Shown here: piece by piece, positions 1-64,000 of the stretch
Numbering within the stretch: the first letter of the stretch is position 1
Layout: each line of letters starts with the position of its first letter
From: Methylocystis heyeri
GTDB taxonomy: Bacteria > Pseudomonadota > Alphaproteobacteria > Rhizobiales > Beijerinckiaceae
Assembly (NCBI RefSeq): GCF_004802635.2
Contig: NZ_CP046052.1
Span: forward strand, 1,240,001-1,304,000
Reading direction: 5' to 3'
DNA length: 64,000 bases
The notes under the pieces: generated by a model
What the model saw: only the letters and a program-made list of their open reading frames with translations
What the model was told of the DNA's origin: nothing
The model's database searches: none
Program-made: the position numbers and the translations under genes

Positions 1-374
1 TCGCTCATCGCCGGCCGATCGGCCAGATTAATCGGAACCCCGGCGGCCTTGGCGAGATTGCGAGCCTGTTCGGCCGTGACGTCGTCGAAGACCGATCCGA
101 GAACGATCGCCGCGCCTACCAGGTCCTCCGGGGCGAGATCGCGCGCGAAGAACGAGACATTGGCGCGAGCAGCTATGATGTCGCGCATTTTTTCGCTGGC
201 TTCGGCGGCAAAAACGCAAACTTCCGCGCCCGCGGCGGCGGCGAGGTCGGCTTTCCAGGCTGCGCCCTCCGAGCCGCCCACGACGACCGCCTTCCGGCCC
301 TTGAGGTCGAGGAAGACCGGCAAGGTCTCCAGCGGCGCCATGAGATCGGACGAGATTTCGTCGGGCTTGCGCAT
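1..374 (-). CDS. cysG: siroheme synthase / precorrin-2 dehydrogenase N-terminal part (partial)
   Basis: The first 124 residues of a minus-strand protein are visible; the rest lies beyond the window start. Residues 25-60 form a Rossmann dinucleotide-binding start (VVVGGSEGAAWKAD) and residues 113-124 read VPINLADRPAMS, which resembles the 'N-x-x-D' stretch of the NAD-dependent precorrin-2 dehydrogenase/ferrochelatase domain of CysG and Met8. This domain oxidises precorrin-2 to sirohydrochlorin for siroheme, the cofactor of sulfite and nitrite reductases. Whether a C-terminal methyltransferase domain follows cannot be seen, so it may be a full CysG or a stand-alone dehydrogenase. The ATG at 374 was chosen because the frame reads directly into the conserved start of the domain. 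Confidence 0.8.
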   Translation of the reverse strand, partial: MRKPDEISSDLMAPLETLPVFLDLKGRKAVVVGGSEGAAWKADLAAAAGAEVCVFAAEASEKMRDIIAARANVSFFARDLAPEDLVGAAIVLGSVFDDVTAEQARNLAKAAGVPINLADRPAMS

Positions 375-580
375 CAATTCGGCTTGTCCTGTCGCGGTAA
401 GCGCGGCCCGGCGAAGGACCGCGCGCTTTGCGGGAAGAATGCGTCTTGCTTTCTGAGAGGGCGCGGCTTTTCGCCCTTCGCATGGCGCACCCGACCTATA
501 CAACGCACAATGGGCGAGCGGGAAGCGGCGCTGGAGCCGCGCTTCGCTCCAAGAGGGCTCCCGTGCGCGGAGGAGCGCAA

Positions 581-608
581 AGAAAAAGCGGCCCCGAGGA
601 GCCGCTTT
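581..608 (-). terminator. rho-independent terminator of the cytochrome c gene
   Basis: On the minus strand an 8-bp perfect stem (AAAGCGGC / GCCGCTTT, 8-nt loop) is followed by a run of five T. It starts about 25 nt after the cytochrome c stop codon, so it very likely ends that transcript before the siroheme gene. Confidence 0.85.
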
Positions 609-631
609 CCGATTGCTGCGGTTGTGAAGAA

Positions 632-1030
632 TTACTTCTTCTTGCCGTCGGCGCCGTAGCTGGAGATATAGGCCCACACGTTGTCCTCGTCGCCCTCGCT
701 CGGGAGACCCTGGAACACCATCTTGGTGCCGGGGACCTTGGCCTTCGGGTTCTTGATGAATTCCTTGAACGAGGCGGCGTCCCAGGTGATGCCCGAAGCC
801 TTCATGGCGTCGGAATAGTTGTAGCCCTCGACCGAGCTAGCCTTGCGGCCGTCGATTCCGTTGAGCTCCGGCGCGATGGCGTTCTTGGCGCCTTCGCCGA
901 TCTGATGGCAGGCCTTGCACTTGGCGAACACCTTCTCGCCCGCGGCGGCGTCGCCGGCGGCGGAGGCCGTGCCGGCCATGGCGATGAAAGCAGCGCCAGC
1001 CAGGAACGTCATCAGCGAAATAGACTTCAT
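632..1030 (-). CDS. periplasmic class I cytochrome c (c2-like)
   Basis: A 132-residue secreted c-type cytochrome. Residues 1-24 are a Sec signal peptide ending in TASA. The haem attachment motif CKACH is at 38-42, and Met104 in the GTKMVF stretch is the expected sixth haem ligand. Size and spacing fit the small soluble c2/c550 family that shuttles electrons in the periplasm between a bc1 complex and oxidases or dehydrogenases. An AAAGG ribosome-binding site precedes the ATG. It is a single-gene unit with its own terminator. The specific redox partner cannot be told from sequence. Confidence 0.92.
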   Translation of the reverse strand: MKSISLMTFLAGAAFIAMAGTASAAGDAAAGEKVFAKCKACHQIGEGAKNAIAPELNGIDGRKASSVEGYNYSDAMKASGITWDAASFKEFIKNPKAKVPGTKMVFQGLPSEGDEDNVWAYISSYGADGKKK

Positions 1031-1209
1031 CCTCGTTACCTTTCCTCGTCGCGGTCGTCACAACGCCGACCGTCGTTTTTTAATTTCGGGCCGTGGCCTC
1101 CCGCGGCGCGCCGAACCGGACCCTCACAGTTCGGAAACTATATCGGCGCAGTCCAAGACACAATATCCCGGCGGCCAAAAGCCGCCCGTCGGCCCGGCCG
1201 CCCGCGCAT

Positions 1210-1818
1210 TCACGCGCCGTTCACGCGCCGCAGCGTCAGGTTTACGCGCACGGCGCCAGCGGGAAGTTGGAGGACGTTCGGCGGCGCCAGCGTCGGCAAT
1301 ATGCGATCGACTCCGTGATGGCGCATACGCGCCTCCCCTCCGAGAATCAGGACGTCGCCGGAGGACAGAACCAGCGGAACCGTCGCGCCCCCGCGCTTCA
1401 AGCCGCCGATTCGAAACAGGCAATCCGCGCCGAGGGAGAAAGACACTATCGGCGCCGAGAGTTCCTTTTCGTCGCGATCCTGATGAAGGCCCATGCGGGC
1501 TTCCGGGCCATAGGCGTTGATCAGGCAGGCCTCGGGCGGAGCGGGACAGTCGGCGAGCATCCCCCATGCGTCCAGCAGGACCTTCGGGATGGCCGGCCAC
1601 GGCTCGCCGGTGACGGGATGGCGCGGTTCGTAGCGGTACCCTCTTTCCTTGTCGCTCATCCAGCCGAGAGACCCGCAATTGGTCATGCGCACCGACATCG
1701 GCGCGCCGGTCTTCGGCATGACGGAGACAAAGAGCGGCGCGCGCGTGACGATCTCCCGGATTTCGCGCGCCAGCGCTTCCTGGGCCGCAGCGTCGAGAAA
1801 GCCGCGGCGCAGAACCAC
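1210..1818 (-). CDS. alkB: alpha-ketoglutarate-dependent DNA demethylase AlkB
   Basis: An Fe(II)/2-oxoglutarate dioxygenase that removes 1-methyladenine and 3-methylcytosine from DNA by oxidative demethylation. Iron ligands H112, D114 (HQDRDE) and H168 have the same 56-residue spacing as E. coli AlkB. The 2OG-binding arginine lies in RVNLTLR near 191-197. The MTNCG..GW and PWPAIP segments are also AlkB hallmarks. A six-residue insertion precedes the RxNxTxR motif. The given start is a GTG; homology (a DLPPG segment) appears to extend upstream into the gpmA stop region, where no ATG exists, so the true start is uncertain. The gene follows gpmA closely and is probably cotranscribed with it. Confidence 0.9.
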   Translation of the reverse strand: MVLRRGFLDAAAQEALAREIREIVTRAPLFVSVMPKTGAPMSVRMTNCGSLGWMSDKERGYRYEPRHPVTGEPWPAIPKVLLDAWGMLADCPAPPEACLINAYGPEARMGLHQDRDEKELSAPIVSFSLGADCLFRIGGLKRGGATVPLVLSSGDVLILGGEARMRHHGVDRILPTLAPPNVLQLPAGAVRVNLTLRRVNGA

Positions 1819-1862
1819 GCCCGGCGGGAGATCGGACGCGAGGATCGTGGGCGGATCCTTTC

Positions 1863-2480
1863 TCAGACCAGCACGGTCTTAGACGCCACGGTCGAATCGG
1901 CGTTGAGCTTGTAGATTATCGGTACGCCGGTCGCGATTTCGAGCGTCGGAATGCTTTCCGGCGTCATCTGATCCAGCACCATGGCCAGCGCCCTGAGCGA
2001 ATTGCCGTGCGCCGCCACGAGCACGCGCTCGCCGCGCAGAACCGGCGGCAGTATGCGCTGGCAATAGAAGGGTATGACCCTCGCCACCGTGTCTTTCAGG
2101 CTCTCGCCGCCGGGAGGCGCGACATCATACGAACGGCGCCACAGACGCACCTGTTCCTCGCCCCACTGCTCCCGCGCCTCATCCTTGTTCAGCCCCGAGA
2201 GATCGCCGTAATGGCGCTCGTTGAGCGCGCGATCCTTTATCGTCGGCACATTGGATTGACCGAGTTCGCCCAGAACCAACTCCAGCGTATCCTGGGCGCG
2301 GCGCAGCGCAGAGGTGAAGGCCGCGCTGAAGAGAATATCACGCTTGCGCAGTTCGCGTCCGGCGCGGCGGGCTTCCTCCTCGCCCAGCGGCGTGAGGCCC
2401 GGGTTTTTCCAACCCGTGAACAGATTCTTCGCATTCCATTCGCTTTGACCGTGGCGGACGAGGACGAGTGTGCGGTTCAT
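1863..2480 (-). CDS. gpmA: 2,3-bisphosphoglycerate-dependent phosphoglycerate mutase
   Basis: Interconverts 3- and 2-phosphoglycerate in glycolysis and gluconeogenesis. The phosphohistidine motif VRHGQSEWN is at residues 8-16 with His10 as the phosphorylated residue. Glu88 (NERHYG) and His158 ([10 protein letters not shown]) complete the active site. At 205 residues it is shorter than the 250-residue E. coli enzyme. It lies 21 bp after dapB, an arrangement common in Rhizobiales, with a potential AAAGG ribosome-binding site. Confidence 0.95.
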
Positions 2481-2501
2481 GCCTTTGTGATCCTCGCTGT
2501 G

Positions 2502-3317
2502 TCAGTCGCCTGAAAGGCCGAGAACGTCCTGCATGTTATATAGTCCGGGCGGACGGCCCCGGACCCAGAGCGCCGCCGCGAGCGCTCCGCGCGCAAAGAT
2601 TCCGCGCTCTTCGGCGCGATGGGTCAATTCGATGCGCTCTCCCGCCCCGGCGAGTATCACTGTGTGATCGCCGACCACCGTACCGCCGCGCAGGCTCGCA
2701 AAGCCTATATCGCCGGTCTTGCGGGGCCCCGTCAGCCCGTCGCGGCCGCGCGCGCTGTGCTCGCCCAGATCGATTCCCCTGCCCCGCGCCGCCGCCTCGC
2801 CGAGCAGCAGCGCCGTGCCCGACGGCGCATCGACCTTCTTGGCGTGATGCATCTCGACGATTTCCGCGTCCCAGGCCGGGCCGAGGGCGCGCGCCGCTTT
2901 CTCGACCAGCACGGCGAGAAGATTGACGCCGAGGCTCATGTTGCCGGAGCGAACCACGGCGACTTTCCGGGACGCCTCCGCGACGACTTCGAGATCCTGG
3001 GCGGAAAGCCCCGTCGTTCCGATCACATGGGCGACGCCCAATTGCGCGCAAAGCCCGGACAGAGCCACCGTGTTCTCCGGCGACGAGAAATCTATGAGGA
3101 CGTCGCACTGGGCCGCTACGGCCGCCGGATCGTCGCTGATCGCCACGCCGTTGGGGCCGGAACCGATCAGGGTTCCGGAATCGACGCCGATGCAGCCCGA
3201 CCCGGCGCGGCCCAGGGCGCCGACGAGGCGCACGCCCAGAGTGTCGGGTATCGTCTGCACGAGCATCCGGCCCATACGGCCGGCGGCGCCCACCACGGCC
3301 AGCCGCAAGTCATTCAT
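2502..3317 (-). CDS. dapB: 4-hydroxy-tetrahydrodipicolinate reductase
   Basis: NAD(P)H-dependent reductase of the diaminopimelate/lysine pathway, which feeds peptidoglycan and lysine synthesis. The Rossmann motif VVGAAGRMG is at residues 8-16. The catalytic and substrate-binding segment [15 protein letters not shown] spans about 155-169 with His157/His158, Lys161 and SGT 166-168. The length of 271 residues is typical. The ATG is preceded by GAGAGG at about 8 nt. It is likely in one unit with gpmA and alkB. Confidence 0.96.
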
Positions 3318-3320
3318 GGT

Positions 3321-3458
3321 TCAAACCTCTCTAACCGGCCGTCGAAGCGCCAGGGCGAAGCCGGCCGCGCCGATCGCATCGCCGGCGCGCGCGGCGTATA
3401 GGCCCATGCCGTGCTCGCAGATGAAGAGAAGCGGCGCCGTGATCGCGTAGTCAACCAT
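3321..3458 (-). CDS. candidate small protein, 45 residues, upstream of dapB
   Basis: An open frame of 45 codons fills most of the gap between mogA and dapB and ends three bases before the dapB ATG. Its codons favour G/C at the third position, as in the neighbours. The product would be hydrophobic in the middle (ITAPLLFICEHGMGLY) with a basic C-terminus (ALRRPVREV). The ribosome-binding site is ambiguous: GGAG lies 13 nt away and AAAGG abuts the ATG. It could be a translated leader coupled to dapB, a small membrane protein, or chance. I do not recognise it. Confidence 0.3.
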   Translation of the reverse strand: MVDYAITAPLLFICEHGMGLYAARAGDAIGAAGFALALRRPVREV

Positions 3459-3489
3459 CCTTTCGGGTAGGCTCCAGCGACGAGCCCAA

Positions 3490-4035
3490 TTACTTGGGCT
3501 TGGGCCGGAAGCATTTCACCTGGGCGGGATCGGTGTCGATCCAGGCGGCCCCGATCAGGTCGAGGCAATAGGGGACCGCCGGCATCACGGCGTTCAGGCA
3601 GAGCTCTATGGCGGCGGGCTTTCCCGGCAGATTGACGATCAGGCATTTGCCGCGGTGCGCGGCGAGCTGGCGCGACAAAATCGCCGTCGGAACTTGTTCC
3701 AGCGATACTTTCCGCATCAATTCGCCGAAGCCCGGCAACTCCCGGGGCGCAGCGGCGAGCGTCGCCTCCGGCGTCAGATCGCGCGGCGAGGGGCCGGTGC
3801 CTCCGGTCGTGACTATAAGGTCGCAGCCGATATTGTCCGCAAGATCGATCAAGGCGTCCCGCACGCTCTCGAAGCCGTCCGGAACTATCCGCCGCTCGAT
3901 CCGAAAGGGCGTGGTCAGAACCCTGCGGAGATAGGCCTCGATGGCGGGGCCGCTTTCATCCGTATAGATCCCCGCGCTCGCCCGGTCGGACGCTGTGAGC
4001 ACCCCGATCACGGCTGCCGCCGGCGTGGTCGTCAT
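3490..4035 (-). CDS. mogA: molybdopterin adenylyltransferase
   Basis: Activates molybdopterin by adenylylation before molybdate insertion in molybdenum cofactor synthesis. The MoCF_biosynth signature is clear: IGVLTASDRASAG near the N-terminus, DLIVTTGGTGPSPRDLTPEA in the middle with the catalytic Asp of SPRD, and a NLPGKPAA segment later. The protein is 181 residues, a normal MogA size. A start 12 nt upstream is possible, but GGAGGA sits 4-5 nt before the ATG used here. It is transcribed divergently from the rlpA-like gene. Confidence 0.93.
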   Translation of the reverse strand: MTTTPAAAVIGVLTASDRASAGIYTDESGPAIEAYLRRVLTTPFRIERRIVPDGFESVRDALIDLADNIGCDLIVTTGGTGPSPRDLTPEATLAAAPRELPGFGELMRKVSLEQVPTAILSRQLAAHRGKCLIVNLPGKPAAIELCLNAVMPAVPYCLDLIGAAWIDTDPAQVKCFRPKPK

Positions 4036-4315
4036 GTCTTCCTCCATTGCGCTCGTCGCTGATCTATGAGCGCGCCTCGCCCCAATTCGTCAACCTTGGC
4101 GGCCATGTTTAGGCTGCAACGAATACTTCCCGCACAAGTATAGACGTTCCAAACACAGAGCGTGATGTTCTTGCCTATATGCGCTCCGATTAGGGCTCAA
4201 TCAAACGTAAATCCCCCGACCGCACGAACCATATCGGGACAGGCGAAAACTTATCGGCCCAACAACGTCGACATTACGGCCACTTAATGCTCACTTGGCC
4301 ACATATGTAAACTTC

Positions 4316-4340
4316 AATGAGCCATTTTTATCAGCTCATT
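4316..4340 (+). promoter_or_regulatory. 7-bp inverted repeat upstream of the rlpA-like gene
   Basis: AATGAGC and GCTCATT form a perfect 7-bp stem around an 11-nt A/T-rich loop, directly followed by TT. It could be an operator or a weak terminator; nothing in the sequence decides between them. Confidence 0.35.
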
Positions 4341-4409
4341 TTGGTCACATTTGCTTTCTAAGCAGAACACGCAACGTCAATCCAAGGAGATAGACAAACA
4401 CTGCAGCGG

Positions 4410-4433
4410 GAGCCTCGGGAGATCCGGAGGCTC
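4410..4433 (+). promoter_or_regulatory. leader hairpin before the rlpA-like gene
   Basis: GAGCCTC and GAGGCTC form a perfect GC-rich 7-bp stem, extendable inside by GG/CC, about 30 nt upstream of the RlpA ATG. If transcribed it would lie in the 5' leader just before the AAAGGG ribosome-binding site, so it may affect mRNA stability or translation. Confidence 0.4.
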
Positions 4434-4462
4434 TACACGCGTAACGTTAAAAAGGGTAACGC

Positions 4463-4978
4463 ATGAAACGAGTAATATGGTCGGTAATGGCGATTGGACT
4501 TGCGTCCGCTCCGATCGAGGCGAAAGCCGATGTCGTCAGCCAGCTTCTGGACAGCATCTTCGTCAGTTCCGCCGACCAGGCGTATGATTATGCCCCCGCC
4601 GAACGCCATGGGCGTCATCGGCGCGCGCGCAGCCACTGGAACTACCAGCCGGAAGCCTCCGACGGACACGGCCACAGCTTCACCGCTCTGGCCTCCTGGT
4701 ATGGGGGCGGTTCTCGCGCCTACGAACCCAATTCGCACACCGCCAGCGGGGAGCGGTTCAACAAATGGGGCCTGACGGCAGCCCATCGCACCCTGCCCCT
4801 CGGCACGCGCCTGCTGCTGACGCACGGCGGCCGCTCCTGTGTCGTTCGTATCAACGACCGCGGTCCCGCGGCCTGGACCGGCCGGAGCCTGGACGTATCC
4901 AAGGGAGCCGCCGCCCAACTCGGCCTCATTCAAAGCGGCACCGGCCGCGTCAATGTGACGGTTCTCGCCAGCCGCTAA
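4463..4978 (+). CDS. rlpA: RlpA-like double-psi beta-barrel protein
   Basis: A 171-residue exported protein. Residues 1-22 look like a signal peptide; about 23-72 is a charged linker; 73-169 is an RlpA-like double-psi beta-barrel (ASWYGGG, HTASGERFN, AHRTLPLGT, RINDRGP, SLDVSKGAA). Asp132 in NDRGP and His108 correspond to the conserved acidic and histidine residues of RlpA lytic transglycosylases, which cut glycan strands lacking stem peptides. No SPOR domain and no lipobox are present, so it is a short soluble version. An AAAAAGGG ribosome-binding site lies before the ATG. A strong hairpin follows the stop. Confidence 0.85.
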   Translation: MKRVIWSVMAIGLASAPIEAKADVVSQLLDSIFVSSADQAYDYAPAERHGRHRRARSHWNYQPEASDGHGHSFTALASWYGGGSRAYEPNSHTASGERFNKWGLTAAHRTLPLGTRLLLTHGGRSCVVRINDRGPAAWTGRSLDVSKGAAAQLGLIQSGTGRVNVTVLASR

Positions 4979-5374
4979 AACCTCATGCAGCCTGCCGGCT
5001 CCGGGCGCGAATGCGTCGTCTGGAGCCGCAGGCGCGCCTTTACTAAGCTCATAATAGCCATAGACCCAAGCGCAGCCGGCCTTATCCTTTTATACGGCTT
5101 CCGCTAGATCGCTTCGCGATCCGCAGAAGTGACCGTCGCAAAAATCACTGATCTGCATCGCTTTTTGCGGTGAACGAATACGAAATACCGCTCCAATCGA
5201 GCGGATTTTGCATTACAGGCTCAAAGTTATTCTTAGATGTTCGTAAAACAGGCTTTGATGAAGGCCATTGTTAACAAATGGCGTGGTCAAATACTGGCTG
5301 CTCTGTCAGAGGCGTGGCCGGAACGACTGTGAGAGGCTGTCTTTGTATGATTCTTGTTGCGGAGTGCGTAGCCA
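4979..5374. other. intergenic region with hairpins between the RlpA-like and PhyH-like genes
   Basis: About 400 bp without a supported gene. It holds the hairpin at 4990-5033 and a small GATCGC-TTC-GCGATC hairpin near 5107-5121, then an A/T-rich stretch (about 5190-5280) that probably contains the promoter of the downstream oxygenase. No clear -35/-10 pair was identified. Confidence 0.55.
4990..5033 (+). terminator. probable terminator hairpin after the rlpA-like gene
   Basis: GCCTGC-C-GGCTCC pairs with GGAGCC-GCAGGC: a 12-bp stem with one bulged C. It starts 12 nt after the stop codon. The following tract is only weakly T-rich (CCTTTAC). Confidence 0.55.
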
Positions 5375-6124
5375 ATGGGACAGCATGGCAAACAACTACG
5401 ACACGTTCAGGAATTTCTGAACGTGGGATACTCCGTTCTCCGCGGGTTATTTTCAGAGGAAGATATTGATAAGTTGAAAACATCCCGCGCAGAGATCGAA
5501 GCGAAAGCCCGCGATCCAAATTATACTGCGCCCGACCCAAGAATTCGCTTCCGTTTCGCGCCCGACGATCCTACCCATCTCAGCCTGGTCGATTGGCCAT
5601 GCCTCGCCGATCCGGTTCTCGATTCGTTTCGGATTGACGCGCGCTTATTCGACGTGCTGTCCCCAATACTCGGCCCGGATATCGTAACTGCGCGAAATGC
5701 GTTTTTTCTCAAGAGTCCCGGGGCGTCTGGGACGACCATCGGGTTCCATCAGGACGCCCAGTGGGGCAACCCGTCAGTCCACCGCAATCTGGCGAGATCA
5801 TATGTTCAATGCGGATTGGCCGTGGACCCGCACTCGCGCGCAGCGGGAGGCGTCCAAATCATTCCCCGATCGCATCGCGCGGGCTTTGCGATAACCGACA
5901 AGCCCGTTCTTGGCGGCGACCTTCACACATCCATCCTCGATGAGCTCGGCCTTAAACAAGCAGATGCGATCGACCTGGAGTTGGCGCCCGGAGATGTTGC
6001 GATCTGGAGCGCTTACACCGTGCACGGTTCGGGGCCGAACCGATCGGCCCACCCCCGCGCCTTCTACGTCAGCGGATATATGTCTTCGGCTGATTGCGAT
6101 GAAGGCGAAAGGGCCTTCGGATAA
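5375..6124 (+). CDS. phytanoyl-CoA dioxygenase (PhyH) family protein
   Basis: A 249-residue non-haem Fe(II)/2-oxoglutarate oxygenase of the PhyH family. Predicted iron ligands are H125 and D127 (GFHQDAQW) and H217 (TVHGSGPN). R228 in HPRAFYVSGY is the expected 2-oxoglutarate-binding arginine. PhyH-like bacterial enzymes hydroxylate many small molecules, and the substrate cannot be inferred here because the gene stands alone. GGAG lies about 10 nt before the ATG. A short hairpin follows the stop. Confidence 0.85.
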   Translation: MGQHGKQLRHVQEFLNVGYSVLRGLFSEEDIDKLKTSRAEIEAKARDPNYTAPDPRIRFRFAPDDPTHLSLVDWPCLADPVLDSFRIDARLFDVLSPILGPDIVTARNAFFLKSPGASGTTIGFHQDAQWGNPSVHRNLARSYVQCGLAVDPHSRAAGGVQIIPRSHRAGFAITDKPVLGGDLHTSILDELGLKQADAIDLELAPGDVAIWSAYTVHGSGPNRSAHPRAFYVSGYMSSADCDEGERAFG

Positions 6125-6125
6125 A

Positions 6126-6142
6126 GGAGGCCACGGGCCTCC
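6126..6142. terminator. short hairpin between convergent genes
   Basis: GGAGGCC-ACG-GGCCTCC is a perfect 7-bp stem right after the PhyH-like stop codon. It lies between that gene and the oppositely oriented RNase J gene and could serve both directions. No T-run follows, so the call is tentative. Confidence 0.45.
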
Positions 6143-6305
6143 GCCATCTTCATTTCAGCGATGCGCCGGATCCCCGTCCCGTTCAGCCGCGCGCCGCCCC
6201 GCCGCCCTACCACTGCAGCATGTGGAACTCTTCCCATTTGCGTCTGCGAAAAGAAGGATATGTGGCGACCTCTAGGATCCTCGTCATATGGAAGTAACGG
6301 AAGCG

Positions 6306-7976
6306 TCACGCCCCCACGATAAGGACGTGAACGATCGGTTTTTTGCCCCAACTCGCGAACACCGCGGCCCGCACAGCTTTTTCGATCGCGGTGGCGACCG
6401 AATCGAAGTCGCGCCGGCGCGGCCTCGACAGGCCGTCGAATGTCCTGAACACGGCGTCGTCGACCACTTCGCCCATATCGACATTGTCCTTGCCGCGCTT
6501 GGGCAACCCCGCGAAAACCACATCGGGATCGCCCACCATGTCGCCCTGCCTGCTCACCGCGACCGCAACCGAAACCACGCCGGCGAATGCGAGCTTGACC
6601 CGTTCGCGCACCGAGCCGTCATTTTCGGAAATCAGCACGTCGCCGTCCTTGAACAGCCTCCCCGCGGGAGCCTTGCCGATTATCGCCGGAGCGCCCGGCG
6701 CCAGCCGAACCACATCGCCGTTACGCGCCGAGACCACCTGCTGGACGCCATGGGCGCGCGCGAAGGCGGCGTGATAGGTGAGGTGATGCGCCTCCCCATG
6801 CGCGGGAATCGCCGCCTGGGGCCGAACCCACTCATACATCCGGGCGACTTCGCCCCGCCGCGGATGGCCAGAGCAATGCACCAGATGGTCGTGGTCCGTG
6901 ATGACCTCGACGCCGAGGTCGCACAGCTTGTTGATGACGCCCTGAACCTCGCGGATGTTTCCCGGAATGGCGCGAGAGGAAAATATCACTCGATCGCCCG
7001 ACACCAGCTTTATCGCGGGATGGTCGCCCTCCGCCGCACGCGCCATCGCCGCACGCGCCTCGCCCTGGCTTCCCGTCGCGATAACGACGACCTTCTCGCG
7101 CGGCAGAGCGGAGAAATAGTCGAGCGAGAAGAACGGAGGCACGCCGTCGAGATACCCGCATTCGCGCGCGACTTCTATCGCGCGGTCGAGAGCGCGACCC
7201 GCGACGATCACGCTTCTTCCGCACGCCTGCGCCGCTTCCGCGATGGCGCGGATCCGCGCGATATTCGAGGCGAATGTCGTCACCAGAACGCGACCCTTGG
7301 CTTCCGCCACCAGGGGGCGCAGGGTTTTGGCGACGTCGCCCTCCGAAAAACTGTCGCCGTCACGCAATATATTGGTGGAATCGCAGATCAGCGCCGTGAC
7401 GCCCTCGTCGCCGAGCGCCCGCAGCCGCGCCTCGTCGATCCTGTGCCCGGCGCCGGGCTCCGGGTCGACTTTCCAGTCTCCGGTATGGACCGCGAGACCC
7501 GCCGGGGTGCGGATCGCGAGCGCGCAGGCCTCCGGAATGGAATGCGCCACAGCGACATATTCCACACTGAACGGGGCGAGATCGATGACCGACCCAGGAC
7601 CGACACGGGTTATCTCGATCTTCGGAGCGCCGGGCTCGGAAAGACGCCGGGTCTCGATGAGGCCGGCGGCGAAGGGAGTCGCGAAAACCCGGCAACGCAG
7701 CCTGGGCCAGAGCGCGGCCAGCGCGCCGATGTGATCCTCATGGGCGTGGGTTATCAACAAACCCACGAGATCCCGGCCGATCTTCTCTACGAAAGAAACA
7801 TCGGGCAGCACCAGATCGACGCCGGGCAGCTCGGATCCGGGGAATGTCAGCCCGCAGTCGACCATAAGCCATTTGCGCGCTCGCGGCGGTCCGTAGCCGT
7901 AGAGAGCCGCATTCATGCCAATTTCGCCCAAGCCGCCAAGAGGCGCGAAAACAAAGTCGTTTGCGTCCGTCGTCAT
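6306..7976 (-). CDS. rnj: ribonuclease J
   Basis: A metallo-beta-lactamase/beta-CASP nuclease of 556 residues with 5'-3' exonuclease and endonuclease activity in mRNA decay and rRNA maturation. The zinc motif THAHEDHIG is at residues 76-84 (H77, H79, D81, H82). HTGDWKVDP (about 165-173) and HCSGHPRRGEV later are further RNase J motifs. Alphaproteobacteria use RNase J together with RNase E. Its ATG overlaps the birA stop by 4 bp, so the two are translationally coupled at the tail of the nuo operon. Confidence 0.93.
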   Translation of the reverse strand: MTTDANDFVFAPLGGLGEIGMNAALYGYGPPRARKWLMVDCGLTFPGSELPGVDLVLPDVSFVEKIGRDLVGLLITHAHEDHIGALAALWPRLRCRVFATPFAAGLIETRRLSEPGAPKIEITRVGPGSVIDLAPFSVEYVAVAHSIPEACALAIRTPAGLAVHTGDWKVDPEPGAGHRIDEARLRALGDEGVTALICDSTNILRDGDSFSEGDVAKTLRPLVAEAKGRVLVTTFASNIARIRAIAEAAQACGRSVIVAGRALDRAIEVARECGYLDGVPPFFSLDYFSALPREKVVVIATGSQGEARAAMARAAEGDHPAIKLVSGDRVIFSSRAIPGNIREVQGVINKLCDLGVEVITDHDHLVHCSGHPRRGEVARMYEWVRPQAAIPAHGEAHHLTYHAAFARAHGVQQVVSARNGDVVRLAPGAPAIIGKAPAGRLFKDGDVLISENDGSVRERVKLAFAGVVSVAVAVSRQGDMVGDPDVVFAGLPKRGKDNVDMGEVVDDAVFRTFDGLSRPRRRDFDSVATAIEKAVRAAVFASWGKKPIVHVLIVGA

Positions 7977-8791
7977 GCGATCCCGTTCGAAGGCCGAAAA
8001 CTGCCGGCCTCCCCAAAAAAGACGTCGCCCGCGTCGACGATTTCGTCACCCTGCCCGGTCGCCACCACCAGACGCCCGAATGCGTCGATGGTCTTGAAAC
8101 GCCCCCGCAACTCGACGCCTCGGGCGCAGTTCACCCTGATCGCGTGCCCGACGCCGGCGGCTTCCTGCAACCATTTTTCGCGAACGGCGGCGAAGCCGTC
8201 GCGCCCGGACCACAGGTCCAGCGTGGCGGCGAAGCTATCAGAAAGACGAGCAAGCAATTCCTCGGCCGAAGGCGCCCGCGGCAGAACGTCTTTAAGCGCC
8301 CTTGCCGGATAGGGCAATCCTTCGGGCGCAAAGGCGCAATTCACCCCGATCCCGATGATCGTGACCATGCGATCGGGCTGGCGCTCGTCTCCGGTCGCAA
8401 CGGAAACGCCTTCGAGCAATATGCCCCCCAGCTTTCCGCCGTCAAGCAGCAGGTCGTTAGGCCATTTCAGCGCTATGCGGTCGCCGAGCCCAGTTACATC
8501 CTTGACCGCGGAGATTGCCGCCAGTCCGGCGACAAAGCCGAGTTGAGGCGCCTTAGCAGGATCGGGACAATCGGAGTAGATCAGGCTCGCGTGAAGATTG
8601 CCCTCGCGGGAAACCCACTCGCGCCCAAGCCGGCCGCGCCCTTTGCTCTGCCGCCGCGCTGCGATCCACAACGGCCCACGCTCGCCGGCTGCCGCGAGCC
8701 GCTTGCCCTCCTCATTGGTGGAATCCACCTCTTCGAGAGCAAGCAGTCCAATTCCGCGCGCGCGCGCTGTCTCGCCGAGTTCCCATCCCAC
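7973..8791 (-). CDS. birA: biotin--[acetyl-CoA-carboxylase] ligase
   Basis: Attaches biotin through biotinyl-5'-AMP to the lysine of biotin carboxyl carrier proteins. The adenylate loop SKGRGRLGR (residues 49-57) and the KWPNDLLLDGGKLGGILLE segment with its catalytic lysine are intact, and the C-terminal SH3-like part (about 225-272) is present. There is no N-terminal helix-turn-helix, so it is a monofunctional ligase and not a repressor. It sits 9 bp after nuoN and overlaps rnj. Confidence 0.93.
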   Translation of the reverse strand: MGWELGETARARGIGLLALEEVDSTNEEGKRLAAAGERGPLWIAARRQSKGRGRLGREWVSREGNLHASLIYSDCPDPAKAPQLGFVAGLAAISAVKDVTGLGDRIALKWPNDLLLDGGKLGGILLEGVSVATGDERQPDRMVTIIGIGVNCAFAPEGLPYPARALKDVLPRAPSAEELLARLSDSFAATLDLWSGRDGFAAVREKWLQEAAGVGHAIRVNCARGVELRGRFKTIDAFGRLVVATGQGDEIVDAGDVFFGEAGSFRPSNGIA

Positions 8792-8800
8792 GGAAGGAAC

Positions 8801-10231
8801 TCAGAAGAGTGATTTCGCGGCGGCCGCGGCGGCATCCATCAGCGGACCGGGATAGACCCAGAAGCCGAGCACGAAGATGGTGGAGATCGCGAGTATGCCG
8901 CCCACGGTGCGGGACGAAGGATCGAAGGCGGGCGCGGGCTCGTCGAAATACATCACCTTCACGATCCGAAGGTAGTAGTAGGCCGCTACTGCGCTCGAGA
9001 GAACGCCGATCACCGCCAGAGGGTAAAGCCCGGCCTGAACCGCGGGGAGCAGCACATAATATTTGGCGAAGAAGCCGCCGAGAGGCGGAATGCCGGCGAG
9101 GGAAAACATCAACATCGCGAGAAAGAACGCGGTCGATCCCCGGGTGCGGGAAAGACCCGAGAGATCCGATATCTCTTCGACCGGCTTACCATTGACGCGC
9201 ATCGTCAGGATAGCGGCGAAGGCGCCGAGGGTCATGGCCGAATACATCACGAGATAGATCGCAATGCCCTTGACGCCCGCCTCGTTGGCCGCGGCAAGCC
9301 CGATCAGCACGAAACCCATGTGGCCGATCGAGGAATAGGCCATCAGGCGCTTTATGTTGGTCTGCCCGATCGCGGCGAAGGAGCCGAGAAGGGTCGAGAC
9401 GATAGCGAGGAACACCACGATCTGGCGCCACTGTCCGGTCATGCCCGGGAAAGCGCTCAGGGCGAAACGCACCGTGATCGCGACAGCGGCCATTTTGGCG
9501 GACGAAGCAAAGAACGCCGTCACCGGAGTAGGAGCGCCCTCGTAGACGTCGGGCGTCCACATATGGAACGGAGCCGCCGACATCTTGAACGCAAGACCGG
9601 CGAGCACGAACACCAGCCCGAACACGACTCCGATCGGGGCCGAGCCGGACACCGCGGCGGCGATGCCGTCGAAGGAGATCGTGCCGGCGAAACCATAGAG
9701 CAAGGTGGAGCCGTAGAGCATCATGCCCGAGGAAAGCGCGCCCAGCACGAAATATTTCAGGCCTGCCTCCGATGCGCGCGCGTCGTCGCGGGCGAAGGCC
9801 GCGACCACATAGAGCGCCAGGGACATCAGTTCCAGCCCAAGGTAAAGGGCGATGAGATTGTCAGCCGATATCAGCAGCAGCATGCCCAAAGTGGCGAGCA
9901 GGATGAGGATCGGATATTCGAACTTGTCGAGTTGCGCCCGACGCATGAAGTCGCTGGACAGGAGAATCGTCACCAGGGATGCGACCAGGGTGACCGCCTT
10001 GACGAAACGGGAAAAGGCGTCGTCGACAAAGGCGCCGTCGAACACGCTCGCGTCGGAATGAGACGACAGAACGATCGCCAGCAGAGCCAGCCCCAGCACC
10101 CCGACAGCCAGTTCGGATACGAGAGCATTGGCGCGCTCCCGCCAGGCGCCGAGGAGGAGGAGCGCCAGGACGCCCGCGGCGAGAATGACTTCCGGAAGGA
10201 AGTGGTGCGCTAGCTGGGTGAAAAAGGGCAT
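8801..10231 (-). CDS. nuoN: NADH-quinone oxidoreductase subunit N
   Basis: One of the three antiporter-like membrane subunits of respiratory complex I. The 476-residue protein is almost entirely hydrophobic, with about 14 transmembrane helices and the proton_antipo_M region. Residues such as FKMSAAPFHMWTPDVYEGAPTP and AYSSIGHMGF mark the discontinuous helices and conserved charged residues of NuoN. It is the last complex I gene in the operon. Confidence 0.95.
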   Translation of the reverse strand: MPFFTQLAHHFLPEVILAAGVLALLLLGAWRERANALVSELAVGVLGLALLAIVLSSHSDASVFDGAFVDDAFSRFVKAVTLVASLVTILLSSDFMRRAQLDKFEYPILILLATLGMLLLISADNLIALYLGLELMSLALYVVAAFARDDARASEAGLKYFVLGALSSGMMLYGSTLLYGFAGTISFDGIAAAVSGSAPIGVVFGLVFVLAGLAFKMSAAPFHMWTPDVYEGAPTPVTAFFASSAKMAAVAITVRFALSAFPGMTGQWRQIVVFLAIVSTLLGSFAAIGQTNIKRLMAYSSIGHMGFVLIGLAAANEAGVKGIAIYLVMYSAMTLGAFAAILTMRVNGKPVEEISDLSGLSRTRGSTAFFLAMLMFSLAGIPPLGGFFAKYYVLLPAVQAGLYPLAVIGVLSSAVAAYYYLRIVKVMYFDEPAPAFDPSSRTVGGILAISTIFVLGFWVYPGPLMDAAAAAAKSLF

Positions 10232-10244
10232 CTTTATCGATCCG

Positions 10245-11753
10245 TCAGTGGCTGGCGGCGGCGAGCTTCACCGCATCGAGGAGCGCAGAGTGGGACTGGA
10301 GCAGATTGGCGACCGAGGCCGCGGAAGCGTCGATGACGGGCCCGGGCTGGACGCCATAGTAGATCGTCAACACGATCAAGGGCGCAAACAGCGCGATTTC
10401 ACGGGCGGAAAGATCCGCGATATTGGCGAGGCTCGCCTTCTCGAGAGCGCCGAACACCACGCGCCGATAGAGGTAGAGCGCATAGGCGGCCGACAGGATC
10501 ACTCCGGTCGTCGCGAAAAGCGCGACCCAGCTATTGGCGCTGAAGGCTCCGGTCAGGGTCAGGAACTCGCCGATGAAGCCGGCTGTTCCGGGCAGGCCGA
10601 CATTCGCCATCGTGAACACCATAAAGGTGAAGGCGTAAAGCGGCATGCGATTGACCAGACCGCCATAGGCTGCGATCTCGCGGGTATGCATACGGTCGTA
10701 GATGACGCCCACGCAAAGGAACAAGGCGCCGGACACGAGACCGTGCGAGATCATCAGGAACATCGCGCCCTGAACGCCCTGGGGATTCATCGTGAACAGC
10801 CCCATCGTCACGAAGCCCATATGTGCAATGGACGAATAAGCGATGAGCTTCTTGATGTCCTCCTGCACCAGAGCGACCAGCGATGTGTAGATGATCGCTA
10901 TGACCGACATCGCATAAACGAGCGGAGCGAACTGCACCGAGGCGTCGGGGAACATCGGCAGCGAGAAGCGGATGAAACCGTATCCGCCCATCTTCAGCAG
11001 AATGGCGGCCAGGATAACCGAGCCCGCGGTCGGCGCTTCGACGTGAGCGTCCGGCAGCCAGGTGTGAACCGGCCACATCGGCATCTTCACCGCGAAGGAG
11101 GCGAAGAAGGCGAGCCAGAGCCATGTCTGCATCTGGGGCGGGAAATGCACGGTCAGCAGGACCGAGATATCGGTGGTGCCGGCCAGATTGTACATCGCCA
11201 GAATGGCGATCAGCATCAGCAGCGAACCGGCGAGCGTATAGAGGAAGAACTTGAAGCTCGCATAGACGCGCCGTTTGCCGCCCCAAATGCCGATGATCAG
11301 GAACATCGGGATGAGGCCGCCCTCGAAGAACAGGTAGAACAACACCAGATCGAGCGCGCAAAACACGCCGATCATCAGTGTCTCCAGCACGAGGAACGCG
11401 ATCATATATTCGGCGACGCGCTTCGTGATCGACTCCCAGGAGGCCAGGATCGCGAAGGGCATCAGGAAGGTGGTCAGAAGAACGAAGGGCATTGAAAAGC
11501 CGTCGACGCCCAGCTTGTAGACGAGGCCCGAACCGAACCAGCTCTTCTCTTCGATCAGCTGAAAGCTTGCGTTGGCGGCGTCGAACCGATTCCACGCCAC
11601 AACGGACAGAACGAACACCGCGATGGTCGTCAGAAGGGCGGCCCAGCGAACATTGCGCAGCGAAGCATCGCTTTCGCCTCGCTGGGTCAGAATGAACGCC
11701 GCGCCTACCAGCGGAAGAAAGGTAAGGCCGGAGAGAATTCCAAAACCGAACAT
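10245..11753 (-). CDS. nuoM: NADH-quinone oxidoreductase subunit M
   Basis: Antiporter-like proton-pumping membrane subunit of complex I, 502 residues with about 14 transmembrane helices. The [20 protein letters not shown] segment and the [13 protein letters not shown] segment are diagnostic for NuoM. The ATG overlaps the nuoL stop (TAATG), which indicates coupled translation. Confidence 0.96.
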
Positions 11754-13816
11754 TAGCGTATGCCTCCGGCGACGAACCAGCTGACGACCGCCGCCACGCC
11801 GATCAGCATGGCGAATGCATAATGGTAGATGTAACCGGTCTGCAGGCGAACGGCGAGGCGGGCGCCGTCGGAAACCCGGGCCGCTACGCCGTCCGGACCC
11901 AGACCGTCGATGATGCGACCATCGCCGCCCTTCCAGAACAGCCGACCGATGGCGAAGGCGGGCTTAACGAACAACGCATCGTAAAGCTCGTCGAAATACC
12001 ACTTGTTGAGCAGGAACTGGTACAGCCTCGGGAAGGCGCCGGCGAGCGCCTGAGCCGTGCCAGGCTTCAGCACATAGAAGTAGAGCGAAACCAGGAAGCC
12101 TCCGACCATCATCGCAGACGGCATGTAGGACACCCAGCCGGGGATCTCGTGCATGGCGTGCAATATGTGATTGTGTTCGCGGGTGTAGAGCGCTTCCTTC
12201 CAGAACTCGTGGTAGGCGTGGCCAGCGAAGTAACGTTCGAACACGAAACCCGCGCCCACAGCGCCCGCGGCGAGAACCGCCAACGGGATCAGCATGACCA
12301 GCGGAGATTCATGCGGCTTATGATCGCCGTGGCCATGACCGTGATGATCGTCGTGAGCCCAGTGGACCGGCTCCTCGTCGCTGATATGTTCGTGAACCTG
12401 AACATGCGCGTGGGGATCATGAGCGTGAGCGTCATGGGCGCTCACCGCCCTGGTCCCGAAGAAGGTCATGAACACCAGCCGCCAGGAATAGAAGGAGGTG
12501 AGCCCGGCGGCGACCACGGTGGCGACGAAACCATACATGGCCGCGTGGGAATGCTGGCTTGCGGCGAAAGCCGCTTCGATGATCGCGTCCTTGGAAAAGA
12601 AGCCGGCGAAGCCGATGGACGTATGCGGGATGCCGAAGCCGGTGAGCGCGAGCGTTCCGATCGTCATCATGGCGAATGTGAAGGGGATGTCCTTGCGCAG
12701 CCCGCCCATGTTCCGCATGTCCTGCTCATGGTGCATCGCTTGGATGACCGAACCGGCGCCGAGGAACAGCAGCGCTTTGAAGAAAGCGTGCGTGAAAAGG
12801 TGGAACACGCCGAGCGAATATCCGCCCACGCCTTCCGCAACGAACATGTAGCCGAGCTGAGAGCAGGTCGAATAGGCGATGACGCGCTTGATGTCGTTTT
12901 GAACCAGACCGACGGTCGCGGCGAAAAAGGCCGTGGTGGCGCCGATGATCGTGACGAAGGTGAGAGCGTCCGGGGCGTATTCGAACACGGGCGACATGCG
13001 GGCGACCATGAACACGCCGGCGGTGACCATGGTGGCCGCATGGATGAGCGCCGAGACCGGCGTCGGGCCTTCCATGGCGTCGGGCAGCCATGTGTGAAGG
13101 AAGAACTGGGCCGACTTGCCCATGGCCCCGACGAAGAGCAGGAAAGCCGCGAGCGTGAGGGCGTCGACATTCAGCCCGAAGACATGGATGGTCTTGCCGG
13201 CGACGCCGGGAACGGATGCGAAAACCTCGTCGAAACTGACCGAATGGGTCAACTGAAAGACAAGGAAGATTCCGAGCGCGAAGCCGAAGTCGCCCACGCG
13301 GTTGACCACGAAAGCTTTGATCGCGGCCGCGCAGGCGGAGGGCTTCTCATACCAGAAACCGATCAGCAGATATGAAGCGAGGCCCACGCCCTCCCAGCCG
13401 AAGAACATCTGCACCAGATTGTCCGCGGTCACCAGCATCAGCATGGCGAAGGTGAAGAGCGACAAATAGGCGAAGAACCGCGGCCGATGCGGGTCCTCGT
13501 GCATGTATCCGATCGAATAGAGGTGCACGAGGCTGGAGACAGTGTTCACGACCACCAGCATCACAGCGGTCAGCGTGTCCACCCTCAAGGCCCAGTCGAC
13601 CTTCAGCGCGCCGGAGGTGAACCAGTTGCCAAGGACCGGAGTGGTCGAATGGCCCTCGCCGAGCGCGATGTTGAAAAAGACGATCCAGGACATCGCCGCG
13701 GCGGCGATGAGCAGGCTCGTGGTCACGAGCTCCGACGCTCGCGCCCCGATCTTGCGGCCGAAGGCGCCGGCGATCAGGAAGCCGACAAGGGGAAGAAAGA
13801 CGATTGCCTGAATCAT
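11753..13816 (-). CDS. nuoL: NADH-quinone oxidoreductase subunit L
   Basis: The largest antiporter-like subunit of complex I, 687 residues, with the long lateral helix expected at the C-terminal side. [27 protein letters not shown] and [13 protein letters not shown] are typical NuoL motifs. A His-rich insertion (about residues 470-515, [16 protein letters not shown] followed by [12 protein letters not shown]) lies in a loop and could bind metal. Such His-rich loops occur in some alphaproteobacterial NuoL proteins. Confidence 0.96.
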
Positions 13817-13823
13817 CGCGGGA

Positions 13824-14141
13824 TCAGCCTTTCAAGCTGTTGATGTCGTCGACCGCGATAGAGCCGCGATTACGATAGAATGTGACCAGGATGGCGAGGC
13901 CGATGGCGGCTTCGGCCGCCGCGACCGTGAGCACGAACAGGGCGAACACCTGTCCGGTCAGGTCGGCCAGCGCGGCCGAGAAAGCCACGAAATTCAGATT
14001 GACCGAGAGAAGTATCAGCTCGACCGACATCAGGATGACGATGATGTTCTTCCGGTTGAGGATGATGCCCGCGATCCCGAGCGTGAACAGAATGGCGGAG
14101 ACTACGAGATAATGGGTGAGGCCGATCGTCGTCATGGTCAT
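13824..14141 (-). CDS. nuoK: NADH-quinone oxidoreductase subunit K
   Basis: A 105-residue subunit of the complex I membrane arm with three transmembrane helices. The membrane-buried glutamates lie in [13 protein letters not shown] and in [13 protein letters not shown] and belong to the proton-translocation axis. It sits 7 bp upstream of nuoL. Confidence 0.96.
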
Positions 14142-14146
14142 TTTCC

Positions 14147-14746
14147 TTAGAGGCCCGCCCGCGACGGCACTTTCCTGATCTCGACCACGGTCTTCGCGGT
14201 GCGAGAATTCTGCTCTTCGATGTTCTGGCGCTTCACGTTCGGACGGTGACGCAGGGTCAGCACGATCGCGCCGATCATGGCCGTAAGCAGAACCAGCGCC
14301 GACACCTCGAAGAAGATCACATATTTGGTGTAGAGCACCTGCCCCAGAGCCGCGGTGTTGGTGACCTGGGCCACGATGGGTGAAGCCGCCGCCTCCGTCG
14401 CCGAAGGCGCGGATTTCCAGTTGACCGCGACGAAACCGAGTTCGAACAGCACCACGGCGCCGACCGCTCCGCCAACCGGCAGATATTTCTGGAAGCCTTG
14501 CTTCAGCTCGGCGAAATCGACGTCGAGCATCATGACCACGAACAGGAACAGCACGGCCACGGCGCCCACATAGACGACGATGAGGATCATCGCCAGGAAC
14601 TCCGCGCCCTGCAGCAGGAAGAGCCCCGCGCCGTTGCAGAAGGCCAGGATGAGGAACAGCACCGAATGCACCGGATTGCGCGCGGTGATCACCATGAAGG
14701 CCGAGGCGATCAGCACGACCGAGAAGAGATAGAAGAATGCGGCCAC
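14147..14746 (-). CDS. nuoJ: NADH-quinone oxidoreductase subunit J
   Basis: Membrane subunit of complex I, 199 residues with five predicted helices. The [11 protein letters not shown] and [20 protein letters not shown] segments, the latter near the pi-bulge helix, are hallmarks of NuoJ. The hydrophilic C-terminal tail of about 30 residues is poorly conserved. Confidence 0.95.
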
Positions 14747-14818
14747 GGCTTCGTCCTTTTCAGGGGTCGCGCCGCATCCCTCGCGGCGCGCGAATTTCAG
14801 GGGCTTGCCTTGCAGCGG

Positions 14819-15307
14819 TCAGCGATAAGGAGCGTCGAGCGCGATGTTTCGGGCGATTTCCCGTTCCCACCGCGCGCCGTTCTCGAGCAGACGCTCCTTG
14901 TTGTAATAGAGTTCCTCGCGCGTTTCCGTCGCGAATTCCTGGTTCGGACCCTCGACGATAGCGTCGACCGGACAGGCTTCCTGGCAGAAACCGCAGTAGA
15001 TGCACTTCACCATGTCGATGTCGTAGCGGGTCGTACGCCGGGTGCCGTCGTTGCGCCGCGGCCCTGCTTCGATAGTAATCGCCTGCGCCGGGCAGATCGC
15101 CTCGCAAAGCTTGCAGGCGATGCAGCGCTCTTCCCCGTTGGGATAGCGTCGCAGGGCATGTTCGCCACGAAAGCGCGGCGACTGCGGATTCTTCTCGTGC
15201 GGGTAGTTGATCGTGGCCTTCGGTTTGAAGAAGTAGCGCATCGACAGAAGGAAAGCGCTCACGAACTCCGTCAGGAAGAGCGATTTGGCGGCGTTGTCCA
15301 GTCTCAT
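14819..15307 (-). CDS. nuoI: NADH-quinone oxidoreductase subunit I (2x[4Fe-4S])
   Basis: Peripheral-arm ferredoxin-like subunit that carries clusters N6a and N6b and passes electrons towards NuoB. Two cluster motifs, [12 protein letters not shown] and [12 protein letters not shown], are complete. The length of 162 residues is normal. It starts 10 bp after the nuoH stop. Confidence 0.97.
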
Positions 15308-15317
15308 GATGCGAACC

Positions 15318-16367
15318 TCAATTCGCCAGAGCGGCGCTGGGCCAGAATTCCAGCACGGCGGCGACGACGATGACCATGACCAGCGAGATCGGCAGGAACA
15401 CTTTCCAGCCCAGCCGCATCAGCTGATCGTAGCGGTAGCGGGGAACGAAGGCTTTCACCATCGCGAAGAGGAAGAAGAAGAAGCTGACCTTCAGCAGGAA
15501 CCAGACGACTCCGGGAATCCAGGTGAAGGGCGCGAAGTTGAACAGCGGCAGCCAGCCCCCGCAGAACAGAATGGTCAACAGGGCGCACATGGTCACGATC
15601 GCCACATATTCCGCCAGCATGAACAACACGTAAGGCGTGGCGGAATATTCGATCATGAAGCCCGCGACGAGTTCGGATTCGGCTTCGACCAGATCGAAAG
15701 GCGGGCGGTTGGTTTCGGCGAGCGCGGAAACGAAGAATATCACGAACATCGGCAGCAGCCGCAGCCAGTACCACCCGAAGACGCCATATTTGGTGTCCTG
15801 GGCGTTGACGATGTCGGTGAGATTGAGCGAACCGGCGCAGAGAAGGACCGTGATGATGACGAAGCCGATCGAGACTTCGTAGGACACCATCTGAGCGGCC
15901 GAGCGCAGGGCCGAAAGGAACGGATATTTCGAGTTGGACGCCCATCCGCCCATGATCACGCCATAGACCCCGAGGGACGACAGCGCAAAAATATAGAGAA
16001 TGCCGACATTGATGTCCGCGACGACCCAGCCCCCGGAGGAGACCGGCACCACGGCCCAGGCGGCCACAGCGAGGGTCGCCATCAGCAAGGGCGCGAACAG
16101 AAACACGCTCTTATTGGCGGTGTCCGGGATCACCGGCTCCTTGAGAGCGAATTTGATGAAATCCGCGAAGCTCTGCCACAGACCCCAGGGACCGACGACG
16201 TTGGGTCCCCGGCGCAGCTGGACGGCCGCCCAGATCTTGCGGTCCGCAAGAATGACATAGGCGACGTAAATCAAAAGCACGACGGCGATCAGCACGCTCT
16301 TCACCAAAGCGAGCGCCAGCGGATTTTCCGAGATGAAGGAAACGATGGTGTTCCAGAGGTCGCCCAC
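15318..16367 (-). CDS. nuoH: NADH-quinone oxidoreductase subunit H
   Basis: Membrane subunit at the junction with the peripheral arm, forming much of the quinone chamber (349 residues, about eight helices). [19 protein letters not shown] and [20 protein letters not shown] are diagnostic. I chose a GTG start at 16367 because AGGAG lies 8 nt upstream and because the ATG further upstream (16424) would overlap the end of nuoG by 46 bp. Confidence 0.95.
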
Positions 16368-16378
16368 GTCGAATGCTC

Positions 16379-18442
16379 CTATTCCGCGGCCTGACGCAGC
16401 CGGCCCTGGGCCAGCGCCGAACATTCCGCCATGACGGCGGACGCGCGTGCGATCGGATTGGTGAGATAGAAATCGGAAACGACGGAAACGAAGGGATCCT
16501 TCATCGCGACCGCCGAATGCTGAACCAGCTTGCCGATGTCGGCGTCGTCGCCGCGTTCGATAGCGTCGATCCGCTGCAGATGGGGGTGACGTTCGAACAT
16601 CGCCTTGCGCAGTTGCGCCAACGAGTCGAACGGCAGCGGATCCCCGAGCGCGCCCGAAAGCGCCCTCAGTATGGCCCAGTCCTCCCTCGCCTCGCCCGGC
16701 GGGAAGCTGGCCCGCGCGGCGGCCTGGACCCGCCCTTCGGTGTTGACGAACAGACCGAACTTCTCGGTATAGGCGCTGCCGGGCAGAACGACATCCGCCC
16801 GATGAGCGCCGCGATCGCCATGGGAGCCGATATAGACCACGAAGGCGCCCGGCTCGATTTCGATTTCGTCGGCCCCGAGATTGAAGATGAGGTCTGCGGC
16901 CCCTTTGCTTACAAATTCATGCGCGGGCATGCCGCCCACGGACGGAACAAAGCCGAGGTCGAGGGCTCCGACCCGCGCAGCGGCGGTGTGCAGCACGGAG
17001 AACCCGTTCCAGCCCTCGGAGAGTCCCCCGTGTCTGACGGCAGCCTGCGCGGCGAGAGCGAGGATCGCGTCGCCATCGGGACGGGTCAGCGCCCCCTGCC
17101 CGATCAGAACGATGCGCTTCTGCGAGGGCGTCTGTCCCTGCTTGATGAAACGCAGCAGCGAATCCGGCCCGGCCCCGAGATAGTCGTAGTCGTAGGTGAG
17201 GTCGGCCTTCTCGCCGACGAGAGCGATATTGAAGCCACCCTTGAGCCAGCGCTTGCGGATGCGCGCGTTGAGGACAGGCGCTTCCTTGCGCGGATTGGAC
17301 CCGATGATGAGAAGCGAGTCCGCCTCGTCGATCCCGGCGATCGTCGCGTTGAACAGATAGGAAGCCCGGCCGAAGAACCGATCGAGGCGCGAACCGTCCT
17401 GGCGGCAGTCGAGACTGACGACCCCGAGCTTTTCGGCGAGCAGCTTGAGCGCAAAGATTTCCTCGAGCGCGGCGAGATCGCCGACCAGCGCCGCGGTCTT
17501 GCCGGCCGGCGTCGCCCGGGTCCTGGCGGCGACGGCGCCGAGCGCCTCCTGCCAGGAGGCCGGACGCAGCCGCCCGTTTTCGCGAACATAAGGCCGATCG
17601 AGGCGCTGTCGGCCGAGGCCGTCGACCACCTGGCGGGTCTTGTCGGAAATCCACTCCTCATTGACCGCATCGTTCACGCGGGGAAGAATGCGAACGACCT
17701 CTCGGCCGCGAGAATCGATGCGGATCGCCGAACCGAGTGCATCCTGGACGTCGATGCTTTCCGTCTTCTGATACTCCCAGGGGCGCGCCCGAAAATTCTG
17801 CGGCTTGGGCAGAAGCGCGCCCACCGGGCAGAGATCCGCCACATTGCCCTGGAGCTCGGAGGTCATGGCGCTCTGGAGATAGGTCGTGATCTCCATGTCT
17901 TCGCCGCGCCCGATGGCGCCCATCTCGCCGGTGCCGGCGATTTCGGCGGTGAAGCGAACGCAGCGCGTGCAGTGAATGCAGCGGTTCATCTCGGTCTTGA
18001 CCAGGGGACCGATATATTTGTTCTCGACCGCCCGCTTGTTTTCGACATAGCGGGAGGAGTCCCCGCCGAAGGCGAGCGCCTGGTCCTGCAGGTCGCACTC
18101 GCCGCCCTGGTCGCAAATCGGGCAGTCGAGCGGATGGTTGACCAGAAGAAACTCCATGACGCCCTCGCGGGCCTTCTTCACCATCGGAGTCTTGGTGAAG
18201 ACCTCCGGCGGCGCGCCGTTCGGTCCCGGGCGTAGGTCCTTCACCGCCATGGCGCAGGAGGCCGCCGGCTTCGGCGGACCGCCCTTCACCTCGACAAGGC
18301 ACATGCGGCAATTGCCCGCGATGGACAGGCGCTCGTGATAGCAAAAGCGCGGCACCTCCGCCCCGGCCTCTTCGCAGGCCTGGAGCAGGGTGAACTCGGG
18401 CGGGACATCCACTTCCACGCCATCCACGAGAATTTTTGTCAC
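16379..18442 (-). CDS. nuoG: NADH-quinone oxidoreductase subunit G
   Basis: The large iron-sulfur subunit of complex I (687 residues). The N-terminal 2Fe-2S and 4Fe-4S ligand set is visible: [15 protein letters not shown], then [15 protein letters not shown] and [10 protein letters not shown]. The C-terminal two-thirds is the molybdopterin-oxidoreductase-like domain without cofactor. It lies between nuoF and nuoH as in other proteobacteria. Confidence 0.96.
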
Positions 18443-18485
18443 TTCGCCTTCTCCAAATCGACGCTATCGCCTACCCCGGCCCTTC

Positions 18486-19790
<1,305 letters not shown>

Positions 19791-19812
19791 GGTTCGTCCC
19801 GTCTCTCTGGAA

Positions 19813-20427
19813 TTACTTCGATCCCTCGCCATAAAGCGAGGTGAGGCTGGTCAATTCGCCTTCCGGCTCGGAACTGGAGCGGCCGGTCTGCGATCCGGTC
19901 CTGACGGGGCGGCCGGCGGCGAGATCGTCGAGCAGCTTCTCGAAGTTCTCGGGCGTCAGATCTTCGTAGTAGTCGTCGTTTATCTGAACCATCGGCGCGT
20001 TGCAGCAGGCGCCGAGGCACTCGACCTCGGCCCAGGAGAACAACCCGTCGCCCGAGACCTTGCGCTGCGGTCCGACCCTGCGCTCAAGAACCTTGACGAT
20101 GTCGTCGGAGCCGCGCAGCAGGCAGGGCGTCGTGCCGCACAATTGCACGTAGAACTTCCCCACCGGCTCGAGATTGAACATGGTGTAGAAGGTCGCGATT
20201 TCGAGCACGCGGATGTAGGGCATCCCCAATGTCTCCGCGACCTTCTCGATCGCCGGGCGGGGAAGCCAGTAGTCGTTCTGCTTTTGAGCTTGCCAAAGCG
20301 CGGGGACGACGGCCGAGGCCTGGCGCCCGTCGGGATATTTGGCGATCAGCTTTTCGAGCAACGCCTTGTTCTGCGGCGTGAACTCGAAGCTCTCAGGCTG
20401 CTTTTCGGCGAGACGGCGGACGGACAT
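19813..20427 (-). CDS. nuoE: NADH-quinone oxidoreductase subunit E (24 kDa, 2Fe-2S)
   Basis: Thioredoxin-fold subunit with 2Fe-2S cluster N1a next to FMN. Cluster ligands lie in [12 protein letters not shown] and [12 protein letters not shown]. It has 204 residues. The ATG overlaps the nuoD stop (TAATG). The acidic, Ser/Thr-rich C-terminal tail of about 25 residues is outside the conserved fold. Confidence 0.95.
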
Positions 20428-21617
20428 TAGCGATCAACCTCTCCGAACACGATGTCGAGCGATCCCAGGATCGCCGAAACGTCGGCGAGCATGTGATCAC
20501 GACAAAGAAAATCCATGGCCTGCAAATGCGCGAAGCCCGGCGCGCGGAGCTTGCAGCGGTAAGGCTTGTCCCCTCCGTCGGAGACCAGATAGACGCCGAA
20601 TTCTCCCTTCGGCGCCTCCACGGCGGCGTAGACTTCGCCCGGCGGAACCTTGAAGCCCTCGGTGTAGAGCTTGAAGTGATGGATCAGGGCTTCCATGGAA
20701 CGCTTCATATCCGAGCGCGACGGCGCGGAAATCTTGTTGTTCACGACCGAAACCGGTCCGCGGTTTTCGGCGCTCAGAAGCTTGTTCACGCACTGGCGCA
20801 TGATCGACGCCGACTGACGCATCTCTTCCATGCGGATCACCGCGCGGTCGTAGCAGTCGCCATATTTGCCGACGGGGATATCGAACTCCATTTCCTCGTA
20901 GCAATCGTAGGGCTGCGCCTTGCGCAGATCCCACGCGGCGCCCGAGCCGCGCACCATCACGCCGGAGAAGCCGTATTTCCAGGCGTCCTCCAGCGAGATC
21001 ACGCCGATGCCGACGTTGCGCTGCTTGAAGATGCGGTTCTCGATGAAGAGAGCTTCGAGATCGTCGCAGACCTTCAGGAAGGGGTCGATGAAGGCGCCGA
21101 TGTCTTCGACCAGCTGATCCGGCAGGTCGCGGCCGACGCCGCCCGGCCTGAAATAATTGGCGTGCATGCGCGCGCCGCAGGCGCGCTCGTAGAACACCAT
21201 CAGCTTTTCGCGCTCTTCATAGCCCCACAGCGGCGGCGTCAACGCGCCGACGTCCATGGCCTGAGAGGTCACGTTGAGGAGATGCGACAGCAGGCGGCCG
21301 ATCTCGGCGTAAAGCACGCGGATGAGCTGCCCGCGGCGGGGAACCTCGACGCCGAGGAGACGTTCGATGGCGAGGCAGAACGCATGCTCCTGATTCATCG
21401 GCGCGCAATAGTCGAGCCGGTCGAAATAGGGCACGTTCTGGAGATAGGTGCGGGCCTCCATCAGCTTTTCCGTGCCGCGATGGAGGAAGCCGACGTGCGG
21501 GTCGACGCGCTCGACCACTTCGCCGTCCAGCTCGAGGATGAGGCGCAGAACGCCGTGCGCCGCCGGATGCTGCGGTCCGAAGTTGATCGAGAAATTGCGT
21601 AACGATTGGTCGGTCAT
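20427..21617 (-). CDS. nuoD: NADH-quinone oxidoreductase subunit D (49 kDa)
   Basis: Quinone-binding subunit related to NiFe-hydrogenase large subunits (396 residues). [15 protein letters not shown] at the N-terminus carries the conserved histidines of the quinone pocket. The C-terminus ends in VFGEVDR as in other NuoD proteins. nuoC and nuoD are separate genes here, as usual in alphaproteobacteria and unlike E. coli. Confidence 0.97.
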
Positions 21618-21672
21618 TCTTGCGTCCCTCGACCGCGTCGGCGCGACGCCGACCGGCCTGCGCCAGTTCCTG

Positions 21673-22275
21673 TTACTGCTGCCCCTTCGCCTTCTCGTCT
21701 CCCGGAAGGTCGTACTGGACGCCCTCCCAAGGCGAGAGGAAGTCGAAATGGCGATATTCCTGCATCAGCCGGACCGGATCGTAGACGACCCGCTTCATCT
21801 CGTCGTCGTAACGGACCTCCACGAAGCCGGTCATGGGGAAGTCCTTGCGCAGCGGATGGCCTTCGAAACCGTAATCGGTCATGATTCGGCGAAGATCGGG
21901 GTGCCCCGAAAAAGCCACGCCGAAGAGATCGTAGGTCTCGCGCTCGTACCAGTCAGCGCCCGGGTAGAGCGCGGTCAGGGAGGCCACCGGCGTATCCTCG
22001 TCGGTGGGCGTCTTCAGCCTGATGCGCAGATTGAGCTTGGGGCTCTGAAGATGCGCCACCACCTCGAAACGCTGCTCGCGCTCGGGATAATCGGCTGCGG
22101 TCACGTCGATGAAGTTGACGAAGAGATACTCGTCGCGCAGCGTCTTCGCGACATCCAGCCAGCGCTCGCGGGCCACGGTCAGCGTAAGCTCGCCGTAAGC
22201 GAGCTTCACCTCGTTGATTGCGCCAGGCAGGGCGGCGACGACCTTCGCGCCTAGATCCTTGAGTTCAGCAACCAT
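21673..22275 (-). CDS. nuoC: NADH-quinone oxidoreductase subunit C (30 kDa)
   Basis: Peripheral-arm subunit without cofactors, 200 residues. The signature [28 protein letters not shown] is followed by the PLRKDFP motif. It packs on NuoD near the quinone site. Confidence 0.96.
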
Positions 22276-22345
22276 TTCGCAACATTCCCCGAAGGCCCAG
22301 CCTCATGAGGCCGACCGTCCTGTCCTCGACCGCGGCGCGGCCGCC

Positions 22346-22930
22346 TTATCTCTCGATCGTGCCGGTGCGGCGGATCTTCTTTTGCAGAAGAAGGACGCCA
22401 TAAACCAGGGCTTCGGCCGAGGGCGGGCATCCAGGCACATAAACGTCGACCGGAATGATCCTGTCGCAGCCGCGGACCACCGAATAGGAGTAGTGGTAAT
22501 AGCCGCCGCCGTTGGCGCAGGAGCCCATCGAAATCACGTAGCGCGGCTCCGGCATCTGGTCGTAAACCTTGCGGAGCGCAGGCGCCATCTTGTTGGTCAG
22601 TGTGCCGGCGATGATGATCACGTCCGACTGGCGCGGGCTGGCGCGCGGGGCGAAGCCGAAACGCTCGAGGTCGTAACGCGGCATGGCCGCCTGGATCATC
22701 TCGACCGCGCAGCAGGCGAGACCGAACGTCATCCACATCAGCGAGCCGGTGCGGGCCCAGTTGATGAGGTCGTCGGTGGCGGTGACGAGAAATCCCTTGT
22801 CGGCCAGCTCGTCGTTCATGTTGACGAAGAACGGATCGGTCGAACCGACCGGCTTGCCGGTGCGGGGATCGATGAGGCCCGTTCCCTGCGGGGCGACGAT
22901 GGTCGAGCCCTGATTGCCGATCAATCCCAT
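22346..22930 (-). CDS. nuoB: NADH-quinone oxidoreductase subunit B (PSST, cluster N2)
   Basis: Carries 4Fe-4S cluster N2, the immediate electron donor to quinone. Tandem cysteines in GLACCAVEM plus [10 protein letters not shown] and YVPGCPP supply the ligands. I place the start at 22930 (MGLIGNQ, 194 residues) because AAAGGAG lies 7-8 nt upstream and the ATG overlaps the nuoA stop; the ATG at 22951 has no ribosome-binding site. Confidence 0.96.
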
Positions 22931-23286
22931 TCGAGGGCTCCTTTGCGCCATTCATAGACGAAGCCGACGGTCAGCACGCCGAGGAAGGCCATCATGGCCC
23001 AGAAGCCGAAGGCGCCGGCCTCCTTGAAGGCGACCGCCCAGGGGAACAGAAACGCGACCTCGAGGTCGAACACGATGAAGAGCAGCGACACGAGATAGAA
23101 TCGCACGTCGAACTTCATTCGCGCGTCGTTGAACGGGTTGAAGCCGCACTCATAGGCCGAGAGCTTCTCGGGGTCGGGCGCCTTGAACGCGAGAAGGAAC
23201 GGCGCGACCAGAAGGGCGCCGGCGATGATCGCCGACAGCGCCGCGAAGATCACGAGCGGGAGATATTGTTCGAGCAGAGTCGGCAT
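22921..23286 (-). CDS. nuoA: NADH-quinone oxidoreductase subunit A
   Basis: A three-helix subunit of complex I, 121 residues, starting [14 protein letters not shown]. The [21 protein letters not shown] motif spans the conserved loop at the quinone channel. It is the first of the 14 nuo genes. About 220 bp upstream separate it from the ATP12-like gene and should contain the nuo promoter, though I could not identify a convincing -35/-10 pair. Confidence 0.95.
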
Positions 23287-23505
23287 TTTTCGTGTCCGAT
23301 TGATCTGGGCGCGCAACAGATATTCGCGCCGGGTCGGCAGCTGGAAGCTTGAGCGCCAGGGGACAGGCGTCTCTCCGGCGGCCGGCCGTGCGTTCCGTAA
23401 CAAAGCGTTCCCGCCAACGCAAGAGACAAGCGCGGCTTTCTCCCGACAATTGATGCAATGCACATTGATACCCGGGCAACGCCCCAAAATCAGGCGCCCG
23501 CCGCC

Positions 23506-24321
23506 TCAAGCCGGGGCGCAGAACAGGGACATTTCGGCAGCCGCGAGCATATCGGCGCGCCGCCGGGTCAGGCGCGCCACGGCCTCTTCATCGCCCCCCC
23601 AAAGGCGCATCTGGTAGTCTTCGTCGACATGAGCGGCCGAAAACGCGGCCTCCCCATCCATCTTACGCAGGGCTGCGGCCAAGGCGATGACGCAGGAGCC
23701 GGTGAGGGTCGTCATGGCGTGAAGCGCGGCAAGCCGGAACGGCGCCCCCTGCCCCGCCCCGACATAGGCGGAGATTCGGGCCGCGATCGCCTCGAGCGCC
23801 TCCTCGGGCTGGGCGTGGAAAACGACGCCCTCGGACAGAATCAGCCGCGCCCCGCACTCCTCCCTGACGAAATGCACGTAAGGGTCCCAGGCTGCGCTCT
23901 GGGCCTTTGCCAGCCCCGCGGGCTCCCCGGCCCGGTAGCAGATCAGGTCCGAGCCGGCATATTTGACGACATCCCCCAGAACCTCGTCCATTTTATCGGC
24001 CACGCCGTCGATGGCGGAATTGGCCAGCCGGGTCAGCGGCATGGCGGCGGGGTCGACGGTCTCCGCCTGGGCGTCCCATTCTCCTGCGAGCGCCGTCGCC
24101 AGACCTTCCCCGGGTAGAATCAGCATATTTCTCGCGGGGGTGCGCGCCGGTTTTCCGTCCAGGAACACGCCGAAGCCGCCTTCCGCCGGGGCGGCGACGG
24201 CCACTTTATAGAATCGCCGGGGCAAGGGCTTCTCGCCGGGCTGCCGGGAGCCGCGCAGCGGATTGCGCTCCTGCTCGCCGACAAAAAACGCGGAACCGAA
24301 GCCGTCGTCTTTGTCGCTCAT
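23506..24321 (-). CDS. ATP12-family F1-ATPase assembly chaperone
   Basis: A 271-residue homologue of mitochondrial Atp12, which binds the alpha subunit of F1 during ATP synthase assembly. The conserved N-terminal RRFYKVA..GGFGVFLDGKPARTPARN segment and the PLTRLANSAID and SDLICYRA motifs are present. The family is characteristic of alphaproteobacteria and mitochondria. It lies between rluC and the nuo operon on the same strand. Confidence 0.88.
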   Translation of the reverse strand: MSDKDDGFGSAFFVGEQERNPLRGSRQPGEKPLPRRFYKVAVAAPAEGGFGVFLDGKPARTPARNMLILPGEGLATALAGEWDAQAETVDPAAMPLTRLANSAIDGVADKMDEVLGDVVKYAGSDLICYRAGEPAGLAKAQSAAWDPYVHFVREECGARLILSEGVVFHAQPEEALEAIAARISAYVGAGQGAPFRLAALHAMTTLTGSCVIALAAALRKMDGEAAFSAAHVDEDYQMRLWGGDEEAVARLTRRRADMLAAAEMSLFCAPA

Positions 24322-24363
24322 GCCTTTTCCTTCCTCAGACGCCCGCCCGATCGGGGCGCGGGG

Positions 24364-25512
24364 TCATTCCTCGGGCGCGTCCTCGATCGGGTCGTATTGC
24401 CGCTCGTCGAAGCCGAAGAATTCCCATGTCGCCTTCATATGGGGCGGCAGGGGTGCGGTCACGTCGATCAGGCCCCCTTTGGGGTGAGGAAGAACGAGCC
24501 GGCGCGCCAGCAGGTGAAGCTTTTTGTCCAGAGCCTCCGGCATGGCTCGCAGGGGGTCGCGGCGGCGCACCTCGTCTTCCGGGCGATGGCCATATTTCGG
24601 ATCGCCGAATATGGGATGGCCGATGGCTTCGGCGTGGGCGCGCAACTGATGAGTGCGTCCGGTCAGGGGCTTCATCGAAAGCCAGGCGCAGCGCGGGGCC
24701 GCTTTGTCGACAATGGCGTAATAGGTCAGGGAATGCTGGGCGTCGGCCTCGCCGTGGCGGGCGACGCGCATTTTCTCGAGATCCCGGGTCGAGCCGGCCC
24801 CCGGCTTACGCGGAACCCTCTCGTCGCCCATTCCCGCGCCCTTGGCGAGATAAAGCGAAATGCGCCCTTGCGCCGGCTTGGGCACGCCCTCGACCACGGA
24901 CCAATAGATTTTTTGGGCCTGGCGGGAGCGGAAGATTTCCCCGAGATCCGCCGCCATGCGCCGATTCTTGGCGATGAGCAGGACGCCGCAGGTGTCGCGG
25001 TCGAGACGATGGACCAGAACCGGCCGCTGATCGCCCTTGGCGAGCGCCTCAAGCATGCCGTCGATGTGATGCTTTGTGCCGGAGCCGCCCTGCACCGCGA
25101 GACCAAAGGGCTTGTTGAGGACGAGAACGTCCTTGTCCTCGAACAGGGTCATGCGCGCGATGGCTTCCGCGTCCTCGGGGCTCGCGCGCCGAATCGCTGG
25201 GGCCGGCTGCTCTTCCAGCCTCAAGGGCGGTATCCGCACGGTCTGGCCCTGCTCCAGCCGCGTCGAGGTTTCGACCCTCTTGCCCTCGACCCTGACCTCG
25301 CCCTTTCGGCAGATCTTGGCGAGATGGGTCAGGGACAGCGCCGGGAAACGCCTTTTGAACCAGCGGTCGAGCCGCATTCCGGCTTCGTCTTCCGAAACGA
25401 CGGCGGTGGAAACGCCGGATGACGCCGCGCCAGCGCGCGCTCCGTCCTCCGGCAGCCGCTCTTCCTCGATTTTTGAACCGCCGCGGCGGGTAGAATTGGG
25501 CCCTGATTGCAT
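24364..25512 (-). CDS. rluC: RluA-family 23S rRNA pseudouridine synthase (RluC/RluD-like)
   Basis: A 382-residue enzyme that isomerises specific uridines in 23S rRNA. A disordered N-terminal stretch (1-38) is followed by an S4 RNA-binding domain (about 46-105, MRLDRWFKRRFP) and the RluA catalytic domain. The catalytic aspartate is D171 in VHRLDRDTCGVLL. RTHQLRAHAEAIGHPIFGDPKYG is another family motif. Symbol by similarity only; substrate uridines are not known. A TTG at 25527 is an alternative start. Confidence 0.88.
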   Translation of the reverse strand: MQSGPNSTRRGGSKIEEERLPEDGARAGAASSGVSTAVVSEDEAGMRLDRWFKRRFPALSLTHLAKICRKGEVRVEGKRVETSTRLEQGQTVRIPPLRLEEQPAPAIRRASPEDAEAIARMTLFEDKDVLVLNKPFGLAVQGGSGTKHHIDGMLEALAKGDQRPVLVHRLDRDTCGVLLIAKNRRMAADLGEIFRSRQAQKIYWSVVEGVPKPAQGRISLYLAKGAGMGDERVPRKPGAGSTRDLEKMRVARHGEADAQHSLTYYAIVDKAAPRCAWLSMKPLTGRTHQLRAHAEAIGHPIFGDPKYGHRPEDEVRRRDPLRAMPEALDKKLHLLARRLVLPHPKGGLIDVTAPLPPHMKATWEFFGFDERQYDPIEDAPEE

Positions 25513-25670
25513 AAGCGCTTGTAGCAAAGGCGCGGGCGCCCGTCACGCGAGCAGAAGAAATGGGGGCGAGACTCCTGTTCCAAAGGCCGCGGCCGAGGCT
25601 TCGATCGGAAACAGCCCGGAGCGCGTTGCGGAAGACGCGCGCTTGAGATATACGGAATCACGACTCTTCA

Positions 25671-25747
<77 letters not shown>

Positions 25748-25889
25748 AAAATCCAAATCGCACCGATTGGAAAAAGCACTCGCACCTTGTCGCCCGACAT
25801 GATCAACCGCGGGTATTCGAGAATTTTGAGATTGTTCCTCGTCGATCAGTTTCCGAACTGACGAAGCGGCGCAGAACGGGAACGCGAGT

Positions 25890-26957
25890 TCATGCGTCCG
25901 ATTCCCTTTTCAGGAGGGCTCGTTTGCGTTCGACGCCCCACCGGTAGCCGGAGATCGAGCCGTCGGAGCAAATGATGCGATGGCAGGGTATCGCCACCGC
26001 GATCTTGTTTGCCGCGCAGGCCCCGGCGACGGCCCGCACCGCGGTCGGCTCGCCCAGCCGGGCCGCAATCTCGGCGTAGCTCGCGGTCTGCCCTGCGGGA
26101 ATTTGGCGGAGGGCTTGCCAGACTCGCTGCTGGAACGCCGTGCCGCGCACATCGAGCGGCAGATCGAGACCAATCTGGGGCGCTTCGACCAGGCCGACGA
26201 CACTGGCGACCAATTGTTCGAACTCGGGGTCGCCGCCAATGAGTTCGGCCATGGGAAAACGGTCCTGGATATCGCGCGCCAGGGCCTCGGGATCGTCGCC
26301 CAGCGTTATGGAGCAAATCCCCTTGTCGCTGCGCGCCACGAGAATGGCTCCGAGCGAGCTTTGACCTATGGCGAAGCGGATTCTGACACTCTTCCCGCCC
26401 TGCTTGAAAGTGGTCGGCGTCATGCCGAGAACCGCGTTTGAGTTCTCATAAAAGCGACTGCTGGATGAAAAGCCGGCGCCATAGATCGCGTCGGTCACCG
26501 AGATGCGATCCTCGGCCAACGCAGCTCTCACCTTCCCGGCGCGATGCGCGGCTCCGTAGGCGCGCGGCGTCAGTCCAGTAATCGCCTTGAATTGGCGATG
26601 AAAATAATACGGGCTCATGCCGACCGAGGCGGCGAGCTTGGCCAGTTTCGGCGGCTCTTGCGCCTTCTCGATCAGCCGGCAGGCCTTGGCCACGATCTGC
26701 GCATTGGCCTCGTCCGTAGACAGGCCTTTGGGATGACACCGCTTGCAAGCCCGAAAGCCGGCGGCCTCGGCGTCGGCCGACGTCGCGAAAAAGCGAATGT
26801 TCTCGGGCTTTGCGTCGCGGGAGGGACAGGACGGGCGACAATACACGCCGGTGGTTTTGACCGCGTACACAAAGTTTCCGTCTTCCGAGGCGTCGCGAGA
26901 GAGGACGCTTTTCCAGCGTGGATCGCATTCGGTCGATGAGGCGGCGGCGTTCGTCAT
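25890..26957 (-). CDS. ada: bifunctional Ada: AraC-type regulator / O6-methylguanine-DNA methyltransferase
   Basis: A full-length Ada protein of 355 residues. Residues 11-80 are the Zn-binding methylphosphotriester repair domain with Cys40, Cys44, Cys71 and Cys74, matching Cys38, 42, 69 and 72 of E. coli Ada. About 85-190 is an AraC-type helix-turn-helix domain. About 195-355 is the O6-alkylguanine transferase with the acceptor Cys325 in IPCHRII. Self-methylation at the first domain turns it into an activator of the adaptive response. The ATG at 26957 has GAGGGA upstream. An Ada-box-like inverted repeat lies about 65 nt upstream of the start. Confidence 0.95.
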   Translation of the reverse strand: MTNAAASSTECDPRWKSVLSRDASEDGNFVYAVKTTGVYCRPSCPSRDAKPENIRFFATSADAEAAGFRACKRCHPKGLSTDEANAQIVAKACRLIEKAQEPPKLAKLAASVGMSPYYFHRQFKAITGLTPRAYGAAHRAGKVRAALAEDRISVTDAIYGAGFSSSSRFYENSNAVLGMTPTTFKQGGKSVRIRFAIGQSSLGAILVARSDKGICSITLGDDPEALARDIQDRFPMAELIGGDPEFEQLVASVVGLVEAPQIGLDLPLDVRGTAFQQRVWQALRQIPAGQTASYAEIAARLGEPTAVRAVAGACAANKIAVAIPCHRIICSDGSISGYRWGVERKRALLKRESDA

Positions 26958-27021
26958 AGCTTTCCCTCGATTTGTCCTGCTGCGCACGTTGAAGGATTCC
27001 TGCGATGCGCGCGCTCCACTC

Positions 27022-27056
27022 CTTGCTTTCAAATTCCGGCGCGAATTGAAGGCAAG
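27022..27056. promoter_or_regulatory. inverted pair of Ada-box-like sites between ada and the flavin reductase gene
   Basis: A near-perfect inverted repeat (CTTGCTTTCAAATTC, six bases, then GAATTGAAGGCAAG). Read towards ada on the minus strand it gives AAT-N6-GCAA, the spacing reported for the E. coli Ada box; read on the plus strand it gives AAT-N5-GCAA. Its centre is 82 bp from the ada start and 86 bp from the opposite start. The operator function is inferred. Confidence 0.5.
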
Positions 27057-27124
27057 AACCGGAGTGCTGGTTCCGCAAGCGGCGAATAGGCGTGGGTCGA
27101 TCCACCTGCTGAAAGGTCCACCCC

Positions 27125-27868
27125 ATGCCAGCCGAACATCGCTCAATCGAACCGGCCATTCTCTATTTTGGCGCGCCGGTCATTCTCGTCAGCACGCAAA
27201 ACCAGGACGACACAGCCAACCTCGCGCCGATCTCATCGGCCTGGTGGCTCGGCTGGCGGTGCATGCTCGGGCTCTCCGCCGCCTCGAAGACCACGGAGAA
27301 CCTGATCCGCACCGGCGAGTGCGTGTTGAACCTGCCTTCGGTCAATCAGGTCGGAGCTGTCGATCGACTGGCGCGACTGACAGGCTCAGACCCGGCGCCG
27401 GAAAGCAAGCTCGCCAAGGGCTACCGCCATGAAGCCAAGAAGTTCGAGGCGGCCGGCCTCACGCCCGTCCCGTCATGCACCGTCGCTCCGCCTCGTGCGC
27501 TCGAATGCCCGATTCACATGGAGGCCGTTTTCGCCGCCAAGCACGGTCTTGGCGAGGATAGCCCGTGGAAGGGCGCTCTGCTCGCCTTCGAGCTCCGTGT
27601 CCAGCGCGTGCATGTCGCGCCGCAAATCCTGATGGATGGGTTCGAGAACAGGATAGATCCCGACAAATGGCGGCCGCTCATCATGAGCTTTCAGAATTTC
27701 TACGGTTTGGCCGAAGGCCGCGTCCAATCCTCGCGCCTCGCCGAAATTTCCGAGGACAGCTACCGAAGCCCCGATGTCGATCGCGCTAGACGAGCGCCGG
27801 GAAATCAGACCGACGCCGCCCTTGAAACATTTGACCACACGGTAACAGCCCCTCCTCCCGGCTCGTAA
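27125..27868 (+). CDS. flavin reductase-like (DIM6/NTAB) family protein
   Basis: A 247-residue protein with the FMN-binding split-barrel fold of flavin reductase-like oxidoreductases. The N-terminal half (about 10-190) has the typical VSTQNQDDTANLAPISSAWWLGW start and a TTENLIRTGECVLNLPS segment. The last 40 residues are low-complexity and outside the domain, perhaps the result of a 3' end rearrangement. These proteins bind FMN and often reduce flavin or modify small molecules; the substrate is unknown. It is transcribed divergently from ada and shares the operator-like region. Confidence 0.75.
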   Translation: MPAEHRSIEPAILYFGAPVILVSTQNQDDTANLAPISSAWWLGWRCMLGLSAASKTTENLIRTGECVLNLPSVNQVGAVDRLARLTGSDPAPESKLAKGYRHEAKKFEAAGLTPVPSCTVAPPRALECPIHMEAVFAAKHGLGEDSPWKGALLAFELRVQRVHVAPQILMDGFENRIDPDKWRPLIMSFQNFYGLAEGRVQSSRLAEISEDSYRSPDVDRARRAPGNQTDAALETFDHTVTAPPPGS

Positions 27869-28308
27869 GGGATGCGAGTCAGGTAATTCCCAGTGGCGGC
27901 GCTTCCCGCTCCGGCACGGTGTTCACGCTTCAATGCGCCAAGGCGACGAGGGAGGTGTTCGGATACGGCCTGCCTGCAGTAGGGCAAAGCGGTCCTCCGC
28001 TCCGCGTCGGCTTCAGGCCGGTCAGTTCCGGCGAAGGAGCGCCCTATCCTCCATGGGCCGCCTTCCTTACGCAAGCATCGATATCCTGAAAACTTTGCCG
28101 CGCCCTCCTCCGTCGCTCCATGCGATTTTTTCCGGCCCCGGGCGTTGACGCCTACGCAGGCGCGTTCCGCCGCCGAGCCTGTTGCGATATGCAATGCGAT
28201 AGGGCGATATAAGAGCGACTGCGGCATAGCTCGCGTTTGACCGTCATGCGTTTGACCGCGCAAATTCCGCCCGAATGCTGAGATCACCGCAATGCGGAAA
28301 ATCTTCAA
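27869..28308. other. intergenic region upstream of the DUF1624 gene
   Basis: About 440 bp without a supported gene; short frames here lack ribosome-binding sites and family resemblance. The distal part contains GCGATA repeats (about 28190-28212) and a tandem GCGTTTGACCG repeat (28233-28258) close to the downstream start. Confidence 0.5.
28233..28258 (+). repeat. tandem 11-nt direct repeat GCGTTTGACCG
   Basis: Two perfect copies of GCGTTTGACCG start 15 bp apart, 51-76 bp upstream of the DUF1624 gene start. Each copy contains a TTGACC hexamer that resembles a -35 element. It could be a regulator-binding pair or two overlapping promoters. Confidence 0.45.
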
Positions 28309-29478
28309 ATGAGCGACGTCGGCAGCAACGACAACCGCCTCCCGGGGATCGACCGGTTGCGGGGCCTGGTCATGGTCCTGATGGCGCTGGACCATATGCG
28401 CGATTTTTTCGACGCCGACGCCTTACGCTTCAGACCCACCGACCTGACCCATACTTATCGGTTCCTTTTCTTCACCCGCTTCGTCACACATTTCTGCGCG
28501 CCGACCTTTGCGCTGCTCGCCGGCGTCGGCGCCTATCTCCACGGCGCGCGGCTCGGCGATCCGCGCCGGCTGTCTTTCTTCCTCGCGTCGCGCGGCTTGT
28601 GGCTGATCTTCCTCGACGTCTTCGTCATTAGTCCCGCATGGGCGCCGGGAAGCGGACGGGTGGAGCTGGGCACGCTCTATGCCATCGGCTGCGGGTTGCT
28701 GGCGCTCTCGGCCCTTTCCCGGCTGCCGGCGCGGATAGTCTTCGCCGTCGGCGCCGCGATCGTCCTCGGGCATAATCTTCTCGACGGAATCCACGCCGAG
28801 GCGCTCGGCGCGTGGGGGCCATGGTGGCGCATGTTGCATGAGCCGGGACCTTTGCCGCTTGGCGCTTCAGGGTCCGTGCTCTATCCGGCGCTGCCATGGA
28901 TCGGCGTCGTAGCGCTCGGCTACGGGATTGGACCCCTGTTTCATCAGCCCATCCGGCGGCGAGACCGTGTCCTCTGCGGCGCCGGGCTGGCGTCGCTCGC
29001 CGCCTTCGTTCTCTTGCGTAGCGGCAATTTTTACGGCGATCCGGCGAGCTGGACCTTTCAGCACGAACCGATGTTCACCCTTCTATCTTTCCTCAACGTC
29101 ACCAAATACCCGCCCTCGCTGCTCTATCTTCTGATCACGCTCGGTTGCGCGGCGCTGGCCCTGCCGGCGCTGGAGCGGCTACCCGGCCGAGCCGGCGGGG
29201 CGCTGGCCACATTCGGACGAACGCCCTTGTTCTTCTATGTGCTGCACATTTACATCGGCCTCGCCGCAGCCATGGCTCTCGCGCTCGCGCAAGGCTACTC
29301 TTTCGCCGACATCGCCAAATATCTGAACATCGGCGAGCCCCCGCCTGAATTCGGCGCCGGCCTCGGCGGCGCCTATGTGGCATGGGCGCTCGTCGTCGCC
29401 GCGCTCTACCCTCCGTGCCGCTGGTTCGCCGATCTCAAGCGGCGCCGGAAGGATTGGCAATGGCTGAGCTACCTCTGA
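28309..29478 (+). CDS. DUF1624 / heparan-alpha-glucosaminide N-acetyltransferase-like membrane protein
   Basis: A 389-residue integral membrane protein with about 10 helices. The N-terminal RLPGIDRLRGLVMVLMALDHMRDFFDA carries the 'D-x-x-R-G' and conserved His of the family, and THFCAPTFALLAGVGAYL follows. Members resemble transmembrane acyltransferases that move acetyl groups across the membrane onto sugars, but bacterial DUF1624 proteins are largely uncharacterised. It is the last gene of the tRNA-bracketed segment and ends 70 bp before a good terminator. Confidence 0.8.
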   Translation: MSDVGSNDNRLPGIDRLRGLVMVLMALDHMRDFFDADALRFRPTDLTHTYRFLFFTRFVTHFCAPTFALLAGVGAYLHGARLGDPRRLSFFLASRGLWLIFLDVFVISPAWAPGSGRVELGTLYAIGCGLLALSALSRLPARIVFAVGAAIVLGHNLLDGIHAEALGAWGPWWRMLHEPGPLPLGASGSVLYPALPWIGVVALGYGIGPLFHQPIRRRDRVLCGAGLASLAAFVLLRSGNFYGDPASWTFQHEPMFTLLSFLNVTKYPPSLLYLLITLGCAALALPALERLPGRAGGALATFGRTPLFFYVLHIYIGLAAAMALALAQGYSFADIAKYLNIGEPPPEFGAGLGGAYVAWALVVAALYPPCRWFADLKRRRKDWQWLSYL

Positions 29479-29548
29479 GGACGCCCCTGCCGCCCGACAA
29501 AGAGGCTTTGATGCGCTCGCAGGGCCGCCGCTCAAGTAACGCAAGAAT

Positions 29549-29583
29549 GCCCCGCGGTTACATCCATAACCGGGGCTTTCTCT
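29549..29583 (+). terminator. rho-independent terminator after the DUF1624 gene
   Basis: GCCCC and GGTTA (with a 2-nt bulge between them) pair with TAACC and GGGGC around a 6-nt loop, followed by TTTCTCTT. It lies immediately before the tRNA 3' repeat. Confidence 0.75.
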
Positions 29584-29585
29584 TG

Positions 29586-29626
29586 CGAAGGCAGAGGTCG
29601 CACCTTCGAATCGCGCCGGGCGCGCC
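29586..29626 (+). repeat. direct repeat of the tRNA-Arg 3' half (att-like site)
   Basis: 41 nt matching tRNA-Arg(CCG) from the anticodon loop through the second C of CCA with 39 identities (differences at 29604 and 29614). The difference at 29604 breaks a T-stem pair. The 5' half of the tRNA is absent, so it is not a functional tRNA. This is the usual form of an attachment-site copy left by a tRNA-integrating element. Confidence 0.8.
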
Positions 29627-29659
29627 TCACGCCGGCGGATTCCGTTAGGATGCTTGCAT

Positions 29660-30526
29660 TCAAATCGCGGCGAGAAGGCTTTGGCCGGCCACGCCCGTCA
29701 TGATGTCGGCCACTGCCGAGGCGGCTGGCGAAACCGCAAGGCCCCCCGCGGCATAGAGGCCAAGGCAAACGCTGGGCAGGCGCGGAAATCCATCCGCTTC
29801 CGTCATGATCCTAAGTCCAGGCGGAATCCCCAGCGGCGTGCGAACGGTCACGCCAAGACCCGAGCCCACGGCGCCCCAAAGGCTCGCAAGCGTTGGGCTC
29901 GCGAAATCAACGGTCCATGGCATGGCCGCAGCTTCAAGCGCATCCATGGCGGCGCCGCGGAAAGCGCAGGGCGGATCGAAAACGGCCAAAGGCAGCGGGT
30001 GGCTCAGGGTGAAATCCTGCGCTCCGATCCAAACCATGGACAAGGATCCAGACCAAAGACACGGAACTTCCTTTGTTTCTCCGTAGATCATGGCGAGATC
30101 GATGGCGCCGGCGCCAAGACTGCTCACCAAATCGGGCGAACGGCCGGTAGTTGTGTGCAGGCGAATGCGCGGATGCTTGCGGGCGAGGCTGGCGAGCGCC
30201 GCGGGCAGCCAGGTGTCGGCGAAGTCCTGCGACATGCCGATCCGCACCGTGTCGTGATCCGGGTTCTGGCCGAATTGCCTCAGAACGCCATCAAGAAGAT
30301 CGAGCGCCTTCCGGGCGTAGTCGAGCAGGATCAGCCCTTCGTCGGTGAGGACCATGCGGCGTCCTTCCCGGCGAAACAGGCTGGCGCCAGTCTCCCTTTC
30401 GAGGTTGCCGATATGCAGGCTGACGGCGGATTCGGAGCGATTTACCGCCTGTGCAGCCTTGGCGAAGCTGCCGCAGTCGGCGACGGCGACCAGCGTGCGA
30501 AGCCATGCCGTATCGAGATTGTGCAT
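29660..30526 (-). CDS. LysR-family transcriptional regulator
   Basis: A 288-residue LysR-type regulator. Residues about 3-62 form the winged helix-turn-helix (TLVAVADCGSFAKAAQAVNRSESAVSLHI), followed by the periplasmic-binding-protein-like effector domain. The ATG at 30526 is preferred to a TTG at 30547. It is divergent from the tautomerase gene across about 125 bp, the classic arrangement for LysR control of a neighbour. The effector is unknown. Confidence 0.88.
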   Translation of the reverse strand: MHNLDTAWLRTLVAVADCGSFAKAAQAVNRSESAVSLHIGNLERETGASLFRREGRRMVLTDEGLILLDYARKALDLLDGVLRQFGQNPDHDTVRIGMSQDFADTWLPAALASLARKHPRIRLHTTTGRSPDLVSSLGAGAIDLAMIYGETKEVPCLWSGSLSMVWIGAQDFTLSHPLPLAVFDPPCAFRGAAMDALEAAAMPWTVDFASPTLASLWGAVGSGLGVTVRTPLGIPPGLRIMTEADGFPRLPSVCLGLYAAGGLAVSPAASAVADIMTGVAGQSLLAAI

Positions 30527-30650
30527 GGAAACATCAGCTTTCCTCAAGAGTATCCCGCAGAACTACTCGCTTTTTCTGCTGGCCAAAGCAAGGCACAACG
30601 CCCTCGACGGCCTGCGGGCCTCGGATCCAAATTGACGCAAAGGAGTTTTC

Positions 30651-31067
30651 ATGCCCCTGACCCTCACGCTGACGGAAGGCGTCCTGCCCCATGGCGCCGA
30701 GAAAACGGCGATTGCCCGGATCACCCATGCCTTCCTCAAATCTCACGGCCTTGCCGGCAACAAGACGATGACGCCGAACGTAACCGCCCATGTTCATCTG
30801 GCGCCGAAGGGGCTGACCTTCGCCGGCGGCGAACCGGTGGAAGGCGCCTGGATCGAATGGAAGGTTCCGTCCTTTGCCCTGGCGGACCGCGAAATTCAAA
30901 AAGCATTCTTCGCCGAGGCGGTGCAGATCGTCCACGAACTGTCGGGTGGCAGACTGCCGAAGAGCCACATCTGGGCCAACGCCGTACATGCCGCTGACGG
31001 CGCCTGGACACTGGACGGCGCGGCGATGACCAATGCGGAACTTGTTGCGTCCGTCGCCAAGGGCTGA
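30651..31067 (+). CDS. tautomerase-superfamily protein
   Basis: A 138-residue protein whose Pro2 would become the N-terminal catalytic proline after Met removal, as in 4-oxalocrotonate tautomerase and related enzymes. The length suggests a fused double-repeat monomer. AAAGGAG lies at optimal distance before the ATG. It is the first gene of a short plus-strand unit with a VOC-family gene and a cupin gene. The substrate is unknown. Confidence 0.65.
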   Translation: MPLTLTLTEGVLPHGAEKTAIARITHAFLKSHGLAGNKTMTPNVTAHVHLAPKGLTFAGGEPVEGAWIEWKVPSFALADREIQKAFFAEAVQIVHELSGGRLPKSHIWANAVHAADGAWTLDGAAMTNAELVASVAKG

Positions 31068-31103
31068 CGCCCCGCAACGAAGCCCGGGGGCCGGAGCCGA
31101 GCC

Positions 31104-31502
31104 ATGCGACTATCTCCCTCCTTGTTCTTCTCCGCTCGTTGCGAGGAAGCCCTCCGCTTTTATGAGCGCTGCGGCCTCGGCAAGGCGCAGATCCTGCTGC
31201 GCTGGGGCCAGAACGGCATGCCTGTGCGGACAGAAAGCATGCGCGGCAAAATCCTGCATGCACGCTTCGATGGGCCGGGCGTGCTGTTCTTCGCCTCGGA
31301 CAATGACGACGCCGAACCGATGAAAGGCTCGGCGCTGATGGTGGAAATGAATGATCTTGCCTGCTTGCGGACGCTGTTTGAACGCATGTCGGAAGGCGGG
31401 ACCGTCACTGTCCCGCTGGCGCGCCAGTATTGGGGCTCCGATTTCGGCATGCTGGTCGATGCTTTCGGCGTCCAGTGGATGTTCAACTGCCCGCTGAGCT
31501 GA
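31104..31502 (+). CDS. VOC-family (PhnB/glyoxalase-like) protein
   Basis: A 132-residue single-chain vicinal-oxygen-chelate fold protein of the PhnB-like group. It has SPSLFFSARCEEALRFYERCGLG at the N-terminus and GSDFGMLVDAFGVQWMFNCP at the C-terminus. Such proteins include glyoxalase-related enzymes and antibiotic-binding proteins; the function here is not determined. It follows the tautomerase gene by 36 bp. Confidence 0.78.
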   Translation: MRLSPSLFFSARCEEALRFYERCGLGKAQILLRWGQNGMPVRTESMRGKILHARFDGPGVLFFASDNDDAEPMKGSALMVEMNDLACLRTLFERMSEGGTVTVPLARQYWGSDFGMLVDAFGVQWMFNCPLS

Positions 31503-31542
31503 AAAGCGGGCTGTTACCGCGCCCCACGAAGGAAAAAGGGAA

Positions 31543-32031
31543 ATGTCGCAGTTCAACTTTTCGCACGCGGGAGAAATTGCGGCCGTGAAAATCGAGGCGG
31601 ACATAAAAAAGCGCCTGTTTCTCGGCGCCATGGCCGGCGCCGCCTGCATATTTTCCGGCGCCCCGCTCCGGGCGCAAATCAAGGCGGCGGTTAACACCAC
31701 GGTGTCGCAGCACGGCATTATCCGCACAACGCTCCAGAATCATATCAATGCCGACGGCGAAGAGTTCCGGATGGTTTTGACGACCTATCCGCCGGGAGTG
31801 GGACTGCCGGTTCATCATCACCCTTCGGTCGCGCATAATTACATTCTGGAGGGTGTGGCGGAGTCTCAATATGCAGGCGAAGAGCTTCAGCGCTTTACCG
31901 CAGGCGAGAGCTATCAGGACAAGGCCGACTCTCGGCACATAATCTTCCGCAACCCGGAGGCGACCTCAACGCTCAAATATCTCATCGTCTATACGGTCAA
32001 GAAGGGGCAGCCCTTTCTGATCGTTCCGTAA
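31543..32031 (+). CDS. cupin-domain protein with N-terminal hydrophobic segment
   Basis: A 162-residue protein. Residues about 23-45 (KKRLFLGAMAGAACIFSGAPLRAQ) look like an export signal, although it is preceded by about 22 polar residues, so the actual start may be further in. The cupin barrel (about 70-160) has the metal-binding HHHPSVAHNYILEG motif and a later EGVAESQY stretch. It probably binds a metal and a small ligand in the periplasm. It is the third gene of the tautomerase-VOC-cupin unit. Confidence 0.72.
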   Translation: MSQFNFSHAGEIAAVKIEADIKKRLFLGAMAGAACIFSGAPLRAQIKAAVNTTVSQHGIIRTTLQNHINADGEEFRMVLTTYPPGVGLPVHHHPSVAHNYILEGVAESQYAGEELQRFTAGESYQDKADSRHIIFRNPEATSTLKYLIVYTVKKGQPFLIVP

Positions 32032-32229
32032 CAGCGGCGGCGCACGTCATTTACAGCCGGCTTGATCGTCGAACATCACTTCCTTCGGCTTTTTCGCGCC
32101 TGGTTGAGCTTCGACGAACCCCACCCACAAAAAACGAGAACCACTCCGGACCATCTGATAATCGGCTGGCGCCCTCCCTGCACGGGCGAAGATCACCTGG
32201 ATTTGAGACCAAGCCGCCGCGCAACGCCC

Positions 32230-33762
32230 TCACGCCGACCGTCTTTCCAGCGTGTCTACTTCCGCCGAAGTCGGATCGTGCTCCAGCGACATGGCGGGCA
32301 AGCCGGTATTGCTCTCCGACCAGCTCATGGCCTCTTCCAGGGCGGTATGGTTTATTTTTTCTCCCACCAACGTAAACAGCAGGGTGCTGACGGCGATCTT
32401 CGTATCGAGCCGCAGAGAGGCGTGTCGGATGTACCAGACGTCGAGCGCATCCTTTTGCGCGGGCGTAATGAAAGTCCCGCCGTTGATCTGCGCCCATCCG
32501 GTAATGCCGGGCTTCACCGAAAGGCGCGGGCGAGGATCGCCCGGCTGATCCGCCGAAAGGAGCGGACGCGGACCAATCAGCGACATGTCTCCCACAAGCA
32601 CATTCAGAAGTTGCGGAATTTCATCCAGTCGAGCGGCGCGAACGGCGCGTCCGAGCCGCGACAGGCGGAGGTCGCCTGGAATCCTGGCTCCGGACTTGTC
32701 GAAAGGCGCGCGATAGGTGCGGAATTTATACAAAAGGAATTTGCGTCCGTTCTGACCTATGCGCTGCTGCCAGAAGAAGACCGGAGCGCCGACGTCGAAG
32801 AGAACGAGGCAGGCCGTCAAGAGCGCCAGCGGCAGAAGTAAGATCAGCAAGGTCGAGGCGCCGGCGAGGTCGATGAGGCGTTTCGTCTTGAAATACTCTC
32901 CAGGAACGACTGCGCCTGTCCGATTGGCGCGGGGTTTCGAATAATTCGGCCGCACCGCAAGGTTGAGCGCTTCCGAAACCCGCGCGAATTTGAGGCCTCG
33001 TCCGGCGCACCAGTCTCTCATCCGTTCAACGCCCGCGTGCGACAGGCTCGTTGCGCCGTCGGCAAGCCAGATTTCGTCGATTTCGACGCCGTGCACGGCG
33101 TATTCGTCGAAGACCTCTGCGATCTCGTCGACATGGCCGATGATTTTCACGCCGGCGATCGTTCTTCCGTGGAAGGCCTCGCGGACGTCCAGCGCCCCCA
33201 CAACTCGCGTGGTGCGCGGCTGCTGAAGATCCAGCAGCTTGATTGCAGTGGCCGCGAAACGATCGACGCCGATCAGGATGACGTGGCGCATATGCTGCGG
33301 CCAGATCTCCTCGGCGATCTTATCCGCTTCCGACCACGCTTCGTTATAAAGGACCCTTGCGAGCGTCCGGCTGAAAATCATGCCCGAGCCGAGGACCAGC
33401 GCATAGATCAGCGGCATGGAGCGGGGAATGCCCTCCAGGCGGGTGAAGATGAAGAGAATGATTCCGCTTGAAGTCGCCGTCGTCGCGACCGCGGCGCAAA
33501 CCGCGAGGACATCGTGAACGGAAAAGAAATGGCTCACCCCGTCGCTTACGCGGAACAGCCGGAAGGCCACCAGAGCGCAGACGATAGTGACGAGCGCATA
33601 TTGGTAGCCCGGCGCTAATTCATTGGGGAAATTGCCGGTATCGAGCAGGCCTGGATCACGCAACGCGAGCGCGATAAACGGAGCGGCCACCACCCATGAT
33701 AAATCGAAAGATGAAAGCCTAGGGGGCGCGGTCAATCTCGATGCGGGGAAGTCTAAGCCCAT
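32230..33762 (-). CDS. initiating undecaprenyl-phosphate sugar-1-phosphate transferase (WcaJ-like)
   Basis: A 510-residue polyprenyl-phosphate glycosylphosphotransferase that starts polysaccharide repeat synthesis by loading the first sugar phosphate onto undecaprenyl phosphate. The N-terminal half has about four membrane helices and a Rossmann-like cytoplasmic domain. The C-terminal bacterial sugar transferase domain is clear: KRLIDLAG, LYKFRTY, LDEIPQLLNVLVGDMSLIGPRPLL and KPGITGWAQINGG. It is the last gene of the surface-polysaccharide locus. An IS5-family element ends 13-17 bp before its ATG, and the AGGGGA ribosome-binding site lies at that junction, so expression is probably uncoupled from the upstream genes. 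Confidence 0.92.
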   Translation of the reverse strand: MGLDFPASRLTAPPRLSSFDLSWVVAAPFIALALRDPGLLDTGNFPNELAPGYQYALVTIVCALVAFRLFRVSDGVSHFFSVHDVLAVCAAVATTATSSGIILFIFTRLEGIPRSMPLIYALVLGSGMIFSRTLARVLYNEAWSEADKIAEEIWPQHMRHVILIGVDRFAATAIKLLDLQQPRTTRVVGALDVREAFHGRTIAGVKIIGHVDEIAEVFDEYAVHGVEIDEIWLADGATSLSHAGVERMRDWCAGRGLKFARVSEALNLAVRPNYSKPRANRTGAVVPGEYFKTKRLIDLAGASTLLILLLPLALLTACLVLFDVGAPVFFWQQRIGQNGRKFLLYKFRTYRAPFDKSGARIPGDLRLSRLGRAVRAARLDEIPQLLNVLVGDMSLIGPRPLLSADQPGDPRPRLSVKPGITGWAQINGGTFITPAQKDALDVWYIRHASLRLDTKIAVSTLLFTLVGEKINHTALEEAMSWSESNTGLPAMSLEHDPTSAEVDTLERRSA

Positions 33763-33778
33763 TGCACATGTCCCCTAG

Positions 33779-34609
33779 GGCTTGTTGAGATTCATCGCGA
33801 ATTGATGAGCGCGGCGGCGAGGCGGATCATGGCTGTGAAGCTTTGATCGGTTTTGTCGGCGCGCAGGGCGATCCGCTTGAACTCCTTGAGTTTGCCGAAG
33901 AAGTTTTCGATGAGGTGACGGGCTTTGTAAAGCTCGATGTCGATGGCGAGAGGCGCGTTTCGTCTTGGATGTTGGGAGATGACGATTTGCGCGCCGCGCT
34001 CGTTCAGTTCGGCGACGATCCAGTCGCTGTCGAAGGCCTTGTCGGCGAGCAGCGCGCCAAATTCGACGCCCTCGATCAAAGGCGCGACGCCGACCGTGTC
34101 GAAGCGTTGCCCCGGCAGCAGAACGAAGCGGACCAAATTGCCGAGCGCGTCGGTGAGCGCGAGGATTTTGGTGGTCCAGCCGCCTTTGGATTTGCCTATG
34201 GCCTGGCCCTGAGTCCCCCTTTTGCGCCCTGTCCATGGCGGTGGACCTTGACGATGGTGGCGTCGATCATGGCGTATTCCATGTCTGGATCGTCCGACAC
34301 GGCGTCAAACATCCGCTTGAACACATCGGCCTTCACCCAATCGCGAAAGCGTTTGAACACGGTGTTCCACTTGCCGAAGGCGGGAGGCAGATCGCGCCAG
34401 GGGCTGCCCGTGCGCGCAATCCACAAGATCGCCTCTAAAAACAATCGCCCATCGCTCCCGGTCCGGCCGGGATCGGAGGGCTTGCCAAGACAAAAGGGCT
34501 CCAGCTTCGACCATTGGCCGTCCGTCAGACAGAATCGGGGCATTGCAAACTCCTTTCGGAGCTTGAATCATCCTTCCACCAAAATGGGAATCCTGATTCT
34601 CAACAGGCC
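33779..34609 (-). mobile_element. IS5-family insertion sequence (two-frame transposase)
   Basis: An 831-bp element with imperfect terminal inverted repeats: GGCTTGTTGAGATTC at the left and GGCCTGTTGAGAATC read inward from the right (13 of 15 matching). CTAG flanks both ends (33775-33778 and 34610-34613) and could be the target duplication; a 2-bp TA duplication with longer ends is also possible. Size and a split transposase fit the IS427-like group of IS5. No internal damage is visible, so it may be active or recently active. Confidence 0.9.
33792..34543 (-). CDS. IS5-family DDE transposase, expressed by -1 frameshift
   Basis: The first frame (34543 to 34196) encodes the DUF4096-like N-terminal part and the first catalytic Asp (AMIDATIVKVH). 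The second frame (ending at 33792) encodes GKSKGGWTTKI, the second Asp in LADKAFDSDW and the catalytic Glu in HLIENFFGKLKEFKRI. The frames overlap at an A4G5 run (complement of 34215-34223), where a -1 slip moves reading from the first frame into the second. Together they give about 250 residues, a normal size for this group. Confidence 0.85.
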
Positions 34610-34774
34610 CTAGTCTGCACTCTCCTCGTTTAGAGAATTTCGAGTTGGCCATCCACGCGACTAAAAGCCGCAAAACTCAACAATATTATCGACCTAGACA
34701 AAACGCCCGGTCGCGAGAAAACTCGTATTTTCGAATCGTCGTGAAGATCGGGACTCAAAGGCGCTGACGCGGCG

Positions 34775-35908
34775 CTACGCTTGCGATCGCATCTCATGGT
34801 AAACGGCCAGTGTCTGCGCGATGACGATTTTCTCGTCGAATTCGGCCAGAGCTTTCGCTCGCGCGGCAAGACCCAGCCTTCGCGCCAGTCCGGGGTCGTC
34901 CTGCAGGCGGGCGATCGCCTCCGCCAGGGCCTGTGCGTTGCGTATCGGCACAAGCAGGCCGTTCACGCCATGCGTCACCACCTCGCGGCAACCGGGCGCG
35001 TCGGTTGCAATCAACGGCTTTGCGCAGGCCGCGGCTTCGATCAATGTCTTGGGCAGTCCTTCACGATAACTCGGCAGCGCCACGATATCGGCGGCGAGCA
35101 GAAGAGCCGGCATGTCATCGACGTGGCCGAGCCAGTCTACGAGCCCTTCCGCCTGCCACGCAGCGATGGTCGCTTCGGGCGCCGCGGCAGGATTGCCCGG
35201 GTCCGGAGCGCCGGCCAAGGTAAAGCGAATATCCCTGCCCTCCGCCTTCAGAAGACGCGCTGCGTCGACGAACTCGGCGAGGCCTTTGTCCCACAACAGC
35301 CGGGCGGCGAGCAGGACGCGCAATGGGCGGTTCTCGGCGACTTCTTCGTCGTCGCCCGGAATAAATCTGGCGCAGTCCACTCCCGATCCGCGGATGAGGC
35401 GGATCTTATCTACGGAAACGAGGCGCGCGCGCTCGAAGAGCGTCACGTCGTCGGGATTCTGCAATATCAGTCTGGCCTGCCCCCCGCCGAGAGCAAGGCG
35501 CATCAGACCGCGCACCCAGGGCCGCAATATCCGCGCCTTCAGGGAATTGCTGATGAACACATAGCCCATCCCAGCTACGGCGTTGATGCGAGCCGCGCCG
35601 GCCAAACGGCCGACCAGAGCGCCGTAAACGACGCATTTGATGGTGAAGCCATGCACCACGTCGGGCCGCTCGCGACGCAACAGCCTGAATAGCCAGCCGA
35701 GCAGCGCGAGTTCACGCAACGGGTTCAGGCTTCTGCGGTCCATCGGGGCGGGTATCCACCGAAAACCCAGCGCCTCCAGCTTTTCGCCATAAAGCCCCGG
35801 CGGGGAGACCAGCGTCACGTCGTGGCCGCGATCCTTCAGCGCGGCGGCGAGTGTTCGCCGGAAGTTGAAGAGATACCAGTCGGTGTTGGCGAACAGGAGG
35901 ACTTTCAA
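34775..35908 (-). CDS. GT4 family glycosyltransferase
   Basis: A 377-residue retaining glycosyltransferase with two Rossmann domains. The N-terminal FANTDWYLFNFRRTLAAALKDRGHDVTLVSP and the C-terminal LPSYREGLPKTLIEAAACAKPLIATDAPGCREVV (E-x7-E motif) are typical of GT4 enzymes such as those adding HexNAc residues. It starts with TTG, overlapping the EpsG stop, so it is translationally coupled. It acts on lipid-linked oligosaccharide at the cytoplasmic face; the donor is unknown. Confidence 0.88.
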   Translation of the reverse strand: MKVLLFANTDWYLFNFRRTLAAALKDRGHDVTLVSPPGLYGEKLEALGFRWIPAPMDRRSLNPLRELALLGWLFRLLRRERPDVVHGFTIKCVVYGALVGRLAGAARINAVAGMGYVFISNSLKARILRPWVRGLMRLALGGGQARLILQNPDDVTLFERARLVSVDKIRLIRGSGVDCARFIPGDDEEVAENRPLRVLLAARLLWDKGLAEFVDAARLLKAEGRDIRFTLAGAPDPGNPAAAPEATIAAWQAEGLVDWLGHVDDMPALLLAADIVALPSYREGLPKTLIEAAACAKPLIATDAPGCREVVTHGVNGLLVPIRNAQALAEAIARLQDDPGLARRLGLAARAKALAEFDEKIVIAQTLAVYHEMRSQA

Positions 35909-37056
35909 AATGCGAGCACCAACGGATAGAAGTTATACGGCACCCAGGCGTAGACATTCGATGCAAAGTTGAGCCAAACCGCCATTACAAGTCCGTAATA
36001 GAAGAGCGTGGCAGCCGTCAGCGCAGCCGCATCCTTGCTTGCGGGCAAGGGTCGGGTCGGGTCATGAGAGGCGACAACGCCATATCGGCCGCGTCCAGGG
36101 AGTTCGTGCGCGCCGAACACGTAAGGCAAACGCGCAAATACCACGATCTGAAGAGGCAGCATGTAGAGCGCCATGCGATCCAGCGCGGTGGAGGCCGAGG
36201 GCATGATCAGGAAGCCGCCAAACTGCGCCAGCGCGATGATCGAAAACCATTTCCAGAGCGACTCCTCCGCGGCCGAAAAGGAGAATCTGGCGCGCCATCT
36301 CAAAAAGGCGGCTCCCGGCAACGCGTTCATCAGCAATCGCACGGCCGCTCCCTCCGATTGCACGGCGCCCCCGACATAGGTGGAAACAAGGTTGTCCGCG
36401 CTTTTCTCGAGCAGAAGATAGTAAAGAACCACCGCGGTCGCGCCGACCCACGCCATGGTCAACAATCGGTTGCTCGAACCCGCCAGGGCGGCGACCGGAA
36501 TGAGCAATATCGCCGAGCGGTGAAAGGTGGCCGCGAACGCTACGCACAGGACGAATTTGAAAGTCGATTTTCGGGCTAGCGCTACGAGGCCCAGCATCTC
36601 GAGCCCCAAGGCGATGCCCTGGCGGCTGTAACCCATCCCGACGACGATCACGAGATACGGCACCGAGACCGCCAGCGCCAGCCAGGGCCAAGGCTGGTTC
36701 TGGCAGAACACCACCAAGCCGAAAGCGAAGATGGCCGCGCCGATCAGGTTGACGCCGTAGATGTCCCAGCCCATGTGCAGGCTGATCCAGTTCAGCGCGT
36801 AATAAGAGGGATCGATGAGCTGAAAGACGTCCCAGAATTCGACGCCTCTGACTTCGCCGAGGAACCTTGCGTAATTCTGCCAGTCTCCGCCGACTTGAAA
36901 ACGGTAGCCGATCAGCAGCGTCCACGCCAGCCAGACCAGAGACCACGCAAAATAGGTCGACGCCGGGCGCGGTCTGAACGCGGGGACGCCGTCGGCGCCG
37001 CTCGCAGCCAACGCCGCCAAAGACGGGAACGCGAACATCGCCCAATATGGCCACAT
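35905..37056 (-). CDS. EpsG-family polysaccharide polymerase-like membrane protein
   Basis: A 383-residue protein with about ten membrane helices and the EpsG family N-terminus (TYFAWSLVWLAWTLLIGYRFQVGGDWQNY). EpsG-like proteins are thought to polymerise repeat units at the outer face of the inner membrane. It begins one base after asnB and overlaps the next gene, so it lies within a tightly coupled operon. A second polymerase/ligase-like gene occurs at the 5' end of the same locus. Confidence 0.82.
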   Translation of the reverse strand: MWPYWAMFAFPSLAALAASGADGVPAFRPRPASTYFAWSLVWLAWTLLIGYRFQVGGDWQNYARFLGEVRGVEFWDVFQLIDPSYYALNWISLHMGWDIYGVNLIGAAIFAFGLVVFCQNQPWPWLALAVSVPYLVIVVGMGYSRQGIALGLEMLGLVALARKSTFKFVLCVAFAATFHRSAILLIPVAALAGSSNRLLTMAWVGATAVVLYYLLLEKSADNLVSTYVGGAVQSEGAAVRLLMNALPGAAFLRWRARFSFSAAEESLWKWFSIIALAQFGGFLIMPSASTALDRMALYMLPLQIVVFARLPYVFGAHELPGRGRYGVVASHDPTRPLPASKDAAALTAATLFYYGLVMAVWLNFASNVYAWVPYNFYPLVLAF

Positions 37057-37057
37057 C

Positions 37058-39013
37058 TTACGAGTTCGCCTCGAGCCAGGCCTGAAACATCAGCACGCTC
37101 CACAACCGACCCGTACAGTCGCGGCGGCCGCCGAGATGTCGCCCCCAGGCCTCGCGAATAGGTTTCGCGTCGAGATACCCTTCCCGATCCAGCCGGCTTT
37201 CTTCCAGGAGGTCCTCCGCCCAATCGCGCAGCGGGCCGCGAAGCCACTGGCCCAGCGGAATGGAAAACCCCGCCTTCGGGCGTTCGATCAACTCGCGCGG
37301 CACATATTTATACAACAGCTGACGCAGCGCCCACTTTCCTTGGCCGTCGCGAATTTTCATGTGCAGCGGCAAGCGCCAGGCGAGTTCGACGACCCGGTGA
37401 TCGAGAAACGGAGCCCGGGTTTCGAGGCTCACCCCCATCGCCGCGCGATCCACCTTGGTCAGGATGTCGTCGGGCAGGTAGGTCAGGCTGTCCCACAGCA
37501 TCATTCTATGCTCTGGTTCGGTCACGCCCGCCGTCAAACCCGCGTCGTCGAGCTGCGTAGGCAGAAAGCCGGCGCCGAGCGCCAGCAGGCGCCCATCCGG
37601 CCATTCCTTCACCAGACTGCGATAGAAGTCGTCCAGACTGTCGACGTTTTGAAGCCGGCTGGCCAATTTGTGCGCCTTCTCTTCAAGGCGCGCCACGCCC
37701 CCCACGCCGCCGGACGCACTGCCGAGCGCGCTCCAGATCCATGATGGCGTGGCGCAAATGGCGGAAGCCAGGCGCCGGCGCAGCGCAGGGGGCGTCCGGC
37801 CGAGCAACCCGAACACCCGCCTCGCCCAGATGTAGCGATTATAGCCGCCGAAATGCTCGTCTCCGGCGTCGCCCGAGAGCGCGACGGTGACGCGCCGCGA
37901 CGCCGCCTTGCAGATCAGATAGGTCGGGATTTGCGAGCTGTCGGCGAATGGCTCGTCGTACAATCGGGGAAGAAGGGGAATCACCGCCCGCGCGTCCGCC
38001 GCGCCGAGGCGCAGCTCATGATGATCGGAGCCCAAATGGCGCGCCACCGCCAGAGCGTGGGGCGATTCGTCAAAACCCGCTTCGTCGAATCCCACGGTGA
38101 AAGTCTGCACGGGTCGGGCGGATTGCGCCTGCATCAAAGCGACGATCATGGAGGAATCGACGCCGCCCGACAGGAAGGCCCCCAAGGGCGCGTCGGCCAC
38201 GGACTGCAGGCCGACCGCTTCGTGCAGGGCCGCCTCCAGCAGTGAGAGCGCCTCGTTCTCGTCCCGGAACGGGTTCGCCAGACCCTGCCTCGCCGTCTGC
38301 GCCGCGTTCCAATATGGCTCGATCTGAAGCCGCTGATCCGGCAAATCCTCCGCCCGGAGGGTAAGCAGACTGGCGGGCGCCAGCTTGAAGACGCCCTCGT
38401 AAATCGAGTAAGGCGCGGGCACGACGGAATATTGCAGATAAAGGCCCAAAGCATCCCGGCTCACCGGGTTGGCGAAGCCCGGATAGGCGCGCAAGGCTTT
38501 CAGCTCCGAGCCAAACGCGAATGCGCGTTTGGCGCCTTGGCCGACCCAGCCGTAATAGAGCGGCTTCTCGCCGAAACGATCCCGCCCGAGCGTGAGGCGG
38601 CGTTCGATCCGATCCCATAAAGCGAAGGCGAACATTCCCACCGCCCGCTCCAGCGTAGGGACCACGCCCCATTCGGCGAATCCCGCCAGCAATGTTTCGG
38701 TGTCCGAATGGCCGCGCCATGGGGGCCTGCAGCCTTCTTGCTCCAGCACAGCGCGCAACTCGCGGTGATTGTAAACCTCGCCGTTGAAGACCAGCACGTA
38801 ACGGCCGCAGGCGGAGTGCATGGGCTGGCGCCCGGCGGCGGACAGATCGACGATCGCGAGGCGGCGGAACCCCAACGCTACTCCCGCTTCGGCGTCCGCA
38901 AAGGCGCCCTCGTCGTCCGGCCCGCGATGCCGAACGGAATCCGCCATCGCCGATATGACGGTCTTCATATCCGCCGGCGGACGCGCCGCAATGAACCCGG
39001 CCAGCCCGCACAT
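37058..39013 (-). CDS. asnB: asparagine synthase (glutamine-hydrolysing) family protein
   Basis: A 651-residue class II glutamine amidotransferase plus ATP-pyrophosphatase. Cys2 is the nucleophile (MCGLAGF), which fixes the start at 39013. The glutaminase domain spans about 2-215 and the synthetase P-loop SGGVDSS is at 282-288. In polysaccharide loci such proteins often amidate a uronic or nonulosonic sugar carboxylate instead of making asparagine. The location between glycosyltransferase and EpsG genes favours this role, but it is not proven. Its ATG overlaps the previous stop. Confidence 0.88.
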   Translation of the reverse strand: MCGLAGFIAARPPADMKTVISAMADSVRHRGPDDEGAFADAEAGVALGFRRLAIVDLSAAGRQPMHSACGRYVLVFNGEVYNHRELRAVLEQEGCRPPWRGHSDTETLLAGFAEWGVVPTLERAVGMFAFALWDRIERRLTLGRDRFGEKPLYYGWVGQGAKRAFAFGSELKALRAYPGFANPVSRDALGLYLQYSVVPAPYSIYEGVFKLAPASLLTLRAEDLPDQRLQIEPYWNAAQTARQGLANPFRDENEALSLLEAALHEAVGLQSVADAPLGAFLSGGVDSSMIVALMQAQSARPVQTFTVGFDEAGFDESPHALAVARHLGSDHHELRLGAADARAVIPLLPRLYDEPFADSSQIPTYLICKAASRRVTVALSGDAGDEHFGGYNRYIWARRVFGLLGRTPPALRRRLASAICATPSWIWSALGSASGGVGGVARLEEKAHKLASRLQNVDSLDDFYRSLVKEWPDGRLLALGAGFLPTQLDDAGLTAGVTEPEHRMMLWDSLTYLPDDILTKVDRAAMGVSLETRAPFLDHRVVELAWRLPLHMKIRDGQGKWALRQLLYKYVPRELIERPKAGFSIPLGQWLRGPLRDWAEDLLEESRLDREGYLDAKPIREAWGRHLGGRRDCTGRLWSVLMFQAWLEANS

Positions 39014-40059
39014 CAGCAGAGCTCTTTGACAGATCTGGCGTGGTCGTCGAGCAGATCCCTGCACGCATCGAGCACGGAATCGCGGTAGAGCCGCCGTCCC
39101 TCCCACGTTGCGACGGCGTTGGCGCGCAGCCTCTGATATCGGCCGTCGGAATCCAGGAGTTCGAGAACCGTCGCGACGGCGTCGCGGTCGGAGTCGACAA
39201 TTACGGAATTATAGCCCTCGCGGCAGTAGGAACCGATTTCGCCGACTGGCGTCACTATGGGCGCAAGCCCCAGCTGCATCGCCTCGACGACGGACATCGC
39301 CATCCCTTCCTGCTCGCTGGTCTGGAGATAGAAAGAAGCGTTGCGCGCAAGGCCGGCGATCTCGTCATGCGTCGCGGCTCCCCGGAAAACGACCGCATCC
39401 TTCAGCCCCAGGGACGCGACGAGAGTTTTGAGAGACGCCTCCGAGCCCCTGTCGGGGCCGATTATCACGAAGCGCGCCGAGCGGCGCTTTTCCCGGATCG
39501 AGGCGAATATGCGCACCGCCCTTTCAAGTCCTTTTCCGGGTGCGAGACGGCCCCAGAATATAAAAGTAGGTTCGACCGCGCGAGGCGGCGGCGCGTCGAA
39601 GCGCCGGGTCAGAAACGAAATGATCCGGACTTTCAATGGAGGGCGCGTCAGTCGCCCGGTCAGGGTCGCCTGGCAATCCGCCCAGGCCTCGTCCGCCAGG
39701 GACGCGGCCCAGCGCGTGCACAGCACATCGAGCCAGTGGACATGCTTCGAAGAATGGAGAAACACGACCAGCTTCGACCGAGGCCGCAGCAGTTTGAACA
39801 CCGCTCCAACGAAATAGGCTCGCCATAGGGAGACGATCAGAATGTCGACCTCTTCGCGAGAACGCCGCACAGCCTGCGAAATCATGACCACCGGATCGAG
39901 CGCGTTTTGAAACTTGCTGGCGCTCTCGCTTTTGAAAAGATAATCCACTTCGAAGCGCAACGCGCCGTCCTGCAATGAGCCGATCGATTTGGCTGCGGTC
40001 TCGACGCCGCCGACGCCGTCCCTCGGGATCAGATGGACGATTCTACAGGTGCGGGTCAT
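39013..40059 (-). CDS. GT4 family glycosyltransferase
   Basis: A 348-residue glycosyltransferase. The N-terminal HLIPRDGVGGVETAAKSI and the domain-two stretch FIFWGRLAPGKGLERAVRIF with SEQEGMAMSVVEAMQLGLAPIVTPVGEI match GT4. Donor and acceptor are unknown. It is translationally coupled to asnB by a TGATG overlap. Confidence 0.87.
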   Translation of the reverse strand: MTRTCRIVHLIPRDGVGGVETAAKSIGSLQDGALRFEVDYLFKSESASKFQNALDPVVMISQAVRRSREEVDILIVSLWRAYFVGAVFKLLRPRSKLVVFLHSSKHVHWLDVLCTRWAASLADEAWADCQATLTGRLTRPPLKVRIISFLTRRFDAPPPRAVEPTFIFWGRLAPGKGLERAVRIFASIREKRRSARFVIIGPDRGSEASLKTLVASLGLKDAVVFRGAATHDEIAGLARNASFYLQTSEQEGMAMSVVEAMQLGLAPIVTPVGEIGSYCREGYNSVIVDSDRDAVATVLELLDSDGRYQRLRANAVATWEGRRLYRDSVLDACRDLLDDHARSVKELC

Positions 40060-40139
40060 TGCGGAGCTGGGAGATATCGCGCGCCACCGATTTGGAGCAA
40101 GCCGTCTCGTTGTTTCCAGTCGCTGCGATGGGCTTGCAT

Positions 40140-41291
40140 TTACGCTCCATCCGATGAAACCGGCCTGTCGTCTCCGGCTTCGGAGCCTGAGGCCTTGTTT
40201 TCAATAACACACTTGTATTTCGAAAACATTTGGCGGTGGCTATAAAACTCTTCGGCGAGCCGGCGTCCGTTTGCGCCGAGGCGAACCACGGCCTCCGGCC
40301 GTTCGACCAGACCGATTACTGCGGCGGCGAACCCTTGCGGGCTTTGCCCCTGGACCAGAACCCCGCAGTCTGTCTCGCCGGCGACAAGATTTCCGATGCC
40401 CGGCGCGTCCGACGCTATGATGGGAAGGCCGCTCGCCATCGCCTGCAGCAGCGAAGTGCTCAGCGTCTCGCCTTCCGAAGCATGAAGGTAGATGTCGAGC
40501 GCGCTGTACCACGCGATCATCTCTTCTTCGTTCAACTGGCCCGGAAAATTGACGCAGGCGCCAAGGCCCAAGCCTTGCGCTCTCCGCTCCAAGGCTTCCC
40601 GGGTCACGCCGTCGCCGGCGAGACTGAGGCGCCAGTCAACGCCGGGCTCGCGCCGTCGAAGTTCCGACAGCATATCGATCAGCGCATCCTGCCGCCTGAT
40701 CTCGGTGAACCGTGCCGCCATGCCCAGCCTGATCGAACCCGTGCGTCTGTCGGAGCCATTCCCAGGGGAGAATCTCGAAACGTCGACGCCGTTTGGAATG
40801 ATGCGGACCTTTTCAGGCCGGAAGAATGGACCCAGCCATCTTCTCAGTTCCCGGTCGTAGTCCGGCGTTAGCGTCACGATCCGATCGGCCAGCAGCATGG
40901 CGAGAAAGCTGAACGCCCACTCGCTGCGGCTCTTCAAGGCGTTGGACTGATGCTCGACGACGATCAAAGGCGCGTTTCGACTGCGCGAATATATCAGACA
41001 AGGAAGCAGCGCCGTGATGCTGTGCAGGATGATCGCCTCGGGGCCGATATCGCTCAGCCAGGCGAAGATCGCTCCCCAGGCCCGCCAGGATTTTCCGGCG
41101 ACGACCGGAAAATACCGATGGGATATGCCGCGCGTCCTGCACTGTTCGGCATAGGCCCCCGACAACGGTTCGATGCCCAGAAATCCGAGAAACGGCCGCC
41201 ATTCGCGGTTCTGATCCGCGCCCAGGAGCGAAAAGGCGACGCTGCCATGCCCCCCCATGCCGGAGTATAGAATCTGCGCCACCTTGAGCAA
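40140..41291 (-). CDS. GT4 family glycosyltransferase
   Basis: A 383-residue glycosyltransferase with GT4 features: QILYSGMGGHGSVAFSLL near the N-terminus, RIIPNGVDVSRFSPG in the linker and LHASEGETLSTSLLQAMASGLPIIASDAPGI at the C-terminal nucleotide site. The start is a TTG. It belongs to the same operon, 11 bp after the GT2 gene. Confidence 0.87.
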   Translation of the reverse strand: MLKVAQILYSGMGGHGSVAFSLLGADQNREWRPFLGFLGIEPLSGAYAEQCRTRGISHRYFPVVAGKSWRAWGAIFAWLSDIGPEAIILHSITALLPCLIYSRSRNAPLIVVEHQSNALKSRSEWAFSFLAMLLADRIVTLTPDYDRELRRWLGPFFRPEKVRIIPNGVDVSRFSPGNGSDRRTGSIRLGMAARFTEIRRQDALIDMLSELRRREPGVDWRLSLAGDGVTREALERRAQGLGLGACVNFPGQLNEEEMIAWYSALDIYLHASEGETLSTSLLQAMASGLPIIASDAPGIGNLVAGETDCGVLVQGQSPQGFAAAVIGLVERPEAVVRLGANGRRLAEEFYSHRQMFSKYKCVIENKASGSEAGDDRPVSSDGA

Positions 41292-41302
41292 TCCCGTCTC
41301 CC

Positions 41303-42316
41303 TTATCGCTGCTGGCTTTGCGCTGCGCGCGGCCGGCGCCGGGAAGACGCGAGGAGACTGCGGCCGGCGGCATATATGTCGATGGCCAGAGAGACCATGG
41401 CGTCGGGCAAATGCAAGAGCGCCTGCAACATCTGGAAGCCGACCGCAATCCTGCCCATGGCGAGCCCCGCGACCGCTCGCGCCCTCGCGACGTCGCGCTC
41501 GAGCAGCGCGCCCTTCACAACGGCGAGAAGCCTGGAGTTCACATAGGTCTCGATGCTTTCCTTCCGGGCTTTGTAATCGCCCTCCTTCAGCGCGCGGATC
41601 AGCAGGCTGACCGAAGGGGAAATATGTTCGATCCCGACGGGTCGATCGGGCGGCTTCCGGGTCCGCTCCATCTGCTCCATGACGCCGCCGGTTCCCCGAA
41701 AGTAAATCGAGGTTATCCGGTCCGAAAGGGCCACCGGATAATCAAGCGCGAGTTTGGCCCAGAACTCCAGATCTTCGCCAGCCCGGAAGCGGCTGAAGCC
41801 CCCGCAGCGTCGCATCGCCGAGCGATTGACTGCGGCGCTGGAGGAATTGATGACGCCGACGCGGCGGCTCGCCTCGATAAAATAATCGCAGAGCCGAATG
41901 TTCGGGGCCCGCTGCGGAACGCAAATGCGGGTCGCGCCATGGGGAAGCTCCCAATTTCCGCTGGAGATCAGGCCGCATTCAGGATGACGCTTTATGATCT
42001 CGGCCAATTCGTCGAGGTGCCCCGAAAGCCACATGTCGTCGGCGTCGAGAAATGCGACCCATGCGGCTCTCGCTTCCTCCACACCGCGGTTGCGCGCAGC
42101 GCTCACGCCGGCGTTGGCCTGCCGGATCAGTCTCAGCCGCATATCGGCCATATCCGCCAGCTGCTCATGGCCGCCATCGGTCGAGCCGTCGTCCACCACG
42201 ATCAATTCAATGTCGCGGAAGCACTGCGCCAGGACGCTGTCCACGGCGCGCCGGATGTAGGCCCGCTTGTTATAGAGCGGGATGACGACCGAGATTTCAG
42301 GCGCAGCTGCGGTCAT
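41303..42316 (-). CDS. GT2 family glycosyltransferase
   Basis: A 337-residue inverting glycosyltransferase with a GT-A fold. ISVVIPLYNKRAYIRRAVDSVLAQ, VVDDGSTDGG and the metal-binding FLDADDMW are intact. The C-terminal third is family-variable. It likely extends the lipid-linked repeat unit; the donor sugar is unknown. Confidence 0.9.
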   Translation of the reverse strand: MTAAAPEISVVIPLYNKRAYIRRAVDSVLAQCFRDIELIVVDDGSTDGGHEQLADMADMRLRLIRQANAGVSAARNRGVEEARAAWVAFLDADDMWLSGHLDELAEIIKRHPECGLISSGNWELPHGATRICVPQRAPNIRLCDYFIEASRRVGVINSSSAAVNRSAMRRCGGFSRFRAGEDLEFWAKLALDYPVALSDRITSIYFRGTGGVMEQMERTRKPPDRPVGIEHISPSVSLLIRALKEGDYKARKESIETYVNSRLLAVVKGALLERDVARARAVAGLAMGRIAVGFQMLQALLHLPDAMVSLAIDIYAAGRSLLASSRRRPRAAQSQQR

Positions 42317-42352
42317 CGGGCGCCGCTCCGGGATTTGAACGCTCCGGACATT

Positions 42353-43294
42353 CTATGGCGTCACGCAAATCGAGCAGCCTACCGCGCGCCCGATCGCCTC
42401 GGCCTCCTCCGCCTCCCGGGACGATTCGCCGTCTCTGAACACGAGCATCGTCTTGGTCGCCCGTTGCGGCGGAAGCGAAAACAGCACCGTGCTGGTCAAG
42501 CCGATGATCTCGGGCCGGGCGTCGCCGCAGCTCTGCAAAATCGCGTCCTCGGCGATGAGACCCTGCTTGTCGAATTCGCGGGCGCCTATGTCCAAAGACT
42601 GGCGCTCCCTGGGGTGCCGGACGTAAAAGTCTATCTGCCGTTTGCGCAGAAAGGCGCTCAGCCGCGCGATCCGTTCGGGCGTCAGAAACTCGTGAAACGG
42701 TTGACCGATAAAAAACACCGGCCCCTGAACCTGTGGAAGCGCTCCATCGGGCAGCGGGTCTATCGGCCGCAGCCTGTCGCGGGGGACGATGTTCTCAAAA
42801 TTGGGGAAGATCGTGTAATGTCGCGCGATGCGGTTCCGGAGTTCGTCGAGCCTGGACGCGCCGAACAGCCGGCGATAGGCTTCTTCGCGTCCTTCGTATC
42901 CAGCGCGGCGATATGCGCCCGACGCGACGATATTGGCGAGGCCGTCGTCGAAAGTGACGAGTTGCGCGCCCGCCTGACGCTTTGCGATGGCGTTGAAGAC
43001 ATAGCAATCTATGCTGGCGAGAACGACGATGTCGCGACGCAGATCGCACATGAACGCCCCGGCATGGACGCGAAACCGGATGTGATTGAGGATATCCCGG
43101 CGCGACGGCGGCACATGGATGAATTTCGCCTGCCGGGCGCGCTGCGCGAGCAACGAGAAATAGCGCCTGTCCTCCGGCGAGGCCTGATGCGTAAAATAGA
43201 GCAGATCGAAGCTGTCGACACGCTCATGGCGGAGCACGCGATCGACGAGATTGGCCTGCGACGGCGTCCGACACAAAACAAGAGCCGAGGTCAT
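42353..43294 (-). CDS. GT52-family (Lst-like) sialyl-/nonulosonyltransferase
   Basis: A 313-residue protein matching the pattern of the Neisseria Lst family: FIHVPP near FFHLP, VVLASIDCYVFNAI, the hallmark VTFDDGLANI, RHYTIF, FYVRHPRERQ and LIAEDAIL occur in the same order and spacing. GT52 enzymes transfer sialic-acid-type sugars from CMP donors. Here the donor should be the CMP-nonulosonate made by the adjacent leg genes. The ATG at 43294 has a strong GGAGGGG ribosome-binding site. Acceptor and linkage are not predictable. Confidence 0.82.
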   Translation of the reverse strand: MTSALVLCRTPSQANLVDRVLRHERVDSFDLLYFTHQASPEDRRYFSLLAQRARQAKFIHVPPSRRDILNHIRFRVHAGAFMCDLRRDIVVLASIDCYVFNAIAKRQAGAQLVTFDDGLANIVASGAYRRAGYEGREEAYRRLFGASRLDELRNRIARHYTIFPNFENIVPRDRLRPIDPLPDGALPQVQGPVFFIGQPFHEFLTPERIARLSAFLRKRQIDFYVRHPRERQSLDIGAREFDKQGLIAEDAILQSCGDARPEIIGLTSTVLFSLPPQRATKTMLVFRDGESSREAEEAEAIGRAVGCSICVTP

Positions 43295-43333
43295 CGCGTC
43301 CCCTCCCACCAACCAAACGATTTTGCCTGCAGC

Positions 43334-44395
43334 CTAAAGCATTTCCGGAAACAATCCGCCGAACTCTCTTCTTGCTTTCTCCATATCGTCCTTATTGCCG
43401 ATATCGACCCAGCTTTCTCGGATCGGAAACACGCAAACCTTGCTTCCTTTCACGATCATGGCCTCGCAGACAGTCGGCATGTCGCAAGCCTCGCCTGCTT
43501 TGACATAGTCCAGCGCCTCCGGCGCCAGCACGTAGATCCCGGCGTTGATCATGTGGCTGTATTTCGGCTTCTCGTCTATTCCCACCAGCCTCACTCCCTC
43601 GAACCTGACGACTCCGAAAGGCGACTGCGTTACATGTTCGCGCACGCAAACGGTGGCGTCGGCGACATGATCCTCATGAAAGCGCAGGAGGCTTTGGAAA
43701 TGCACCAATGTCATCAGGTCCGCGTTCATGACGATGAAGGGCTTCGTCGGCCTCGAAGGCAGTAGCGCCAGACTGCCCGCCGTGCCCAGCTTCTCGTTTT
43801 CCACGAGATATTGGATCTCGACGTCGAAATCCCGGCCGTCACGGAAATAGCTTTGGATGATCTCCCGCTTGTAGTTTACGGAGATATAGAATTTGCGGAA
43901 GCCCTGCGCCGAAAGGTTGCGGATTATCGATTCCAGCAAGGGCCGGCCCCCGATGGGCAGCATGGGCTTGGGAATCGAGTCGGTCAGCGGCCGCAGGCGG
44001 TCGCCGCGGCCGCCCGCCATCAGCACGACCCACCTTTCGTTGGAGGAAGGCTCGATCATCTCCCCGATCAATTCCAGACCGAGGACGCGGCCTTCGGCGT
44101 CGACCACCGGAACCTGGGAGATTTTGTGCTCGCGCATCAACCTCAGCGCCGCGGTTCTGCTGTCATTCTCCTCGACAGCCAGCGGATTCCGCCTCATGAC
44201 CTCGCTCACAGGAGCGTCGAGACCGACGCCGCGCAAAATACCGCGGCGCGTGTCGCCGTCTGTCACGGTTGCAATAAGGCGGCGTTCCGGCCCCACGACC
44301 AGGGCGAGATTTACAGCGCCCCTGTCGATGGCCTGAATAGCGTCGAGAACAGTCGCCTGTTCGCCGATGACGATGTCGTCGAGGTCTGTCTTCAT
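43334..44395 (-). CDS. ptmE: PtmE-like nucleotidyltransferase with CBS domains
   Basis: A 353-residue protein with two CBS motifs (about 1-117) fused to a nucleotidyltransferase domain (MAGGRGDRLRPLTDSIPKPML at 126-146). This domain order is that of Campylobacter PtmE, a glucosamine-1-phosphate guanylyltransferase that starts the GDP-linked route to legionaminic acid. Its place between legF and the GT52 gene supports that role. A generic sugar-1-phosphate nucleotidyltransferase is the alternative. Confidence 0.82.
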   Translation of the reverse strand: MKTDLDDIVIGEQATVLDAIQAIDRGAVNLALVVGPERRLIATVTDGDTRRGILRGVGLDAPVSEVMRRNPLAVEENDSRTAALRLMREHKISQVPVVDAEGRVLGLELIGEMIEPSSNERWVVLMAGGRGDRLRPLTDSIPKPMLPIGGRPLLESIIRNLSAQGFRKFYISVNYKREIIQSYFRDGRDFDVEIQYLVENEKLGTAGSLALLPSRPTKPFIVMNADLMTLVHFQSLLRFHEDHVADATVCVREHVTQSPFGVVRFEGVRLVGIDEKPKYSHMINAGIYVLAPEALDYVKAGEACDMPTVCEAMIVKGSKVCVFPIRESWVDIGNKDDMEKARREFGGLFPEML

Positions 44396-45120
44396 TGTTG
44401 GGAAACCATAGCGTCGCCGGCGGCTCCGAGCCGCCGCCGCATCAGGAAATCTGCAAACAGGAAGTCCAGTTGGGTGTCTATGTCGACAGACCGCTCCTCG
44501 GGCATGACGAGAAGCCGGGTCGTCGGATAGAAGACGGAGGGCTCATCGACCAGCGCGGCGCGCGTCCAGACGTAGATCGAGCCGTTCATGTCATAGCAGC
44601 GCGGCGCGTCCTGGCGCCGGACGATCGGGCGGTCGAGCGTTTTGGACAGACTCGCCACGCCGTCGGGAGCCTCCTCGACCAGGCTGAAATAAGGCGAACA
44701 TTTCGCAACCTGCCCGGTGATGACGCTTTGTGCGCCAGTCTCGGCGCGCAATGCCACGGCGGCGGCGATATCCTCCGGCAGTCTAAGCGGGCTGGTCGGC
44801 TGCAAGTCGACCACGATGTCGGCCTCCCGTCCAAGAGCCGCTTCCGCCTCGAGCGCGCAGTGGCGGATCGCCGGCAGCTTCGAGGCGTCGTCCGTCGCCA
44901 TTTCCGCCGGGCGCTTTACCAGAAGATCGGCGCCCGCCGCCTGCCCTGCGGCGAGGATATCGGCGTCGTCGCTGCTGACCGCGATCAGCGCAAAAAGACC
45001 GGTCGCTTTCGCTTGTTCGATCGACCACGCGATCAGCGGCTTGCCGGCCAGCGGGCGAATGTTCTTTCCGGGCACCCCTTTCGAGCCGCCCCGCGCGAGT
45101 ATGGTGCAAATCAAGGTCAT
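44392..45120 (-). CDS. legF: CMP-nonulosonate (N,N'-diacetyllegionaminate) cytidylyltransferase
   Basis: A 242-residue acylneuraminate cytidylyltransferase that activates the nine-carbon sugar as its CMP form. The nucleotide-binding LARGGSKGVPGKN motif is at 8-20 and the LQPTSPLR stretch binds the sugar. The ATG overlaps the legG stop as ATGA, which fixes the start. The symbol follows the pathway assignment; the protein family does not by itself separate NeuA from LegF. Confidence 0.88.
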   Translation of the reverse strand: MTLICTILARGGSKGVPGKNIRPLAGKPLIAWSIEQAKATGLFALIAVSSDDADILAAGQAAGADLLVKRPAEMATDDASKLPAIRHCALEAEAALGREADIVVDLQPTSPLRLPEDIAAAVALRAETGAQSVITGQVAKCSPYFSLVEEAPDGVASLSKTLDRPIVRRQDAPRCYDMNGSIYVWTRAALVDEPSVFYPTTRLLVMPEERSVDIDTQLDFLFADFLMRRRLGAAGDAMVSQQ

Positions 45121-46337
45121 GGGTCGCCGCCTTCGAAGATCGATCCGTTGAGCATCCTGTTCTCGACCGGAATCGCCTCTGCGCGGTCGATAAACTTCTT
45201 CCTGATGAGTTCTCGCGACAAGGGCGCCGCTACTAGGATGTCGGCGATGCGGGCCGACGAAAGCCCGTCTCCATAGGGATTCTCCATTCCGTCCAGGGCG
45301 GCGCGGAATTGGCTCGACAACGCAGTCCCCCAGGCCTCGGCTATGGCGTCGCGCCGGGTCGGCGTCGTTACGACGTTGCGGGGCTCGATTCTGCCGGCCT
45401 GTCGCGTTCCGATATTGACGACGGGAAGGCGAAAGGTCGCCGCCTCGATGATCCCCGACGACGAATTGCCGACGAGGCAATCGCAATGTCCGAGAAACTG
45501 GAAATAGCGCCGCTTGCCGAGCGAGGGCACGACGAGACAGTCTCCGCGCTTCTTCACATAAGCGCGGATGGCTTCCAGAATGTGAAGCGATCCCGTGTCG
45601 GAGTTCGGATGGGTGAAGAGGATCTGCGTTTGGGACATGAGATCGGCGGCTGCGAGAATTTCCGCGATATTGGCGGCCGCATCTTCATAGCCGATGGTCT
45701 CGGGGTGATAGGTGAACAGGCTGAGAGGCCGTCCCGGATCGAGCCCCAATTCGCCATAGACCTCGTCCTTCGGCAGCAGCTCCATGGTTCGGAACAGATC
45801 GAGCCCCGGCTCGCCGACCACGTGAATTCGCCATTCTTCTTCTCCCAGTTGCATGATCCGCCGGCCATAGCTTTGCGCGGTCGGAAAATGCAGATGGGAG
45901 AGCTTGGTGACGGCGTGACGTATCGCGTCGTCTATGACGCCCTCGGTCACCTCCCCTCCGGAGAGATGCGCCACGGGGATATTGAACGGCAGCGCAGCGA
46001 GAACGACGGGAATCATGTCGTAGCGGTCGCCCAACACGACGAGAATATCCGGCCGATCGGCGCTGAAAGCCCGCCCATAGCCCGCCAGCACCTCGGCCAT
46101 GGCCTCCGCGAGGTCGGCGGGACCGTCGCCCTTTATCTCGCAGGGCACGCGGATCGTGCATTCGCCGAATTCTTCTTCGACCTCGCCGATGGAAAAGCCG
46201 TTGATGGCGGAAAAATGGGTTCCTCCCGCGTAGATTTGCAGCCGCACGCCGGGATGCTCCCGCAAAACCCGCAGCAAAGGCAAAAGAACGCCGTAATCGG
46301 ATCTGGCCGTCGTGGCGACGCCTATCGAGCGGGCCAT
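45117..46337 (-). CDS. legG: NeuC/LegG-type hydrolysing NDP-sugar 2-epimerase
   Basis: A 406-residue enzyme that removes the nucleotide and epimerises C2 to give the hexosamine precursor of the nonulosonic acid. VATTARSDYGVLLPLLRVL, LGDRYDM (102-108), SGGEVTEG and GNSSSGIIEA are NeuC/LegG motifs. In a legionaminic context the substrate would be NDP-2,4-diacetamido-trideoxy-glucose, not UDP-GlcNAc. It overlaps legI by 16 bp, with GAGG upstream. Confidence 0.88.
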   Translation of the reverse strand: MARSIGVATTARSDYGVLLPLLRVLREHPGVRLQIYAGGTHFSAINGFSIGEVEEEFGECTIRVPCEIKGDGPADLAEAMAEVLAGYGRAFSADRPDILVVLGDRYDMIPVVLAALPFNIPVAHLSGGEVTEGVIDDAIRHAVTKLSHLHFPTAQSYGRRIMQLGEEEWRIHVVGEPGLDLFRTMELLPKDEVYGELGLDPGRPLSLFTYHPETIGYEDAAANIAEILAAADLMSQTQILFTHPNSDTGSLHILEAIRAYVKKRGDCLVVPSLGKRRYFQFLGHCDCLVGNSSSGIIEAATFRLPVVNIGTRQAGRIEPRNVVTTPTRRDAIAEAWGTALSSQFRAALDGMENPYGDGLSSARIADILVAAPLSRELIRKKFIDRAEAIPVENRMLNGSIFEGGDP

Positions 46338-47335
46338 TTCAACACCTCGCCGCGCTTGAAATCGGCCCAGGCCGCAACCCCGACGACAAGATCTACATCG
46401 CGCGCCGGTATGCCATCCTCGGGCCTCAGCGCCACGAGATCGTCTTCCCTTATTGTCTCGCCGGCCGAAATGTCCCGTGCGGCGACCAGGGACCGGCGCA
46501 CGGCGCGGATCGTGTCGCGTTCGATGGCGCGAAGGCCTTTCTCGCCGCTGCCGAGCATGGCCTCCACCGAGCGAACCGCATCGATGAGCGTCTTCAACCC
46601 CGCCGGATCGACGGAAGCGCGATGATCGGGGCCGGGAAGGTCCCGATCCAAAGTGAAATGCTTCTCGATCATGACGGCGCCCATCGCTGCGGCGGCGGCG
46701 GCGGCAAGGAACCCTTCGCTGTGATCGGAGAGGCCGGTCGGCAGTCCAAAGCGGTCGCGGATCGTGGTCATCGAGCGCAGATGGATTTCATCGACCGGCG
46801 TGGGATAGGCCGTGGTGCAATGAAGCACGGTGAAGTCGACCTCTTCTTTGGGCCTCGCGGCGCGCAAAGTGTCGAGCGCGAAGCCGATCTCCTCCAGCGT
46901 GCACATGCCGGTCGACAATATGATCGGCAGCCCCTTCGCCCCGGCGCGGCGGAGAAGAGGAACGTTGACCGCCTCGCCGGAGGGTATCTTGATGCGACGC
47001 ATGCCGAGTTCGCCGACGAGATAATCGAGACTGGGGAGGTCGAAAGCTGTCGAAAGAAACTCGATGCCGATCGTATCGCAATGCCGTTTGAGCGCAGCGA
47101 AATCCTCCTTGCCGAGCTCCAGCCCCTTCACGAGGTCGAACATGGTCTCGGCGCCCGTCTTGCGCTGATAAGCGACAAGCGGCGTATCGGAGCGCAACAC
47201 CAGCTCGGTTGAAAAGGTTTGGAACTTGACCACGTCGGCGCCGCTTTCCTTGGCGACGTCGATGAGCCGATGCGCCATTTCGACCGAACCATTGTGATTG
47301 ACGCCGGCCTCCGCGACCACGACCGTCCTTGTCAT
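46322..47335 (-). CDS. legI: NeuB/LegI-type nonulosonate synthase
   Basis: Condenses the hexosamine with phosphoenolpyruvate to form the nonulosonic acid. The N-terminal TIM barrel starts AEAGVNHNG (8-16), and IEKHFTLDRDLPGPDH is the conserved metal/substrate region. A C-terminal SAF (antifreeze-like) domain occupies about 275-337. It is 337 residues long. Its ATG overlaps the stop of the upstream fusion gene (ATGA). Confidence 0.92.
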   Translation of the reverse strand: MTRTVVVAEAGVNHNGSVEMAHRLIDVAKESGADVVKFQTFSTELVLRSDTPLVAYQRKTGAETMFDLVKGLELGKEDFAALKRHCDTIGIEFLSTAFDLPSLDYLVGELGMRRIKIPSGEAVNVPLLRRAGAKGLPIILSTGMCTLEEIGFALDTLRAARPKEEVDFTVLHCTTAYPTPVDEIHLRSMTTIRDRFGLPTGLSDHSEGFLAAAAAAAMGAVMIEKHFTLDRDLPGPDHRASVDPAGLKTLIDAVRSVEAMLGSGEKGLRAIERDTIRAVRRSLVAARDISAGETIREDDLVALRPEDGIPARDVDLVVGVAAWADFKRGEVLKWPAR

Positions 47336-49146
47336 TCCGTGACCCCCGATGGACTTTGAGCTGAAGCGGGAGGCGCGGCAGGAAGCTCCTGCCCCGACCT
47401 CGAGACTTGTACGGCTTCGAAAACACGACGATCGTCGCTGTCGATGTTGGCCGGCCGGGCTTTGAGCGGGCGCGCCGGAACGCCGCCGACTTTCCGGCCT
47501 CGCGGAACATCCGCGGTCACGACCGCTCCCGCCGCGACAAGCGCGCCGTCTCCGATCCTCACGTTCTGAATGACGATCGCTCCTGTTCCGATGTGAACGC
47601 TGTGGCCTATCGTCACTCCGCCCGAAAGGCTAACCCCGGGCGCAATATGAACATGCTCGCCGATGAGGCAATCGTGATCGACGATCGCGCCCGTGTTGAC
47701 GATGGAATTCGCCTCGATTCGCACGCCGGTCTGAATAATGGCGCCCGCCATTATCTGCACGCCCTCGCCCAGCACGACGTCCTCGTCGACAATCGCCGTG
47801 GGATGGACGAGAGAAAGAAAGGAGAAACCGCTGGCGGCGAAACGCTCGAAAATAATGCGTCGCAGCGTCAGATTGCCGACCGATCCGATCGCGTTGAGCA
47901 GGTAGAGCGCTTCCTTATCCACCTGCGATAAGATCTCGTCGTCCCCGAGCCAGGGGATCGAATCCGACAGGATGTAAGGCGAGATCGCACGACACACGCA
48001 GCCGCTGGGCGAAAGACCCAGAGCTTTCAAGGTGGCGATCAGTGACCGCGCATGGCCGCCGCCGCCGAGCATGAGAATCTCGCGGTCGAGCTTGCCGCCG
48101 GAAACGGAAACTTCTTTTCGCACTAAGGCGTCCTTGCGATCAGGCGACCTGTTCTCGGCGAACCGGGCTTTGAGATCCACGCTTCCCGTCCCCGTTGCGC
48201 CTTGCGAAACGGAACACAAGAAACGACTGCCACCGCCGCCCAATCGTTCATAGGCGTCGTGATCATGCACGATTCCCGCGACGTAATAGGGCGCACGCAG
48301 GGGCGAGAACTTCGATTTGAACGCCAAAAGCGCATCGTCGGCCGCGGTGGAGCGTCCGCCGCCCAGACACATCAATTTTGCTCCGAGCCCGGAAAAGTGC
48401 TCGAAAGCGGTCTCAAGTATGAGATAGGCCGCGTTCAGCCTCCGCGCCCTCTCCGCGCCGCCCGCCAGATGGTAATGGCAGATCTCGCCGCCGGAGTGGA
48501 GAAAACACCCGACCGCCAGCGGCCCCTCGTCGTCGTAGGCCAGCCAGGCTTTCGCCCAGGGCCTCGCGAGCAAGGCGTCGAAAAAGCCGTCGTCGAAATA
48601 ATAGCTCTTCTCTGCGAGATTGCGGCCGAGACCCGCCTCGTAAAGCTCCCGGAACAAGGGCGCTTCTTCGGCGCCGATACGGCGGATGCCCAGAAGGCGC
48701 GAGGCCTTGCGCACGCAATTGCGCGTGCTGTCCGAGTAATATTTCCACCGCGCCCCCCGCCCCTCCTCCAGATCGACCATGACGGTCCATCGGTTGAAAT
48801 GGAGCATATCGACATGATCTGCGAGCGACGCCGGATTGAGCAGCGGGTGCAGGCGCAGGAACTCCGCAACTGCGCCTGCTTCGCGCTGGCGCTCCTTCCA
48901 GAGAGCCAGGCCGGTCTGCAAGGCCGACGGGGCGAGCGCCAGCGGCCCGCCAAACCCCCAGGAGGTCTGCAAGTCGAAATGGGCGGAGCCGGGAATCGGC
49001 ACGACGGCGGCCCCATGGGCGAAAGCCTCCTCGATCGCGCAATCAAAACCGTGTCTGGCGTGTATCGCGATGAAATCCTCGAGGAAATAGACGTCCCCGA
49101 GAAGTTCGCGAGCGTCGAACCGCCCATGGGTCATCGGCGCATGCAT
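47332..49146 (-). CDS. fusion protein: FemAB/GNAT-like domain plus NeuD/PglD-type sugar O/N-acyltransferase
   Basis: A single 604-residue frame holds two unrelated parts. Residues about 1-315 resemble FemAB/GNAT acyltransferases (YYSDSTRNCVRKASRLLGI, HYHLAGGAERARRLNAAYLI). Residues 355-560 are a PglD/NeuD/LegH acyltransferase with a dinucleotide-like start (LMLGGGGHARSLI) and left-handed beta-helix hexapeptides containing the probable catalytic His491 (IVDHDCLIGEHVHIAPG). The second half fits the acetylation step (LegH) needed before LegG. The first half's role is unknown; it may acylate a second amino group. AAAAGGG before the ATG at 49146 supports this start. No frameshift is visible between the halves. 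Confidence 0.8.
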   Translation of the reverse strand: MHAPMTHGRFDARELLGDVYFLEDFIAIHARHGFDCAIEEAFAHGAAVVPIPGSAHFDLQTSWGFGGPLALAPSALQTGLALWKERQREAGAVAEFLRLHPLLNPASLADHVDMLHFNRWTVMVDLEEGRGARWKYYSDSTRNCVRKASRLLGIRRIGAEEAPLFRELYEAGLGRNLAEKSYYFDDGFFDALLARPWAKAWLAYDDEGPLAVGCFLHSGGEICHYHLAGGAERARRLNAAYLILETAFEHFSGLGAKLMCLGGGRSTAADDALLAFKSKFSPLRAPYYVAGIVHDHDAYERLGGGGSRFLCSVSQGATGTGSVDLKARFAENRSPDRKDALVRKEVSVSGGKLDREILMLGGGGHARSLIATLKALGLSPSGCVCRAISPYILSDSIPWLGDDEILSQVDKEALYLLNAIGSVGNLTLRRIIFERFAASGFSFLSLVHPTAIVDEDVVLGEGVQIMAGAIIQTGVRIEANSIVNTGAIVDHDCLIGEHVHIAPGVSLSGGVTIGHSVHIGTGAIVIQNVRIGDGALVAAGAVVTADVPRGRKVGGVPARPLKARPANIDSDDRRVFEAVQVSRSGQELPAAPPASAQSPSGVTE

Positions 49147-50189
49147 CGCCTCACCCTTTTCGCCAGTTCGAGCATATCCGCCTCGGTATAGCGCTGATCA
49201 ATAGGCAGGCCGACGAGGCGACGCGCGAGATCTTCCGCACGAGGATGAAGGTCATGCCGGCGCCGCGCGTTGGGCCAAAGCGCCGTGGCGAACACGCGCG
49301 CTGCGTGCAGACGGGCCAAAACAGCGGCGCGGTCTTCTACGAGGATCGACAGATTGAAGGGCGTCCCACCTGGGAGGCGCAAGATCTCGACGTGGTCTCC
49401 GAGCGCTTGTTCGAGGGCTTTCCAATTTCGCCAACGGGCGTCGGCATGCGCTTTGGGATCGAGCCACGATAGCCGCCAGAGCCCGGAGTCGCTCACCCGG
49501 TGCGGCGCATCGGGCCACGCCGCTTCGGCTCGCGCCGTAAAGGCCAGCGCGTCAGGCTCGTTCTCGGGAGAACGACAGGCCATCAGCGAACGCGCGGCGA
49601 GCTTCGCTGCGACCGCTTCGATCGCCCAGGGCAGGCGTTTGACGCGAGCGCGTTCTTCCTCGGATACTCTGTGCATCCGAAGTATCGCCCCGTCCCCGAG
49701 ACTCGCGCATTTACGAGGGCCGGAAATGACGGCCGTATTTTCAGCGGTCTCGAATGACAGATGACCAAAGGCCGTCTGCGCGGCGTCGATCACGACAAGC
49801 CCGCTCTCGCCGACCGCCGCAGCGAGACGGGAAACATCTACAGCCGGTTCATGACCGAGAAAGGCCGGCGCGACGACGAGCAGCCGCCCTTTTTCCGAAC
49901 CCACCGCCTGCTCCCAATCAGCCGAGAAGACATCGACGAGCCGCAGCCGCAGGCCGATTTTCTCCAGCAATGCCGGGACCGTTGGGCAGGTGTAGGCCGA
50001 GATCACGGCGCAGTCGAACCGGCCGCTGCGCTCGCAAAGCCAGCGCAGCGCCGCGCGGCCGTGAGAAAAGGCGAGACAGGACTCCGGCAGCGGACTCGGC
50101 TCGGCGAGAAGCGGATCGCAGCCGAGCGGCAGCTCGCCGCCAAAGGCCGGCGCCGTCGTCGCAGATCCAAAACGCGCTAGCGGATTCAC
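49131..50189 (-). CDS. divergent DegT/DnrJ-type aminotransferase-like protein
   Basis: A 352-residue protein with the PLP-fold pattern of sugar aminotransferases but weak motifs: SAYTCPTVPALLEKIGLRLRLVDV, VVIDAAQTAFGH (Asp135) and a candidate PLP lysine at 160 (GPRKCASLGDGA). It follows the bona fide LegC and overlaps the fusion gene. It may install a second amino group that the FemAB-like domain acylates, or it may be a regulator-like or non-catalytic paralogue. Confidence in the family is moderate and in the role low. Confidence 0.6.
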   Translation of the reverse strand: MNPLARFGSATTAPAFGGELPLGCDPLLAEPSPLPESCLAFSHGRAALRWLCERSGRFDCAVISAYTCPTVPALLEKIGLRLRLVDVFSADWEQAVGSEKGRLLVVAPAFLGHEPAVDVSRLAAAVGESGLVVIDAAQTAFGHLSFETAENTAVISGPRKCASLGDGAILRMHRVSEEERARVKRLPWAIEAVAAKLAARSLMACRSPENEPDALAFTARAEAAWPDAPHRVSDSGLWRLSWLDPKAHADARWRNWKALEQALGDHVEILRLPGGTPFNLSILVEDRAAVLARLHAARVFATALWPNARRRHDLHPRAEDLARRLVGLPIDQRYTEADMLELAKRVRRCMRR

Positions 50190-50202
50190 CCTCGCAACTC
50201 CT

Positions 50203-51393
50203 TCACGACGCCAGCTTCGCGCTCGAGGGAATGTTGATGAGGCGCGCCTCGATCGCCTCGGCGACAGGAAGAGCCGCCCTCGGGCAGCTCCGATACATCG
50301 GCAGACGATGCAGCAGCGTCCAGGCCGGACGACACATCAGTCCGGCGTCATTGGCCGCCGCCAGAAGCGTGTCGCGTTCGGATACGCGGTCTTCATCCAG
50401 CATCACCGCGTTCAGCCAATAATTGCTGGTGGCGAAAGCCGGCTCCCGGAACACGGCGAGCCCCTCGCAATCCGCAAAACCGACGAAATAGCGCTCGGCG
50501 AGACGTCGCTTTCGCGCAACCAGATCTTCGAGCCGCGCAAGCTGCGCGCAGCCGAGCGCCGCGTTGATGTTGGGGAGACGATAGTTATAACCGACCTGGT
50601 CGTGATTGAACGCCCATCTGTGCGGCGTCTTGGCCGTCGTCGTCAGATGTTTGACCTGCCGCGCGAGATCTGGATCATTGGTGACGATAGCGCCGCCCCC
50701 GCCCGTGGTGATTATTTTATTGCCGTTGAAGGAAAGCGCCCCGATTCGCCCGAGCGCGCCGCAAGGCCCGCCTTTGTACAGACTCCCGAGCGACTCCGCC
50801 GCGTCCTCGATCACCGGAAGGTCGAAGTCCGCGCCAAGAGCCAGTAGTCCGTCCATGTCCACGGGATGGCCGAACGCATGCATCGGAACGATCGCCGCGA
50901 TGCGCCGGCCGGTTTCGGCATTGATGCAAGAGCCGCAACGGCGGTCCGCGATTTTTGTGAGGTAGTCGCGCAGCGCCGCCGGATCGAGACCCAGCGTGTC
51001 CGCGGCGCTGTCGGCGAAATGCGGAACGGCGCCCGCATGAACCGCTGCATTGGCGGTCGCCACAAAAGTGAGCGCCGGAACGATCACCTCGTCGCCCGGT
51101 CGAACGCCGGATACGATCAGAGCCACATGCAGAGCGGCCGTGCCGTTGACGACGGCTATCCCATGCCGGGCTCCGCAGCGCTGCGCGATTTCGCTTTCGA
51201 AGCGATCGACATATTTGCCGACGGATGACACCCACCCGCTGTCGAGACAGTCCTTCACCAGCTCCCACTCGGCGCCGGAGAACTCGGGCTCATGCAGGGC
51301 GACCGCCGCGTTCCCTCCGCCCGCAATGTCGAGCAGCCGGGCGACGAAGGTCCGCGCCAGATCGCGTATCTCGGTTTTTTTGCCGGCGTTCAC
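50203..51393 (-). CDS. legC: LegC-type NDP-4-keto-sugar aminotransferase
   Basis: A 396-residue DegT/DnrJ/EryC1 aminotransferase. EPEFSGAEWELVKDCLDSGWVSSVGKYV is a LegC-like N-terminus, DLPVIEDAAESLGS carries the PLP-contacting Asp, and Lys226 in FNGNKIITTGGGG is the Schiff-base lysine. It aminates C4 of the LegB product. It lies between legB and the acyltransferase gene in pathway order. Confidence 0.9.
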   Translation of the reverse strand: MNAGKKTEIRDLARTFVARLLDIAGGGNAAVALHEPEFSGAEWELVKDCLDSGWVSSVGKYVDRFESEIAQRCGARHGIAVVNGTAALHVALIVSGVRPGDEVIVPALTFVATANAAVHAGAVPHFADSAADTLGLDPAALRDYLTKIADRRCGSCINAETGRRIAAIVPMHAFGHPVDMDGLLALGADFDLPVIEDAAESLGSLYKGGPCGALGRIGALSFNGNKIITTGGGGAIVTNDPDLARQVKHLTTTAKTPHRWAFNHDQVGYNYRLPNINAALGCAQLARLEDLVARKRRLAERYFVGFADCEGLAVFREPAFATSNYWLNAVMLDEDRVSERDTLLAAANDAGLMCRPAWTLLHRLPMYRSCPRAALPVAEAIEARLINIPSSAKLAS

Positions 51394-51421
51394 GATAGTT
51401 CCGAGCCTCGGTTCAGGCCGT

Positions 51422-52432
51422 TCAGATGTTGTAACGGGCAGTTTTATAGGCGGCGAGGTTTTGAGGATCGCGGAACCACTCGGCGGTTTTCCTCAATCCA
51501 TCGACGAAGCCCTGGCGCCCGGAGTGCTCCGGGCTCCAGCCGAACAGGCTCCTGGCGAGGTCGACGCCGGCGAAAAGACGTTCGACCTCGCTCCCCGAGG
51601 GCCGCAGACGCTCATCGTCGCAAACGATCTCGATCTCAGCGCCCATCACCTTTGCGATGAGCGCGGCCGTTTCGCCGACCGAAATTTCGAACCCGCTGCC
51701 GATATTCGTCACGCGGCCGACTGTCTCGGCGCAACGCGCCGCCGCGATGAAGCCGCGGGCGGTGTCGGTCACAAAGGTGAAATCGCGGGTCGGCGTGAGC
51801 GCGCCGAGCTTGATTCTGCGCTGACCCGAGGCGATCTGGCCGATGATGGTCGGAATGACCGCGCGCGCCGATTGGCGAGGTCCATAGGTATTGAACGGCC
51901 GCAGCACTGCGACGGGCAGACCGAATGACTGGTGAAAAGAAAGTGCGAGCTGGTCTGCCGCGGTCTTGGTGGCCGCATAGGGCGACTGCGCGTTCAGCGG
52001 ATGATCTTCGGTGATCGGAACCTGACGCGCAGTGCCGTAAACTTCGGACGTCGACGTGCACACGATCTTGTCGACGCCGAGATCGCGGGCGGCCTGAAGT
52101 ATGTTGAGCGTTCCCCTGACGTTCGTTTCCACATAGGCGTCGGGCGAATGATAGCTGAACGGTATGGCTATCAATGCGGCGAGATGCATGACGACCTGGC
52201 GTCCTCGCATAGCGTTTCGCACGCCATAGGGATCGCGAATATCCCCAGCGACCACCTCGAATTGTCCTGCGACGTCCGACGCGCATCGATCGAGCCAACC
52301 CCAGGAATTAAAGGAATTGTAAAAGACAAAGGCTTTGACGTCCCAGCCCTCGCGAACCAGCGCCTCGACGAGATGTGATCCGATGAAGCCGTCCGCGCCG
52401 GTGACGAGAACGCTCCGTTTAACCGAGCTCAT
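51422..52432 (-). CDS. legB: LegB-type NAD-dependent sugar 4,6-dehydratase
   Basis: A 336-residue extended SDR protein. The N-terminal VLVTGADGFIGSHLVEALV, the VFYNSFNSWGWLD stretch specific to the LegB group, and SPYAATKTAAD with the catalytic Tyr and Lys are intact. It makes the 4-keto-6-deoxy sugar nucleotide that starts the pathway. The ATG at 52432 is used because AGGAG lies 5 nt upstream; an ATG-like start 24 nt earlier lacks one. Confidence 0.9.
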   Translation of the reverse strand: MSSVKRSVLVTGADGFIGSHLVEALVREGWDVKAFVFYNSFNSWGWLDRCASDVAGQFEVVAGDIRDPYGVRNAMRGRQVVMHLAALIAIPFSYHSPDAYVETNVRGTLNILQAARDLGVDKIVCTSTSEVYGTARQVPITEDHPLNAQSPYAATKTAADQLALSFHQSFGLPVAVLRPFNTYGPRQSARAVIPTIIGQIASGQRRIKLGALTPTRDFTFVTDTARGFIAAARCAETVGRVTNIGSGFEISVGETAALIAKVMGAEIEIVCDDERLRPSGSEVERLFAGVDLARSLFGWSPEHSGRQGFVDGLRKTAEWFRDPQNLAAYKTARYNI

Positions 52433-52527
52433 TTCCGCTCCTGAGTTCTGCCCCAAACCGCATTTCGGCGCCCCTGTTAAACCAGCGTCTCCTCGAAACT
52501 TTGCGTGCTCGGATCGTCGCCGATGCT

Positions 52528-53586
52528 TTATCCGATCACTCCGAGCGCGAACGCCAAATCTTTCGCGAAAGACTTAAGACCCAGGGAACAATATTTCGGG
52601 CCGGAATATGCATTCGATGCCAATAATCTCATTAAGGCCCTCAACCTTTGGATCGGGGTGGCGCAGTCGTACATCTCGGCTCTTCGAAGGAGTTTTTGTG
52701 CTAGAGCGGCGTTGCCCGACGCCGCCGACGCCAGGCGCGCCTTCAGTTTTTCCCTTTTCACCGTTTCCGAAAGCTTCGCGAAGGCCCCGGCGTTGGCCGA
52801 GAGGACTTTTCCGAGCAAGCGGTAGGGTTCGGATTTAACGGACGCGAGCGACGCCCTCACCTTTCCCTTGAGGTTTTCTTCCGCCCACACCGTTCTGGAA
52901 ATAAAGTCCAGCGACGTCATGGACTGGCGGTGACGGCGCCATATAGCGAGAGGTTCGCTGATATAAATCGAATCTCCGAGCGCATTGGCCAATACGCTGA
53001 TCCAATCATCGTGCCCGGTAGGCCTCCGCCCCTCTCCCCAATAGCTGACCGGCCTCGAAGCCGGGTCGATCTCCCTCACCAGGGTCGCTCTGCAGACGAG
53101 CGAAAAACCGACAATGCAGAAGGCGGCAAATCTTCCCGCGCGCGGCATACGGACGTCGCGCCGGAAATTCGGGGCCCGCTGCCCGGTCGGCTCCAGATTT
53201 TCATCGGCGATAAGGGACGTATGCGCCACCAGCATCAATTCGTCGCCAGGAACCCCGGAAATGGCCTGGCTCACACGGGCCAGCTTGTTGGGAAGCCAGA
53301 CATCGTCCTGGTCGCAAAAGGCGATCCACTCGCCGCGACAGAGCCCGGCCGCCTTAAAAAAATTATCGGAATAACCGAGGTTGGCCTCGTTGCGATGCAA
53401 TCGAACCGGAAAAGGCGCGGAAGCCGCAAATTCGCGTAAAATCTCCACCGTCTTGTCGCTGGAGCAATCGTCGCAGACGACCAGCTCCAGAGGAAGGCGC
53501 GTTTGGTGCGCGAGACTTTCCAATTGCTCCCGGAGGAATTTCTCGCCGTTGTAGGTCGCCATGGCGATCGAAATCGAAGTTCTCAT
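52528..53586 (-). CDS. GT2 family glycosyltransferase
   Basis: A 352-residue inverting glycosyltransferase. ISIAMATYNGEKFLREQLESLAHQ, VVCDDCSSDKTVEI and the metal site FCDQDDVWLPNK are complete. The C-terminal 140 residues are basic and variable. A start at 53718 would add 44 residues without domain similarity, so 53586, where the fold begins, is preferred. Donor unknown. Confidence 0.87.
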   Translation of the reverse strand: MRTSISIAMATYNGEKFLREQLESLAHQTRLPLELVVCDDCSSDKTVEILREFAASAPFPVRLHRNEANLGYSDNFFKAAGLCRGEWIAFCDQDDVWLPNKLARVSQAISGVPGDELMLVAHTSLIADENLEPTGQRAPNFRRDVRMPRAGRFAAFCIVGFSLVCRATLVREIDPASRPVSYWGEGRRPTGHDDWISVLANALGDSIYISEPLAIWRRHRQSMTSLDFISRTVWAEENLKGKVRASLASVKSEPYRLLGKVLSANAGAFAKLSETVKREKLKARLASAASGNAALAQKLLRRAEMYDCATPIQRLRALMRLLASNAYSGPKYCSLGLKSFAKDLAFALGVIG

Positions 53587-53767
53587 GTCGCCTGTGCGCA
53601 GCTCCTCGTCGCCACGACGACCGGGAACCGTGTCGGCGGCGGCGAAGGGTCGACCTCGCTTGTCGGCCTCGCTGGCCCAGCGCGACGCATTGGTCTCAGC
53701 TTGTGTTTCTATGCGCATAAATCCTGCACCGGCGAGCGCGGGCCGGCCCCGATGGCGGACAAATCGA

Positions 53768-55252
53768 TCATTTCGACTGCGCCCATCGCTCGGCCCACCG
53801 AAGGTCGATAAACAGTCTCTTGGCCGCGCCGGCGGCCAGGTCGTGGATCTGAGCCGGGGCGCTGCGCCACGCCCAGGCCAGCGACGCCGTCAGCAAGGTT
53901 ACGGAAGCGGCCCACCAGCTCGCGGAGCCGACAGTCAGGCCAACCGCGATGGACAATGCGCCGAGAAGCAGCGCCGCGGGAATCCTGAGCATGGCGGCCC
54001 CGCTCGGCAAAGCTCCCGCGAACCACATCAGCAACGCCCAATCTCCGAAGGTGCGCAGGGCGAAGGCCACTGCCGCTCCCGGAATGCCCCATAGGCGCAA
54101 CCCGAGAAACAGCACGGCCAAATATGGAAGGAGTTCGACCAGGTGGCATTTCGCAGTCAGGTCCGGGCGACCCGCGGCCTGAAGCTGCGTATAAGGCACA
54201 TAGGCCAATCCGTTTATCCAATATGCGAGCAGCAGGATGAGAGCCGTCACATAGGCGTTCGAAGCGAATTCGGGGCCGATCCACAGCCTGAAAAACGGTT
54301 CGACCACGAGAAGGGCGAAAATCATCGCGGGCGTTGTGACCGCCGCCAGCGCGCGAGTGGACAACGTCGCCAGTTGCCGGCTTTCGACAATGCTGTCGGC
54401 GGCGAAGCGCGGGAACAGAGCCTGCGTCAAGGCTGACGGCAGGAGAGTCGCTCGCTCCGCGAGCTGGAACGGCACTACATAGTAAGTGACGGCGCTCGCG
54501 CTCATCATGGAGCCGATGACGAAGCGGTCGAGAACCACCAGCAACGGGGAGACGAGCGACGTAACCGTCACCCAGCCGCCGAACACGAACAGACTTTTTG
54601 CGTCGTCGCGCGAAAACGCCGCCGCACTATCGCCGAGCACGTGAATTCTGCACCGCCAGAAGAGGAGGATGCATAAAAACAGCCTTGTGAGGATGACCGA
54701 CGCCAGCAGCCAGGTCAGATCCGGGCCGTGCTTCCATGCGACGAGCAGCGGCAAGAGCTGCGCCAGCACGGCGGTTGCAACCGCAATTATGTTCAATTCC
54801 AGAAATTTTTCATACCCCTGAAGCGCGCCCCCGAAAACGACCGAAAGCGTCATAAGGGGAACCGACAACATCAGCCAGGGAAGAGCTGGCCCGAGCTCCG
54901 CCTTGAGGCCGGCGTCCATGCTGATCCCCTGGCCCAAAAAATAGTTCGAAACCGGCCAGAGCAGAAGGCCGCCCATGGCGCCCAGCGCGCCATTCATCGC
55001 AACTGCGGTCCAGAAGACCGACGCTGCGCGCTCCGGCGAAGAACCGCCGATCGCGGCGAGCCGCTGCGCGGTCGCGCGGCCGAGTCCGAAGTTGAACACG
55101 CTGAAGTAGCCGAGGAGCGACCAGACGAGCGCCAAAACTCCGTATCGGGCGTCGCCGACAAGGCGAATATAGACGGGGACCGTCAGAAGCGACACGCCTA
55201 TCGGCAGCAGGGATCCCAGCAGGTTGTAGCCGGTGTGTTTGCGGATGCTCAC
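53768..55252 (-). CDS. wzx: Wzx-type polysaccharide flippase (MOP/MATE family)
   Basis: A membrane protein of about 494 residues with some 12-14 helices, belonging to the oligosaccharide flippase family that moves undecaprenyl-linked repeat units across the inner membrane. NLLGSLLPIGVSLLTVPVYIRLVGDARYGVLALVW is a typical start, and FGLGRATAQRLAAI follows. A GTG at 55252 with GGAGG-type sites upstream is the likely start; the frame stays open to 55396 without similarity. Confidence 0.83.
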   Translation of the reverse strand: MSIRKHTGYNLLGSLLPIGVSLLTVPVYIRLVGDARYGVLALVWSLLGYFSVFNFGLGRATAQRLAAIGGSSPERAASVFWTAVAMNGALGAMGGLLLWPVSNYFLGQGISMDAGLKAELGPALPWLMLSVPLMTLSVVFGGALQGYEKFLELNIIAVATAVLAQLLPLLVAWKHGPDLTWLLASVILTRLFLCILLFWRCRIHVLGDSAAAFSRDDAKSLFVFGGWVTVTSLVSPLLVVLDRFVIGSMMSASAVTYYVVPFQLAERATLLPSALTQALFPRFAADSIVESRQLATLSTRALAAVTTPAMIFALLVVEPFFRLWIGPEFASNAYVTALILLLAYWINGLAYVPYTQLQAAGRPDLTAKCHLVELLPYLAVLFLGLRLWGIPGAAVAFALRTFGDWALLMWFAGALPSGAAMLRIPAALLLGALSIAVGLTVGSASWWAASVTLLTASLAWAWRSAPAQIHDLAAGAAKRLFIDLRWAERWAQSK

Positions 55253-55414
55253 AGGTCTGCCGATCTCCTCCTGATCCCGCCTAGTCAAAGACGAAGACCC
55301 GCCTCTTCGGGACGGAGCATATATTTCACATCGTAAAGGATATGCGCATCCTTTCCCAGAGCCGGGAATTCCGGCGCGCCCAAGGATCGAAAGCACGACC
55401 TCTCGACCATCCGC

Positions 55415-56260
55415 CTAACATTTCTCTCCTACCGCGCACCAGAATGGTTCGCTGTCGGAGAAGATGATGTTCTTCAATCCCGCCGCCCGCATCATGCCGC
55501 CGATCTCCTCGCGGGTGAACCGTTGTTCGAGCGGCGTGCCGAACCGGTCCCGGGCGTCGGTGCGCATGGTGTAGAAACTGAGCCCCCGATAGCCGTAAAG
55601 CGGCCAGTGCCGCATATCCCAACCGAGCAGTTCTCCAAGCCGCGCCATTCGCGCAAGCGGCCAGTAGAGCGCAAAAGCGATGAGATCGGTGACGAGATGC
55701 TTGAGCCGAGGCGGCAGCGCGCTGATGCAGCCCCTCAGTATTTCGCTGAGGCGCCATAGCGCTCTGAACCAGGCGGGCCGATTGTCGAACCGGTAGTAGA
55801 GATAGACGAGAAAGGGCGCGCCCGGCTTCAGCAGCCTGACGCAGGCGCCCATAGCGGCCTGCGTATCAGGGATGTGATGCAGAACTCCAAGCGAATAGCC
55901 GAAATCCTGACTGCTTTCCTCGATCGGAACAGCGTCTGCACTCGCCTGCGTGAATCTGACATTCTCACTTCCCGCGAGATTGCGTCTCGCTACCGCCAGG
56001 GCTTCGCTGCTGGGGTCGATGCAGTTGAGCAGCCCGACGCGCGGCGAAACCAGTTCGGCCCAGCGGCCGGACCCACAGCCCATATCGAAGCCCTCCGCCA
56101 TCGGCGGCAGGCTATTCCACGGAAAAATACGAAAATAACGCTCGAACAGCAGCGCGCGCTCTGCGTCGCCCAAATCAGACTGGTCGTAGCGGGACCATTC
56201 GTCGCCGAAGCTGGCGACGGTCGCAGCATCCAGATTTGAATTGGACCCGGGGCTCTGCAT
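55415..56260 (-). CDS. class I SAM-dependent methyltransferase
   Basis: A 281-residue methyltransferase with the SAM-binding motif FDMGCGSGRW (about 58-67), a DPSSEAL acidic loop and a YSLGVLHHIPD motif. The C-terminal half has hydrophobic stretches that could form a substrate lid. Within the locus it could methylate a sugar or a lipid-linked precursor; the substrate is unknown. Confidence 0.85.
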   Translation of the reverse strand: MQSPGSNSNLDAATVASFGDEWSRYDQSDLGDAERALLFERYFRIFPWNSLPPMAEGFDMGCGSGRWAELVSPRVGLLNCIDPSSEALAVARRNLAGSENVRFTQASADAVPIEESSQDFGYSLGVLHHIPDTQAAMGACVRLLKPGAPFLVYLYYRFDNRPAWFRALWRLSEILRGCISALPPRLKHLVTDLIAFALYWPLARMARLGELLGWDMRHWPLYGYRGLSFYTMRTDARDRFGTPLEQRFTREEIGGMMRAAGLKNIIFSDSEPFWCAVGEKC

Positions 56261-56286
56261 CGGCCGGCCTTTCTCGATTATGCGCT

Positions 56287-56928
56287 TTAATTCGAACCTG
56301 AGGCATCGAGGTCGAGAGCCCTGACGATCGCCGCTCCCGGCTCGCCGGCCCTCGACAGCGCCGCCCGCAGTTCGGCCCGCGATTCTTCACGCGACAGCCG
56401 CAACACCGCCGGCAAGGCCGTCTGGCCGGGTTGATCCAGGTAACCCCAGCCGCCGCCGATGAGATCGCTTATCAGCATACGTCGTATATCGGGAGGCAGG
56501 GCCGACCACAGCGGCAGCGCGAGACCGACCCTGCGGCCCATCAGCGGTCCCTCGTTGGGGCCGGTGAGATGCGACATCGCCAGCGCGCCGATAGTTTCCG
56601 ACAACGGAGCCCCCTGGGCCCGACGCAACCGGGCGAGTTCGAGCCAGGCTTCGCTGGATAGCGGCGCGCCGCTCAAAAGACCGGAGATGTCCGCGAGCCG
56701 CTCGGAGGCGTCCTCGCCCACCGAGTCGGCGAGCAGATCGCGACGGGCGAGATAACCAACCCAAGCGCTGCCCGTGAAGGGACGCAAGCGCGCCTCGGCG
56801 TTTTCTCCATCGACGATGAGCTCCTCGACGCCAAACCGCAAAAGGGTCGCAGCGCCCGAAATCGTACAGGCGCAAAGCGCGATCACGAGCAGGCTCGTAA
56901 GAAAAGCCGATCCGCGTAGACGCGTCAT
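56287..56928 (-). CDS. membrane-anchored hypothetical protein of the polysaccharide operon
   Basis: A 213-residue protein with one N-terminal hydrophobic segment (SAFLTSLLVIALCACTISGAATLL) and a helical, Arg/Leu/Ala-rich remainder predicted to be periplasmic. The ATG overlaps the autokinase stop (ATGA), so it is coupled to the Wzc-like gene and may belong to the polymerisation/export machinery. I do not recognise a family. Confidence 0.7.
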   Translation of the reverse strand: MTRLRGSAFLTSLLVIALCACTISGAATLLRFGVEELIVDGENAEARLRPFTGSAWVGYLARRDLLADSVGEDASERLADISGLLSGAPLSSEAWLELARLRRAQGAPLSETIGALAMSHLTGPNEGPLMGRRVGLALPLWSALPPDIRRMLISDLIGGGWGYLDQPGQTALPAVLRLSREESRAELRAALSRAGEPGAAIVRALDLDASGSN

Positions 56929-59195
56929 TCCGTATAGTAGTCCTTGTAGTAGCGTCCCTGATAATAGTAGCTGTAGTGGTATTTGCCGTATTTTCGCGCC
57001 TGCTTGTCGATCACATGATTATAAACGACGCCCGCGATTTTCTTGCGGTTGGACAGACGCCCGATCGAGTGGCTCACCATTTCGCGGGGGGTCGCGCCCC
57101 AGCGGACCACGAAGATGATTTTTTCGACCAGATTGGAAATGATTTGAGGATCTATCACCAGCCCCGCCGGCGGCGAGTCGATAATGACGAGATCGTAATC
57201 GCGTCGAAGCGTGGCGACGAGCGCCCTCATGCGCTCCGAGGCGAGCAGATCATGCGGGTTCTGCGTCTTGGCGCCCGCGGGCATGAACCATAAGCGCAGC
57301 TTTTCGTCATAGTGGACCGCCGCCGCCAGTTCGGCCTCCCCCGCCAGATAATCGACGAGGCCCGCGGCTTGATCGAGACCGAAGAACTTGGCGATCGAGG
57401 GGTGGCGCAGGTCGCAGTCGACGATGACCACTTTCTGACCCGAGTGCGCGGCCGAAGCGCCGGTCGCCAGCGAAATCGTGGTTTTGCCCTCTCCTGGCGT
57501 GGTGGAAGTCGCCTGCAGGACTTTCGGGGGGTTGTCGACGTCGCTCATTTGAATGGCGCTGCGCAGAGAGTGTATCGCTTCGCTGAAACGCGACAGCGGC
57601 TTGATCTGCAGGTATCGCGGGATCGAGACTTTCTCGCCCTCGACTGCGAGTTCGCTTTCCTCCATCTTGCTGATCGACGCGAGCAGCGGAAGTTCGAGCA
57701 TCTCTTCGATCTGACGCGGCGTGGTGAAGCCGGCGTTCAGCATCTCGACCAGAAAAGCCGCGGCCGCGCCGCCGACGAGCCCTATCCCCAGCGCGGTAGC
57801 GAAAACGATCATTGTCTTCGGCGAAGAAGGCGCCGTCGGAGGGAGCGCCGCGGTAATGACGCGCGCATCCCGCACCTCGAAAGTCGACTGCTCCTGAGCG
57901 ATGTGCGCCCGCTGCAAAAAGTCTTCGAAAAGACTCTTGTTGACGGCGGCGTCCCGTTCGAGCTCCCTCAGGGTGATCGCCTTTTCATTATCGAGATCCG
58001 CCTGCCCGGTCACTTCTCGAAGGGTTTTTTCGGCCGCCGCCTGACGCGCCGTGGCGAGTTCGTACTCGTTTCTGATCGCCGAGGTGAGGCGTTTGAGTTC
58101 TGCGGCGCTGGCGCGGCGGATGTCCGAAATCTGCGCCCGCAAATTCACCACCGCCGGATGAACGGGACTGTAGCGGGCGAGAAGATCGGCCTCCTGGCGA
58201 GACAGATCGTTCTCCTGCCTGCGCAAATCCGCGATGACTCCGGAGTTCATGGCGTCTGGAAGCGCGCTGACGTTGCCGCCATTGGCTTCGACCTTCTGCA
58301 GGAGATCGAGCCGCGCTCTTTTCTCGGCGGTTTCGGCCCGCACCGCAACGAGGCGGCCATTCAATTGGGCGAGTTGCTCCTGGGTCAGCGTCATGCCGGG
58401 CGCGACGTTCGGCAGATTGTTTTCCGCACGAAAACGCGCAACAGCCCCCTCCGCGTCGCGAACGTTCTTGCGCAGCTCGACCAGGCGATCGTTGAGCCAT
58501 GTGGTCGCCCGTTTCGCGGCCTCGAAACGCGCGTCCAGCTTGTCGACGACATAGGCGTCGGCCACGGCGTTGGCGAGGCGCGCGGCCTTGGCCGGGTCGA
58601 CGGAGACGAAGGAGATATTCAGCACCGCCCCCTGGCCAGGAAGCCGGCTCACTGCGAGGCGGCTCTTGATGTTCTCCGTGGTCGCGAGCGTTTCTTTGGA
58701 CGCCCCCTCGATCGTCGTCGAGATCCGACCCTCGGCCACTTTCTTCTTTGGAGGAGGCTCCCGCGTCGTCGAGCGTGAGAACAGGCTCCGAGTTGCGGCG
58801 AGCAGGGTCGAACCGCCTGCGCCGGCGGGAGCGACTCCGAACTCCGGGTCGCTGACGAGATTTTCATTTGCGACGACTCGACGCAGCAGCGCGCTGGAAT
58901 TGATGAGCGTTATCGCATTTTCGAGCATGGAACCTTCCGGCGCATCGTCCGGCAAAATCGCGCTCTTGCCGAAGGGCCGCTCCCTGTTGGGCTCGATCAA
59001 CAAAACGGCGGTGGCGGTATAGAGCGGCGTCGCCCGAGCCAGATTGAAGGCGGCGACGAGCAGCGCCAGCGCCGTGCCCGCGGCGATCAAACGCCAGCGC
59101 CGCCAAAGAAAGCCGATGACGGAATGAAGATCGATCCCGCCGGCGGTCGGGCTCGTCCCGGGGTATTTCTCGGCTGTATCGAGCCGATCAAGCAT
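56925..59195 (-). CDS. wzc: polysaccharide co-polymerase / tyrosine autokinase (Wzc/ExoP-like)
   Basis: A 756-residue chain-length and export regulator. An N-terminal helix at about 32-52 starts the Wzz domain, followed by a long periplasmic coiled-coil region (about 210-420) and a second helix at about 460-484. The cytoplasmic BY-kinase has the Walker A TTPGEGKTT (about 565-573), the VDCDLRHPS Walker A' site and a Tyr-rich C-terminal tail with ten tyrosines for autophosphorylation. It controls polymer length together with the flippase and polymerase. The ATG at 59195 has AGGA upstream. Confidence 0.93.
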   Translation of the reverse strand: MLDRLDTAEKYPGTSPTAGGIDLHSVIGFLWRRWRLIAAGTALALLVAAFNLARATPLYTATAVLLIEPNRERPFGKSAILPDDAPEGSMLENAITLINSSALLRRVVANENLVSDPEFGVAPAGAGGSTLLAATRSLFSRSTTREPPPKKKVAEGRISTTIEGASKETLATTENIKSRLAVSRLPGQGAVLNISFVSVDPAKAARLANAVADAYVVDKLDARFEAAKRATTWLNDRLVELRKNVRDAEGAVARFRAENNLPNVAPGMTLTQEQLAQLNGRLVAVRAETAEKRARLDLLQKVEANGGNVSALPDAMNSGVIADLRRQENDLSRQEADLLARYSPVHPAVVNLRAQISDIRRASAAELKRLTSAIRNEYELATARQAAAEKTLREVTGQADLDNEKAITLRELERDAAVNKSLFEDFLQRAHIAQEQSTFEVRDARVITAALPPTAPSSPKTMIVFATALGIGLVGGAAAAFLVEMLNAGFTTPRQIEEMLELPLLASISKMEESELAVEGEKVSIPRYLQIKPLSRFSEAIHSLRSAIQMSDVDNPPKVLQATSTTPGEGKTTISLATGASAAHSGQKVVIVDCDLRHPSIAKFFGLDQAAGLVDYLAGEAELAAAVHYDEKLRLWFMPAGAKTQNPHDLLASERMRALVATLRRDYDLVIIDSPPAGLVIDPQIISNLVEKIIFVVRWGATPREMVSHSIGRLSNRKKIAGVVYNHVIDKQARKYGKYHYSYYYQGRYYKDYYTE

Positions 59196-59233
59196 CGTTG
59201 AGCTTTCCTGATGAGGAGCTGCGGAACATGTGT

Positions 59234-60700
59234 TCAATCAGCGCTGTCGTGAAGAGAACTTTCCGACTGCGCCACTCCTGCGGCGAGAAGCGCCGTATAG
59301 GTCAGAGCCACGGCCTCGATCTGCAGGCTGAAATCCACTGCAGCATGGAAGCCGACCAGCAGAGAGGCTGCAGCCGCGACAATGGCCGCCGTTGCGTCAC
59401 GCCGGCGCGTCACGGCGCCGGCAAAGCATTTTGCGACCAGCGCCCCGACGACGCCCAACAGCGCCAAGCCGAAAACAAAACCAAGCCCTTGAAACATTTC
59501 AAGATAGCTGTTGTGCGCCTTGTCCCACAGCTCCAGGGCGCTGATCGAGCGATCGCGATACATCGGGAAGACGTCCGCGAAAGTGCCGTAGCCGAAACCC
59601 AGCAGAGGCGCGTCGAAAATCGAGTTCAGGGTGATCCGGAACACTGCGAGCCTGCCGGAATCTGCGACGCCCGCATAAGCCATACGGCCAAAGAAAAGAT
59701 CGCCGTAGAAAGCGAAGCCGGCGCCGAGGGCGATGGTTACGAAAGCGACCGCCTCGATCCCTATGCCGCCGCCGCGGCCGCCGCGTGAGAGCGACAGGCT
59801 GTAGACGCCGAGAAGCCCGAGCATGGCTGCACATATGCCGCCACGCGACACGCTGCCGAGCAACGCCACCAGGATCAGCAGGCAGCAACAAAGCGGAAAC
59901 CAGCCGCGCCGGCCGGTCGTCTCGATGAACGCCGCCAGGCGATGGGAGAAGGAATCCGCTTCCGCATGAACTTCATGGCGGTAGAGACGAAGGATGAGCG
60001 CAACCGATACTAGCAGGCCCAGCCCCGCATAGGTGGCGAAGTTGTTCGTATTGACGAAGGTCGAGCGGACGAGGCCGTTGTTCGCGGGCGCCTCGAAGAG
60101 AGGTATGGCGCCGGAACAACAGGCGGCGAGAGCGAGCCCGGCAGCCGAATAGACGGCGACGATAAGGCTGATCGCCTGCAATAGCAGGTTGGCTCTCGGC
60201 GCGCTTCGGCAGAGCTGCAGGACGAGCCAAAAAAGGCTGGCCAAAGTAAGAAGACGCAGGAGCGCGATGGCGGTAGCCCCCCGATTGACCGAAATGCTCG
60301 CTGCGACCGGCATCCGGAGAGTTTCCGCCGCCATGCCCCAAATCGGATGCGTCAGCGATGGAAACAGACCCGCCGCCTCGGTCGACATCTGCACGCAGAT
60401 CCAGGCCAGCACGAGAAGGAACACAGCCGCCGGCGCGCCGATCCGCTTCAGCGCGAAGGGGTGGCGACGCCCACGCACAAGCAGGGAGACTTCGTAAACG
60501 AGCGTCAACAAGGGGAAGAGGACTCCGTTGACGCCCCAGGGCAGGACTCGGTTTGAACCAAGCCAGAAAGGCGCCCAGGCGAGCCCTCCGACGAGGATGC
60601 AGAATAGAATAAATTCGATCGAATCGTCGCCTGAATTTGCGCCCGAGAGCGCCGCCCGAGAGAGCGTCGCGATGTTCAATCGGGCCGGCTTTTCCGACAA
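59234..60700 (-). CDS. O-antigen ligase / Wzy-type polymerase-like membrane protein
   Basis: A protein of 488 residues (509 if the TTG at 60763 is used) with about 11-12 helices and the large periplasmic loop typical of Wzy_C/WaaL proteins. LGFGYGTFADVFPMY and KAHNSYLEMFQGLGFVFG carry the conserved His-containing ligase motif. No ATG is available; the TTG at 60700 with GAGG 8 nt upstream is my choice. It is the first gene after the promoter of the locus and may be a ligase or the polymerase. Confidence 0.8.
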   Translation of the reverse strand: MSEKPARLNIATLSRAALSGANSGDDSIEFILFCILVGGLAWAPFWLGSNRVLPWGVNGVLFPLLTLVYEVSLLVRGRRHPFALKRIGAPAAVFLLVLAWICVQMSTEAAGLFPSLTHPIWGMAAETLRMPVAASISVNRGATAIALLRLLTLASLFWLVLQLCRSAPRANLLLQAISLIVAVYSAAGLALAACCSGAIPLFEAPANNGLVRSTFVNTNNFATYAGLGLLVSVALILRLYRHEVHAEADSFSHRLAAFIETTGRRGWFPLCCCLLILVALLGSVSRGGICAAMLGLLGVYSLSLSRGGRGGGIGIEAVAFVTIALGAGFAFYGDLFFGRMAYAGVADSGRLAVFRITLNSIFDAPLLGFGYGTFADVFPMYRDRSISALELWDKAHNSYLEMFQGLGFVFGLALLGVVGALVAKCFAGAVTRRRDATAAIVAAAASLLVGFHAAVDFSLQIEAVALTYTALLAAGVAQSESSLHDSAD

Positions 60701-61072
60701 GTCGTCAGCCTCAACATGACGTGATGAAAATTCCGGAATGCTACCGCAGTCGGGGTGAAACAAGGTTTCGCCCAGAATCGATAGACGCAGGACCGCTCTT
60801 AGGCGACGGGATCAGGCGGTTCCGGCGCTTTCTCCCACCCGGCCGTTCAAGCTACCCGCCCATCGCCATTAAGCCGGTTAATTACATGATATTTTTGCCG
60901 TTTGGCCAAACGACAAAATGCCGCGGGGAACATAAGAAAAAATTGGAAGGCGCTTGAGCAAGTTCCCGAAAAAAGCGAAGCGGTTTTTTGAAAAGAACAT
61001 GCTCCGCCAATGAGATCTGGAGCGCGTTGGACTGCGTTTGAAGCGAACGCGCTCTATTGGACGAAGCGCCGG
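60701..61072. other. upstream region of the polysaccharide locus
   Basis: About 370 bp without a gene, A/T-rich between 60870 and 60990. It holds the promoter/palindrome at 60888-60916 and a weak A6/T6 hairpin near 60969-60989 that may end transcription of the preceding hypothetical gene. Confidence 0.55.
60888..60916 (-). promoter_or_regulatory. candidate promoter with an embedded palindrome for the polysaccharide locus
   Basis: On the minus strand TTGTCG, a 17-bp spacer and AATATC form a sigma70-like promoter about 190 bp before the first gene. The perfect 14-bp palindrome CGTTTGGCCAAACG (60899-60912) covers the end of the -35 and most of the spacer, where a bound repressor would block polymerase. 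The regulator is unknown. Confidence 0.5.
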
Positions 61073-61711
61073 TCAGTTCGGACTTATGTTTATGAACAGG
61101 CCGCGCCGATTGCTCCCTCGAGAAGAGCCGCCGCCGCTCCCGAGGCCGAAATTGACGGAGCGGGCTGAGGCCTCTTCGCCGGCATGATCCCCGCCTCTTC
61201 TTCCCGTGCAATGACATTCCTGCGCGATGACGCAGCGCGTCTTTGCAGCGTCATGAAGCTCGGCCTGTTCTTCCGCCTGAGTGCATTGTTGCGCCTCGAG
61301 GGCGTCGAGCATCGCCCAAAAGACGGGATCGGCGGCCGGAAGCGCGCAATAGACTGAACGTGCGCCCGCGACATCGACCCGCTGCAGACTCAGCTGGGCT
61401 CGAATCACGCCGACGGCGATATCGGCCTTCTGTCGAAGGCTGGCCCGCTCCGCCAGGACCAGGATCTGCGCCGCGAGCAGAGGGTCGCCAACCAAACGAT
61501 CCGTTACGGCGGAGGATAATTCCTTCCCGCCTCCGGGAAGGGATCGAAGCAGCGCGAGGAGGCTCGGCTGCATGTCGCCCCTGAACTGCTGTGCGCATTG
61601 GCTGTGAGGCAGCGGCGGCCCCTCGCGCGATGAAAGGTCGGTTGTCTGCGCCTGGCAAACGCCGCTCGCAGCCTGCGCTGCGACGAACAACCGAAGCGCA
61701 ACCTTCTTCAT
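61073..61711 (-). CDS. secreted cysteine-containing hypothetical protein
   Basis: A 212-residue protein with a probable signal peptide (1-21, KKVALRLFVAAQAASGVCQA). The mature part is helical and Ala/Leu-rich with scattered cysteines, including a TRCVIAQECHC cluster near 157-168. It ends in a Gly/Ser/Arg-rich tail with the final motif GLFINISPN. It lies just upstream of the polysaccharide promoter on the same strand. I do not recognise a family. Confidence 0.65.
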   Translation of the reverse strand: MKKVALRLFVAAQAASGVCQAQTTDLSSREGPPLPHSQCAQQFRGDMQPSLLALLRSLPGGGKELSSAVTDRLVGDPLLAAQILVLAERASLRQKADIAVGVIRAQLSLQRVDVAGARSVYCALPAADPVFWAMLDALEAQQCTQAEEQAELHDAAKTRCVIAQECHCTGRRGGDHAGEEASARSVNFGLGSGGGSSRGSNRRGLFINISPN

Positions 61712-62199
61712 GGCCCGTCCCTCCGACCCGGCCGAGGCATAAGCGCCGCGTATTCTAACCCGTCTTATTCACGAACGCTTGCAATTTGGCTGGCAAACGC
61801 AGCATAAGACGCTGATATGGATAAAGTATTGATTGTCTGCGCCAAATTTTTCCGGGCATCCGCCAGCCACGCCCGCTATGTTCGACGATACGACCTCCGC
61901 CTTCTCGTCGCCAGCGGTCTCGCGCAAGAAAATTACAGCCGCGTCGCCTGTCCCCAGGCCGACCTCTTCAGATCCGTGTCGGCGGCCCTGCTCATGCGCA
62001 GGAGCCCATAAACCACGGGGTCGCCCGGGCGGGTTTGCGGGCCCGCAGAAATTAACCTTATATTAATTCGTGAAAATTTATTCGCAATTTGCTCGGAGTT
62101 TAGAATTTCCAGGGAAGGATTCGTTAAGGAAACGCTAACAATCTCTCGCCTTGAGACGCGCCGTTTCAGGACAGTTCGGCGCCGATTTCGAGGCCGACC
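61712..62199. other. intergenic region upstream of the pseudopilin genes
   Basis: About 490 bp between divergent genes. A 64-codon frame at 61817-62011 lacks a ribosome-binding site and is not called. A perfect 12-bp palindrome TGCGGGCCCGCA lies at 62036-62047, followed by an A/T-rich stretch (62047-62110) that is the likely promoter area for the downstream tad-type genes. Confidence 0.5.
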
Positions 62200-62829
62200 A
62201 TGAACGCAAAATTAACAAATCCCCAAAAGCGCGATCGGGCGCCGCGCCGCGCCCTCACTGCGATCCGCTGTTTTTCGAGAGATAAATCCGGCTCGACCAT
62301 CGTCGAATTCGCGATGATCGCATTGCCGCTCTTCTTCATGCTCATCGCCATAATCGAGATCGGTTACGGCAATTTCTCGCAATATCGTTTGGACTCCGCC
62401 GTTCAATCGACGGCGCGCCTCATCATGACGGGCGTGGTGCAGAATACGCAGTCCAACGGCCAGTCGCTCACGGCGCAGCAGTTTCGCGATCAGATCCTGT
62501 GTCCGAAGCTCCCGGCGACGATGAACTGCAACAACGTCTTCGTGAACATCCAGGTGTTTTCCGAGCCGACCACTCTGGGGGTCGCCTCTCCTTACCTGCA
62601 GTTCGTCAACGCCTCGGGCACGGGGCTCGTGACCCCGGCCCTGGACAACACCAAGAACTCCTACAACATCGGGATCGGCGCGAGCTATGTGACCATCCAG
62701 GTCGTCTATCCCCAGCCCCTGTTCGCGACCAGTTATCTCTCTCCCGACGTGATGACCTACAACGGCGGCAAGGCCCGACTGCTGCAATCCACCGCCACAT
62801 TCAAAAACGAACCCTTTCCGACCAACTGA
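62200..62829 (+). CDS. TadE-like pseudopilin
   Basis: A 209-residue protein with a short basic N-terminus, the TadE signature GSTIVEFAMIALPLFFMLIAIIEIG (about 31-55) and a periplasmic domain. TadE-like pseudopilins assist assembly or anchoring of Flp/Tad pili and are cut by the prepilin peptidase near the conserved Glu. GAGG lies 6 nt before the ATG. It heads a unit with two similar genes. Confidence 0.85.
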   Translation: MNAKLTNPQKRDRAPRRALTAIRCFSRDKSGSTIVEFAMIALPLFFMLIAIIEIGYGNFSQYRLDSAVQSTARLIMTGVVQNTQSNGQSLTAQQFRDQILCPKLPATMNCNNVFVNIQVFSEPTTLGVASPYLQFVNASGTGLVTPALDNTKNSYNIGIGASYVTIQVVYPQPLFATSYLSPDVMTYNGGKARLLQSTATFKNEPFPTN

Positions 62830-62845
62830 ACTGCGGAGTGCTGAC

Positions 62846-63523
62846 ATGTCGCGCTACGTCGCTAAATTCAAGGACTGCAACGCCGGACTCGCGGCGGTCG
62901 AATTCTCGGTCGCCCTGCCCCTGCTGCTGGTGGTTCTGCTCGGCTTTTTCGAGCTCGACCGCTACGTCACAATGACGCGCAAGCTGGAGAACACGGCCAA
63001 TTCCATCGCCGAAATGCTGACCCAATCCCAGTCGGGAACCATCAGCGATCTCGACGTCGCCTTTGCGCGGGACGCGACTATGGTGCTGTTCCCCACGGTT
63101 CTGGCGGACGCGGCCCGTAAGGGCGTCGCCTGGAGCAACGATATACAGATTTCGATGAGCAGCATCGTGTTCGGCAAGACCAATCCGAACTGCTCTTCGA
63201 ATTGCGCCTACAACGCCCAGGTGGCCTGGAGCAGCGGCGGTCTCGGCGTATCTCGGCCCTGCAACCGCCTTCTCGACGCCGTGGACGACACCCAGGGGCC
63301 GTCGCGGACGAGCCTCCCCCGCGACGCCTTCGGACCCGTGCCGCTGATCGCGGTCGATCTCTCCTTCGACTACACGCCGCTTTTCGCGGCGAGCTTCATG
63401 CCGTCGCTCACCATCAAGCGTTCGGCCTTCATGCAGCCGCGCTACACGCTCGGCGCCGCCTATTTGAAATACGCGCCGGTCGCCGGCAGCGTTTCCCTCG
63501 TCACCACCTGCCCGGGATATTGA
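62846..63523 (+). CDS. TadE/TadF-like pseudopilin
   Basis: A 225-residue paralogue with LAAVEFSVALPLLLVVLLGFFELDRYV near the N-terminus and a Cys-containing periplasmic part (NPNCSSNCAYNAQ). It lies 16 bp downstream of the TadE-like gene with GGAG before the ATG, so the two are cotranscribed and probably function together in the pilus machine. Confidence 0.83.
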   Translation: MSRYVAKFKDCNAGLAAVEFSVALPLLLVVLLGFFELDRYVTMTRKLENTANSIAEMLTQSQSGTISDLDVAFARDATMVLFPTVLADAARKGVAWSNDIQISMSSIVFGKTNPNCSSNCAYNAQVAWSSGGLGVSRPCNRLLDAVDDTQGPSRTSLPRDAFGPVPLIAVDLSFDYTPLFAASFMPSLTIKRSAFMQPRYTLGAAYLKYAPVAGSVSLVTTCPGY

Positions 63524-63525
63524 TC

Positions 63526-64000
63526 ATGCGCGCCGCAATTTCGAGCAAACTCGCCTCATTGATTTCCGACGAAAACGGCTCCGTCGCCACGATCATGGGA
63601 TTCGCCGTCATCCCGGTGTTGCTGGCGTCGGGAATCGCAGCCGATTACGCCGTCGCCCAAAGCGCGAAGACGCGGCTCGATTCCGCCGCCGACGCAGCGG
63701 CGCTGGCCGCCATCAAAGCCGCCGAGACGACCATGATCGCTCTCTCGGCAACCAACCCCAACGCAGCCAGCCAGGCCAGACTCGACGGCCAGGCCCAGGG
63801 GAGCAAATCCTTCCTGGCGCAGGCGGGCAAAAACGGCGCGAACCTCACCTCCGGCCCGACGATTTCAGTCTCGATCAATGGGCGCACGATTTCGGCGTCC
63901 GCGTCCTACAACGCCTCCGTGCCGACCAATTTCGGCAAGATCGCAGGCATGAAGACGATGAACATGCAGAACACGGCCGCCGCTTCGGTGACGATGCCGA
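63526..64000 (+). CDS. TadG-like protein (partial, cut by the window end)
   Basis: The first 158 residues of a TadG/Flp-associated protein. DENGSVATIMGFAVIPVLLASGIAADYAVAQS is the TadG N-terminal membrane segment, followed by RLDSAADAAALAA, the typical start of the extracellular region that in full-length proteins carries a von Willebrand A domain. It starts 2 bp after the preceding stop codon. The C-terminal part lies outside the window. Confidence 0.82.
   Translation, partial: MRAAISSKLASLISDENGSVATIMGFAVIPVLLASGIAADYAVAQSAKTRLDSAADAAALAAIKAAETTMIALSATNPNAASQARLDGQAQGSKSFLAQAGKNGANLTSGPTISVSINGRTISASASYNASVPTNFGKIAGMKTMNMQNTAAASVTMP

What the first reader, a model, noticed from the sequence alone, without database searches (positions are those of the whole stretch)
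47332..49146. FemAB/GNAT-like domain fused to a NeuD/PglD acyltransferase
Seen: one uninterrupted 604-residue frame with a FemAB/GNAT-like N-terminal half and a left-handed beta-helix NeuD half. Known: LegH/PglD acetylates the 4-amino group on its own; the extra domain is not needed for that step. Inference: the protein may place two different acyl groups, giving an unusual N-acylated nonulosonic acid, possibly one bearing an aminoacyl group as FemAB enzymes use tRNA-linked amino acids.
Basis: partly seen in the sequence, partly recalled or inferred. Interest (0 to 1): 0.72.

Follow-up and report, generated by a model that had tools for sequence, protein, structure and literature searches.

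The report
FemX-like aminoacyltransferase fused to NeuD acetyltransferase
A probable methane-oxidising bacterium carries one protein that joins an enzyme resembling those that take amino acids from transfer RNA to an enzyme that acetylates amino sugars; the first half recurs, mostly as a separate gene, in many bacterial gene clusters for sialic-acid-like sugars, where it may hang an amino acid on the sugar.

Summary
The 604-residue fusion is real (minus strand, 47332-49146). The N-half ("FemN") resembles FemX rather than an acetyl-CoA GNAT. Its 49-row profile finds 8 PDB sequences, all aminoacyl-tRNA-dependent transferases (FemX E 1.4e-19). Foldseek ranks 1-28 of its model are FemX, FemA, MprF/aminoacyl-PG synthases and streptothrisamine-bound enzymes. 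FemX Lys305 aligns with invariant Lys277. The C-half is NeuD/PglD (TIGR03570).

Among 80 related loci FemN is a frame of 395 residues or fewer in 71, 52 have NeuB, and FemN is directly beside NeuB in 26. NeuD occurs in 5 of 52 FemN+NeuB loci against 12 of 16 FemN-less LegB+NeuB regions (p 1e-6). A PLP enzyme like window 49131-50189 occurs in 33 of 52 against 0 of 16. FemN is also fused to NeuD in reverse order, to a GNAT and to a formyltransferase.

Best reading: FemN puts an amino acid from aminoacyl-tRNA on the sugar's C4 amine and NeuD N-acetylates it, as the known sugar Leg5Ac7AcAla would need. Donor, acceptor and order are inferred.

The parts
47332..49146 (-). 604-residue fusion gene, FemN-NeuD
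   Evidence: open frame; families
48235..49146 (-). FemX-like domain (FemN), residues 1-304
   Evidence: profile match to FemX; AlphaFold model pLDDT 89.8, low confidence from residue 305 on; Foldseek
48316..48318 (-). Lys277 codon, aligned with FemX Lys305; invariant column of the 49-row alignment
   Evidence: FemX numbering counted by hand; role of Lys305 from PMC12945691 (passages)
48085..48234 (-). linker, residues 305-354
   Evidence: pLDDT under 50 from residue 305 (the model ends at 339); other two forward frames have stops
47452..48084 (-). NeuD/PglD left-handed beta-helix acetyltransferase domain, residues 355-565
   Evidence: TIGR03570; motif NTGAIVDHDC
49131..50189 (-). PLPx: DegT-fold PLP enzyme that travels with FemN
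   Evidence: no Pfam hit at E <= 1 and no NCBIfam hit at E <= 0.01; homologous to L016 protein E 7e-10, 21%; D135 and K160 invariant in the 27-row alignment; model pLDDT 91.6, best Foldseek matches sugar aminotransferases
50203..51393 (-). LegC aminotransferase
   Evidence: TIGR04181 520 bits over 420
51422..52456 (-). LegB 4,6-dehydratase
   Evidence: TIGR04180 502 bits over 475
46322..47335 (-). NeuB/LegI synthase
   Evidence: PF03102, SAF; TIGR03569 398.3 bits, just under the cut-off of 399.65
45117..46337 (-). NeuC/LegG hydrolysing 2-epimerase
   Evidence: TIGR03568 377 bits over 236
44392..45120 (-). CMP-nonulosonate synthetase; start put at an in-frame ATG by me
   Evidence: PF02348 and TIGR03584 begin at residue 126 of the longer frame; TIGR03584 126 bits is under its cut-off of 205.7
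43334..44395 (-). CBS + nucleotidyltransferase, PtmE/LegX-like (name recalled)
   Evidence: PF00483 and CBS
42353..43312 (-). candidate nonulosonate transferase (GT52 / polysialyltransferase-like)
   Evidence: PF07922 E 2.7e-15; PF07388 22.6 bits, just under 23.3

Best explanation
The protein is a two-step N-acyltransferase of a legionaminic-type pathway. The FemN half takes an amino acid from an aminoacyl-tRNA (donor inferred) and forms an amide with the C4 amine that LegC has just made on the nucleotide sugar (acceptor inferred). The tethered NeuD half then uses acetyl-CoA to N-acetylate, most likely the new free alpha-amine of the amino acid (order inferred). After NeuC and NeuB the result would be a nonulosonic acid with an N-acetyl-aminoacyl group on N7, like Leg5Ac7AcAla. 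PLPx next door is taken to condition the aminoacyl part, for example by setting its configuration; this is the weakest step. Shown here: the folds, the family memberships, the conserved Lys and the genomic associations. Not shown: any activity.
For: 8 PDB sequences match the FemN profile at E up to 10, all aminoacyl-tRNA-dependent transferases, FemX best at 1.4e-19. Foldseek ranks 1-28 are FemX, FemA, MprF/aminoacyl-PG synthases (5vrv only putative) and streptothrisamine-type Sba18/Sbb17; an acetyl-CoA tandem GNAT first appears at rank 29 (50 of 882 hits listed). FemX Lys305 aligns with invariant Lys277. FemN lies within 400 bases of NeuB in 26, PLPx in 22 and LegC in 21 of 80 loci. NeuD: 5 of 52 FemN+NeuB loci against 12 of 16 FemN-less LegB+NeuB regions; PLPx: 33 of 52 against 0 of 16. 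In loci with a PglC-like sugar transferase and no NeuB (7 of the 80; also L022, L056, L064) the C4 amine of the LegC product is the amine one expects to be free; L022, L056, L124 and L148 have no NeuD-like frame next to FemN. FemN is fused to NeuD in reverse order (L126), to a GNAT (L094, L101) and to a formyltransferase (L098, L099, L111, L129) (Pfam-checked for L126, L101 and L098). Vibrio owensii L078 has PglF-LegC-FemN-NeuB-NeuC-PLPx-GNAT-PtmE-like-CMP synthetase. V. vulnificus CMCP6 makes Leg5Ac7AcAla, and passages on the related A. wodanis cluster imply a second aminotransferase before PtmE and NeuA (PMC7371886, passages). N-acetyl-alanyl groups on amino-dideoxy sugars are known in marine bacteria (PMC3210612, passages).
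Against: No activity data. Of the window's nearest FemN relatives, L094 and L101 keep a separate NeuD beside a FemN-GNAT fusion, so NeuD may keep its usual 4-N-acetylating job, in conflict with FemN acting on the same amine (L132 has no NeuD; L100 is cut by its contig end). The window NeuD is most like the NeuD of an ordinary LegB cluster (46% to L185). An N-acetyl-, formyl- or methyltransferase partner was detected in only 38 of 80 loci. Some bacillosamine-type loci also have a NeuD-like gene (L114, L121, L135), and L078 has a weak one upstream. FemX Arg211 is not conserved (aligned with Phe184). I did not see the V. vulnificus cluster itself. The control set is small, from Pseudomonadota only, chosen by LegB while the FemN set was chosen by FemN, and left out the 2 of 22 LegB genomes that have FemN.
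Confidence: 0.48

Rival explanations
1. Two independent N-acyltransferases in one chain: NeuD acetylates the C4 amine as LegH does, and FemN aminoacylates another amine (the later N5 position after deacetylation, or a different sugar of the same polymer). The fusion only couples their expression.
For: The window NeuD resembles NeuD of an ordinary LegB cluster. L094 and L101 have separate NeuD plus FemN-GNAT. C. botulinum flagellin carries an N-methylglutamyl group on N5 and acetyl on N7 (PMC5207245, passages).
Against: NeuD is found in only 5 of 52 FemN+NeuB loci. No deacetylase appeared among the window genes scanned. FemN also occurs in loci with PglC and no NeuB.
Confidence: 0.22
2. FemN is a tandem-GNAT N-acyltransferase that uses acyl-CoA or acyl-ACP (a LegH analogue for acetyl, hydroxybutyryl and the like); the FemX likeness is only of fold.
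For: PF13480 is named a GNAT acetyltransferase and 46 of 49 FemN rows match it at E <= 1. Hydroxybutyryl groups are known on bacillosamine and on a nonulosonic acid (PMC3210612, passages). A Clostridium paper recognises LegH only by a putative N-acetyltransferase domain (PMC13317340, passages); whether that gene is a FemN was not checked.
Against: No CoA enzyme among the 8 PDB sequence hits; CoA GNATs rank below 28 chains of aminoacyl transferases; the pattern [RQ]xxGx[GA] occurs in only 11 of 49 rows, at scattered positions, and in the window row only at residue 301 (positions not checked in structure).
Confidence: 0.22
3. The FemN half has lost catalysis and only docks the NeuD trimer to the pathway.
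For: Fusions sometimes keep a domain for tethering; general knowledge only.
Against: Lys277 and the other invariant residues of the family are kept in the window copy, and FemN is a stand-alone-sized frame in 71 of 80 loci.
Confidence: 0.06

Closest known systems
FemX of Weissella viridescens (FemABX family)
   Same: Double-GNAT fold (TM 0.68), sequence profile (E 1.4e-19), catalytic Lys305 position
   Different: Acceptor: sugar-nucleotide amine (inferred) instead of UDP-MurNAc-pentapeptide; Arg211 replaced by Phe; sits in nonulosonate clusters; here fused to NeuD
Orf11 / Sba18 / Sbb17, tRNA-dependent transferases acting on streptothrisamine, an amino-sugar intermediate
   Same: FemX-like; 9wqw found by sequence (E 5e-10) and 9wqy by fold (TMt 0.72); Orf11 uses Gly-tRNA on streptothrisamine (PMC12945691, passages)
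   Different: Antibiotic pathway (Orf11: Streptomyces), no nonulosonic acid; that no NeuD is attached was not checked
NeuD / PglD / LegH sugar N-acetyltransferases
   Same: C-half: TIGR03570 above cut-off; best PDB hits are pilin-glycosylation, perosamine, VioB and PglD-type acetyltransferases
   Different: Carries a whole FemX-like domain at its N-terminus; the PglD_N match is weak (16 bits, cut-off 23.4)
Pathway for Leg5Ac7AcAla in Vibrio vulnificus CMCP6 / Aliivibrio wodanis
   Same: Expected chemistry (amino acid and acetyl on N7); a second aminotransferase before PtmE and NeuA is implied (PMC7371886, passages)
   Different: I have not seen that cluster's genes; in Vibrio owensii the candidate acetyltransferase is a separate GNAT (L078), not NeuD

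Membership tests
FemABX aminoacyl-tRNA-dependent transferases | significant match to FemX/FemA by sequence profile | tested here: met
   FemX E 1.4e-19, lipid II:glycine glycyltransferase 6snr E 2.5e-11 with profile A7; window half alone passes the PF02388 gathering score; the single sequence finds no PDB chain
FemABX aminoacyl-tRNA-dependent transferases | two GNAT domains in FemX arrangement | tested here: met
   model pLDDT 89.8; FemX aligned over 331 columns, TM 0.68, first of 255 hits at E <= 0.001
FemABX aminoacyl-tRNA-dependent transferases | catalytic Lys305 (FemX numbering) | tested here: met
   aligned with K277, an invariant column of the 49-row alignment
FemABX aminoacyl-tRNA-dependent transferases | Arg211 of FemX at the nucleotide of the acceptor (role recalled) | tested here: not met
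   aligned with invariant Phe184; concerns the acceptor, not the chemistry
FemABX aminoacyl-tRNA-dependent transferases | aminoacyl-tRNA as donor | not testable with these tools
   needs an assay
acetyl-CoA GNATs | [RQ]xxGx[GA] pyrophosphate-binding loop in the GNAT core (motif recalled) | tested here: inconclusive
   pattern scan over 49 rows: 11 with scattered matches, window only at residue 301; positions were not checked in structure
NeuD/PglD/LegH acetyltransferases | TIGR03570 above curated cut-off | tested here: met
   206.8 over 160.8 bits, residues 357-559
NeuD/PglD/LegH acetyltransferases | catalytic His after the NT motif (recalled from PglD) | tested here: met
   NTGAIVDHDC in the window, NTAAVMEHEC in L126
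NeuD/PglD/LegH acetyltransferases | PglD_N nucleotide-sugar domain | tested here: inconclusive
   residues 357-435, 16 bits, cut-off 23.4; GGGGH present
NeuD/PglD/LegH acetyltransferases | acetylation of the 4-amino sugar nucleotide | not testable with these tools
   needs an assay
legionaminic acid pathway | LegB, LegC, NeuC-type, NeuB-type, CMP synthetase, PtmE-like in one cluster | tested here: met
   LegB, LegC and NeuC over cut-off; NeuB 398.3 against 399.65; CMP synthetase below the PseF cut-off

The most novel reading that the evidence does not exclude
Bacteria of many phyla have a tRNA-dependent aminoacylation branch in nonulosonic acid and bacillosamine biosynthesis: a FemX-like enzyme replaces or joins LegH/PglD and, often with a dedicated PLP enzyme and in part of the clusters with an N-acetyl-, formyl- or methyltransferase partner, builds aminoacyl sugars from the pool of charged tRNA; here the branch is compressed into one FemN-NeuD enzyme.
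Probability: 0.5. Interest if true: 0.78.

Novelty: new variant of a known kind. Interest (0 to 1): 0.63.

Why it matters
Aminoacyl groups on surface sugars of bacteria are known from structures, but in my searches of the open library (most subscription papers are not held) I found no enzyme named for placing them on nonulosonic acids. If FemN is that enzyme, it links the charged-tRNA pool to flagellar, capsular and lipopolysaccharide sugars in loci titled Pseudomonadota, Campylobacterota, Bacillota, Bacteroidota and others. It would explain clusters without NeuD, and the partner gene could help predict the 7-N substituent. The fusion gives a one-protein test system.

Tried and rejected
Sequencing artefact: rejected, because the frame is open, the other two forward frames of the linker have stops, GC3 is similar in the halves, and FemN is fused to other partners in relatives.

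Ordinary CoA-GNAT: kept only as a rival.

A general survey with profile A1 in 397 genomes gave 52 with a match (E <= 1e-12), but many matches cover only part of the profile and may be other PF13480 proteins; I followed up a few of the strongest.

Checking whether Campylobacter LegH (Cj1298) is a FemN: left open. One paper names it only an N-acetyltransferase (PMC3438082, passage); Plesiomonas LegH is 217 residues and NeuD-like (PMC4481668, passages); in Halorubrum LegH and NeuD are separate genes (PMC6137143, passages). PMC11339370 (passages) gave nothing of use.

Shewanella oneidensis sfmABCDE (PMC3765264, passages): read for a link; in the passages seen none of the sfm genes is described as a FemN or PLPx type.

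Recurrence of the L126 NeuD-FemN fusion: 17 of 250 family genomes matched at E <= 1e-40, and apart from L126's own genome no match covers both halves. In the 43 genomes of the order of L094, FemN was found in 2, L094's own included.

The NeuD count depends on the threshold: 5, 8 or 11 of 52 at 1e-15, 1e-12, 1e-8, p 1.1e-6, 1.8e-5, 1.5e-4 against 12 of 16. In 13 loci that I picked by title as Pseudomonadota, 2 of 13, p 0.0025. In the control, 3 of the 16 have a formyltransferase-like gene.
Full report
WHAT IS THERE. The window lies in a 4.7 Mb genome with three genes of the AMO/pMMO subunit A family, so probably a methane oxidiser (inference). On the minus strand, LegB (51422-52456), LegC (50203-51393), a PLP protein here called PLPx (49131-50189), the fusion (47332-49146), NeuB, NeuC, a CMP-sugar synthetase, a CBS-nucleotidyltransferase and a GT52-like transferase follow one another. 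Around them are glycosyltransferases, a flippase-like protein, an EpsG-like and a Wzy_C protein, so this is an exopolysaccharide locus. That the sugar is legionaminic acid rather than an epimer is inferred from the LegB/LegC families.

THE FUSION. 604 residues, uninterrupted. N-half: PF13480 and, scanned alone, PF02388 FemAB at 27.7 bits over 24. C-half: TIGR03570 NeuD at 206.8 bits over 160.8, with the PglD-type His motif. phmmer with the N-half alone found nothing in the PDB at E up to 10. A profile of 49 relatives (A7) finds 8 sequences at E up to 10: five FemX of Weissella (best 1.4e-19), one lipid II:glycine glycyltransferase and two aminoacyl-tRNA-dependent peptide synthases. In the printed alignment FemX 'VFKHV', whose lysine counts to 305, falls on Lys277, an invariant column. 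FemX Arg211 falls on the invariant Phe184 (both counted by hand). A review calls Lys305 catalytic and describes Orf11, a FemABX relative that uses Gly-tRNA on streptothrisamine; [quoted passage not shown]

FOLD. The N-half model has mean pLDDT 89.8, with low confidence only from residue 305 on. Foldseek gave 882 matches at E <= 10, of which 50 were listed. Ranks 1-28 are FemX, FemA, MprF/aminoacyl-phosphatidylglycerol synthases (5vrv is only a putative one), Sba18 and Sbb17; acetyl-CoA tandem GNATs start at rank 29. The PLPx model has pLDDT 91.6, and its best matches are DegT-type sugar aminotransferases. Its Asp135 and Lys160 are invariant in the 27-row alignment, so it is probably an active PLP enzyme.

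RELATIVES. A scan of genome contigs (84,980 species) with the four-row alignment A4 gave 205 pattern matches, 156 relatives, of which the best 80 were kept (L075-L154). An earlier scan with the window half alone found none. In 71 of 80 the best FemN frame has 395 residues or fewer. In the 80: NeuB in 52 (E < 1e-30), PLPx in 44, LegC in 56, the methyltransferase in 14, NeuD (E < 1e-15) in 9 as a separate gene and in 1 fused. I call the methyltransferase PtmH-like from recall and from PMC13317340 (passages), not from a sequence test. Within 400 bases of FemN on its strand: NeuB in 26, PLPx in 22, LegC in 21 of 80. Seven of the 80 have a PglC-like transferase and no NeuB; of these L114, L121 and L135 also have a NeuD-like gene.

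CONTROL. LegB (TIGR04180) was sought in 398 genomes of the window's phylum; 22 passed its cut-off. I fetched regions of about 15-20 kb for 20 of the 22, leaving out the window genome and G914, both of which have FemN. 16 of the 20 have NeuB. NeuD: 12 of 16; FemN, PLPx and the methyltransferase: 0 of 16; a formyltransferase-like gene: 3 of 16. FemN+NeuB loci: NeuD 5 of 52, one of them the L126 fusion (Fisher p 1.1e-6), PLPx 33 of 52 (p 3.6e-6). With laxer NeuD thresholds 8 or 11 of 52 (p 1.8e-5, 1.5e-4); in 13 loci picked by title as Pseudomonadota, 2 of 13 (p 0.0025). So FemN tends to stand where NeuD/LegH would. The two sets differ in taxa and in how they were found, so the p-values are a guide only.

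OTHER FUSIONS. L126 (Lachnospiraceae): NeuD first, FemN second, 567 residues, in one cluster with the methyltransferase and NeuB. L094 and L101: FemN followed by a GNAT-like domain, with a separate NeuD (Pfam cut-off passed in L101, not in L094, which matches the L101 domain at 1.6e-26). Helicobacter L098, L099, L111 and L129: formyltransferase followed by FemN (Pfam checked in L098 only). L132 has about 150 further residues after FemN without a Pfam match. The FemN tree puts the window with L094, L100 and L101 (100/95), away from L126, so fusion with NeuD probably arose twice. LegC-PLPx-FemN is the order in the window, L094 and L100. Counting fused and separate genes, an N-acetyl-, formyl- or methyltransferase partner was detected in 38 of 80 loci and not in the other 42. 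Where partners exist they belong to families that commonly act on amines, as expected if FemN leaves a free amino acid amine; two acylations of the sugar itself would fit as well.

FIT WITH KNOWN CHEMISTRY. V. vulnificus CMCP6 makes Leg5Ac7AcAla; the A. wodanis cluster is called similar, and a passage implies a second aminotransferase ahead of PtmE and NeuA (PMC7371886, passages). Vibrio owensii L078 has PglF, LegC, FemN, NeuB, NeuC, PLPx, GNAT, PtmE-like, CMP synthetase in that order, and a weak NeuD-like frame upstream. C. botulinum flagellin carries Leg5GluNMe7Ac (PMC5207245, passage of the introduction) and its island has a PtmH orthologue (PMC13317340, passages); I did not look at its genes, and there the amino acid is on N5, not N7. 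That the V. vulnificus alanine is D is recalled.

WHAT IS NOT IN PRINT. One search (any two of FemAB, nonulosonic, legionaminic, pseudaminic, bacillosamine): 186 papers, 15 listed, all with zero FemAB; a paper with FemAB and one other term could lie unlisted. Search 79: four papers, none on this by its title or abstract start. One search (aminoacyl-tRNA with legionaminic): one paper, on antimicrobial peptides. Most subscription papers are not held, so this is weak.

VERDICT. The donor, the acceptor amine and the order of the two steps remain inferences.

Noticed in passing
window 49131-50189 (-): PLPx matches no Pfam (E <= 1) or NCBIfam (E <= 0.01) model although its model has a DegT-type fold and it keeps the PLP Asp and Lys; it appears to be an unnamed family tied to FemN.
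   Followed up: partly
window 42353-43312 (-): Glycosyltransferase family 52 / polysialyltransferase-like protein at the end of the nonulosonate genes, a candidate for transfer of the CMP-sugar into the polysaccharide.
   Followed up: no
window 37058-39106 (-): Asparagine-synthase-like amidotransferase within the exopolysaccharide locus.
   Followed up: no
L098 87-2306, L099 8981-11206, L111 9041-11215, L129 8822-10963: Helicobacter loci with a formyltransferase-like region in front of FemN in one frame.
   Followed up: partly
L137, L140, L144 (Planococcus): Several FemN-like frames lie together in one locus.
   Followed up: no
L102 1341-3680: CBS-nucleotidyltransferase (PtmE-like) fused to LegC in one 780-residue frame beside FemN.
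   Followed up: no
L092: A contig titled Cytophagales MAG shares 6126 of 8557 31-mers with the Aeromonas popoffii locus L080, so it may be a binning error.
   Followed up: partly
L054 (G238, same genus as the window): A more distant FemN-like gene in a stretch where no NeuB or NeuC was detected.
   Followed up: no
L021 (Azospirillum oryzae plasmid): A FemN-like gene next to a carbamoyltransferase, with radical SAM genes nearby, outside a nonulosonate cluster.
   Followed up: no
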